DNA of 37,199 bases from an uncultured Pelagibacteraceae bacterium (GTDB lineage Bacteria; Pseudomonadota; Alphaproteobacteria; Pelagibacterales; Pelagibacteraceae). This document shows positions 1 through 37,199 of the stretch, piece by piece. Each line of letters begins with the position of its first letter. Within the stretch, counting starts at the first letter, position 1. The stretch is taken from contig CACGOM010000011.1 in NCBI GenBank assembly GCA_902574705.1, positions 1 to 37,199 on the forward strand, given 5' to 3'. Both the position numbers and the translations under genes were made by a program. Below the pieces are notes generated by a model, which was not told the origin of the DNA, made no database searches, and saw only the letters and a list, made by a program, of their open reading frames with translations.

Positions 1-1
1 T

Positions 2-241
2 AAAACTCTTAAATCATACTTATTTGCGATAATTGGTGCTGAGTATATTTTAAACTGGTTGCCTGTTGGAACACACGATTGGTTTAAGTTTGTTGAACCA
101 GATAAATTAGAGACGATTTGTAAAAAAAATAAATTAAAGTTATCTGATTTAAATGGTTTAAAATATAATATCTTTAGTGAAAAATGGAATTTAAATAAAG
201 ATATTGATGTAAATTATATTACTATATTTAAAAAAATTTAA
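2..241 (+). CDS. ubiG: Ubiquinone biosynthesis O-methyltransferase UbiG, C-terminal part
   Basis: Partial gene entering from the left edge; only the last 79 codons are present. UbiG is the SAM-dependent methyltransferase that carries out both O-methylation steps in ubiquinone synthesis. The visible part reads through IGAEYILNWLPVGTHDW and KFVEPDKLE, a stretch typical of the UbiG C-terminal region following the methyltransferase fold. The frame is open from base 2, so the apparent TTG start at 59 is only an internal leucine. Its stop overlaps by 4 bp the end of the convergent DUF1178 gene. The SAM-binding motifs lie outside the window, so identity rests on this C-terminal block. Confidence 0.85.
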   Translation, partial: KTLKSYLFAIIGAEYILNWLPVGTHDWFKFVEPDKLETICKKNKLKLSDLNGLKYNIFSEKWNLNKDIDVNYITIFKKI

Positions 242-663
242 TTATCCTTGTCATTAACCCACGGGATAAGTGTAGTTTCAATTCCTTCTTCTTTAAGTTC
301 TTTTATTTGTTCTGGTGATGCATTTCCATAAATTGCTTTTTCTGTTTTTTTATTTCCATAATGAATTGATCTTGCCTCATATGTAAAATTTTGACCAACA
401 TATTTAAAATTTTTTTTAATGAAGCTTTGAAATTCTTTAATTTTTGATTTCATCTTGATGAATTTATTCAAATTTTTTTCAGTTTGAGGTTTTGTACTAG
501 AAAGTATTCTAGGAGACATAATTGATTTATCTATTTTGAGAGAATTACAACTATTACAGTTAATTAATTTCATCTTTTTTAATTTATCAAATTCCTTAGA
601 AGAAGAAAACCAACTGTCAAAAGTATTATTGCAGTCTTTACATCCGAGTCGATATTTTATCAT
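238..663 (-). CDS. DUF1178 family protein (zinc-ribbon-like, function unknown)
   Basis: A 141-residue protein starting MIKYRLGCKDC, with two Cys-x2-Cys pairs near the N terminus (CKDC at residues 8-11 and CNSC at about 36-39) that could bind one zinc. A lysine-rich middle segment follows, then a conserved-looking C-terminal block with EARSIHYGN, SPEQIKELKEEGIE and a final IPWVND. This arrangement matches the DUF1178 family, common in alphaproteobacteria and often found near ubiG. No enzymatic function is established for the family, and none can be read from the sequence. Its 3' end overlaps ubiG tail to tail by 4 bp. Confidence 0.8.
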   Translation of the reverse strand: MIKYRLGCKDCNNTFDSWFSSSKEFDKLKKMKLINCNSCNSLKIDKSIMSPRILSSTKPQTEKNLNKFIKMKSKIKEFQSFIKKNFKYVGQNFTYEARSIHYGNKKTEKAIYGNASPEQIKELKEEGIETTLIPWVNDKDN

Positions 664-700
664 TTAAATTATTTAATAATAATTTTAATATTTTCAAGCT

Positions 701-1987
701 CTAGGACCTGTAATCTGCATTTATTTCAATATATTTTTTTGTTAAATCCATAGTATAAACTTCAAATTCTTTATTTCCATTTCCTAATTGAACATTAATA
801 ATAATTTCTGATGATTTCATATAATTCGCAACATCGTTTTCTTTATAATGACTTGAAATTTTTCCATTTTCGATAACTTTAAACTGTCCAATGTTTATAT
901 TTAATTTTTTTAAGTTGATTTTTACTTTTGCTTTTCCAATGGCCATTATAATTCTACCCCAATTTGGATCTTGTCCAGCAATAGCAGTTTTGACAAGTGG
1001 AGAATTTGCTATTGAAAAACAAATTTTTTTTGCATCGTTCTCATTCTTACATTTTTCAACCCTTATAGTCACAAACTTAGATGCGCCCTCTCCATCAGCC
1101 GCAACACTTTTAGCTAAATTTTTTAACACTACGTTTAAAGATTTATCAAACTCTTGTAGAGCAGCATCTTTTACTGTTCTTAATTCTTTGTGATTTACAT
1201 ATCCAGTTGAAAATATGCTAACCATGTCATTTGTGCTTGTATCTCCATCGCATGAAATTGCATTAAACGTATTTTGGATATTTTTTTTTAATAATTTTTT
1301 TAAAATATTTCCACCAATTTTTGCGTCAGTAAATACAAATCCTAAAGTAGTTGCCATATCAGGATAAATCATTCCCGAACCTTTGGCTACACCATAAATT
1401 TTTACTTTAGTGCCTGCTATTTTACACTCTTCCATTGATATTTTTGGTTTCGTATCAGTTGTTAAAATTCCCATAGCAGATTTCACCCAAATATATTTGT
1501 TTTGAACATACTTAATTTTATTAATAAGATGCGGAATAGAATCTAATATTTTATCTTCAGGAAAAATTTCTCCAATTGTTCCTGTTGATGCAAATAATAA
1601 GTTTTTAATTTTAATTTTTTTTGGTTCTTCCTCATCTTCTATCTGCTTTTTTGTTAGAAGATCTGAAAGAAGATAAGCAATATTATTAATTGATTTATAT
1701 CCATCTTTACCAGTAAATGCATTTGCATTTCTAGTATTTACTAGAAGTGCGTGAATTTTTTCTTTAGAATTATTTAAATTCCATTTAATATTTTCTGACT
1801 TTATATTTGATTGAGTATAAACAGATGCAAAACTTGCTCCCTTTCTAAAATAAAAAAGTACTAAATCATCTCTTTTTTTATTTTGATATAAATTTGCGCT
1901 TACAGCCGATAGACCCATGCCATCTAAGTGGTCTAAATCTTGATAAAATCCCATGGAATTTGTATTTATTTGATAATTTTCATTCAT
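701..1987 (-). CDS. argJ: Bifunctional ornithine acetyltransferase / N-acetylglutamate synthase ArgJ
   Basis: ArgJ makes N-acetylglutamate and recycles the acetyl group from N-acetylornithine in the cyclic arginine pathway. The 428-residue protein carries the family landmarks: STGTIGE, the TTDTKPK block (about residues 176-182), KGSGMIYPDMAT and GQDPNWGRIIMAIGKAK. ArgJ self-cleaves before a threonine that becomes the acyl nucleophile; here the expected site is Ala212-Thr213 in DMATTL. The usual MATML is slightly changed, but the Ala-Thr pair is kept. It is divergent from secA across about 70 bp of pure AT sequence that must hold both promoters. Together with argF and argD in this window it covers part of the arginine pathway. 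Confidence 0.95.
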   Translation of the reverse strand: MNENYQINTNSMGFYQDLDHLDGMGLSAVSANLYQNKKRDDLVLFYFRKGASFASVYTQSNIKSENIKWNLNNSKEKIHALLVNTRNANAFTGKDGYKSINNIAYLLSDLLTKKQIEDEEEPKKIKIKNLLFASTGTIGEIFPEDKILDSIPHLINKIKYVQNKYIWVKSAMGILTTDTKPKISMEECKIAGTKVKIYGVAKGSGMIYPDMATTLGFVFTDAKIGGNILKKLLKKNIQNTFNAISCDGDTSTNDMVSIFSTGYVNHKELRTVKDAALQEFDKSLNVVLKNLAKSVAADGEGASKFVTIRVEKCKNENDAKKICFSIANSPLVKTAIAGQDPNWGRIIMAIGKAKVKINLKKLNINIGQFKVIENGKISSHYKENDVANYMKSSEIIINVQLGNGNKEFEVYTMDLTKKYIEINADYRS

Positions 1988-2057
1988 AAATAGCTTATAT
2001 ATTTAAAATTTAAATTATATGATTATATAAGATTAGTTTAAATAACAAATAAATCAT

Positions 2058-4550
2058 ATGCTTAATCCACTAAAATTTATATCAAAAATATTCAAGTCTT
2101 CTAATCAAAAGGAGCTAGATAATTTCTCTAAAATAGTAGAAAAAATTAACAATCTTGAGGATCAAATTTCAAAATTATCAGATGACGAATTTCCAAAAAA
2201 AACATTAGAACTAAAGAAAAAGTTGACAGAAGGAAAAAAATTAGATGAGCTCATACCAGAGTCGTTTGCTTTATTAAGAGAAGCTTCAAAAAGGGTTAAT
2301 AATGAAAGGCACTTTGATGTTCAATTAATTGGTGGAGTGGTCCTTAATAAAAGAAAAATTGCAGAAATGAAAACTGGAGAGGGAAAAACTCTTACAATAG
2401 CTCTTGCTGCATATTTAAACTCTCTTGAAGAAAAAGGTGTGCATGTCGTAACTGTAAATGATTACCTAGCAAAAAGAGATTCTGAAAATATGGGTAAAAT
2501 TTTTAAATTATTAGGTGTTAGTTGTGGTTATATCAATTCAGGGCAAAGCGACGATATAAGAAGAGAAAATTATAAATGTGATATTACTTATGCAACAAAT
2601 AGTGAATTGGGATTTGATTATCTTAGAGACAATATGAGATTTTCAGAAAGTGACATGGTCCAAAGAGGACATAATTATGCTATTGTAGACGAAATAGACT
2701 CTTGTTTGATAGATGAAGCAAGGGTACCTTTAATAATCTCAGGTCAAGCTGAAAATAAGGCTAATCAATATGTTACTGTAAATAAGCTTATTAAAAAACT
2801 AAATAATGAAGATTTCGATCTAGATGAAAAAAATAAAAATATACTTCTAACAAATAGAGGAATTGATAATATCGAAAGAATTTTTTCAGAAGCAGGTATT
2901 TTAAAAAATAACAATTTTTATGATCCTGAAAATTTATCTTTAGTTCATTTAGTAAATCAATCATTAAGAGCAAATTATATTTTTTCAAATGGCAAAGATT
3001 ATATAATTAAAGATAGCGAGATAGTTATTATTGATGAACAATCTGGAAGACAAATGCCTGGTAGGAGGTTTGGGGATGGTTTACACCAAAGCTTAGAGGC
3101 AAAAGAAAACTTAAAAATACAAACAGAAAATCAAACCTTAGCGTCTATAACCTATCAAAATTACTTCAAATTATATAAAAAAATCTGTGGATGCACTGGA
3201 ACTGCTTTGACGGAGGCTCAAGAATTTTATGAAATTTACAACTTAAGTGTTGTTACAATTCCAACAAATAAAAAAATGATCAGAAAAGATTGGAATGATC
3301 AAATATATAGAACTAATGCCGAAAAAGATCAGGCGATAATAAAACTTGTGAATGAAAAAAATTCAATAGGACAACCAATTTTAATTTTTACAAGCAGTAT
3401 AAATAAATCTGAACATTACTCAAATTTACTTAATAAGTTAAAAATTGAACATATTGTTTTAAATGCTAAAAATCATGACAAGGAAGCTGAAATCATAGCC
3501 AATGCAGGAGCAAAAAAATCTTTAATAATAACAACCAGTATATCTGGTAGAGGTGTCGATATAAAATTAGGTGGTAAAAATGCAGAGGAAGCTCTTAAAA
3601 ATGAGATAAAACAATTAGGCGGATTGTTGGTTATTGGAACCGAGAGAATGGAAAGTAGAAGAGTAGATAATCAAGCAAGAGGAAGATCTGGTAGACAGGG
3701 GGATGAAGGGAATTCAATTTTTTATGTAAGTTTGGAAGATGATCTGATGAGAATTTTTGGATCGGATTCAATGAATAACATTTTAGAAAAACTTGGGCTT
3801 AAAGACGGAGAAAGTATTGACCATCCGTGGATTAATAAAGCACTTGAGAGAGCACAACAAAAAGTTGAAGCAAGAAATTTTGATATAAGAAAATCTTTAT
3901 TAAAATTTGATGATGTATTGAATGATCAAAGGCATGTTATTTTTTCTCAAAGAAGAAAGGTTATTAAAAGTTTAAATTCATTCGAATTTGCTGATACTTT
4001 CTTAAATCAGATTATTGAAGAACTTATCGATTATAAAAGAAAAAATACAGATTTTAGTAAAAAACTATTATCTACTTTGGGAGCTACTTTTAGTGAAGAG
4101 GAAGTTAATAAGATAACATCTAAAGATGAATTTTTTTTAAAAGAGGAAATAAAGAAAAAATTTAAAAGTAAAAGAGATGAAAGATCAACTATACTAGGAG
4201 AAACTCAGGCAATGGAAATTGAAAAAAGAATATTTCTACAATTAATTGACCAGAACTGGAAAACACATATTCAATACCTAGAACAGCTTAGACAAGTTAT
4301 CGGTTTAAGATCATATGGCCAAAGAGATCCATTAATTGAGTATAAAAAAGAGGCATTTAATTTATTTGAAGATTTACTTAATAAACTAAAGAGTCAATTA
4401 ATAGTTTTATTGATAAATATAAAAATTGTTAAAAATTCTGAAGAACAGGAGAATAAATTTAAGCCATCAAATACAAAAAAAATTGGCAGAAATGAAATTT
4501 GTCCTTGTGGATCTGGAAAGAAATATAAAAATTGTTGTGGAGCTTTATAA
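2058..4550 (+). CDS. secA: Preprotein translocase ATPase SecA
   Basis: SecA is the motor ATPase that drives unfolded preproteins through SecYEG at the inner membrane. At 830 residues it is slightly shorter than E. coli SecA (901). It shows Walker A (MKTGEGKTL), Walker B plus following block (DEIDSCLIDEARVPLIISG), GTALTEAQEF, the second helicase-like domain (ISGRGVDIKLGG, ARGRSGRQGD) and the helical scaffold region. The C terminus ends with the zinc-binding SEC-C motif CPCGSGKKYKNCC (cysteines 815, 817, 826, 827), which in other bacteria contacts SecB and lipids. The last 6 bp overlap the end of the convergent accA. No SecM-like arrest gene is visible upstream. Confidence 0.98.
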   Translation: MLNPLKFISKIFKSSNQKELDNFSKIVEKINNLEDQISKLSDDEFPKKTLELKKKLTEGKKLDELIPESFALLREASKRVNNERHFDVQLIGGVVLNKRKIAEMKTGEGKTLTIALAAYLNSLEEKGVHVVTVNDYLAKRDSENMGKIFKLLGVSCGYINSGQSDDIRRENYKCDITYATNSELGFDYLRDNMRFSESDMVQRGHNYAIVDEIDSCLIDEARVPLIISGQAENKANQYVTVNKLIKKLNNEDFDLDEKNKNILLTNRGIDNIERIFSEAGILKNNNFYDPENLSLVHLVNQSLRANYIFSNGKDYIIKDSEIVIIDEQSGRQMPGRRFGDGLHQSLEAKENLKIQTENQTLASITYQNYFKLYKKICGCTGTALTEAQEFYEIYNLSVVTIPTNKKMIRKDWNDQIYRTNAEKDQAIIKLVNEKNSIGQPILIFTSSINKSEHYSNLLNKLKIEHIVLNAKNHDKEAEIIANAGAKKSLIITTSISGRGVDIKLGGKNAEEALKNEIKQLGGLLVIGTERMESRRVDNQARGRSGRQGDEGNSIFYVSLEDDLMRIFGSDSMNNILEKLGLKDGESIDHPWINKALERAQQKVEARNFDIRKSLLKFDDVLNDQRHVIFSQRRKVIKSLNSFEFADTFLNQIIEELIDYKRKNTDFSKKLLSTLGATFSEEEVNKITSKDEFFLKEEIKKKFKSKRDERSTILGETQAMEIEKRIFLQLIDQNWKTHIQYLEQLRQVIGLRSYGQRDPLIEYKKEAFNLFEDLLNKLKSQLIVLLINIKIVKNSEEQENKFKPSNTKKIGRNEICPCGSGKKYKNCCGAL

Positions 4551-5654
4551 TAAATAAATCAATGCTATTGATAGAAAAATTATAGATATAAGAGACCCTA
4601 ACACAATAATCTTATTATTTAAAAACTTCTCAAGCAATATATCAAATTTATTTTTTTCAAAAGAAAGATTACTGCTATCATTTTGCTTTGTTGAAAAGCC
4701 TTGTCCTCTACCTATTTGTAAAAATTTATTTTTCCTTTGTAAAATGATTTCTTCATTATTAAGACCTTCAAACTTTTCTAGATTATTCTGTAGAGAGCTT
4801 CGGATATTTTCCAGCATCATTTCTCTATCCCTGTGTGCTCCACCGATTGGCTCTTTTATTATTTCATCAACTATATTTAATTCGAACAATTCTTTTGAAG
4901 TTAGTTTCATTGCTTTCGCTGCTTCAAGAGTTTTTTTTGGATCTCTCCATAATATAGTAGCGCACCCCTCAGGTGAAATAACTGAATATATTGCATTCTC
5001 TAACATCAGTACTTTACTAGCTGAGGCTAAAGCAATTGCTCCACCAGAACCTCCTTCTCCTATAATGATTGATATATTCGGTACTTTTAGTTTAATGCAG
5101 CTTTCGATTGATCTTGCTATTGCTTCAGCTTGCCCTCTCTCCTCAGCACCAACACCTGGATAAGCACCAGGAGTATCAATGAAAGTTACAATTGGTATAT
5201 TAAATTTATTTGCTATTTCCATTAACCTAACACTTTTTCTGTATCCCTCTGGCCTCATCATGCCAAAGTTTCTATCTAATCTTTCCTCTAAATTCTCTCC
5301 TTTTTCTTGTCCAATCACTAAAATAGATTTCCCATTAAATTTAGCGAATCCAGTTAATACTGAATTATCTTCTCCATAAAATCTGTCCCCTGATAATGAG
5401 ATGAAGTCTTCGAATAAATTTTCAATAAAGTATTTTGCCTTTGGGCGATCTTCATGTCTTGCAACTTGAGTAGTTTGCCAAGGATCTAAATTAGAATAAA
5501 TTTTTTGTAATTTATTAGTTATCTTCTCTTCGTAAGTATTAATTTCATTTGTGTTCACCTCAGAAATCCCCTCTTTATTGTAAGGGTCTTTTAATACATC
5601 AAGTTCGTTTTCTAATTGTTTTACTTCATTTTCAAAGTTTAGATAATTTTTCAT
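4545..5654 (-). CDS. accA: Acetyl-CoA carboxylase carboxyltransferase alpha subunit AccA with C-terminal membrane anchor
   Basis: AccA, with AccD, transfers the carboxyl group from carboxybiotin to acetyl-CoA to make malonyl-CoA, the first step of fatty acid synthesis. Recognisable blocks are DPWQTTQVARHEDRPK, FIDTPGAYPGVGAEERGQ, GEGGSGGAIALA, SVISPEGCATILWRD and GGAHRD. The family normally ends soon after the block seen here as RKNKFLQIGR. This protein instead continues about 53 residues: a polar linker, then a 21-residue hydrophobic helix (residues 349-369) at the extreme C terminus. That would make AccA tail-anchored in the inner membrane, which is unusual. The tail is in frame with no interruption. 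Its stop overlaps secA by 6 bp. Confidence 0.95.
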   Translation of the reverse strand: MKNYLNFENEVKQLENELDVLKDPYNKEGISEVNTNEINTYEEKITNKLQKIYSNLDPWQTTQVARHEDRPKAKYFIENLFEDFISLSGDRFYGEDNSVLTGFAKFNGKSILVIGQEKGENLEERLDRNFGMMRPEGYRKSVRLMEIANKFNIPIVTFIDTPGAYPGVGAEERGQAEAIARSIESCIKLKVPNISIIIGEGGSGGAIALASASKVLMLENAIYSVISPEGCATILWRDPKKTLEAAKAMKLTSKELFELNIVDEIIKEPIGGAHRDREMMLENIRSSLQNNLEKFEGLNNEEIILQRKNKFLQIGRGQGFSTKQNDSSNLSFEKNKFDILLEKFLNNKIIVLGSLISIIFLSIALIYLL

Positions 5655-5752
5655 AATTTCAATATTTTATAAAATAAAGGCAACAAAGTGGCTCATTTTT
5701 ACCAATTTACTAATATATAAAATTTTCTTAAAACAAACCATACTTTTATAAA

Positions 5753-7903
5753 ATGTCTAAAAAATATATTAAAAACGAAAATTTATCAATTTCTTATGAT
5801 CTTTATAGCTTTATTAATGATGAGGTGTTGCCTGGGACGGATATTACGGTAAAAAAATTTTGGAATGGTTTAAGCCAAGTCAGCCATGAACTATCCCCAA
5901 AAAACAGAGACTTGATTAAAGTTAGAAAAAGGATGCAACTAGATATAGACAGATGGCATTTAGAAAATTATGAAAAAGAATTTAACTTAAAAGAATATAA
6001 ATCTTATTTGGAAAAAATTGGCTATCTTAAAACAGAAGGGCCAGACTTTAAAATTAAAACCCAAAATATTGATAAAGAAATTTCAAGTATTGCAGGCCCA
6101 CAACTGGTGGTGCCAATAATGAATGCTAGGTATGCATTAAATGCTGCTAACGCAAGATGGATGAGTTTGTACGATAGTTTGTACGGAACTGACATAATAT
6201 CATCAGAAGAATCTATTAGTGAAAGATACGATCCTGAAAGAGGGCTTAAGGTAATTTCATACACAAAAAAATTTTTAGACCAGAATTTTAAATTAAAAAA
6301 ATCATCATGGAAAAATGTCGATCAAATATTAATTAAAAATCATAAATTAGAATTATATAGAGAAAAGGAATTGTTAACTTTAGAGGATGAGACTAAATAT
6401 GTAGGATATAGGTTAGACAAAGAGAAAATATCAGCTGTTATTTTAAAAAATAATAATCTTCATGTTGAAATTATTATAAATCCAAACGCATTTAGTGCTA
6501 AAGGCGATCCAGCTGGAGTTTCGGATATAATAGTTGAGGCCGCTATTTCAACAATTTGTGATCATGAGGACTCGGTAGCGGCTGTAGACTCTGAAGACAA
6601 AATACTGGGGTATAGGAATTGGTTAGGACTTATGAAAAAAAATCTTACCTCAGAGTTTGAAAAAGATGGGAAAAGATTAAGAAGAAAACTAAATCCTAAT
6701 AGAAGCTATATATCAAAAAGTGGTAAAAAAGAAAATTTACATGGAAGAGCACTTCTTTTAAATAGAAACGTAGGTCATTTAATGACCAATTCTGCAGTTT
6801 TATTAAATGATGGTTCTGAAATTCCAGAAGGAATTTTGGATGCTTTTGTCACCTCTTTATGCGCAATACATGACATAAAAAATAAAAACAATTCAAGAGA
6901 AGGCTCTATATATATTGTTAAACCAAAACAACATGGGCCAGATGAAACAGCTTTTACAAATTTATTATTTACTAAAGTTGAGGAAGTTTTAGGATTAAAT
7001 AAATTTACTATCAAATGTGGAATTATGGATGAGGAGCGAAGAACTACAGTAAATTTGAAAGAATGTATTAGAACATTAGAAAAAAGAGTTTTCTTTATTA
7101 ATACAGGATTTCTAGATCGTACAGGAGATGAAATGCACACCTCAATGGAAGCTGGACCAATGATAAGAAAGGGAGATATGAAAACTTCATCTTGGATAAA
7201 TGCTTATGAAAATAATAACGTTGATATTGGATTGAACTGCGGTTTCTCAGGTAAAGCCCAAATTGGTAAAGGAATGTGGGCTATGCCAGATAAAATGGCT
7301 GATATGCTTAAACAAAAAATTTCACATTTGGAGGCTGGAGCAAATTGTGCTTGGGTTCCATCTCCCACTGCAGCTGCTCTTCATGCTCTTCATTATCATC
7401 AAATAAATATATTTGATAAACATGTTAAGCTAAAAGATAGAAAAAAAGCTAAACTAGATGATTTATTAAAAATACCTGTAATTAAAAAACCTAATTGGTC
7501 ACTAGAGGAGATTAATACAGAAATATCTAACTCATCCCAAACTATTTTAGGCTACGTTGTTAGATGGATCGATCAAGGTGTAGGTTGTTCAAAAGTTCCT
7601 GATATTAATAATGTTGGTTTGATGGAGGATAGAGCTACATTGAGAATTTCATCACAACATATAGCAAATTGGCTATATCATGGAATTTGTAGCAGGAAAC
7701 AAGTTTTAGAAATAATGAAAAAAATGGCAAAAATCGTGGATGAACAAAATAAAAATGACAAACTTTACCAAAGAATGTCCCCCAATTATGATCGATCAAT
7801 TGCTTTTAAAACAGCATGTGAGTTAGTATTTCAAGGTAAAGATCAGCCCTCTGGATATACAGAGCCACTTTTACATCTCAATAGATTAATTAAAAAAAAT
7901 TAG
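5753..7903 (+). CDS. glcB: Malate synthase G
   Basis: GlcB condenses glyoxylate with acetyl-CoA to malate. The 716-residue length fits the monomeric G isoform (E. coli 723). Family blocks include HGRALLLNRNVGHLM, in which Arg338 falls at the same number as the E. coli glyoxylate-binding arginine, GFLDRTGDEMHTSMEAGPM, WVPSPTAAALHALHYHQ, and GLMEDRATLRISSQH, whose Asp626 is the likely counterpart of the catalytic Asp631. The start has no clear ribosome binding site. The 98-bp upstream gap, shared with divergent accA, shows no glycine-riboswitch aptamer, although such a switch has been reported for malate synthase in SAR11. The gene ends 3 bp from convergent recR. Confidence 0.97.
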   Translation: MSKKYIKNENLSISYDLYSFINDEVLPGTDITVKKFWNGLSQVSHELSPKNRDLIKVRKRMQLDIDRWHLENYEKEFNLKEYKSYLEKIGYLKTEGPDFKIKTQNIDKEISSIAGPQLVVPIMNARYALNAANARWMSLYDSLYGTDIISSEESISERYDPERGLKVISYTKKFLDQNFKLKKSSWKNVDQILIKNHKLELYREKELLTLEDETKYVGYRLDKEKISAVILKNNNLHVEIIINPNAFSAKGDPAGVSDIIVEAAISTICDHEDSVAAVDSEDKILGYRNWLGLMKKNLTSEFEKDGKRLRRKLNPNRSYISKSGKKENLHGRALLLNRNVGHLMTNSAVLLNDGSEIPEGILDAFVTSLCAIHDIKNKNNSREGSIYIVKPKQHGPDETAFTNLLFTKVEEVLGLNKFTIKCGIMDEERRTTVNLKECIRTLEKRVFFINTGFLDRTGDEMHTSMEAGPMIRKGDMKTSSWINAYENNNVDIGLNCGFSGKAQIGKGMWAMPDKMADMLKQKISHLEAGANCAWVPSPTAAALHALHYHQINIFDKHVKLKDRKKAKLDDLLKIPVIKKPNWSLEEINTEISNSSQTILGYVVRWIDQGVGCSKVPDINNVGLMEDRATLRISSQHIANWLYHGICSRKQVLEIMKKMAKIVDEQNKNDKLYQRMSPNYDRSIAFKTACELVFQGKDQPSGYTEPLLHLNRLIKKN

Positions 7904-7906
7904 TAA

Positions 7907-8503
7907 TTAAAAAGAATTTCTGTTTTTAAATGCATAAATTAGAGTTCCATCATCTAAATTTTCAATTTCTCCACCAACTGGCAAACCTTGTGCTAATTTT
8001 GAAATTTTTACCTTTGTATCTTTCAGGCTATCTTGAATATAAAATGCAGTTGTTTGACCTTCTATAGTTGCGCTAGTAGCTAAAATTACTTCTTCAATAT
8101 TTTCATTTTTTACTCTCTCTACAAGTGCATTTATTAATAATTCATCTTTATTCATGTTATTTGATGAAATTGTTCCACCAAGAATATGGAAGTATCCTTG
8201 ATAAACGCTAGAAGTTTCTATACTCCACTGATCTGCAATATTTTCGACTACACAAATTTTACTATATTTTTGTTTCATATTTTCACAATTGTTACAGCCA
8301 ATAATGTTAGACTTTAATGATCCACAAGTTTTGCATCTAGAAATATTTTTATAAACTTCAGCTAAGTTTTTTGCCATAGGTCTAATTAATTCTTCTCTAT
8401 TATTAATCATCTTTAAAACGATTCGCTTTGCAGATCTTGGTCCAAGACCAGGTAGCTTAGAAATTAATTTAATTAATTCTTCTATTTCTGATATTTTTTG
8501 CAT
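7907..8503 (-). CDS. recR: Recombination mediator protein RecR
   Basis: RecR works with RecO (and RecF) to load RecA on SSB-coated single-stranded gaps. The 198-residue protein has the N-terminal helix-hairpin-helix (KLPGLGPRSAKRIVL), the zinc finger with Cys57-x2-Cys60 and Cys70-x2-Cys73, and a Toprim domain beginning ICVVENIADQWSIE and including YFHILGG. The C-terminal signature LAQGLPVGGEIENLDD is intact. It is last in the SRP RNA-dnaX-ybaB-recR order seen in many bacteria, 4 bp after ybaB, so co-transcription is likely. Confidence 0.97.
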   Translation of the reverse strand: MQKISEIEELIKLISKLPGLGPRSAKRIVLKMINNREELIRPMAKNLAEVYKNISRCKTCGSLKSNIIGCNNCENMKQKYSKICVVENIADQWSIETSSVYQGYFHILGGTISSNNMNKDELLINALVERVKNENIEEVILATSATIEGQTTAFYIQDSLKDTKVKISKLAQGLPVGGEIENLDDGTLIYAFKNRNSF

Positions 8504-8507
8504 TTAT

Positions 8508-8825
8508 TCATAAAGGCCACTTAAAACCAGGTATACCAAAATTTCCTGCTGATTTAGAGATTTCATCACTTGTTTTTGATTTAAGAGATGATTTTGCGTT
8601 ATTATAAGCTGCTTTAATTAAGTCTTCTATGATACTTTTTTCTTCTGTAAAAAGTTTTTCTGAAATATCTATATTAATCATTTCTCCATCGCCGTTTAAT
8701 TTAACTTTCACTAAGTCTCCACCAGAGACTCCAACAACTTCAATTTTTTTAATTGCTTCTTGACTATCTTTCATTTTTTTTTCTATTTCTTTGGCTTTTT
8801 CTAATATTTTTGAAAAATCTGTCAT
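8508..8825 (-). CDS. ybaB: YbaB/EbfC family nucleoid-associated protein
   Basis: A 105-residue protein with the family's N-terminal coiled-coil helix (roughly residues 3-28), the central strand region VVGVSGGDLVKVKLNGDGEM and a second long helix, ending in the Gly/Pro-rich PGFKWPL tail. YbaB/EbfC dimers bind DNA with little sequence specificity and are usually encoded between dnaX and recR, as here. Its ATG overlaps the dnaX stop by one base (TAATG), indicating translational coupling. Confidence 0.93.
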   Translation of the reverse strand: MTDFSKILEKAKEIEKKMKDSQEAIKKIEVVGVSGGDLVKVKLNGDGEMINIDISEKLFTEEKSIIEDLIKAAYNNAKSSLKSKTSDEISKSAGNFGIPGFKWPL

Positions 8826-10468
8826 TAATTATTATCCTCTTCAATTTTTAAAAGTTCAGCATCAGGAAAGATTTTTTTTATTTCTTTTCCAAAATTTGAA
8901 TTAGCCTCTTTTTTTAACAAATCCTTTTGCAAATTATCATTTTTTTCTTTAACTGTGGATTGACCCTTTTCTTTTGAAAAAGCTATAATCCATCTACGTT
9001 TTGTCCATTCTAGCAATTTTGCTGATAATTCTTTTACAAATGATTTATCAAGATTTGAACTAAATGAAATTTCAATTTTTTTATTTTTAAAGCTTACTAA
9101 TCTTACATTATTTTCTAGCTCATATTTAAACTTCAATTCTTTGTTTTTTTCACAAATTTTAATTAACTCGTCTAAACTATTTATTTGAATTTCCTCAATT
9201 TTATTATAAGCCTCTGGCTCAGATACAATTTTTTCTTCTTGCTCAATATTCTTTAGTTGATCTATGGTGTCAGTTGTAAATTTAAGATTGCTTTCTTCTG
9301 AAGATTTATTTGAATTTAAATTTTCCTTAATATTATTTGACTGTAAATTTTTTACCTCTAAAACTTTTGACAAATATAGACATCTTATTAAAAACATTTC
9401 AGCAAATTGGTATTGGTTTTTTACAATATCAATCTTTTCGAGATTATTTAAAGTAAATTGCCATAATAAAAGTAAATCTTTATTCTCAATTTTTTCGGAC
9501 AAATATTTAATTTTATCAAACTCTTTTTCATTTAAATCAAAGTTTGTTCCATCTAAATTAATAAAACTTATATTTTTTAAATAATAGAGTGTTTCTAAAA
9601 ATTCATTTAAAAAAATTTTGGGTTCGACGCCTGAATTATAAATACTTCTGTATATTTCAAGTGTGGTATTTTCATCGCCTTCTATAATTTGTTCAATCAA
9701 ATCTATTATGATGCTTTTTTCGAAATATCCAAAAATTTTTTGAATATTTTTAAGATCAATTTCATTTCCACCATTATCTACCAGTAAAGCTCTATCAAGC
9801 AAAGATAGTGAGTCTCGAACAGAACCTTCTGATAATTTTACGATTAATTTCAAAGCATCATCAGTAATTTTTCCATTCTCTAAATTTTTTATTTTTAGTA
9901 GGTATTCAAAAAGCTCATCTGAGCTTACTCTTGAAAGATCATATCTTTGGCATCTTGAAATAATAGTTACAGGTATTTTCTTAACATCTGTACTTGCAAA
10001 TATAAATTTGAGATAAGGTGGTGGTTCTTCTAAAGTTTTAAGAAGTGCAGCGAATGCTGATTTAGAAAACATATGGACTTCATCACAAATAAAAATTTTA
10101 TATTTTGCAGAGGTGGGTTTATATCTTGAAAACTCAATTAATTCTCGTACATCATCCACGCTGGTTTTGCTAGCGGCATCAATCTCTAAAATATCAATAT
10201 TATTTCCATCAATTATAGACTTGCAACTTTCGCATAAATTTTCTTTGCAAAGTTTCTCTACACCATTTTTACAATTTAATGCTTTAGCAACAATACGCGC
10301 TGTGCTGGTTTTTCCACTTCCTCTAATACCCAAAAACATGTAAGCGTTTGGTATCTTATTATTTTTGATTGAATTGAAGATGCTTTCCGCAATAACTTTT
10401 TGGCCAATTAATTCATTAAAAATTTGCGGTCTATATTTTAAAGCTAATATTTTAGAATTATTTGACAT
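8825..10468 (-). CDS. dnaX: DNA polymerase III subunit tau/gamma
   Basis: DnaX is the ATPase of the clamp-loader complex that places the sliding clamp on primed DNA. The N-terminal AAA+ module shows ALKYRPQIFNELIGQ, Walker A (GIRGSGKTSTAR), a four-cysteine zinc module (Cys in LNCKNG, LCKENLCESC), Walker B with DEVH, the LLKTLEEPP block and an SRC sensor motif. From about residue 370 the protein becomes a low-complexity Asn/Lys/Glu linker and then a small C-terminal domain of the tau type. At 547 residues it is shorter than E. coli tau (643). Its start lies 14 nt after the 3' end of the SRP RNA with no terminator between. Confidence 0.96.
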   Translation of the reverse strand: MSNNSKILALKYRPQIFNELIGQKVIAESIFNSIKNNKIPNAYMFLGIRGSGKTSTARIVAKALNCKNGVEKLCKENLCESCKSIIDGNNIDILEIDAASKTSVDDVRELIEFSRYKPTSAKYKIFICDEVHMFSKSAFAALLKTLEEPPPYLKFIFASTDVKKIPVTIISRCQRYDLSRVSSDELFEYLLKIKNLENGKITDDALKLIVKLSEGSVRDSLSLLDRALLVDNGGNEIDLKNIQKIFGYFEKSIIIDLIEQIIEGDENTTLEIYRSIYNSGVEPKIFLNEFLETLYYLKNISFINLDGTNFDLNEKEFDKIKYLSEKIENKDLLLLWQFTLNNLEKIDIVKNQYQFAEMFLIRCLYLSKVLEVKNLQSNNIKENLNSNKSSEESNLKFTTDTIDQLKNIEQEEKIVSEPEAYNKIEEIQINSLDELIKICEKNKELKFKYELENNVRLVSFKNKKIEISFSSNLDKSFVKELSAKLLEWTKRRWIIAFSKEKGQSTVKEKNDNLQKDLLKKEANSNFGKEIKKIFPDAELLKIEEDNN

Positions 10469-10482
10469 ATTTTATTATATAA

Positions 10483-10567
10483 GGGCCAATCAACCTGAAA
10501 AAATACTGGTTACCGCTTCTCTCTTTCGAGCCTCACGGGGTTCGCCGTAACTTCACCTGATTGACCC
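10483..10567 (-). ncRNA. ffs: Signal recognition particle RNA (4.5S-type)
   Basis: Read on the minus strand, the ends GGGUCAAUC and GAUUGGCCC pair, and a long hairpin folds between them with the apical SRP domain IV. That apex reads GUGAGG-CUC-GAAA-GAG-AGAAGCGG. It aligns without gaps to the bacterial form GUCAGG-UCC-GGAA-GGA-AGCAG, with a GNRA tetraloop. The position directly upstream of dnaX-ybaB-recR is the usual one in many bacteria. Two bases of the conserved symmetric loop differ (C46 to G and C62 to A in E. coli numbering, aligned by eye). Ends are inferred from pairing and could be off by a few bases. Confidence 0.85.
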
Positions 10568-10573
10568 ATTATT

Positions 10574-10603
10574 ATTATATCAGTAATGATTTGAAATCTT
10601 CAA
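10574..10603 (-). promoter_or_regulatory. Sigma-70-type promoter of the SRP RNA
   Basis: On the minus strand a -35 box TTGAAG (10598-10603) and a perfect -10 box TATAAT (10574-10579) are separated by 18 bp. Six bases after the -10 box begins the GGG that opens the SRP RNA at 10567, so the predicted start site coincides with the RNA 5' end. With no terminator before dnaX, it may also drive dnaX-ybaB-recR. Confidence 0.7.
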
Positions 10604-10612
10604 TATGATATC

Positions 10613-11440
10613 TTATTTTTTTCTTAATTTATCTGCCTCGAAAACCCCTAAAACACTCATATCTTCACAATGATAATTTAAATCTTCTAGGGAATTTTTA
10701 ATTTTTTGATTTTCTATGTGGCCTTCAACTTCACATAGAAAAAAATAAGATGAAAAAGAATTTTTTTCAGGAAAACTTTGAAGTTTAATCATATTAACTC
10801 CATTAATTGCCATACCTTGTAATGCACTATACAAAGCGGCTGGTTTACTTTTTAATTTAAATAAAAAAGATGTGATATATGATTTATTATTATTTTCAGG
10901 TTGTACTATATCTTTCCCCAATAATAAAAACCTTGTAAAGTTTTCTTTATTATCTTGAACATCTTTTTTTAAAATTTCCAGATCATATATCTCAGCACTT
11001 AATATAGATGCGATAGCTGCCTTTGTTTTATTTTTAGTATCTGAGACATATTTTGCTGAACCAGCTGTATCAGCTCTAATTTGTCCATTTAAATTATTTT
11101 TTTTAATGAATATAGATGATTGACTTAATGCTTGCGCATGAGAATAAACTTCTTTTATATCTTCAAGTTTACATCCTTTGACGCCCAACAAATTGTGACT
11201 TATCTTAAAAAAATGTTCGGCGTATATATTGAGTCTATATTTGAATATTAAATATTCTATACCTATATTTCCAGTAGTTTTATTTGACTCTGGTATCATT
11301 GTCTTTATTTCGTTGTCATTATTTGCTATTTCAAAACATTCATCAAATGTTTTACATGAGATAGTTTTGCATCCTGGATAATTTTCTTTTGCGCAACTCT
11401 CACTATAACTTCCGGGTATACCTTGATAAGCAATTTTCAT
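10613..11440 (-). CDS. pheA: Prephenate dehydratase
   Basis: PheA turns prephenate into phenylpyruvate in phenylalanine synthesis. The 275-residue protein opens with IAYQGIPGSYSE, the family's first conserved block. It has the HAQALSQS segment and the catalytic-site motif NFTRFLLLG with the Thr-Arg-Phe triad. A C-terminal ACT domain (from about TSFLFKLKSKPAALYSALQG) would bind phenylalanine for feedback inhibition. There is no chorismate mutase domain, so this is the monofunctional type. The usual Glu-Asn-Ser of the substrate loop reads Glu-Ser-Asn here. The gene starts 3 bp after kdsB and is probably co-transcribed with it. Confidence 0.94.
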   Translation of the reverse strand: MKIAYQGIPGSYSESCAKENYPGCKTISCKTFDECFEIANNDNEIKTMIPESNKTTGNIGIEYLIFKYRLNIYAEHFFKISHNLLGVKGCKLEDIKEVYSHAQALSQSSIFIKKNNLNGQIRADTAGSAKYVSDTKNKTKAAIASILSAEIYDLEILKKDVQDNKENFTRFLLLGKDIVQPENNNKSYITSFLFKLKSKPAALYSALQGMAINGVNMIKLQSFPEKNSFSSYFFLCEVEGHIENQKIKNSLEDLNYHCEDMSVLGVFEADKLRKK

Positions 11441-11443
11441 ATT

Positions 11444-12181
11444 TTATGCTTTATATTCCATAAGTTTTTTTATTTCCAGATAATCTTCATGGGTATCTAC
11501 TCCGATGGGTGATGAATTTGCAAAAATAACATCAATTTTCATATTATTGTCTAAAGCTCTAAGCTGTTCAAGCTTAAGGGCTTTTTCATTTTGTGACTGG
11601 TTTAAACCTACAAATTTTTTAAGCGCAGATACTTTATAAATGTAAATTCCTATATGATGATAGGTATTATTCAATTTTTTATTACCTAAAGACCTTAAAA
11701 AACTTTTGGCTGTAGAAAAATTATTTTTCTCAATATTTTCATTGCAAATAACTTTTACAACACTTTCATTTTTACTATTTTTGCTTTCAAGCTTGCATGC
11801 AAGTGTTGCCATCTCAGAATTATTGCTTATAGCTAAATTATTTAGTTTAATAATATCATTTATATCTATTAAAGGTTCATCTCCCTGTAAATTAATTATA
11901 TAATCAACATCATTTATATTTAATTTTTCATATGCTTCAAAAATACGATCAGTTCCTGTTAAATGAGTTTTATTTGTAAGTATTCCTTTCCCATTATTTT
12001 TTTGGACTTCATTAAGAATTTCTTGGTCTCCAGTTGCAACATAAACTTCGCCTATATTAGTTGATTGACCCACTTCATAGACATAATTTATTAGTGATTT
12101 ATTGTTAATTTTAAGTAAGGGTTTGTTTGGCAATCTTAATGCGCCCAATCTTGAAGGTATTAAAATAATTGTTTTAGTCAT
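11444..12181 (-). CDS. kdsB: 3-deoxy-manno-octulosonate cytidylyltransferase (CMP-Kdo synthetase)
   Basis: KdsB activates Kdo as CMP-Kdo for lipopolysaccharide inner-core assembly. The 245-residue protein begins with the nucleotide-binding IIPSRLGALRLPNKPL. It shows VYVATGDQEI, the TGTDRIFEAYE block, NLQGDEPLI (metal/substrate-binding Asp) and HHIGIYIYK, and ends with GVDTHEDYLEIKKLME. All are standard for the family. Together with kdsD further right, it shows the organism makes a Kdo-containing LPS. It is divergent from the cytochrome c gene, with about 95 bp between them. Confidence 0.95.
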   Translation of the reverse strand: MTKTIILIPSRLGALRLPNKPLLKINNKSLINYVYEVGQSTNIGEVYVATGDQEILNEVQKNNGKGILTNKTHLTGTDRIFEAYEKLNINDVDYIINLQGDEPLIDINDIIKLNNLAISNNSEMATLACKLESKNSKNESVVKVICNENIEKNNFSTAKSFLRSLGNKKLNNTYHHIGIYIYKVSALKKFVGLNQSQNEKALKLEQLRALDNNMKIDVIFANSSPIGVDTHEDYLEIKKLMEYKA

Positions 12182-12277
12182 TTATTAAGTATTTATGCGT
12201 CTTTCAGCCGCTTAAATATAAATAATTATATATTATTTTTTTTGTTTAACATGTTATACGACGTAAAAAGTAATATC

Positions 12278-12823
12278 ATGGATTCATTTGAAATAAATAA
12301 AATAGTAGCCTCAATATTGTTAATAGCTCTACTATTTATTGGTATAGGAAAAATATCAGATCTAATTTTTCATGTAGATAAACCAGAAATCCCTGGATAC
12401 AAAGTTGAAATGCCAGAAGGTAATGTAATCTCTCAAGTATCTGAAACACAAAATGAAACTGTTGAGGAAGTTGATATTGCAGCTCTTTTAGCTTTAGGTG
12501 ATGTGTCTCATGGAGAAAAAGTATTTAAAAAATGTTCTGCGTGCCATGTAGTTGAAAAAGGAGGGTCTAATAAAATCGGACCAGCGCTTTATGGAGTTTT
12601 AGGTAGAAAAGTTGGCGCAATACAAGATTACAAGTATTCTCAATCTTTAGCTGAGTATGGTAAAGAATGGACCTTTGAGGAGATGAATGGATATCTTAGA
12701 AAACCTCAAGCATGGATCAAGGGTACAAAAATGAGTTTTGCTGGACTGAGAAAAGAAAAAGATAGAGCTTCTGTCATTTTATTTTTAAATCAATATTCAG
12801 ATAATCCTCTTCCGTTACCTTAA
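12278..12823 (+). CDS. cycM: Membrane-anchored c-type cytochrome, CycM-like
   Basis: The product has an N-terminal membrane helix (about residues 9-30) that stays as an anchor, a linker of about 50 residues and one cytochrome c domain. The heme motif CSACH (Cys86, Cys89, His90) and the probable axial Met152 in GTKMSFAGL are present, as are the class I blocks GPALYGVLGRK and YSQSL. Such CycM/c552 proteins carry electrons between the bc1 complex and terminal oxidase in alphaproteobacteria. I chose the ATG at 12278 because MDSFEINKI matches how these proteins usually begin; an ATG at 12251 and a TTG at 12242 are in frame. The last 9 bp overlap convergent argF. Confidence 0.9.
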   Translation: MDSFEINKIVASILLIALLFIGIGKISDLIFHVDKPEIPGYKVEMPEGNVISQVSETQNETVEEVDIAALLALGDVSHGEKVFKKCSACHVVEKGGSNKIGPALYGVLGRKVGAIQDYKYSQSLAEYGKEWTFEEMNGYLRKPQAWIKGTKMSFAGLRKEKDRASVILFLNQYSDNPLPLP

Positions 12824-13744
12824 TTTTCCGAAACTATAAAGTAGAATACTTTTTTGAACATGAACTCTATTGAGAGCTTGTTGCCAAACTTTAGACTGTT
12901 TTCCTAAAAAAATATCCTCTGAGACTTCATCACCCCTTGGTAAGCAGTGTAAAAAAATACTTTTAGGTCTAGTCACTTTCATTAAATTTTGGGTAACTTT
13001 AAAATTTTTAAAATCTCTAATTTTTTTTTCTTTATTGCCCTTATCATTTAAAGAAACTACTTTATCAGAAAATATTACATCTGCATTTTTTGCTGCAACT
13101 TTTGCATCGTTAAAAATATTAATTTTTCCATTATTTTTTTTTACCCAGTCTAGAACAAACCTGGGTGGATTGTAATTTTTTGGACAACCAACATTTAGAT
13201 TAAATTTAAATTTAACTGATGCTGCAATCAATGAATTTAAAACGTTATTACAATCACCGATCCAACATATATTTAATTTAGATATTGGCTTCTTCTTTAT
13301 TTCCTCAACAGTAAATACATCAGAAAGTACTTGGCAAGGATGAGAGCTGGGACTCAATAGATTAATAATCGGAATTGTTAAATTTTTACTAAAATCCTCA
13401 ATTTTCTTATCACTATCTGTTCTCAACAAAAATCCATCCCCATAATTTGATAAAATTTTTGCTGTATCTGCTAAACTTTCACCTCCTTTGCCTAAATGTA
13501 AATCATTTGCTTTTACAGTTATTGAGTCAGCGCCTAATTGATTAATAGCGATATAAAAACTCAATCTTGTTCTAGAGCTTTGCTTTTCATACATTTGAAT
13601 TAGCAATTTCCCTTTTAAAGGTCTGTCATTGTCAACATCGAGTGTATTTAGTTTTTTTCTTTTATTTTTTCTTTTTTTTGCGTCATTTAGAATTTTTCTT
13701 AAATCAGTAGTTGAAATATCTTTAAGATTTATAAAGTGTTTCAT
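12815..13744 (-). CDS. argF: Ornithine carbamoyltransferase
   Basis: ArgF makes citrulline from ornithine and carbamoyl phosphate. The 309-residue protein carries the carbamoyl-phosphate motif as SSRTR (residues 56-60; STRTR in E. coli), the HPCQVLSD block, and the ornithine-binding HCLP motif near the C terminus (LHCLPRGDEV). The N-terminal region has a very lysine-rich stretch around residues 22-32, probably a composition effect. It starts 2 bp downstream of argD, so argD-argF form an operon. Its 3' end overlaps the cytochrome gene tail to tail. Confidence 0.96.
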   Translation of the reverse strand: MKHFINLKDISTTDLRKILNDAKKRKNKRKKLNTLDVDNDRPLKGKLLIQMYEKQSSRTRLSFYIAINQLGADSITVKANDLHLGKGGESLADTAKILSNYGDGFLLRTDSDKKIEDFSKNLTIPIINLLSPSSHPCQVLSDVFTVEEIKKKPISKLNICWIGDCNNVLNSLIAASVKFKFNLNVGCPKNYNPPRFVLDWVKKNNGKINIFNDAKVAAKNADVIFSDKVVSLNDKGNKEKKIRDFKNFKVTQNLMKVTRPKSIFLHCLPRGDEVSEDIFLGKQSKVWQQALNRVHVQKSILLYSFGKLR

Positions 13745-13746
13745 AA

Positions 13747-14925
13747 TTAATTATAGTTTTTGCAAACTTTTTTTATAATTTTAATAGCTAAATCAATCTC
13801 AGTTTTTTTAACATTTAATGGGGGTAAAACTCTTATAACATTTTCAGCTGCTCTTATTGTCAAAAGATAGTTTTTTTCAAGGGACTTAATAAACTTTGTC
13901 TGGTCAGATTGTAATTGAATTCCAATTAACAAACCTTTTCCACGTATTTCTTTTATAACATTTGGATATTTGTTTTTAATTTTATTTAATTCATTTAAAA
14001 AATATTTTGATAATTTTGTAACATTAGTTAAAAAATTTTTTTTTAATATTTGATCTAAAACTGAATTACCTACTGACATCGCTAAAGGATTTCCACCAAA
14101 AGTTGAGCCATGCGTTCCTGGTGTCATACATTTGGCTACCTTGTTGGTCATCAATACCGCACCAATAGGAAATCCACCTCCGATTCCTTTTGCAATAGGA
14201 GTTATATCAGGTTTTATATTGGCATGTTCAAATGCAAAGAATTTACCAGTCCTGCCAATCCCACACTGAACCTCATCTAAAATCAATAATATTTTTTTTT
14301 CATTACAAATTTTTCTTAAATATTTAAGACATTTATCTGGAATTACTTTGATGCCTCCCTCTCCCATAACGGTCTCAATCATTATTGCTGCTGTATTTTT
14401 TTTTATTTTTTTTCTAATATTAGGAAACCTTGGTTTAGAATTTTTAAACTCGATATGGTCAAACCCTGGAACTTTAGGTAGAAAACCTTCAGTCATTTTC
14501 TTTGAACCACTTGCATAAATTGCTGCAATAGTTCTGCCATGAAAGGAGTTTTTTATACAAAGGATTCTATTTTTATATGATTTTCCTATTGAAAAGAAAT
14601 ATCTTCTTGCAACTTTGATGCTAGCCTCGGTTGCTTCAGCTCCCGAATTTACAAACATTACTTTATCAGCAAATGAGTTTTTTGTTATTTTTTTTGCTAA
14701 TTTTTCCCCTTCAGGAGCTTGAAAAGCATTGGAAATATGCCAAACCTTTTTTGCTTGTTTATTCAATGCTTTAACTAATTTTGGATGAGAATGGCCAAGA
14801 GACAGTACCGCTATACCTCCCACCATATCCAAATATTTTTTACCTGAAGTTGAATAAAGGAAACTCCCTTTTCCATATTTAAAGGAAATTTTTCTTCTAT
14901 TATAATTATTTGCTAACGAACTCAT
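13747..14925 (-). CDS. argD: Acetylornithine / succinyldiaminopimelate-type aminotransferase
   Basis: A class III PLP-dependent aminotransferase of the ArgD type, making N-acetylornithine for arginine. It may also serve lysine synthesis, as ArgD does in E. coli. Visible landmarks are GGIAVLSLGHSHP, NSGAEATEASIKVARRY, FHGRTIAAI, LILDEVQCGIGRTGKFFA, the PLP-lysine block PIAKGIGGGFPIGA and HGSTFGGNPLAM. The ATG at 14925 (MSSLANNYNRRK) is preferred over an in-frame GTG at 14949, because family members begin close to this point. The upstream 180 bp is shared with divergent gcrA. Confidence 0.94.
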   Translation of the reverse strand: MSSLANNYNRRKISFKYGKGSFLYSTSGKKYLDMVGGIAVLSLGHSHPKLVKALNKQAKKVWHISNAFQAPEGEKLAKKITKNSFADKVMFVNSGAEATEASIKVARRYFFSIGKSYKNRILCIKNSFHGRTIAAIYASGSKKMTEGFLPKVPGFDHIEFKNSKPRFPNIRKKIKKNTAAIMIETVMGEGGIKVIPDKCLKYLRKICNEKKILLILDEVQCGIGRTGKFFAFEHANIKPDITPIAKGIGGGFPIGAVLMTNKVAKCMTPGTHGSTFGGNPLAMSVGNSVLDQILKKNFLTNVTKLSKYFLNELNKIKNKYPNVIKEIRGKGLLIGIQLQSDQTKFIKSLEKNYLLTIRAAENVIRVLPPLNVKKTEIDLAIKIIKKVCKNYN

Positions 14926-15107
14926 AAATTTAATTTTTATCTTATACACATATAAATCATATTGACTTAAATAAAATGCAACTAAAGGTTAAATTTAATT
15001 TTTTAAATAATTGTTAAGAAAATCAAAAAAAAACTTGCTTAAAATCCTATTATATGGGTTACATTATATTGTATAAATTTTGTTAAAAAACACTATATTT
15101 AGTACTT

Positions 15108-15596
15108 ATGAGCTGGGATGAAAAGAAAATTGAAATCTTAAAGAACGAGTGGGGTAAAGGAAAAACTGCCTCCCAAATAGCAGAGTTGATAGGTGGAGTT
15201 AGTAGAAATGCTGTGATTGGTAAAGCTCATAGATTGAATTTATCTATAAAAATTAAATCAAGAAGTACTAACTTTAATATTTCCAAAACCAATCAAAGCC
15301 CAATAAAAAAAGTTAATAATAAAAGATCGAAATTTAGAAGTTTAGTATTAGATAAAAATTTTGAAGAAGCTAAAAATTTATCATTGGAAGAATTAGATGA
15401 AAATACTTGCAAATATATGGATGGGCACCCAGACCAAAAAGGTTCAACATTTTGTGGAAGAAAAACGGTTGAAAAATTTTCTTATTGTCCATTACATTTA
15501 ATGCTTGTTTATGTTCCTAAAGGCAAAAAAGAAGAGGTTGCAATTAAAGATGAGGAAGTACCAACATTTTTAGAAAAAAAAGTCAAATCAGCTTGA
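15108..15596 (+). CDS. gcrA: GcrA cell cycle regulator
   Basis: GcrA is an alphaproteobacterial transcription factor that works with sigma-70 RNA polymerase and is sensitive to CcrM methylation at GANTC sites. The 162-residue protein starts MSWDEKKIEILKNEWGKGK, the defining N-terminal helix-turn-helix with GGVSRNAVIGKAHRLNL. The C-terminal domain has the cysteine pattern C-KYMDGHP...FCG...YCPLH (about residues 101-130), as in other GcrA proteins. Whether ccrM is in this genome cannot be told from the window. An AT-only hairpin with a T tract follows the stop. Confidence 0.95.
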   Translation: MSWDEKKIEILKNEWGKGKTASQIAELIGGVSRNAVIGKAHRLNLSIKIKSRSTNFNISKTNQSPIKKVNNKRSKFRSLVLDKNFEEAKNLSLEELDENTCKYMDGHPDQKGSTFCGRKTVEKFSYCPLHLMLVYVPKGKKEEVAIKDEEVPTFLEKKVKSA

Positions 15597-15606
15597 AGTT
15601 TTAGGT

Positions 15607-15635
15607 AATAAATAATTTAGTTATTTATTTTTTTT
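15607..15635 (+). terminator. Probable intrinsic terminator of gcrA, embedded in the end of the opposite gene
   Basis: A perfect 9-bp inverted repeat (AATAAATAA / TTATTTATT) with a 5-nt loop TTTAG is followed by a T run through 15635. It begins 11 bp after the gcrA stop and overlaps the last codons of the convergent NDUFA9-like gene. The stem has no G-C pair, so it would be weak, and chance in AT-rich DNA is possible. Confidence 0.45.
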
Positions 15636-16576
15636 GCAAATTCACCACCAGTTTTCCACATATATGAATACTTGTATAACTCTTTATCAAATTGCTTTAA
15701 ATTTGAGTTGAGTTTTAGATCTATATTGGTCTTATATTTCCCTGAGGGCTTATTATCATGACTTAACAAAATTAATTGATCTTTTGTTAATAAAGGTTTT
15801 TTCATAGTAATTTCAAAAAAGGTTGCAAATAATTTAGCAACCAGCAGAGGTGTGGGAATTAAAATTCGTTTAATATTTATTGATTTATTTATTTTTTGTA
15901 AAATTTGCTTGAAGCTCATTTTTTCAGGACCTATACATTCAATTGTTTCTCCTTTTACCTCTTTTAGAATTATATTTTCAATAATCTCACAGATATCTGT
16001 TACATGAATAGGATAAAAAATAGTCTTTCCAGAATAGTATATTGGGAATATTGGCAGTAACTTTAGCATACCAAGCAACATGGTGCTAAAATTATCATCT
16101 TGGGAAAAAATTATTGAAGGCTTAAGTATCACATAATTATTAAAAATATTTTTAATTTCGTTTTCACCACTTAATTTACTAGTTGCGTATTTACTATCAC
16201 TAGCATTTTCAATTCCTAAAGCTGATAAATGAATAAATTGCTTTAAATTATTTTCTTTTGAGAGAATTGCTAGTTTCTTGGGTAATAAACAATGAATATT
16301 ATTGAAAGATGATTTATTTTTTTCATGCAATATCCCAATAAGATTTATACAAATATCTTTGTCCTTAAACAAATTGCTGAGTACTTTTTCATCGAATGTT
16401 TCTAACTCAATTATATCTATCCATCCTGCATTGCCTGATTTTTTAAGAATATAGCCTTTTCTATGAATATTTCTTGTGACTGCAGTAACTTTACAATTGT
16501 TTCTTGTTAGTTTTCTAAGCAGATTCCTTCCTATTTGACCAGTGGCTCCAAAAACTAGAATTTCTGTAGGTTTCAT
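15617..16576 (-). CDS. NAD(P)-binding NDUFA9-like / atypical short-chain reductase family protein
   Basis: A 319-residue Rossmann-fold protein. The nucleotide-binding motif ILVFGATGQIGRNLL is at the N terminus, followed by VTAVTRN, the INLIGIL segment and a membrane-proximal hydrophobic C-terminal part. It matches the atypical SDR group that includes the complex I accessory subunit NDUFA9 (39 kDa) and the alphaproteobacterial proteins called 'complex I NDUFA9 subunit family'. I chose the ATG at 16576; an upstream in-frame start at 16651 would add 25 residues lying inside the divergent rnd gene. The substrate is unknown. Only 13 bp separate its start from that of rnd. Confidence 0.82.
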   Translation of the reverse strand: MKPTEILVFGATGQIGRNLLRKLTRNNCKVTAVTRNIHRKGYILKKSGNAGWIDIIELETFDEKVLSNLFKDKDICINLIGILHEKNKSSFNNIHCLLPKKLAILSKENNLKQFIHLSALGIENASDSKYATSKLSGENEIKNIFNNYVILKPSIIFSQDDNFSTMLLGMLKLLPIFPIYYSGKTIFYPIHVTDICEIIENIILKEVKGETIECIGPEKMSFKQILQKINKSINIKRILIPTPLLVAKLFATFFEITMKKPLLTKDQLILLSHDNKPSGKYKTNIDLKLNSNLKQFDKELYKYSYMWKTGGEFAKKINN

Positions 16577-16589
16577 ATATATATATCTT

Positions 16590-17207
16590 ATGCAAACTAA
16601 TATTAAATTACATAAAGATGATTTGCCAGTTGAAATAAGGCTAGATGACAAAAAGTCAATAGCAATTGACTCGGAATTTTCAGGACTAAAAGTAGGAAGG
16701 GATAAGCTTTATTTAGTTCAGATTTCTACTGGTAACAATGATGCTCATATTATTCAATTAAATAGGGAAAATTATGAGGCACCAAATTTAAAAAAAATTC
16801 TTTTGAATAAAAATGTTGAAAAGATATTCCACTACGCACGTGCCGATATGGCATTTATAAAAAAATACTTAAATGTAGATGTTGAAAATGTGCAATGTAC
16901 AAAAATAATGAGTAAACTTGCACGAAGTTACTCTGATAAGCATGGGCTTAAAGATTTAGTAAAAGAATTTTTGGGCATTGAAATAAGTAAACAATTTCAG
17001 AGTTCAGACTTCGGTGGTGAATTAAACGACAAACAATTAAAGTATTGTGCAAATGATGTAATTCATCTTCATAAAATATATTCAAGTTTGAAAGAAATAC
17101 TTGTAAGAGAAAATCGATATGATCTTTACATTAAAGCTATAAGTTGTATTTATACAAGAGTTGATTTAGATTTGGCTTTATTTACAGAAGATATTTGGTC
17201 ACATTAA
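16590..17207 (+). CDS. rnd: Ribonuclease D-like 3'-5' exonuclease
   Basis: A 205-residue protein made only of the DEDDy exonuclease domain; the HRDC domains of full RNase D (about 375 residues) are absent. Catalytic acidic residues are visible in IAIDSEFSGL (Asp27, Glu29), FHYARADMAFIKK and YCANDVIHLHKIY, the last with the Tyr/Asp pair of the DEDDy type. Its likely role is tRNA or structured RNA 3' trimming. The ATG at 16590 (MQTNIKLHKDD) is chosen over an earlier in-frame start at 16542, which would run through the divergent gene's promoter and start. It is the first gene of a 14-gene co-directional run and lies 7 bp before kdsD. Confidence 0.88.
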   Translation: MQTNIKLHKDDLPVEIRLDDKKSIAIDSEFSGLKVGRDKLYLVQISTGNNDAHIIQLNRENYEAPNLKKILLNKNVEKIFHYARADMAFIKKYLNVDVENVQCTKIMSKLARSYSDKHGLKDLVKEFLGIEISKQFQSSDFGGELNDKQLKYCANDVIHLHKIYSSLKEILVRENRYDLYIKAISCIYTRVDLDLALFTEDIWSH

Positions 17208-17214
17208 CCCCTAT

Positions 17215-18186
17215 ATGAAAAATAATTTCTCATTAATTGGAAAAGATGTAATACAAACTGAAATAAATGCTTTGATGAAGTTAAAAAAATCTTTGAATAA
17301 AGATTTTGATAAAATTGTAAATTCAATACTAAAATGTAAAAGTAAAGTAATTTTTTCAGGTGTTGGCAAATCAGGTATTATTTCAAAAAAAATTTCATCT
17401 ACATTATCATCTCTAGGTATACCGTCTTTTTATGTAGATGCAGGTTCCTGTTCTCATGGCGACTTGGGTATGATTAGCTCAGGTGATGTGTTAATTTTAA
17501 TAAGCCACAGCGGTGAATCTTCAGAGTTAAAAAATATTGTACAGTATGTTAAAAGAAATAAAAATATTACTTTAATAGGGGTTACTTCAAAAAAGAATTC
17601 ATTATTATATAAATCAAGTAATTTAAAATTCTTACTACCAGCTGTCACTGAGGCAGGACCTGGAAATTATATTCCAACATCTAGCACAACATCTCAAATA
17701 GTATTTGGTGATTGTCTCGCAATTTCAACAATTAAACAAAGAAAATTCTCTAAACTTAAATTTCGAATTTTTCATCCTGCAGGTAGTTTGGGCTCAAAAT
17801 TAAAAACTGTTGGAGACTTAATGTATAAAGGAAAAAACATACCTTTTATAAATGAGAATTTAAAAATAAAAGCTGCTCTTAAAGTTTTTAATAAAAAAAA
17901 TCTTGGGGTATTAATTGCAAGAAATAATAAGGGTAATACAACTGGAATTATTTCTGATGGTGATTTTAAGAGAATTAGTAGTAAATCTGAAAATATTGGA
18001 AATTTATTAATTAAAAAAGTAATGAATAAAAACCCAATAGTTGTTGATGAGAATATGTTTGCTGCAGAGGCGCTATCTCTAATGAATAGTAAAAAAATTA
18101 CAGTAGCATGTGTTTTTAACAAAAATAAAAAGAAAACAATAGGCTTAATACACATGCACAATATTCTTGAGGCAAATATTGTTTAG
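17215..18186 (+). CDS. kdsD: Arabinose-5-phosphate isomerase (KpsF/GutQ family)
   Basis: KdsD converts ribulose 5-phosphate to arabinose 5-phosphate, the precursor of Kdo. The 323-residue protein has an N-terminal SIS domain (GVGKSGIISKKISSTLSSLG, AGSCSHGDLGMIS, ISHSGESSEL, IPTSSTTSQIVFGDCLAI, HPAGSLGSKL) and a C-terminal pair of CBS domains (ISDGDFKR, MNKNPIVVDENM). The CBS pair is usual in the family and may bind a regulatory ligand. The neighbouring lptC and lptB genes place it in the LPS synthesis/export group. Confidence 0.94.
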   Translation: MKNNFSLIGKDVIQTEINALMKLKKSLNKDFDKIVNSILKCKSKVIFSGVGKSGIISKKISSTLSSLGIPSFYVDAGSCSHGDLGMISSGDVLILISHSGESSELKNIVQYVKRNKNITLIGVTSKKNSLLYKSSNLKFLLPAVTEAGPGNYIPTSSTTSQIVFGDCLAISTIKQRKFSKLKFRIFHPAGSLGSKLKTVGDLMYKGKNIPFINENLKIKAALKVFNKKNLGVLIARNNKGNTTGIISDGDFKRISSKSENIGNLLIKKVMNKNPIVVDENMFAAEALSLMNSKKITVACVFNKNKKKTIGLIHMHNILEANIV

Positions 18187-18188
18187 TA

Positions 18189-18803
18189 ATGAAATTAAAA
18201 CTTTTATTTCAAATAGTAATTTCTTTATTAATTTTGACATTAATTGTAATTTTTTATTATTCGTTCCTTTCAAATACAAATTTTGATAATTCAAGCAAAA
18301 TAGACGAAACTAAAGAGACTGACGAAATTACAAATATTACTAAAGATATAGCCAGCCAATTAACTAATATAGAATACAATTCAGAAGATAGATACGGTAA
18401 TAGTTTTTATATTAATGCAGAAAAAGCAACAGTTATTAATACTGATGATAACCAAAATCTAGTAGAGCTTGAAGAAGTAGTTTCAATAATTAACTTAAAC
18501 AATAAGGGTATAGTTACTATTTTTTCGAATAAAGCTTTATACAATAAATTAAATAATAACACTTTATTTTATAATAACGTAAAAATAGAGTTTTTAGATA
18601 ATTCTATACTATCAGAGAATTTGGACATAATATTTACAGAAAATATTACGAAAATTTATAACAATGTAATTATTGAAAATAATAAATTTGAATTAAATAC
18701 TGACAATATATTAATTGATATGATAACTGGTGATATAAATTTAAAAATGAAGAATAAAAATACAAAAGTAAAATTGGTTTCTAAATATGGCCTCCTTGAT
18801 TAA
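18189..18803 (+). CDS. lptC: LPS export system periplasmic component LptC
   Basis: A 204-residue protein with one N-terminal membrane helix (about residues 7-27) followed by a beta-rich, Asn-rich periplasmic domain. The region ...EYNSEDRYGNSFYINAEKA and the repeated short strands with Asn/Asp turns resemble the LptC/DUF1239 beta-jellyroll. LptC links the LptBFG transporter to the LptA bridge. Sequence identity to known LptC is low, so the call leans on fold-like pattern and on position between kdsD and lptB. Its end overlaps the lptB start by 17 bp. The lptA gene that usually lies between lptC and lptB is missing. Confidence 0.78.
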   Translation: MKLKLLFQIVISLLILTLIVIFYYSFLSNTNFDNSSKIDETKETDEITNITKDIASQLTNIEYNSEDRYGNSFYINAEKATVINTDDNQNLVELEEVVSIINLNNKGIVTIFSNKALYNKLNNNTLFYNNVKIEFLDNSILSENLDIIFTENITKIYNNVIIENNKFELNTDNILIDMITGDINLKMKNKNTKVKLVSKYGLLD

Positions 18804-19563
18804 AAAGTTTAGAATTAAATCTTTTAAGGAAGAGACTCCAATAATAGAACTAAAAGATCTCACTATTTCATATGGTAACAGGCAAATAGTTGAACATTTG
18901 AACATGAATGTTCAAAAATCTGAAATTTGTGGACTGCTAGGTCCTAATGGAGCAGGAAAAAGTTCAATCTATCATTCAATAATTGGATTAGTAAAACCAG
19001 CTTTCGGAAAAATTCTTATTAACGGTGAAGATGCAACAGACATTCCAACTCATTTAAGATGTTCTAAATTTGGAATTTCTTGGGTACCTCAATATGGTGG
19101 CTCTTGGTCAGATCTAACTGTCTTTGAAAACATAATGGCAGTTGCGGAATTGCATATAAAAAGTAAAGATGAAAGATTAGCAAAAACAAACAATTTAATA
19201 AGAAAGTTTGAATTAAATAATGTTATAAACTTAAAATCTAAATATCTATCAGGTGGTCAAGTAAGAAAATTAACTTTAGCAATGGCTATGGTGAAAGAAA
19301 CTAAAATTTTAATTCTCGATGAACCTTTTGCAGCACTTGATCCTCAAAGTGTAAGGATGATACAACAGATAATTGTTAGCCTGCAAATGTTTGAGAAAAT
19401 ATCAATCACAATATCTGATCATTCTTCAAGAGATTTGCTTGGATGTGTTGACTCTGCAATGGTTTTATCTGAAGGATCAATTGTTGCGAAAGGCACTCCT
19501 CAAGAATTAGTAAAAAATACTAAGGCAATAGAAGCGTACTTTGGAGAAGGTTTCAAAATTTAA
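18787..19563 (+). CDS. lptB: LPS export ABC transporter ATP-binding protein LptB
   Basis: A 258-residue ABC ATPase with Walker A (GLLGPNGAGKSS), Q-loop (VPQYGG), signature (LSGGQVRKLTLAMAM), Walker B (ILILDEPFAALDP) and the switch histidine (ISDHSSRDLL). Features such as IIGLVKPAFGKILINGEDATDIP and the D-H-x-x-R-D-L-L block are typical of LptB, which powers extraction of LPS from the inner membrane with LptFG. The usual LptB signature (LSGGERRRVEIAR) is changed, so the protein is diverged. The start is an ATG inside lptC, suggesting coupling. Confidence 0.88.
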   Translation: MASLIKKFRIKSFKEETPIIELKDLTISYGNRQIVEHLNMNVQKSEICGLLGPNGAGKSSIYHSIIGLVKPAFGKILINGEDATDIPTHLRCSKFGISWVPQYGGSWSDLTVFENIMAVAELHIKSKDERLAKTNNLIRKFELNNVINLKSKYLSGGQVRKLTLAMAMVKETKILILDEPFAALDPQSVRMIQQIIVSLQMFEKISITISDHSSRDLLGCVDSAMVLSEGSIVAKGTPQELVKNTKAIEAYFGEGFKI

Positions 19564-19567
19564 ATTA

Positions 19568-20893
19568 GTGAAAAATCAAATAAAGATAAATAAAATTATT
19601 AATCCTTTTAAAAAAAAAATTTATGTTCCAGGAGATAAAAGTATTAGTATTAGATGTATATTATTAGCATCGATAGCAACGGGGAAATCAGAAATATTTA
19701 ATTTGCTTAAGTCAGAAGATGTATTAAATGCTGTGAATGCAGTAAAAAAAATTGGTGTAAATTGTATAAAAAAAAAAAATTCTTTTGAGGTTTATGGTGT
19801 AGGAATAAACGGTTTTCATATTAAAAAAAATACAACTATTAATGCAGGAAACTCCGGAACACTTGCTAGATGTCTTTTAGGATTATGCTCAGGCATAGAT
19901 AAAGAAATTAAAATAATAGGCGATAAAAGTTTATCAAAAAGAGACTTTTTGAGAGTTATTAAACCACTTAATTTATTTGGTACAAAAGTTGTATCAAAAA
20001 ATGGGATGATGCCTTTGAAAATTGTTGGTTCAGATTTATTAAGACCTATAAATTATATTGAGAATAAGGGAAGCGCACAAATTAAAACTTGTATAATTTT
20101 AAGTGCAATTAACACTAATGGTATTACAAATATTAAGGCAAAAAAATCAAGAAATCACACTGAATTAATTTTAAAAAATTTCAACTACCCAATTAATATT
20201 AAAAAAAATAAGAAATACGATTTAATTAAAATTAGAGGTTTAAGCCAATTCAATTCATTTAATTATAATGTACCTGGTGACATTAGCTCTGCTGCTTTTT
20301 TTATTGCTTTAACTATATTATCAAATAATTCAAATCTTTTAATAAAAGATGTCAATATTAATCCCTCTAGAACTGGAATTATTAAAATTTTAAAAAAAAT
20401 GAATGCTATCATAAAAATTTCAAATAGGAGAAATTATAAAGGGGAAATTACTGGTGACATATATATTGAAAGTTCAAACAATTTAAAATCGATTAATTGT
20501 GATCCTAAATATAATAGCGAGGCCATAGATGAATTTCTTTTAATTTTTCTAATTGCAGCAAAAGCAAATGGTATCTCAAAATTTAGAAATTTAGGTGAAT
20601 TAAATAAAAAAGAAAGTCCAAGATTAGATTTGTCTATAAAATTTTTAAAAATGATAGGAATTAAAGTTTACAGAAACCAAGATAATATTAAAATATTTGG
20701 AAACCCAAATTTAAAATTAAATAATAAATATCATATAAAGAATTTTCTTAAAGATCATAGAATATTTATGATGTCGATTATAGCAGCTTTGACTTTGGGT
20801 GGTAAATGGACAGTTGATGATAAAGATTCAATTAACACTTCTTTTCCAGAGTTTTTGACAATTATAAAAAAATTAGGAGCAAAATTTAGTTGA
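19568..20893 (+). CDS. aroA: 3-phosphoshikimate 1-carboxyvinyltransferase (EPSP synthase)
   Basis: AroA joins PEP to shikimate 3-phosphate on the chorismate pathway, feeding the trp genes and pheA in this window. Motifs are PGDKSISIRCILLA (PEP/S3P site), NAGNSGTLARCLLGL, NKGSAQIKTCIILSA, VPGDISSAAFFIAL, DEFLLIFLIAA and KDHRIFMMSIIAA, ending DSINTSFPEF. The PGDKSIS and NSGT wording is closer to class II enzymes than to E. coli. I chose GTG at 19568, 4 bp after the lptB stop; a TTG at 19541 inside lptB is also in frame. There is no in-frame ATG before the first conserved motif. Confidence 0.93.
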   Translation: MKNQIKINKIINPFKKKIYVPGDKSISIRCILLASIATGKSEIFNLLKSEDVLNAVNAVKKIGVNCIKKKNSFEVYGVGINGFHIKKNTTINAGNSGTLARCLLGLCSGIDKEIKIIGDKSLSKRDFLRVIKPLNLFGTKVVSKNGMMPLKIVGSDLLRPINYIENKGSAQIKTCIILSAINTNGITNIKAKKSRNHTELILKNFNYPINIKKNKKYDLIKIRGLSQFNSFNYNVPGDISSAAFFIALTILSNNSNLLIKDVNINPSRTGIIKILKKMNAIIKISNRRNYKGEITGDIYIESSNNLKSINCDPKYNSEAIDEFLLIFLIAAKANGISKFRNLGELNKKESPRLDLSIKFLKMIGIKVYRNQDNIKIFGNPNLKLNNKYHIKNFLKDHRIFMMSIIAALTLGGKWTVDDKDSINTSFPEFLTIIKKLGAKFS

Positions 20894-21543
20894 AAAAGAA
20901 ATTATTTATCACTGTAGCCATTGACTCTCCAGCAGCAGCTGGTGCGGGGACTCAAGCAAAGTTAATAGCGAAACATTATAATTTATACTACTTAGATACA
21001 GGAAAAATATATAGATATTTAGGACTGCTTAGAATTAATAATAAAAATAATTTTTCATATAGTTTTATTAAAAAAAAAATTAAGAAATTAAATCCAAAAA
21101 TACTCTCAAAAAGAAGTTTATTATCAGATAATGTTGCATTATCAGCTGCTTTTATAGCTAAAAAAAAAAAAATTAGAGATATTGTGCACATGTTTCAGCA
21201 AAAATGTGCGTATAATCCCCCAAAAAAATATTCTGGTTCAGTTCTTGATGGTCGTGACATAACAACTGTTCAATTGAAGAATGCAATGTTTAAATTTTTT
21301 ATTACCGCAAACCTAAAAACAAGAGCTATTAGAAGATTTAAAGAATATAGGGGTTTGAACAAACAAATCTCATTAAATGAAGTAATAAAAAGCATTAAAA
21401 AACGTGATAAATTAGATCGAACAAGGAAATATGGTCCATTAAAAAAAACAAAAGATTCGATCTTGATTAATACCACTAAATTAAGTAAGAAAGCGTGCTT
21501 TAAAAAAATAAAAGCTATAATGGATAGGAAATTAAATAATTAA
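20890..21543 (+). CDS. cmk: Cytidylate kinase with degenerate P-loop
   Basis: Cmk phosphorylates CMP and dCMP. The call rests on position (aroA-cmk-rpsA-ihfB is a standard order), the 217-residue length, and the blocks YLDTGKIYRYLG, VLDGRDITTV and the RxxxRR-like FKEYRGLNK/RDKLDRTR segments. The ATP-binding P-loop is abnormal: instead of the usual GPAGSGKGT the protein has SPAAAGAGT (residues 13-21), so the catalytic P-loop lysine is Ala19. The frame is open and the rest of the core is kept, so it does not look like a pseudogene. It starts with TTG, overlapping the aroA stop (TTGA). Confidence 0.88.
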   Translation: MKKKLFITVAIDSPAAAGAGTQAKLIAKHYNLYYLDTGKIYRYLGLLRINNKNNFSYSFIKKKIKKLNPKILSKRSLLSDNVALSAAFIAKKKKIRDIVHMFQQKCAYNPPKKYSGSVLDGRDITTVQLKNAMFKFFITANLKTRAIRRFKEYRGLNKQISLNEVIKSIKKRDKLDRTRKYGPLKKTKDSILINTTKLSKKACFKKIKAIMDRKLNN

Positions 21544-23267
21544 TGGAAATATATAAAGATATTTCAAGTTCTCAAAATCAAGAATTTAAAAAGCTCTTAA
21601 TAGATAATTTTTCAAAAACAAAAATCGAAGAAGGAAAACTTCTAACAGGTAAAATTACAAAAATCACTGAAAAGCACATTTATATTTTAATTGATGGAAT
21701 GAAAAGTGAGGCTCTTATCGATATTAGTGAGGTGAAATCAGTATACGGAAATAGAGAAATTAAAGAAAATGAGGCAATAGAAGTATATTTAGAAAAAATC
21801 GAAGATAAAAATGGAGAAGTAATTGTTTCTGCTAGTAGAGCTCAAAAAATAAGAGGGTGGTATGCACTTGAGAAAGCATACGAAGATAATAAAAATGTAA
21901 AAGGGAAAATTGTATCTAAATGTAAGGGTGGTGTTATTGTTGAGCATCTAGATACTAAGTCACTAATGTTTTGTCCTGGCTCCCAAATAGATGCTAGACC
22001 TTTAAAATCTTTTGATCATTTATTTGGTGTCGAACAAGATTTCAAAATAATAAAACTTGATAAATTTAGAGGAAATGCGTGTGTATCAAGAAGGGAAGTA
22101 ATAAGCTCAAGTAGAAAAGAGGACAAAGCTAAAATTTTAGAAAAATATAATTTAGGTGACATTATTAAAGGAGCAGTTGTAAAAGGTTATAGTTCTTTTG
22201 GTTGTTTCTTTGAGGTAAATAACGAGATTGATGTATTAGTTCATTTACAAGAAATATCTTACTCTAGAATTAATCACCCTGATGAAGTATTTACTATTGG
22301 TGAAAAACATGATCTAAAAGTTATATCGATTGATAAAGAAAAAATGCAAATATCGTGCTCGATTAAAGCATTAACTCCTGATCCATTTGAAAATATTTCA
22401 AATTATGAAGTTGGAAAAACCTACAAAGCTAAAGTAATTAAAGTAGTTGATTATGGAGCATTTTGTGAACTGCAACCAGGATTAACTTGCTTGCTTCATT
22501 CTAGCGAAATAAGCTGGAGTAAGAAAAATGTTACTGCAAGTAAATTCTTTAAAATTAATGATGAAATAGATTGTGTTATAACAGATATTGACAACGAAAA
22601 GAAAAGAATTGCAATCTCCCATAAGCTTGCAAAGGAGAATCCTTATGAAAGCTTTAAAAATAAGTATACGGAGGGGTCGTCAATTAAAGGTAAAATTTCA
22701 AATATAAAGGATCTGTCAATTTATGTTAATATTAAAGAGTTTGATATTGACGGTTTCTTACATGCTAATGATTTATCATATTATAATAAGCCTGAAGATG
22801 AAGTTTTAAAATATCAAAAGGGAGACGAAATCGAAGTCAAAATTTTAGAAATCAAACCAAAAGATCAAAAAATAAAATTTGGTGTAAAACAACTTCAAGA
22901 AGATCCATTCAATTTTTTCAACGATAAAAAAATTAACGACATAATTACTGTCAAAGTCAAATCTACAGGTTCGAAAGGAATAATTGTTTCGCCAGAAGGA
23001 AGTGACGTGGAAATTTTAATTAAAAAGAATCAGATTGCAATAAATACCGAAGATGCAAGATCAAATCGGTTCATTCAAGGAGATAGGATCGATGCGGCTA
23101 TATCTGAAATTAACATTGAAAAAAGAAAAATAGGATTGAGTATTAAATTGCTCGAAGAAATGCAAAATAAAGAGGCGGTTTCTAAATTTTCAAGCCCATT
23201 AAGCGGAAAAAATTTGCCTTTTTCCTCACTTTCTGAAAAATTAGACAAAAAGAAAGAAGATAAATAA
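21543..23267 (+). CDS. rpsA: 30S ribosomal protein S1
   Basis: S1 binds mRNA at the 30S platform and helps initiate translation of mRNAs with weak Shine-Dalgarno sequences, which are the norm in this window. The 574-residue protein contains six S1/OB repeats (roughly residues 33-100, 118-185, 203-272, 290-357, 376-443 and 461-526). The repeats read, for example, VKGYSSFGCFFEVNNEIDVL and VIKVVDYGAFCELQPGLTCL. The C terminus is lysine-rich. The ATG overlaps the cmk stop by 1 bp; in many bacteria rpsA is also transcribed from a promoter inside cmk. Confidence 0.97.
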   Translation: MEIYKDISSSQNQEFKKLLIDNFSKTKIEEGKLLTGKITKITEKHIYILIDGMKSEALIDISEVKSVYGNREIKENEAIEVYLEKIEDKNGEVIVSASRAQKIRGWYALEKAYEDNKNVKGKIVSKCKGGVIVEHLDTKSLMFCPGSQIDARPLKSFDHLFGVEQDFKIIKLDKFRGNACVSRREVISSSRKEDKAKILEKYNLGDIIKGAVVKGYSSFGCFFEVNNEIDVLVHLQEISYSRINHPDEVFTIGEKHDLKVISIDKEKMQISCSIKALTPDPFENISNYEVGKTYKAKVIKVVDYGAFCELQPGLTCLLHSSEISWSKKNVTASKFFKINDEIDCVITDIDNEKKRIAISHKLAKENPYESFKNKYTEGSSIKGKISNIKDLSIYVNIKEFDIDGFLHANDLSYYNKPEDEVLKYQKGDEIEVKILEIKPKDQKIKFGVKQLQEDPFNFFNDKKINDIITVKVKSTGSKGIIVSPEGSDVEILIKKNQIAINTEDARSNRFIQGDRIDAAISEINIEKRKIGLSIKLLEEMQNKEAVSKFSSPLSGKNLPFSSLSEKLDKKKEDK

Positions 23268-23275
23268 ACAAAAAA

Positions 23276-23566
23276 TTGTCTGTATCTAGATCAGAAATAA
23301 TAAAAAATTTATCACAAAATTTTCCGAATATTTATAAGAAAGATATTAATAAATTATTTGATATCCTTATCGAAGAAATAATAAAAGCTCTAGTCAATGG
23401 AGAAAGAGTTGAATTGAGAGATGTAATGATGTTTGAAACAAAAATTCAAAAAAAGAGAGTATCTTTAAATCCAAAAACACTTGAAAAAGTAGATGTTCCA
23501 GAAAAGAAAGGTATTATCTTTAGATCTTCAAAAGAATGGAAGAAAAAACTGAATGAAAAAAAGTAA
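23276..23566 (+). CDS. ihfB: Integration host factor beta subunit (HU/IHF family)
   Basis: A 96-residue DNA-bending protein of the HU/IHF fold: two N-terminal helices (SRSEIIKNLSQNF..., KDINKLFDILIEEI), then the beta arm and saddle (GERVELRDVMMFE, RVSLNPKT). The arm-tip proline that intercalates into DNA is kept in NPKT, but the family RNPKTG reads LNPKTL here. The location right after rpsA is the usual place of ihfB. The start codon is TTG at 23276, 8 bp after rpsA; its end overlaps pyrF by 14 bp. Confidence 0.9.
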   Translation: MSVSRSEIIKNLSQNFPNIYKKDINKLFDILIEEIIKALVNGERVELRDVMMFETKIQKKRVSLNPKTLEKVDVPEKKGIIFRSSKEWKKKLNEKK

Positions 23567-24230
23567 AATTTTTATAGCTTGCGATACAACAAAAATAGAA
23601 AGTGCTACAAAAATAATAAAATATACAAAAACTTCAAAAATCAAAGTTGGATATAAGTTTGGACTTGAGTTTATTAACTCAAAAGATGGAAGAAAGTTTC
23701 TAAGTAAACTTAAAAAAGAAATAGTTTTTTTAGACCTTAAATTAAATGATATTCCAAATACTTGCTCTTCAACAATAAAGGCAGTAAGAGATCTAAACCC
23801 AAATTATATTACTATTCATATTAGTTCAGGCCTTGAAGCATTGAAAGCAGTAAAAAGTATATCAAAAAAAACAAAAATTTTGGGTGTGACCACCTTAACG
23901 TCATTAAATAACAAATCATTGAAAGAAATTGGATATGATAGAAAAATTAAATCACTTGTAGTACATCAAGCAAAGTTAGCTTCTAAAGCTAAACTAGATG
24001 GATTGGTATGTAGTGCTCATGAGATTAAAAACGTAAAAAAAGTTTTTAAAAAAGAAATTATAACACCAGGTATAAGATTTAATTCAAAAGCCAACGACCA
24101 AAAAAGAATTTTAACACCCAAACAAGCAATTAAAAATGGAAGTAACTGGCTTGTAATTGGAAGACCAATAACCAAGGGTAATATAAAAAAAAATATTAAA
24201 AATTTAATTAATCATTTAAATAATGATTAA
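23553..24230 (+). CDS. pyrF: Orotidine 5'-phosphate decarboxylase
   Basis: PyrF makes UMP from OMP, the last step of pyrimidine synthesis. The 225-residue TIM-barrel protein has the N-terminal Asp (IACDTTK, Asp11), IKVGYKFGLEF with the phosphate-side lysine, and the catalytic charge network DLKLNDIPNT (Asp61, Lys63, Asp66). It closes with TPGIRF and the phosphate-binding NWLVIGRPITKG. The usual His of DLKFHDIPNT is Asn here. The start overlaps ihfB and the end overlaps trpF, so it is clearly part of the same transcript. Confidence 0.94.
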   Translation: MKKSKIFIACDTTKIESATKIIKYTKTSKIKVGYKFGLEFINSKDGRKFLSKLKKEIVFLDLKLNDIPNTCSSTIKAVRDLNPNYITIHISSGLEALKAVKSISKKTKILGVTTLTSLNNKSLKEIGYDRKIKSLVVHQAKLASKAKLDGLVCSAHEIKNVKKVFKKEIITPGIRFNSKANDQKRILTPKQAIKNGSNWLVIGRPITKGNIKKNIKNLINHLNND

Positions 24231-24846
24231 AGGCTCCAAGATTTGTGGTGTTTCTGATATAAAGACTCTAGAGTATTTAATAAGTCATTCTAACCCTCCC
24301 CTCTTTGTTGGATTTATTACAAATTATAAAAAATCAAAAAGATATGTTGAGTTTGAAAATTTAAAAAAATTGACTAATTTAGAAAACAATAAAATTTATT
24401 TTGTATCTGTCTTAGTTGATCCTGACGACGAAATTTTAGAAAAAATTAAGAATCTTAAATTTGATTATTACCAACTATATAATGTAGATCCGATTAGAAC
24501 AAATTTGATTAAAGAAAAATATAATAAAAAAATAATTTCTGCCATAACGGTTGAAAAAGAGAAAGATGTTGAAAAATATAAACTTTATAAAGATGTTTCT
24601 GAAATCATCTTATTTGATGGAAAGGGATATGAAAAATCTATTGGCTTTAATCATAATTATTTAAATTGTGTTCCTAATGAAATTTCAAAAATGATAGCTG
24701 GAAACATAAAATATGATAATATTCCTATTTTAGATAAAACTGATTATTTTATAGATTTAAGTGGCTCATTAGAGGATCATACAGGAAAAAAAGATTTGAA
24801 AAAAATAGATTATTTTTTAAATAGCATGAAACAATATGAAAATTAA
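24223..24846 (+). CDS. trpF: Phosphoribosylanthranilate isomerase (divergent)
   Basis: TrpF isomerises N-(5'-phosphoribosyl)anthranilate in tryptophan synthesis. The 207-residue protein keeps the catalytic cysteine (SKICGVSD, Cys8) and the catalytic aspartate (IILFDGKGY, Asp132), as well as AGNI and the phosphate-site block IDLSGSLED. Other family positions are changed, for example the QLHG motif reads QLYN. Neighbouring trpB and trpA support the call. Overlaps at both ends (8 bp with pyrF, 11 bp with trpB) indicate coupling. Confidence 0.9.
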   Translation: MIKGSKICGVSDIKTLEYLISHSNPPLFVGFITNYKKSKRYVEFENLKKLTNLENNKIYFVSVLVDPDDEILEKIKNLKFDYYQLYNVDPIRTNLIKEKYNKKIISAITVEKEKDVEKYKLYKDVSEIILFDGKGYEKSIGFNHNYLNCVPNEISKMIAGNIKYDNIPILDKTDYFIDLSGSLEDHTGKKDLKKIDYFLNSMKQYEN

Positions 24847-26080
24847 AAAAAAAATACCTTTAATTGACCAACACAATAAATTTGGTATGTGGGGAAACAA
24901 ATTTGGCGGAAACTTTGTGCCAGAAACTTTGAAAAAACCTATTAGTGATTTAGAAATACTTTTTGCAAAATTAAGAACTAATAGAGATTTTATTGAAGAG
25001 AGGGATAAATACTTCAATAATTGGGTTGGCTCTCCAACAAGATTTATCCATTTAAAAAATCTTTCAAAACATATAGGTGGTGCTCAATTATGGGCAAAGG
25101 TTGTTTCAGATGCAAATGGTGGAGCACACAAAATTTATAATGCAACAGTTCATTGTTTATTAGCAAAAAGAGCTGGAAAGAAATTTATAGTTGGAGATAC
25201 AGGCGCAGGTTATGCCGGAAAAATGTTGAGCATGGCTGCAAAGAAGTTTGGACTTAAATGTAGAATATTTATGGGTGCAAAGGATATAGAAAGACAACAG
25301 CCAAATGTAAAAGCCATGAAAAAGAATGGTGCTGAAGTTGTGCCTGTATATACAGGAAGTCAAACTCTTGTCGATGCTGTTTCAGAATGTATGAGATACT
25401 GGGTAGCAAATTGTGATACAACTGCCATGTGTGTTGGTTCTACAGTGGGACCAAATATTTTTGTTAAAATATGTGGTTGGAGTACAAGTCAAATATCGAG
25501 AGAACTAAAACTTCAAATAATAAAGGAGTTTGGATCTGTTCCAAAAAAATTAAAACTCTATAACTGTGTAGGAGGTGGATCTTCTAGTTATGGTTTTTGG
25601 AGTGAATTTATGGACTATGATAAAAAACAAGTGGAATTTATTGGAGTAGAAGCGGGTGGACCAAAAAATAGCAAGAAACATGCAGCGCCACTTACATATG
25701 GATCAAAATTAGGAATACTTCACGGCGCAGCTCAATATGTAAATCAAAATACAGAAGGTCAAATTGAAGAAACTGAATCTATTTCAGCTGGATTAGACTA
25801 TCCTGGTGTATCACCGCTACATTGTTTTTTAAAAGATACGAAAAGAGCAAGATACACTGCTGCGAGCGATGAGGATGCTTTAAATGCTTATAAACTTGTA
25901 ACAAAGTTTGAAAACCTAAGACCTTCTCTTGAACCAAGTCATGCATTTTTTGTTGCAATGAAAGACGCAAAAAAATTACCAAAAAGTAATATTGTAATTG
26001 TTAATAGCTGTGGAGATGCACAGAAAGATAGAAATATTTTAATTAAAAAGCTCGGAAAAAAATATGACAAATTTAATTAG
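24836..26080 (+). CDS. trpB: Tryptophan synthase beta chain with altered active site
   Basis: TrpB joins indole and serine to tryptophan, using PLP. The 414-residue protein keeps the overall family order: FGMWGNKFGGNFVPETL, SPTRFIHLKNLS, the PLP lysine in GGAHKIYN (Lys99), GVEAGG, SISAGLDYPGVSP and SLEPSHAF. Several normally near-invariant positions differ. The catalytic Glu109 of Salmonella TrpB (ETGAGQHG) is Asp121 in DTGAGYAG. KREDLNHTGAHK reads KVVSDANGGAHK. The PLP-ring serine in the C-terminal SGRGDKD is Cys392 in SCGDAQKD. It sits between trpF and trpA, so tryptophan synthase is still the best call, but activity needs testing. Confidence 0.88.
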   Translation: MKIKKKIPLIDQHNKFGMWGNKFGGNFVPETLKKPISDLEILFAKLRTNRDFIEERDKYFNNWVGSPTRFIHLKNLSKHIGGAQLWAKVVSDANGGAHKIYNATVHCLLAKRAGKKFIVGDTGAGYAGKMLSMAAKKFGLKCRIFMGAKDIERQQPNVKAMKKNGAEVVPVYTGSQTLVDAVSECMRYWVANCDTTAMCVGSTVGPNIFVKICGWSTSQISRELKLQIIKEFGSVPKKLKLYNCVGGGSSSYGFWSEFMDYDKKQVEFIGVEAGGPKNSKKHAAPLTYGSKLGILHGAAQYVNQNTEGQIEETESISAGLDYPGVSPLHCFLKDTKRARYTAASDEDALNAYKLVTKFENLRPSLEPSHAFFVAMKDAKKLPKSNIVIVNSCGDAQKDRNILIKKLGKKYDKFN

Positions 26081-26864
26081 TTCATCTTTCAAGGCTGCAA
26101 AAAAAGAAAAAAGACCTGCTTTATTAACTTATACCGTTGCAGGCGATAGCACAAAAAAAATTTCTCAAAATATTTTAAAATCTATTTCAAATTTTGTTGA
26201 TATTTGTGAGCTAGGATTTCCTCACAATACTCCTATTGCAGATGGTGGACAGATTCAAACAAGTGCATATAGAGCAATTAATAATGGGATCAAGATAAAC
26301 GATGTGTTTAAAATTGTTAAAAAATACAAAAAGAATAAGGCTGCAAAACCTATAATTTTAATGGGTTATTACAATATGATTTATCAACTTGGTGAAAACA
26401 ATTTTTTAAATAAGTGTAAGAGATCAAAAGTAGATGGGATAATTGTAGTAGACTTGCCATGGCCAGAAAATAAAAAATTTTCAAAAAAATGTAAGAAAAA
26501 CGATATTTGTTTTGTTCAACTTATTTCTCCAACAACATCTTATAGCAGAGCAAAACAAATTATAAAGGACTCACATGATATGATTTATTATATATCCATG
26601 CTATCCACAACTGGGGGGAAATTAAAATTATCAACTAAAGAAATATTATCAAATTACGAAAAAATTAAAAAAATTAATAAAAATAAACACTGCGTAATAG
26701 GTTTTGGTATAACAAAAAAATCAATTGGAAAATTAAAATCAGCCGATGGTTTGGTTGTTGGAAGTGCAATTTGTAAGGAAATTACAAAAAGTTTATCAAA
26801 AAGACAAAATCCTGTCACAAATGTGAGTAAAAGTGTGATAGAATTAAAAAAATTAATTTCATGA
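26064..26864 (+). CDS. trpA: Tryptophan synthase alpha chain
   Basis: TrpA splits indole-3-glycerol phosphate to indole, passed to TrpB through the complex. The 266-residue TIM barrel keeps both catalytic acids at their classic numbers: Glu49 (CELGFP) and Asp60 (PIADGG). It also has LMGYYNMIYQLG, VDLPWPE, SPTTSYSRAK, VIGFGI and VVGSAI. The active-site loop normally reading TGVTG is LSTTGGK here, so like TrpB it has drifted. It overlaps trpB by 17 bp and accD by 4 bp (ATGA). Confidence 0.93.
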   Translation: MTNLISSSFKAAKKEKRPALLTYTVAGDSTKKISQNILKSISNFVDICELGFPHNTPIADGGQIQTSAYRAINNGIKINDVFKIVKKYKKNKAAKPIILMGYYNMIYQLGENNFLNKCKRSKVDGIIVVDLPWPENKKFSKKCKKNDICFVQLISPTTSYSRAKQIIKDSHDMIYYISMLSTTGGKLKLSTKEILSNYEKIKKINKNKHCVIGFGITKKSIGKLKSADGLVVGSAICKEITKSLSKRQNPVTNVSKSVIELKKLIS

Positions 26865-27793
26865 ATTGGATTAACAAAATAAAAAAATTTGGGGAAAGTA
26901 TAAAAAAAAATATTGATAAAAAATTTCCTACTAAATCTGAAAGAGAGTCAAGTGCATGGACAAGTTGTTGCAAAGGGCCAATATTAAAAGTTGAATTAGA
27001 AGAAAATCTATTTGTATGTCCACACTGCAATAAACATCACAGAATTAATCCTGAACAAAGATTTGATATAATCTTTGGAAAAAATAACTATGAAATATTA
27101 AAAACTCCTATTCCTAAAGATGATCCTTTGGGATGGGTTGATACAAAAACTTATAAGGATAGGCTTAAAGATGCACGAAAGAAAACAAAACAAGATTGTG
27201 CAGTGGTAATTGCAAGGGGTAATATAAATGGAATAGAATTAACTGTAGGTGCTACCAACTTTGATTTTATTGGAGGATCTAGTGGTGCCGCTGAGACTGA
27301 AGCTATAATATATGCAGTACAACACTCAATTGATAAAAATACACCTTTTGTTTTTTTTCCATGTGGTGGTGGTCAAAGAATGTTTGAAAGCCCAATTGCA
27401 CTTGCAGGTATGACTAAAACAACATTGGCAATTAATGAACTTAAAAAAAATAACCTACCTTATATTGTCTGCTTTACTGACCCAACAGCTGGTGGAATAA
27501 CAGCTAGCTTTGCTATGTTGGGTGATATTCAATTTTCTGAACCAGGAGCTCTAATAGCATTTGCGGGACGAAGAGTGGTTCAAGCAACTGTTAAAGAGGA
27601 ATTGCCACCAGATTTCCAAACTGCTGAATTCTTATTAAAGCATGGCTTTGTGGACAGAATAGTTGAGCGAAAAGTGCTATCGTCAGAAATTGGATTATTA
27701 TTATCTATATTGCTAAAGAAAAATTCTGAAGTAAATTTAGAGAATAATGAACAAACTTCAGAGATTAATATACAATCTAGAGAAGCATCATAA
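26861..27793 (+). CDS. accD: Acetyl-CoA carboxylase carboxyltransferase beta subunit
   Basis: AccD pairs with AccA to form the carboxyltransferase. The 310-residue protein shows the crotonase-like core: GANFDF-type ATNFDFIGGSSG, FPCGGGQRMFESPIAL, FTDPTAGGITASFAMLGD, EPGALIAFAGRRVV and the LPPDFQTAEFLLKHGFVDRIV end block. The N-terminal zinc ribbon is unusual. The second pair CPHC is normal, but the first pair, usually W-x2-C-P-x-C, reads WTSCCKGP and is about two residues shorter. trpA-accD-folC is a typical proteobacterial order. The tail overlaps folC by 47 bp. Confidence 0.95.
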   Translation: MNWINKIKKFGESIKKNIDKKFPTKSERESSAWTSCCKGPILKVELEENLFVCPHCNKHHRINPEQRFDIIFGKNNYEILKTPIPKDDPLGWVDTKTYKDRLKDARKKTKQDCAVVIARGNINGIELTVGATNFDFIGGSSGAAETEAIIYAVQHSIDKNTPFVFFPCGGGQRMFESPIALAGMTKTTLAINELKKNNLPYIVCFTDPTAGGITASFAMLGDIQFSEPGALIAFAGRRVVQATVKEELPPDFQTAEFLLKHGFVDRIVERKVLSSEIGLLLSILLKKNSEVNLENNEQTSEINIQSREAS

Positions 27794-29015
27794 ACGCAAA
27801 ATTGATTTATCTTTAGATCGAACATTTAATCTTCTTTATAAACTTGGAAACCCACAAGATAAACTTAAAAATGTTGTAAATGTAGTAGGTACAAATTCTA
27901 AGGCCAGCATGGCCTACAGTCTTAAATCTATTCTAAATCAAGCAGGTTATAAGTGTAATTTATACACATCTCCTCACCTTCAATCTTTCACTGAAAGATT
28001 TATTTTTGACGATAAAGAAATTAAAGAAGATGAGCTTATTGAATTATTAAACGACATAGAAAAAATATTAGGAGATGATAACGCTAGTCTTTTTGAAATT
28101 TTAACCTGTGCATTTTTAAAGTACGCAGAAAAATATAAAGATAACGTAAACATCATCGAAGCAGGATTATTCTTTCAATTTGATAGTACGAACGTTTTTA
28201 AAAATAATCTTATGAGCCTAGTTGGTGTGATACACACAGACCATTTACAATGGCTTAAAAATAAAACTATTGATGGTATTATTCATGAGAAAACATCAAA
28301 ACTTCTTAATTCAAATATATTTGTAAATAAGCAATTAAATGAAGAAATTAGATCAAAAATAGAAAATGCCCTTTTAAGTAATTCATCAAAAAAGTATTTT
28401 TTTGGTAAAGATTTTAATATTTCAAAGTACGAAAATGGATTTATTCATTACCAAGATGATAAAGGGGAAATTATATTACCTGAGCCAAATCTACTTGGAG
28501 ATCACCAACTTCATAATATAAGCACATCTATAGCAGCGTCTAGAAAAATATTTAATATTAAAGATCAACATATTAAAAAAGGTATCACTAATATTGAGCT
28601 CAAAGGACGACTTCAAGAATTAAACTCTGGTAAGTTAAAAGATATTTCTGGCCAAAATAGATTGATTCTTGACGGAGGTCATAATGAAAGTTCAAGTATT
28701 TCTATCTCAGAGTGGATTAAGCAACAAAATCAGGATGTTCATTTAATATGTGGAATGATGAAAGATAAAGAACATTATGAATTTATGAAGTATTTTAAAG
28801 ATGTTGTTAAATCAATCACTTTAATTAATATACCTAATCAAGAAGGATCGATTTCAAAGGAAGAATTTAAAGATAAATTAAACGATTTAAAAATTGATAT
28901 AAATTTGTCTTCATCAATTCAAGAGGCAGTTAAGCTGAATTCTAAATATCAGGACTCTATTTGCCTAATCGCAGGTTCACTATACATGGTCGGAGAAGTT
29001 TTAAATCTTAATTAA
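27747..29015 (+). CDS. folC: Folylpolyglutamate / dihydrofolate synthase FolC
   Basis: FolC adds glutamate to dihydropteroate and to folates. The 422-residue Mur-ligase-like protein has the ATP loop VVGTNSKASMAYSL (usual GTNGKGS), LYTSPHLQSFTERF, IIEAGLFFQFDSTNV (usual EVGLGGRxDATN), GDHQLHNISTSIAA, LKGRLQEL and DGGHNESS (usual DGAHNP). The key lysine and serine of the loop remain, but many glycines are lost, so it is a diverged member. The ATG lies 47 bp inside accD. It is the last gene of the long plus-strand run; its stop overlaps trxA tail to tail by 4 bp. Confidence 0.9.
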   Translation: MNKLQRLIYNLEKHHKRKIDLSLDRTFNLLYKLGNPQDKLKNVVNVVGTNSKASMAYSLKSILNQAGYKCNLYTSPHLQSFTERFIFDDKEIKEDELIELLNDIEKILGDDNASLFEILTCAFLKYAEKYKDNVNIIEAGLFFQFDSTNVFKNNLMSLVGVIHTDHLQWLKNKTIDGIIHEKTSKLLNSNIFVNKQLNEEIRSKIENALLSNSSKKYFFGKDFNISKYENGFIHYQDDKGEIILPEPNLLGDHQLHNISTSIAASRKIFNIKDQHIKKGITNIELKGRLQELNSGKLKDISGQNRLILDGGHNESSSISISEWIKQQNQDVHLICGMMKDKEHYEFMKYFKDVVKSITLINIPNQEGSISKEEFKDKLNDLKIDINLSSSIQEAVKLNSKYQDSICLIAGSLYMVGEVLNLN

Positions 29016-29332
29016 ATATTCTGTTCTATCCAAGATTTCAAATCTGATTTAGTTGTAGCTCCAACTTTTGTAGCTTTGAGCTCACCATCTTTAAACAATA
29101 ACATTGTAGGAATTCCTCTCACACCATATTTCGTAGGTGTATTGGGTTCATTATCAATGTTATGTTTCGCGATAGTTACTTGTGCTGACATTTCATCTGA
29201 AAGTTCCTCAAGGATAGGTCCAATCATCTTACAAGGTCCACACCATTCAGCCCAAAAATCGACAATTACTGGTTTTCCAGCTTTAATGACCTCTGCTTCA
29301 AAATTATCATCTGTTACACTTACTGTTGCCAT
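29012..29332 (-). CDS. trxA: Thioredoxin
   Basis: A 106-residue standard thioredoxin, the general protein disulfide reductase of the cytoplasm. The active site WAEWCGPCKM (Cys31, Cys34), the buried Asp in VDFWA, NIDNEPNTPTKYGVRGIPTMLLF with the cis-Pro, and the C-terminal helix are all normal. Sequence conservation is far higher than in the neighbouring folC. Confidence 0.98.
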   Translation of the reverse strand: MATVSVTDDNFEAEVIKAGKPVIVDFWAEWCGPCKMIGPILEELSDEMSAQVTIAKHNIDNEPNTPTKYGVRGIPTMLLFKDGELKATKVGATTKSDLKSWIEQNI

Positions 29333-29398
29333 ATCATCTATATATATTTTGGAAATTAAGTTTCAAGTAATAATATTTAAATTTTAAATTTATCCACA

Positions 29399-30829
29399 TC
29401 AAGCATTTTCATATTTTTTTTGGATACTCATTACAAACTCATTTAATTCATCTAAAAATTTTAGCTTTGAATGATCATTTTCGTTTGAATATTTTTCTCT
29501 TAGATTATCACATTCGAAATAAAACTCTTTACATGTCCACCATTTCTCTTTTTTTTCGCTTAGTATTCTCTTGGCTATTTCTCTTTTAATTTCGTTATAA
29601 ATTTCTTTAGGTAGTGTTTCCGGTGATTCTTGATAAATAATTTTTTTTCCAAATCCTACTAATCGTTCATCCTCAAATTTATCAAGCATTACAAGTTTAT
29701 CTTTCCACGATGCGCTGTGCCATTTAGGAAATAAAGCTGTATCCTTGTTTGGTGTAAATTTTTGATAAATGCTTTCTTCAGCTAAGATATCCTCTTGTGA
29801 TTTTGTTTGTTCTTTTTCTTCTGCAATTTCTCTAAGTGCTGTAATTACTTTTTCTGAAAATTTTTCATTTTCTCTTACAAGCTTTGCTCTCTTATAGATT
29901 AATTCTTTATCCATCGCGTTATAAGGTTCGGCCTTCATTCCATAACTTTCGTCTAATATCATAGGAGCTTTATTTGATCTTATAGTTCTTAAGAATTTAG
30001 GTGTTTTTTTTAATTCAGACTTAATTTCATTGACTGATAATTTTAACAGAGGTTCGACATCAACTCTTAAATCAACCGCCTGCCCCCACTGATAAACAGG
30101 ATGAACACAATATTTTGGGTGCAAAGGTGCACATAAATAAAGCCTAGATTTTCCATAAAAATATTCATTTAATGTAATAATTTTTTCTTTTTTGAATACT
30201 GTTTCTGCATCTACCCTGCTGGATGTTTTTAAGAAACTATTCCAGGTATTTTGTTGTTTGCTTTTGATTAGACCTAAAACTTTTACAGTTAGTTCAGCAT
30301 CAAATAGAGCTGAATGAGCTCCACTAGATTCAAATCCATTCATTCTAGCTAATGACTCTAGTTTCATTACAGCATTACCTTTGTCGTTAGTTTCGGTCTC
30401 CAATACTGTTGGATCCACTGCATAAGCTGCTCTTGTTATATTAAGGCCGTCTGTTCTTTTATTTGGTGATGCATTAGTGATATATGGATATCTAATACCT
30501 TTAAAAAATTCTTTTCTTATCATCTCATCGTCAAATCCTATATTTGACCATCCTAAAAATATTGCTGGGCTCCATTTTTTAAATATTTTTTCGACTTCTG
30601 CCAACATTTGATAATGGCTTAAATTAGCTTTGGTTAACATATCAACGCCTGTCTTATTTACTATTAAAGCCATTGCCTGAGGAATTTCACCCTCTGGCAA
30701 TCTACATCTTAAATTAAACCGGTCTTTTTCTTTTAAGTTTTCATCAACAAGTATGCCACCAATTTCAATGATGCTCCCAAAGTCGGTGTTGGCATTAGAG
30801 GACTCGATATCCCAAATAACTAAATTCAA
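29399..30829 (-). CDS. sbcB: Exodeoxyribonuclease I
   Basis: ExoI degrades single-stranded DNA 3' to 5'. The 476-residue protein begins with the DEDD exonuclease domain (IWDIESS with Asp7 and Glu9, GWSNIGFDDEMIR, GAHSALFDAELTV). It continues through the ExoI SH3-like and C-terminal domains (LCAPLHPKY, VDVEPLLKLSVNEI, DESYGMK). The start is TTG at 30829, supported by a ribosome binding site AAAGGA about 6 bp upstream. A likely promoter lies at 30912-30939. It follows a PD-(D/E)XK nuclease and rmuC, forming a DNA-end-processing group. Confidence 0.92.
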   Translation of the reverse strand: MNLVIWDIESSNANTDFGSIIEIGGILVDENLKEKDRFNLRCRLPEGEIPQAMALIVNKTGVDMLTKANLSHYQMLAEVEKIFKKWSPAIFLGWSNIGFDDEMIRKEFFKGIRYPYITNASPNKRTDGLNITRAAYAVDPTVLETETNDKGNAVMKLESLARMNGFESSGAHSALFDAELTVKVLGLIKSKQQNTWNSFLKTSSRVDAETVFKKEKIITLNEYFYGKSRLYLCAPLHPKYCVHPVYQWGQAVDLRVDVEPLLKLSVNEIKSELKKTPKFLRTIRSNKAPMILDESYGMKAEPYNAMDKELIYKRAKLVRENEKFSEKVITALREIAEEKEQTKSQEDILAEESIYQKFTPNKDTALFPKWHSASWKDKLVMLDKFEDERLVGFGKKIIYQESPETLPKEIYNEIKREIAKRILSEKKEKWWTCKEFYFECDNLREKYSNENDHSKLKFLDELNEFVMSIQKKYENA

Positions 30830-30911
30830 TTTTTATCCTTTGTTTTTGCTGATCGTGATGAAAGTTTTAAGAATACACATGCATCTAAACAAGTAGCAAA
30901 GTTCAGTTTGT

Positions 30912-30939
30912 TAAATATATTAATTTTTTCTAAAGTCAA
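30912..30939 (-). promoter_or_regulatory. Probable promoter of sbcB
   Basis: On the minus strand TTGACT (30934-30939) and TATTTA (30912-30917) are 16 bp apart, just past the nuclease gene stop. This would give a leader of about 75 nt before the sbcB TTG start. The boxes are good, but AT-rich DNA makes -10-like sites common. Confidence 0.45.
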
Positions 30940-30941
30940 AC

Positions 30942-31625
30942 CTATTTATTTAATTGATGATAAAATTGTTCAACTCTCTCAAGAAACTTATTTTGAAAAT
31001 TTATTAATTCATTGCCCTCAATCTTAAAATCTTGAAACAATCTATCCACAGTACATAAAAGAATTATACCTTGCGTTATATTGGAATTGTAAACTGTATT
31101 ATGCGCCAAAGAATATGCTCCAAGTTGTAAAAAATAATCCTCAATATATTCCTCCCTTTTTGGCTTATTGCTTTGCTTAAAATCAAGCAGAGAATTTTTT
31201 CCTTCGTAAACTCCAATACAATCTGCGGTGCCTGCATATTTTCCTGGATAATAAACCGTCGCCTCTGCACCCCAAATTTCACTAAGTTTATTTTTTAATC
31301 CACTATCTATAATTTCCTCAGCCATTCTTTTTGAATGATTATCCTCTTCAAGTAGATCTAAATTCATTTTTCCTAATAAAAATTGCTCTAAATAGGAATG
31401 CATTGAGTTTCCTCTACTTGAGGCTTCATTTTTAATCCTCTCAGCTTCTCTGTGCCCTACTCTTTCTTTCCATGCAGCGATGGCTGCTTTATCTTCTTCG
31501 CTCTTAGTTGCTGCGAGAATTGTAGTCACTGATGGTAAATTAAAACCATCCATTGAATAATGTCTCGAACCATTTACAATTGCTCTTGTTGAGGACGGGT
31601 ATGAATATTTTTTGTTCCACTCCAT
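30942..31625 (-). CDS. PD-(D/E)XK nuclease, MGME1/phage-exonuclease-like
   Basis: About 227 residues from the ATG at 31625. The N-terminal LPSVTTILAATKSEE, the helix with EASSRGNSMHSYLEQFL, and the core GTADCIGVYEGKNSLLDFKQ...EEYIEDYFLQLGAYSLAHN form the PD-(D/E)XK pattern: Asp in TAD, Asp-x-Lys in LLDFKQ, and a QxxxY motif. This arrangement resembles mitochondrial genome maintenance exonuclease 1 and the related exonucleases of T4-like marine phages (RecB/Cas4-like family). It is probably a single-strand DNA end nuclease. A TTG at 31694 inside rmuC would add 23 residues and cannot be excluded. Confidence 0.8.
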   Translation of the reverse strand: MEWNKKYSYPSSTRAIVNGSRHYSMDGFNLPSVTTILAATKSEEDKAAIAAWKERVGHREAERIKNEASSRGNSMHSYLEQFLLGKMNLDLLEEDNHSKRMAEEIIDSGLKNKLSEIWGAEATVYYPGKYAGTADCIGVYEGKNSLLDFKQSNKPKREEYIEDYFLQLGAYSLAHNTVYNSNITQGIILLCTVDRLFQDFKIEGNELINFQNKFLERVEQFYHQLNK

Positions 31626-31662
31626 TAAGTTACTTATAGGTGTTATTGGATTGAAATTGAAA

Positions 31663-32739
31663 TTAATTTTTAAGCTGTTTTTGGTTATTAACAAATTTCT
31701 CCACGTTTTCCGTCTGAACAGCTGTTTCTATTTGGTCAGGATCTTTTATATTTTCTAAAGTTCTTGAGATTGATCTTGCATCTTTTCCAAAGCTATCAAC
31801 AACAGTCATAGCCTCTTCTAATTTCCTTCTAAGACCATAGATATTGTCAAAATGTTTATTAAATCTAGTAGTGATTGTTTTCAAATCATCGTAGATTTGA
31901 GTTGCATGTTTTTGAACTTTAAGTGTTTGAAAACCCATATGAAGAGATTGTAAGTAACCGGATAAGTTATTTGGTCCCATAATTGTTACTTTGTACTTCT
32001 TCATTAATTCTTGGGTTAATAATTCTTTGGTAGTTGGATCTTGGTAATTAGTTAATTCTAAAAATAAGCTTTCGGTAGGAGCATACACAATTGCAAAATC
32101 AGTTGATTTTGGTGGAACTATATATTTTTCATTTACACTTTTTGCTTTATCTTTAAATGCTCTTGCAAGTTTTGCTCTTGCATCTGCTAAAGCTTTTTTG
32201 TCATCTTCTTGATGAGCATCTTGAATAGCTTTGAATTTTTCAACTGGAAAATGGCTATCAACAGGAACCAAAACTCCATCTTGAAGTTTAATCGCAAATT
32301 CTACGTTCTCATTTGTATCCTCTTTCATTCTTGCATTTGAAATATATTGAGATGAAGGCAAAAGATCATTAATCAAAGATCCCAAACTGAATTCGGCCAA
32401 GGTTCCATATTTTTTAACACCAGCTAAAATTTTATTAATTCCCTTTTGGCTTTCATTTAAATTTTCAACATGAGTATTAAATGTAGCTACCTTCTCATTT
32501 ACTGAGGTTAAAGTTTGCGTCATATCTCTAGTCACATCTTTAGAGAGATTATTAAACGAGGAGGTCATACTATTAAAAGAATTATTAATACTATCTTTTA
32601 AATTATTAATTTCTTGAGAATGATCTTTAGGCTCCACCTTATTTTTTCTTTGAGAAATTAAAAGATATATCACAACCCCTATAAGGATTAAAATTAGATA
32701 TGAGAGCGAATCTTGCATAGTAATAGTGTAGATATTCAT
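31663..32739 (-). CDS. rmuC: DNA recombination protein RmuC
   Basis: A 358-residue protein with an N-terminal membrane helix (about residues 10-28), a coiled-coil region rich in Asn/Ser (to about residue 110) and the RmuC domain: YGTLAEFSLGSLINDLLPSSQY, VPVDSHFPVEKF, DFAIVYAPTESLFLEL, IMGPNNLSGYLQSLHMGFQTL. RmuC is a predicted nuclease that limits inversions at short inverted repeats in E. coli; its exact reaction is not settled. An in-frame ATG at 32718 is an alternative start. Its 3' end is near the start of the PD-(D/E)XK nuclease gene. Confidence 0.93.
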   Translation of the reverse strand: MNIYTITMQDSLSYLILILIGVVIYLLISQRKNKVEPKDHSQEINNLKDSINNSFNSMTSSFNNLSKDVTRDMTQTLTSVNEKVATFNTHVENLNESQKGINKILAGVKKYGTLAEFSLGSLINDLLPSSQYISNARMKEDTNENVEFAIKLQDGVLVPVDSHFPVEKFKAIQDAHQEDDKKALADARAKLARAFKDKAKSVNEKYIVPPKSTDFAIVYAPTESLFLELTNYQDPTTKELLTQELMKKYKVTIMGPNNLSGYLQSLHMGFQTLKVQKHATQIYDDLKTITTRFNKHFDNIYGLRRKLEEAMTVVDSFGKDARSISRTLENIKDPDQIETAVQTENVEKFVNNQKQLKN

Positions 32740-32772
32740 CTTTTATTTAAAGTAAACAAGTAAAAAATAAAT

Positions 32773-33453
32773 TTATTTACAAAGTAATTTAACAATTTTT
32801 TTTACTTCTTTTTTATTTTTAAATTTTTTGGAAGTAAAAAGACATGCAGATGACTTTAAAATAATTTCAATGGTTTTTAAATTATTTTGACGTAACGTTT
32901 CACCTGTTGAACTCAAATCAACAATAAGATCTGATTTTCCAATTATATGTGAGTTTTCTGTTGCTCCAAGAGAAGAAATAAGTTCATATTGTGTAATTCC
33001 TTTTTCATTAAACCAGTCTCTACTTAAGTTTTTAAATTTTGTTGCAACCCTCATTAATCTCTCTTTTTTTTTATAAAACTCAAAAGATATTTCTTCCAAA
33101 TCTGCAGAATTTACACAATCAATCCAAGCAGTTGGAACGGCAACTACTAGATCGGATTTTCCCCATTCAAACTCTTTTACTAGAGATACTTTAGATTGTA
33201 TACTAGGCTCACTTTCTCTCCATAGATCTTTTCCGCTAATCCCAATTGCACAAACACCTTTTCCTAAAGCTTCTATAATTTCTGTTGCGTTCATATACAT
33301 TACACGAACATTAGGAAATCCTTTAATCGATCCAATTAATGATCTTTCTGATTTTGAAATAATTTTTAAACCATTTTTTTTAAAAACTTTTTCGGCCTGA
33401 TCCTTTAAACGGCCTTTAGATAAAGTAGCAATGTTAATTATTTCATTTTTCAT
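32773..33453 (-). CDS. hisG: ATP phosphoribosyltransferase, short form (catalytic subunit)
   Basis: HisG carries out the first, committed step of histidine synthesis. At 226 residues it is the short form without the C-terminal regulatory domain, which needs HisZ; hisZ is indeed directly upstream. Family blocks: IATLSKGRLKDQAEKVF, CAIGISGKDL, and the PRPP-binding segment SDLIVDLSSTGETLRQNNLKTI. It starts with ATG overlapping the hisZ stop (ATGA) and is the last gene of the tRNA-His-hisS-hisZ-hisG unit, so it would share whatever controls that unit. Confidence 0.95.
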   Translation of the reverse strand: MKNEIINIATLSKGRLKDQAEKVFKKNGLKIISKSERSLIGSIKGFPNVRVMYMNATEIIEALGKGVCAIGISGKDLWRESEPSIQSKVSLVKEFEWGKSDLVVAVPTAWIDCVNSADLEEISFEFYKKKERLMRVATKFKNLSRDWFNEKGITQYELISSLGATENSHIIGKSDLIVDLSSTGETLRQNNLKTIEIILKSSACLFTSKKFKNKKEVKKIVKLLCK

Positions 33454-34487
33454 AATAAACTCATATCTATAGCTGCACCAACCGCTGATGTATCTTTTTT
33501 ACTGCCAAGATTTTTTAGCAATCCATCGTAACGACCTCCTGATACTAGCACACTTTTTTTACCCTTTTTATTAACTGAAATATTAAAAACCATTCCTGAA
33601 TAATACTCGAGAGATCGATTTATATTTGTTGAAAATTTTATTTTCAAACTTTTGTTAACAATTACAGGAAAATAGTCGTCAGTAATAAATAAATTTAATT
33701 TATTTTTTTTAAAAAACTTGTTTAATGTAACTGTGGCTTTCTCTATTGGACATGAAATTTTAAGATAATCTTTTATTATTTTTACATTTTTTTTATCTGT
33801 TCCAGATCTTGGTTCTTTATAATTTTTTAAATCAAAACGTTCTAAAATATCTTTAAGTGTTCTTCCGGAATATAAAGTGTTAAGATTTTGCTTTCTTAAT
33901 TTTTCAGCAATTTTTTTATCTTTCTCAACAGCAACAGGATCTATATCTGCACTGCTAGAAAGTTTTTTTAATAATTGATTAAAATATACTTCTCTACAAA
34001 AATGTCTTTTAATCCTGTCCTTCCAGCGCCTTGCTAGTGTTAGTCTATTTACTAATGCATTAAATATTTCAATGTTGCTTATATTTAATTCACCTGTTTT
34101 AAAATTTGATTTTTTAAATATTTCAATAGATGTTTGAATTATCTCTTTATCATCTTTAATTTTGTCATTAGAAGCGAAGATTTCAAATCCAGTCTGATTA
34201 ATTATGGGAGAGTTATAGTTTTTATTTTGTTTACGGTAAGCCTCTCCGGTATAAAACCATTTAGTTTTTGACTTAATTTTATTCTGAATAAACTTAACAA
34301 CACTGCTAACAGACAAATCAGGTACTAATGACCATTCTTTTAAGTTCTGATCATAAAAAGAAAATAGAAATTGTCTATAACTTCCTCCTGATCTTTTTAG
34401 AACATATTTTGACTCTATGATATTGTCTAACTCAATATTCTTAAACCCTTTGGATTTAAGAATTTTAAATAAGTTTCTTGATTTCAT
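33450..34487 (-). CDS. hisZ: ATP phosphoribosyltransferase regulatory subunit HisZ
   Basis: HisZ is a paralogue of histidyl-tRNA synthetase that has lost aminoacylation and acts as the regulatory partner of short HisG, mediating histidine feedback. The 345-residue protein has the class II synthetase-like layout: VPDLSVSSVVKFI, WFYTGEAYRKQ, QTGFEIF, RSLEYYSGMVFNI and a degenerate motif 3-like VSGGRYDGLL. It lacks the HisRS anticodon-binding domain. The ATG lies 23 bp inside the end of hisS. Confidence 0.92.
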   Translation of the reverse strand: MKSRNLFKILKSKGFKNIELDNIIESKYVLKRSGGSYRQFLFSFYDQNLKEWSLVPDLSVSSVVKFIQNKIKSKTKWFYTGEAYRKQNKNYNSPIINQTGFEIFASNDKIKDDKEIIQTSIEIFKKSNFKTGELNISNIEIFNALVNRLTLARRWKDRIKRHFCREVYFNQLLKKLSSSADIDPVAVEKDKKIAEKLRKQNLNTLYSGRTLKDILERFDLKNYKEPRSGTDKKNVKIIKDYLKISCPIEKATVTLNKFFKKNKLNLFITDDYFPVIVNKSLKIKFSTNINRSLEYYSGMVFNISVNKKGKKSVLVSGGRYDGLLKNLGSKKDTSAVGAAIDMSLL

Positions 34488-35853
34488 TTATTAAATTTTT
34501 TGAAATGATTGATATTTGATCGTTTTCTTTTTTAGATTTTAATTTCTTAATTGTTATTCTGCCCTGCTCAATTTCTTCTTGGCCACAAATAATTGCAAGA
34601 GAGCAACCTTTTTTATCCGCATAAGTCAATTGTTTTTTTAGATTTTTACTTGGATCAAGATATATCTCAGAATTAATATTATTTTCTCTGAGCTCATTTA
34701 CAATTTTATAATATTGATCTAGATAATTTGGATCTAAAACACAAACTAGAATGTTATTGCTATCTTCTTCTTTAAATTGATCTAATTGATTTAAAGCAAA
34801 AACTAACCTGTCTACACCTATTGACATACCTGTTCCTTTAAAATCAACGCCTTTAAATCTTTTAATAAGAGAATTATATCTGCCTCCAGATGCACAAGAA
34901 CCTATATCTATTTCTTTGCCTTGGGCGTTTTTTCCTTTGAAATTTAAATTTGTCTCAACACAGAAACCAGAATAATACGCTAGACCTCTAACAATGTTAA
35001 AATTCGTTTTAACTTGATTTGAAAATTTTCCTTTTGATAAAATATTAAATAATTCCTCTATTTCTTTTATGCCTTCTTGTGAGATTTCATTTTTAATATT
35101 TAATTTTAGAGAATTGATATCTTTTATTTTTAAGAATTCTATTATCTGAGAGGCTTGATCACTAGTTAAATTAGCGCCTTTAGTTATGGCTCCACTCTCA
35201 TCTTTTCTCTCTTTTTGTAATAGATCTTTTACACCATCTAATCCAATTCTTTCTAGTTTATCAATTGCTCTAATTACTTTAAGTTCTTGATCGCTAGTTA
35301 TTTTTAACTCAGCTATTAGACCTTGAACTATTTTCCTATTTGAGACATTGATTGTAAATTGATCTGCTTTAAGACCACAATTTAAAAATGTATCTGTAAT
35401 AATATTGCAAATTTCTGCATCTGCCTGTGCTTCGTTTACATTACCTATAATATCTGCATCGAACTGCATGAAAGATCTATATCTCGCACTGTCAGGCTTC
35501 TCTCGCCTAAAAACATCTCCATAAGTATATCTTTTGTAAGGGAATGTTAGGTCTCTATAATTTTGTGCAACAAACCTTGCTAGCGGTGCACTCATATCAT
35601 ACCGGAGGGTTAAGGATTCTTTTTCGTCCTTAAATGAAAATACATCAGACATAGGATTGGTATCATCATCTGCTAGAAATGATCCTATATTTTCACTTAT
35701 TTCCATTGGAGAAGTCTCCAATGGTAAAAATCCATACTTTGTAAAATTAGCCTCAATTATTTTTAATATCTTTTTCTTTAAAGCTAATTCTTTGCCCCAT
35801 CTGTCTTTAAATCCTTTTGGAAGACTGGGTATTAAATTGTTTTCATTTTTCAT
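34465..35853 (-). CDS. hisS: Histidyl-tRNA synthetase (alphaproteobacterial type)
   Basis: HisRS charges tRNA-His. The product is 462 residues from the ATG at 35853 (MKNENNLIPSLPKGFKD). Class II motifs are LRYDMSAPLARFV (histidine site), ARYRSFMQFDADIIG (motif 2), RGLAYYSGFCVE, and GTGMSIGVDRL (motif 3), then the anticodon-binding domain (VCVLDPNYLDQY...). The motif 2 loop wording FMQFDADIIG, rather than the E. coli FHQLGCEVFG, fits the alphaproteobacterial HisRS that recognises tRNA-His without G-1. An upstream in-frame extension to 35898 is rejected because it is tRNA sequence. The start codon is 3 nt after the encoded CCA of tRNA-His. Confidence 0.96.
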   Translation of the reverse strand: MKNENNLIPSLPKGFKDRWGKELALKKKILKIIEANFTKYGFLPLETSPMEISENIGSFLADDDTNPMSDVFSFKDEKESLTLRYDMSAPLARFVAQNYRDLTFPYKRYTYGDVFRREKPDSARYRSFMQFDADIIGNVNEAQADAEICNIITDTFLNCGLKADQFTINVSNRKIVQGLIAELKITSDQELKVIRAIDKLERIGLDGVKDLLQKERKDESGAITKGANLTSDQASQIIEFLKIKDINSLKLNIKNEISQEGIKEIEELFNILSKGKFSNQVKTNFNIVRGLAYYSGFCVETNLNFKGKNAQGKEIDIGSCASGGRYNSLIKRFKGVDFKGTGMSIGVDRLVFALNQLDQFKEEDSNNILVCVLDPNYLDQYYKIVNELRENNINSEIYLDPSKNLKKQLTYADKKGCSLAIICGQEEIEQGRITIKKLKSKKENDQISIISKNLINEIKKLI

Positions 35854-35856
35854 TTT

Positions 35857-35931
35857 TGGTACTGCCGCTTGGAATCGCACCAAGATAGCCCGCTCCACAG
35901 GCGGGAGTAATAACTATTATACGACGGCAGC
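35857..35931 (-). tRNA. tRNA-His (GTG)
   Basis: A cloverleaf on the minus strand: acceptor GCUGCCG / CGGCAGU (G1 faces U72), anticodon stem CCCGC / GCGGG with loop CUGUGGA (anticodon GTG at 35896-35898), T stem CUUGG / CCAAG, encoded CCA. The discriminator is A73 and the base before G1 is A, so the canonical G-1:C73 identity pair is missing, as known for alphaproteobacteria. The D loop has A where G18 is expected and the T loop reads UGCGAUU, with G instead of U55. A -10-like TATAAA lies at 35945-35950, but without a convincing -35 box. Confidence 0.93.
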
Positions 35932-35976
35932 TTCCTTTCACTGTTTTATACTAATAATTGTTAAATTTAAATTTTT

Positions 35977-36007
35977 AAAATGATTAAATAGCTAGCGTGC
36001 AGCCAGC
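35977..36007 (-). promoter_or_regulatory. Candidate attenuator hairpin and U-rich tract after the His codons
   Basis: On the minus strand GCUGGC (36002-36007) pairs with GCUAGC (35991-35996) around the loop UGCAC. The single G.U pair is possible only in the minus-strand RNA; on the other strand it would be A.C. The U-rich UAUUUAAUCAUUUU follows (35977-35990). This is the only G+C-rich patch in the spacer, and it overlaps codons 18-23 of the leader ORF. A ribosome stalled at the His codons would cover its 5' arm. An alternative long-range pairing joins 36050-36059 with 35979-35988 (10 bp). Confidence 0.5.
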
Positions 36008-36058
36008 ATGAATATGATGTCTGTGATTAGATCTGAAAGTACTATTTTTTTTAATCAT
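35984..36058 (-). CDS. Candidate histidine leader peptide (24 residues, His-rich)
   Basis: An ATG at 36056-36058 (minus strand) opens 24 codons, ending with TAA at 35984-35986. The peptide starts MIKKNSTF and contains NHRHHIH at residues 11-17 (His codons CAC, CAT, CAT, CAT at 12, 14, 15, 17), then AGCTLAI. Four His within six codons, directly upstream of tRNA-His-hisS-hisZ-hisG, is the hallmark of an amino-acid leader peptide of the HisL kind, though the sequence is not that of E. coli HisL. The last His codon directly abuts a hairpin (35991-36007). No Shine-Dalgarno is visible; the promoter just upstream would put the start codon at or near the transcript 5' end. The function is inferred from position and composition; the ORF is too short for coding statistics. 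Confidence 0.55.
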   Translation of the reverse strand: MIKKNSTFRSNHRHHIHAGCTLAI

Positions 36059-36064
36059 TGGATT

Positions 36065-36092
36065 TAAATAGCATTTAAATTCAAAAATTCAA
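36065..36092 (-). promoter_or_regulatory. Probable promoter of the His leader / tRNA-His-hisS-hisZ-hisG unit
   Basis: On the minus strand TTGAAT (36087-36092) and TATTTA (36065-36070) are 16 bp apart, and TGC before the -10 box makes an extended -10 (TGnTATTTA). The expected start site, 6-7 bp further, falls at the ATG of the leader ORF, implying a leaderless or nearly leaderless message. Confidence 0.5.
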
Positions 36093-36097
36093 GGATG

Positions 36098-36149
36098 AAT
36101 TGTATAGGAATAATCTTAGTATATTTAACTAATTTATCCCTATACAATT
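36098..36149 (-). repeat. 16-bp stem hairpin downstream of cspA
   Basis: Arms 36134-36149 and 36098-36113 form a 16-bp stem in the minus-strand RNA, with one G.U pair and a 20-nt loop. On the plus strand that pair would be an A.C mismatch, so the RNA sense is probably minus. It starts 17 bp after the cspA stop. No U tract follows directly, so it looks more like a 3'-stabilising or processing hairpin than a classic intrinsic terminator. Confidence 0.55.
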
Positions 36150-36166
36150 ATGTTGATGATTAAGAT

Positions 36167-36376
36167 TTACGACGTTTTTTGTAAGTTAACAGCCGCAGGA
36201 CCTTTGTCTGCATCCTCTACATCGAAAGTAAGTTCATCACCTTCATTCAAGAATTTTAATCCTGCATCTCTAACCGCGCTCGCATGAACGAACACATCTT
36301 TTTCTTTATCTTCACGCTCAATGAAGCCATAACCCTTCTTAGAGTTATACCACTTGATTTTTCCTTTTAGACTCAT
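36167..36376 (-). CDS. cspA: Cold shock domain protein (CspA/CspE family)
   Basis: A 69-residue single cold shock domain. RNP1 reads KGYGFIE (usual KGFGFI) and RNP2 reads DVFVHASAV. WYNSKKGYG and the C-terminal KGPAAVNLQ are typical. Such proteins bind single-stranded RNA or DNA, melt secondary structure and act as RNA chaperones or antiterminators. The start is supported by a purine-rich AAAGAG just upstream. The leader contains a small hairpin (36405-36421). It stands between tRNA-Phe and the His leader, so it may share transcripts with both. Confidence 0.95.
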   Translation of the reverse strand: MSLKGKIKWYNSKKGYGFIEREDKEKDVFVHASAVRDAGLKFLNEGDELTFDVEDADKGPAAVNLQKTS

Positions 36377-36404
36377 TTTTACTCTTTCTTCGTTGTTGTT
36401 ATTT

Positions 36405-36421
36405 AAGCTAAAAATTAGCTT
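36405..36421 (-). promoter_or_regulatory. Hairpin in the cspA leader
   Basis: A perfect 7-bp inverted repeat AAGCTAA / TTAGCTT with a 3-nt loop lies 28 bp upstream of the cspA start codon. It could be a leader structure of a cold-responsive mRNA or the 3' end of the tRNA-Phe transcript; there is no following U tract. Confidence 0.4.
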
Positions 36422-36469
36422 GAGCGTTGTTAATAGATTTTTAAAATTTATTCAAGAAGTTATTTTTGG

Positions 36470-36545
36470 TGGTGGAACCCCCTGGAAACGAACCAGGTCC
36501 TAACGCTTTTCAGGCGTTCGTGCGCACCAGCTACACCAGGGTTCC
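36470..36545 (-). tRNA. tRNA-Phe (GAA)
   Basis: A complete cloverleaf on the minus strand: acceptor GGAACCC / GGGUUCC, anticodon stem AACGC / GCGUU with loop CUGAAAA (anticodon GAA at 36509-36511), T stem CCUGG / CCAGG, A73 and encoded CCA. A second CCA follows at 36467-36469. The T loop reads UUCGUUU, so the near-universal A58 is U. It starts 4 bp after the infA stop and must share its transcript. Confidence 0.95.
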
Positions 36546-36549
36546 TAAT

Positions 36550-36771
36550 TTAATATCTCCACGTTACACGACAACGTCCAGTATCATAAGGGCTAACCTG
36601 ACATAAAACTTCGTCTCCTTCTAATAAACGTATTCTTCCCTTTTTAAGTTTTCCTGCCGTATATCCTATAACTTTATGTCCGTTATCAATTAACAAAATT
36701 TCAAACATGGCATTCGGGAGGGCTTTTAAAATTTTCCCTCGAAATTCCATTATACCATCCTCTTTAGCCAA
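36550..36771 (-). CDS. infA: Translation initiation factor IF-1
   Basis: A 73-residue S1/OB-fold protein. It starts MAKEDGIMEFRGKIL, with ALPNAMFEI, GHKVIGYTAGKLKKGRIRLLEGDEVLCQVSPYD and a final RCRVTWRY, all typical for IF-1, which binds the ribosomal A site during initiation. It begins 2 bp after hisD and ends 4 bp before tRNA-Phe. Confidence 0.97.
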   Translation of the reverse strand: MAKEDGIMEFRGKILKALPNAMFEILLIDNGHKVIGYTAGKLKKGRIRLLEGDEVLCQVSPYDTGRCRVTWRY

Positions 36772-36773
36772 GT

Positions 36774-37199
36774 TTATTTACTCCTCATTCTAGATTTAAT
36801 TGATTTTGAATGGCCTTTTAGGTTTTCAAAATCACTGAGATGTATCGCAAATTTCCCAATTTTTGCAACACCTTTTTTTGAAAGGTTTACATAGCTTATT
36901 TTTTTATAAAAATCATTTACATTTAAACCAGAAGAAAATCTAGAGGTTCCTAAAGTTGGAAGAGTATGCTGGCTACCTGAGTTGTAATCAGTAACAGCCA
37001 TTGGTGTAAATTTTCCAATACAAACTGAACCCGCATTTACAATACGACTTATATATTTTTTATAATTTGATATATTCAGTTCCAAGTGCTCTGGAGCTGT
37101 CTCATTTATTACATCTATTATTTGATTATCACTTTTACAAAGGATAATTAAACCATGTTTTTTTAAACTTTTAAAAGCAATTTTCTTTCTTGGTAAGTT
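36774..37199 (-). CDS. hisD: Histidinol dehydrogenase, C-terminal part
   Basis: The last 141 codons of a gene entering from the right edge. HisD oxidises histidinol to histidine in the final two steps of histidine synthesis. The family block APEHLEL is present, followed by NAGSVCIGKFTP, DYNSGSQHTLPTLGTSRFSSGL and the C-terminal helices. The frame is open to the window end; a TTG within HLEL is not a start. Its presence extends the histidine theme of this end of the window. Confidence 0.95.
   Translation of the reverse strand, partial: NLPRKKIAFKSLKKHGLIILCKSDNQIIDVINETAPEHLELNISNYKKYISRIVNAGSVCIGKFTPMAVTDYNSGSQHTLPTLGTSRFSSGLNVNDFYKKISYVNLSKKGVAKIGKFAIHLSDFENLKGHSKSIKSRMRSK

Follow-up and report, generated by a model that had tools for sequence, protein, structure and literature searches.

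A conserved His-codon reading frame running into an RNA hairpin, very likely a histidine leader peptide, upstream of tRNA-His, hisS, hisZ and hisG in SAR11 bacteria

The window analysed here, a stretch of 37,199 nucleotides from an uncultured Pelagibacteraceae bacterium (contig CACGOM010000011.1 of assembly GCA_902574705.1), was identified as SAR11 DNA, its closest named matches being uncultured Pelagibacteraceae with HisS proteins up to 96% identical. On the minus strand, the end of hisD is followed by infA, a tRNA-Phe gene, a cold-shock gene, a spacer, tRNA-His, hisS, hisZ and hisG. The spacer carries a short open reading frame (ORF) with clustered His codons, a hairpin and promoter-like elements (Table 1), and this leader lies directly upstream of genes for histidine charging and synthesis, namely tRNA-His and hisS, then hisZ and hisG. 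The initial annotation, made from this window alone, had proposed a His leader peptide coupled to the tRNA-His-hisS-hisZ-hisG genes; the ORF, His codons, hairpin and promoter-like site all proved to lie on the minus strand exactly where it had placed them, and the coupling is upheld by both position and conservation.

Table 1. Coordinates of the leader region and the genes downstream of it in the window
Feature	Position	Strand	Remarks
Promoter-like site, TTGAAT-16-TATTTA	36065..36092	-	Ends 6 bases before leader ATG; predicted leaderless or nearly leaderless transcript
Putative leader peptide ORF, 24 codons, MIKKNSTFRSNHRHHIHAGCTLAI	35984..36058	-	His-bearing ORF here in 81/81 genus loci
His block, HRHHIH	36008..36025	-	Last His codon (36010-36008) abuts hairpin
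Hairpin, 6 bp, GCTGGC-TGCAC-GCTAGC	35991..36007	-	Within 3' end of ORF; directly after His codon 36008-36010
Outer A+U stem, 5' arm, AATGATTAAA	36050..36059	-	Contains start codon; folding and pairing score
Outer A+U stem, 3' arm, TTTAATCATT	35979..35988	-	Directly after hairpin; folding and pairing score
TATAAA, likely -10 box of tRNA-His's own promoter	35945..35950	-	TATAA/GATAA conservation
tRNA-His (GTG)	35857..35931	-	
hisS	34465..35853	-	TIGR00442 above cut-off; ATG 3 bases past tRNA CCA end
hisZ (ATP phosphoribosyltransferase regulatory subunit type)	33450..34487	-	Best NCBIfam model is HisZ, below cut-off; Pfam tRNA-synt_His
hisG	32773..33453	-	TIGR00070 above cut-off

Among the loci with sufficient flank, hisZ was found downstream of hisS on the same strand in all 70, and hisG in 65 of the 70, two of the five misses being loci shortened by contig ends. 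At the tRNA-hisS junction (35851-35860), the hisS start codon follows the CCA of tRNA-His by three bases, so that the tRNA fills the position of a ribosome binding site and its processing would release a nearly leaderless hisS mRNA; the first ATG was located 3-7 bases past the tRNA-His end in 19 of 20 loci measured. Further upstream, between the cold-shock gene and the leader promoter, a long palindrome (TTGTATAGGGATAA...TTATTCCTATACAA, 36100-36147) had strongly conserved outer arms and a variable inner part in 41 aligned loci, and could be either a binding site or the element that terminates the gene upstream. The cold-shock gene itself was not found by tblastn in five of 103 loci (L007-L009, L214 and L216), in which the leader was still present.

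To avoid selecting loci by the spacer itself, SAR11 loci of the same genus were picked via HisS alone. Of 101 genomes searched, 89 matched at E <= 0.001, and the removal of seven weak partial matches and one partial gene (G056) left 81 loci; two others in which ARAGORN reported no tRNA (L190 and L216) stand outside the counts, the leader being visible by eye in both. In every one of these loci (81/81), the spacer contains a short ORF in which a His codon meets a hairpin of 6 bp or more. The highest His count in any seven-residue window was four in 33 spacers, three in 27 and two in 21, as opposed to 3240 dinucleotide-shuffled spacers, where three His in seven residues arose in 0.19%, two in 4.9% and four never. 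The combination of His-rich ORF and hairpin is far above chance. The 5' arm of the hairpin begins at the last His codon, as first proposed, and across the 81 loci the stem starts between -3 and +1 bases from the end of the nearest His codon, which is CAT in 73 and CAC in eight. The stop codon falls in the loop or 3' arm in 41 loci and beyond the hairpin in 38, while two have it in the 5' arm. Gaps between the ATG and the hairpin in 30 aligned leaders were mostly of 3 or 9 bases, an in-frame pattern that is partly built in, as the ORFs were selected for a His codon at the hairpin; none of the 81 loci was lost to a frameshift. In two loci (L231 and L230) the 5' end is gapped in the alignment as well, and the hairpins vary in length by 2, 4 and 6 bases.

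The encoded peptides vary by clade, with examples including THRHHFHAGCTLAI, GVHAHFHAG and THRNCFHS. One large clade (L007, L027, L149 and similar) was observed to be without the two middle His codons, reading THRNCFH-like as against THRHHFH, with the hairpin and end His retained; decay or retuning of the sensor is possible in this clade. A locus outside the set of 81 (L226) has a single His in its leader. The pattern HxHHxH occurs at nine sites in the window's own genome versus two in a backwards control.

Selection on the coding sequence was assessed in clade A, one of three informal groups (A, B and C) defined by peptide and not from a tree. Codons differing by one base were tallied over its 69 distinct sequences, by sequence pair and not as independent events: the His block gave 1127 synonymous versus 488 nonsynonymous differences, and the N-terminal ten codons 1639 versus 6482. 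This substitution pattern would fit selection on the His block and not on the N-terminus. The first His codon was CAC in all 57 sequences that have His at that position (the other 12 do not), whilst CAT was invariant (69/69) both at the last His codon and at the second codon of the His pair. With no synonymous change at any of these three clade-A His codons, the RNA itself may account for part of the conservation, and a constraint on it appears to act beside that on coding; in one clade the last CAT lies partly within the stem, which could by itself preserve that codon.

The hairpin in the window was the one terminator-like site in 801 bases scanned, for which shuffled sequences gave a mean of 0.3. 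Because the hairpins do not match up column-wise between clades, a register-free test was relied upon, requiring a stem of at least 6 bp with at least three G-C pairs at a His codon and allowing equal latitude in offset and loop at the background positions. For the real loci, whichever of the His codons in an ORF gave the best result was taken and stems were found by pairing, so universal pairing is built in and the evidence lies in the comparison of 81/81 with 1.1% (29 of 2606 positions elsewhere in the same spacers). The 81 hairpins comprise 19 arm pairs that group into seven core stems, in which sequences differ and pairing is kept: GCTGGC/GCTAGC (52 loci), ATAGCC/GGCTAT (19), ATGGCT with AGCCAT-like partners (5), GGTAGC/GCTATC (2), and GCAAGC/GCTTGC, ATAGCTG/CAGCTAT and GCTAGT/ACTAGC in one locus each. 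RNAalifold returned no consensus pairs on a mixed alignment of 30 sequences. Searches with Rfam at gathering scores identified only two tRNAs and the SRP RNA in the window, and the eight matches obtained up to E 10 for positions 35900-36200 included no leader or T-box model.

The initial annotation had further predicted a terminator and two mutually exclusive folds, in which the segment near the ATG would pair with either of two TAATCA copies. As for the terminator, the hairpin is conserved and the tract behind it is only moderately U-rich, at 2-6 T in the eight bases after the stem (mean 4.4, 81 loci). The final 20 kb of the window showed no enrichment of terminator-like patterns, with eight found versus 7.2 in shuffles. 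As for the folds, mutual exclusion did not hold up: an outer A+U stem pairs the start-codon region with the bases right after the hairpin and is compatible with the hairpin, its mean pairing score being 16.84 with its own partner, 14.56 with the partners of other loci and 12.71 with shuffled partners. The outer TAATCA copy (35981-35986) is kept, as TTAATCA after the hairpin in 42 of 68 clade-A loci. The inner copy (36024-36029) is not conserved; among the same 68 loci (61 distinct), it precedes the first His codon only in the window's own two copies, L001 and L032, and the alternative fold that uses it was rejected. No conserved antiterminator was seen in a non-exhaustive search.

Promoter-like elements flank the leader on both sides. 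Upstream, the TTGAAT-16-TATTTA site that had been noted at the leader ATG was confirmed, and TTGnAT ... TATTTA is visible in an alignment of 41 chosen loci. A first promoter pattern was found in 93 of 154 loci versus 1.9%, and TTGnAT ... TATTTA or TCTAAAA before the ATG in 67 of 81 loci versus 5.5% of shuffles, both patterns having been drawn up after the alignments were inspected. By eye, most leaders have no Shine-Dalgarno-like sequence (L236 has one), and this, together with the promoter-like site at the ATG, indicates that the leader message is probably leaderless. Downstream of the hairpin, 80 of 81 loci have TATAA or GATAA in the interval from 30 to 5 bases ahead of tRNA-His, against 129 of 1620 other spacer windows (8%), so that tRNA-His seems to have a promoter of its own. 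Similar elements were noticed by eye before some other tRNA genes of the same genome. Given that this element sits downstream of the hairpin, the control of tRNA-His itself that was originally envisaged is probably only partial.

The distribution of the leader was examined both with the spacer and with hisS. When the spacer DNA was used as a query, 252 of 399 genus genomes matched at E <= 0.001, of which many weaker matches, near 1e-4, may be due to chance; in one genome (G073) the spacer was 78% identical while HisS was only 47% identical. Elsewhere in the family, 14 of 27 matching genomes were examined; their 14 loci, from five further genera, all carry the leader (14/14), with stems such as GCTAAGC/GCTTGGC, GCTGAGC/GCTTAGC and similar. 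Homologous spacers without the ORF or its His codons, which had been named at the outset as evidence against a leader, were encountered neither among the 81 genus loci, 21 of which have only two His in seven residues, nor among these 14.

In a sister family, all 26 loci examined (of 44 matching genomes) encode a His peptide of 8-11 residues, most ending HHxHI (in the shape MxxxxHHHxHI), and a paired hairpin of 9-12 bp directly after the stop codon was detected by script in 25 of the 26, the hairpin of the remaining locus (L251) having been missed by the loop limit of the script and being visible by eye. In the stretches read from this family, the leader precedes hisS with no tRNA-His between. 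The sister-family hairpin (L241-L245 and L247-L267) was also seen to covary and to be followed by about five bases, a conserved C-run (CCCC/CCCCC), a mostly T-rich stretch and hisS. Outside the order, the leader was not seen at 27 hisS loci drawn from the best-scoring part of 81 matching genomes; 28 loci were examined in this set, one of which proved to belong to the same family and showed its leader. Under a simple criterion of three His in six residues, it was likewise not seen at 62 further hisS loci outside the order, mostly from Methylobacterium and its relatives (64 loci less two with short flanks).

The ORF, the hairpin, their geometry, their conservation and the gene order are observed directly, and a tiny conserved ORF before tRNA-His whose His codons run straight into an RNA hairpin is very likely to be a His leader peptide. 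We are highly confident that the spacer element senses histidine supply. As to its output, we consider a nearly leaderless, one-hairpin His attenuator that acts by termination, and adds to the expression of tRNA-His-hisS-hisZ-hisG, to be reasonably likely. In such a system, transcription would begin at the leader ATG or close to it, giving the ribosome a nearly leaderless message to translate. Under a shortage of charged tRNA-His, the ribosome would stall on the last His codons with its front edge over the 5' arm of the hairpin, and transcription would run on past the blocked hairpin into tRNA-His, hisS, hisZ and hisG. With ample histidine, the ribosome would move off, the hairpin would form and most leader transcripts would end nearby. 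The second promoter, between the hairpin and tRNA-His, would provide basal expression. Here we infer the transcription starts, translation, stalling, termination and direction of response from the sequences. With a footprint of the usual size, a ribosome waiting on the last His codon would sit over the hairpin's 5' arm; this is the simplest reading, and it is favoured by the comparable arrangement in the two families. The first His codon begins 18 bases ahead of the hairpin, and a ribosome stalled there should leave the hairpin unmasked, a case for which the attenuation reading does not account and for which no conserved antiterminator was found.

A His-sensing leader may instead have an output other than intrinsic termination, such as polymerase pausing, Rho, or decay or processing of the leader-tRNA-His-hisS transcript. 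The weak U-tract, the lack of a conserved antiterminator, the conserved outer stem that pairs the 5' end with sequence after the hairpin, and the five or so bases and C-run that separate hairpin and T-rich stretch in the sister family would all suit such an output, which we nevertheless regard as unlikely, since leaders of this type that precede biosynthetic genes are known to act by transcription attenuation. It is very improbable that the spacer holds a conserved RNA or DNA element (a tRNA promoter region or a small RNA) in which the reading frame is incidental: the two clade-A codons fixed as CAT in 69/69 distinct sequences and the conservation of the outer stem and promoter-like elements would accord with it, but the synonymous excess in the His block, the frame kept in 81/81 loci and the fact that hisS of the sister family is preceded by another His-rich peptide argue to the contrary. 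Least probable is a functional small protein present by accident, for example a metal-binding HxHHxH peptide, as HRHHFHAGC may resemble a metal ligand cluster but the N-terminus is unconstrained, the C-terminus is cut to HAG in one clade and the His residues are down to two in another, and the coupling to the hairpin and tRNA-His-hisS is constant.

Returning to attenuation by termination, we tentatively propose a one-hairpin attenuator without an antiterminator, in which the stalled ribosome would itself be the switch and the first target would be the sensed tRNA, doubling as the 5' leader of hisS and processed to give a near-leaderless hisS mRNA. If this were true, sensor, tRNA, synthetase and first pathway enzyme would be joined in a single loop in one of the dominant bacterial groups of the ocean. 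We know of no other case in which the gene for the sensed tRNA lies behind the sensor, and none was found in the literature search either. The streamlined genomes of SAR11 are generally regarded as poor in gene regulation; that two families should each retain a ribosome-based amino acid sensor, in different shapes, would suggest that tuning histidine charging is worth its space, and the sister-family form permits a comparison of how such leaders are rebuilt. The leader could have been overlooked earlier because, according to the available portion of that report, an RNA survey of Ca. Pelagibacter ubique dropped intergenic regions containing tRNAs from its ranked table (PMC2704228).

The working principle, a ribosome-mediated attenuator, is known, and no description of the SAR11 form was found in the open-licence literature searched; we have not classed it as a standard attenuator because an antiterminator was not found and we only infer termination. 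In E. coli, the pheM leader peptide controls the pheST aminoacyl-tRNA synthetase operon through Phe codons and a classical terminator and antiterminator, with no tRNA gene between leader and synthetase. The SAR11 leader is likewise placed before a synthetase operon, but with a tRNA gene in between. It also resembles the enteric his attenuator, as described in the available sections of its source, in that histidine genes are preceded by a short ORF in which His codons cluster and, putatively, ribosome stalling serves as the sensor (PMC3896937). Enteric HisL has 18 residues with seven consecutive His and a Rho-independent terminator/antiterminator switch (PMC3896937), whereas the SAR11 leader has two to four His in seven residues, a single hairpin that starts inside the ORF, and tRNA-His, hisS, hisZ and hisG as its targets. 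In bacilli, His leader peptides have been predicted before hisS* (encoding a HisRS paralogue) and hisZ, and these share with the SAR11 leader a short ORF of His codons before HisRS-family genes but belong to another phylum, with no tRNA gene mentioned in the operon in the accessible part of that study (PMC2965389). An alphaproteobacterial example is the leader peptide of Sinorhizobium meliloti, trpL/rnTrpL, the RNA of which starts with the ATG and is a leaderless attenuator in the excerpted account (PMC7298713). The SAR11 leader is probably leaderless in the same manner, and differs from trpL, which carries tryptophan codons and precedes trpE(G) (PMC7298713).
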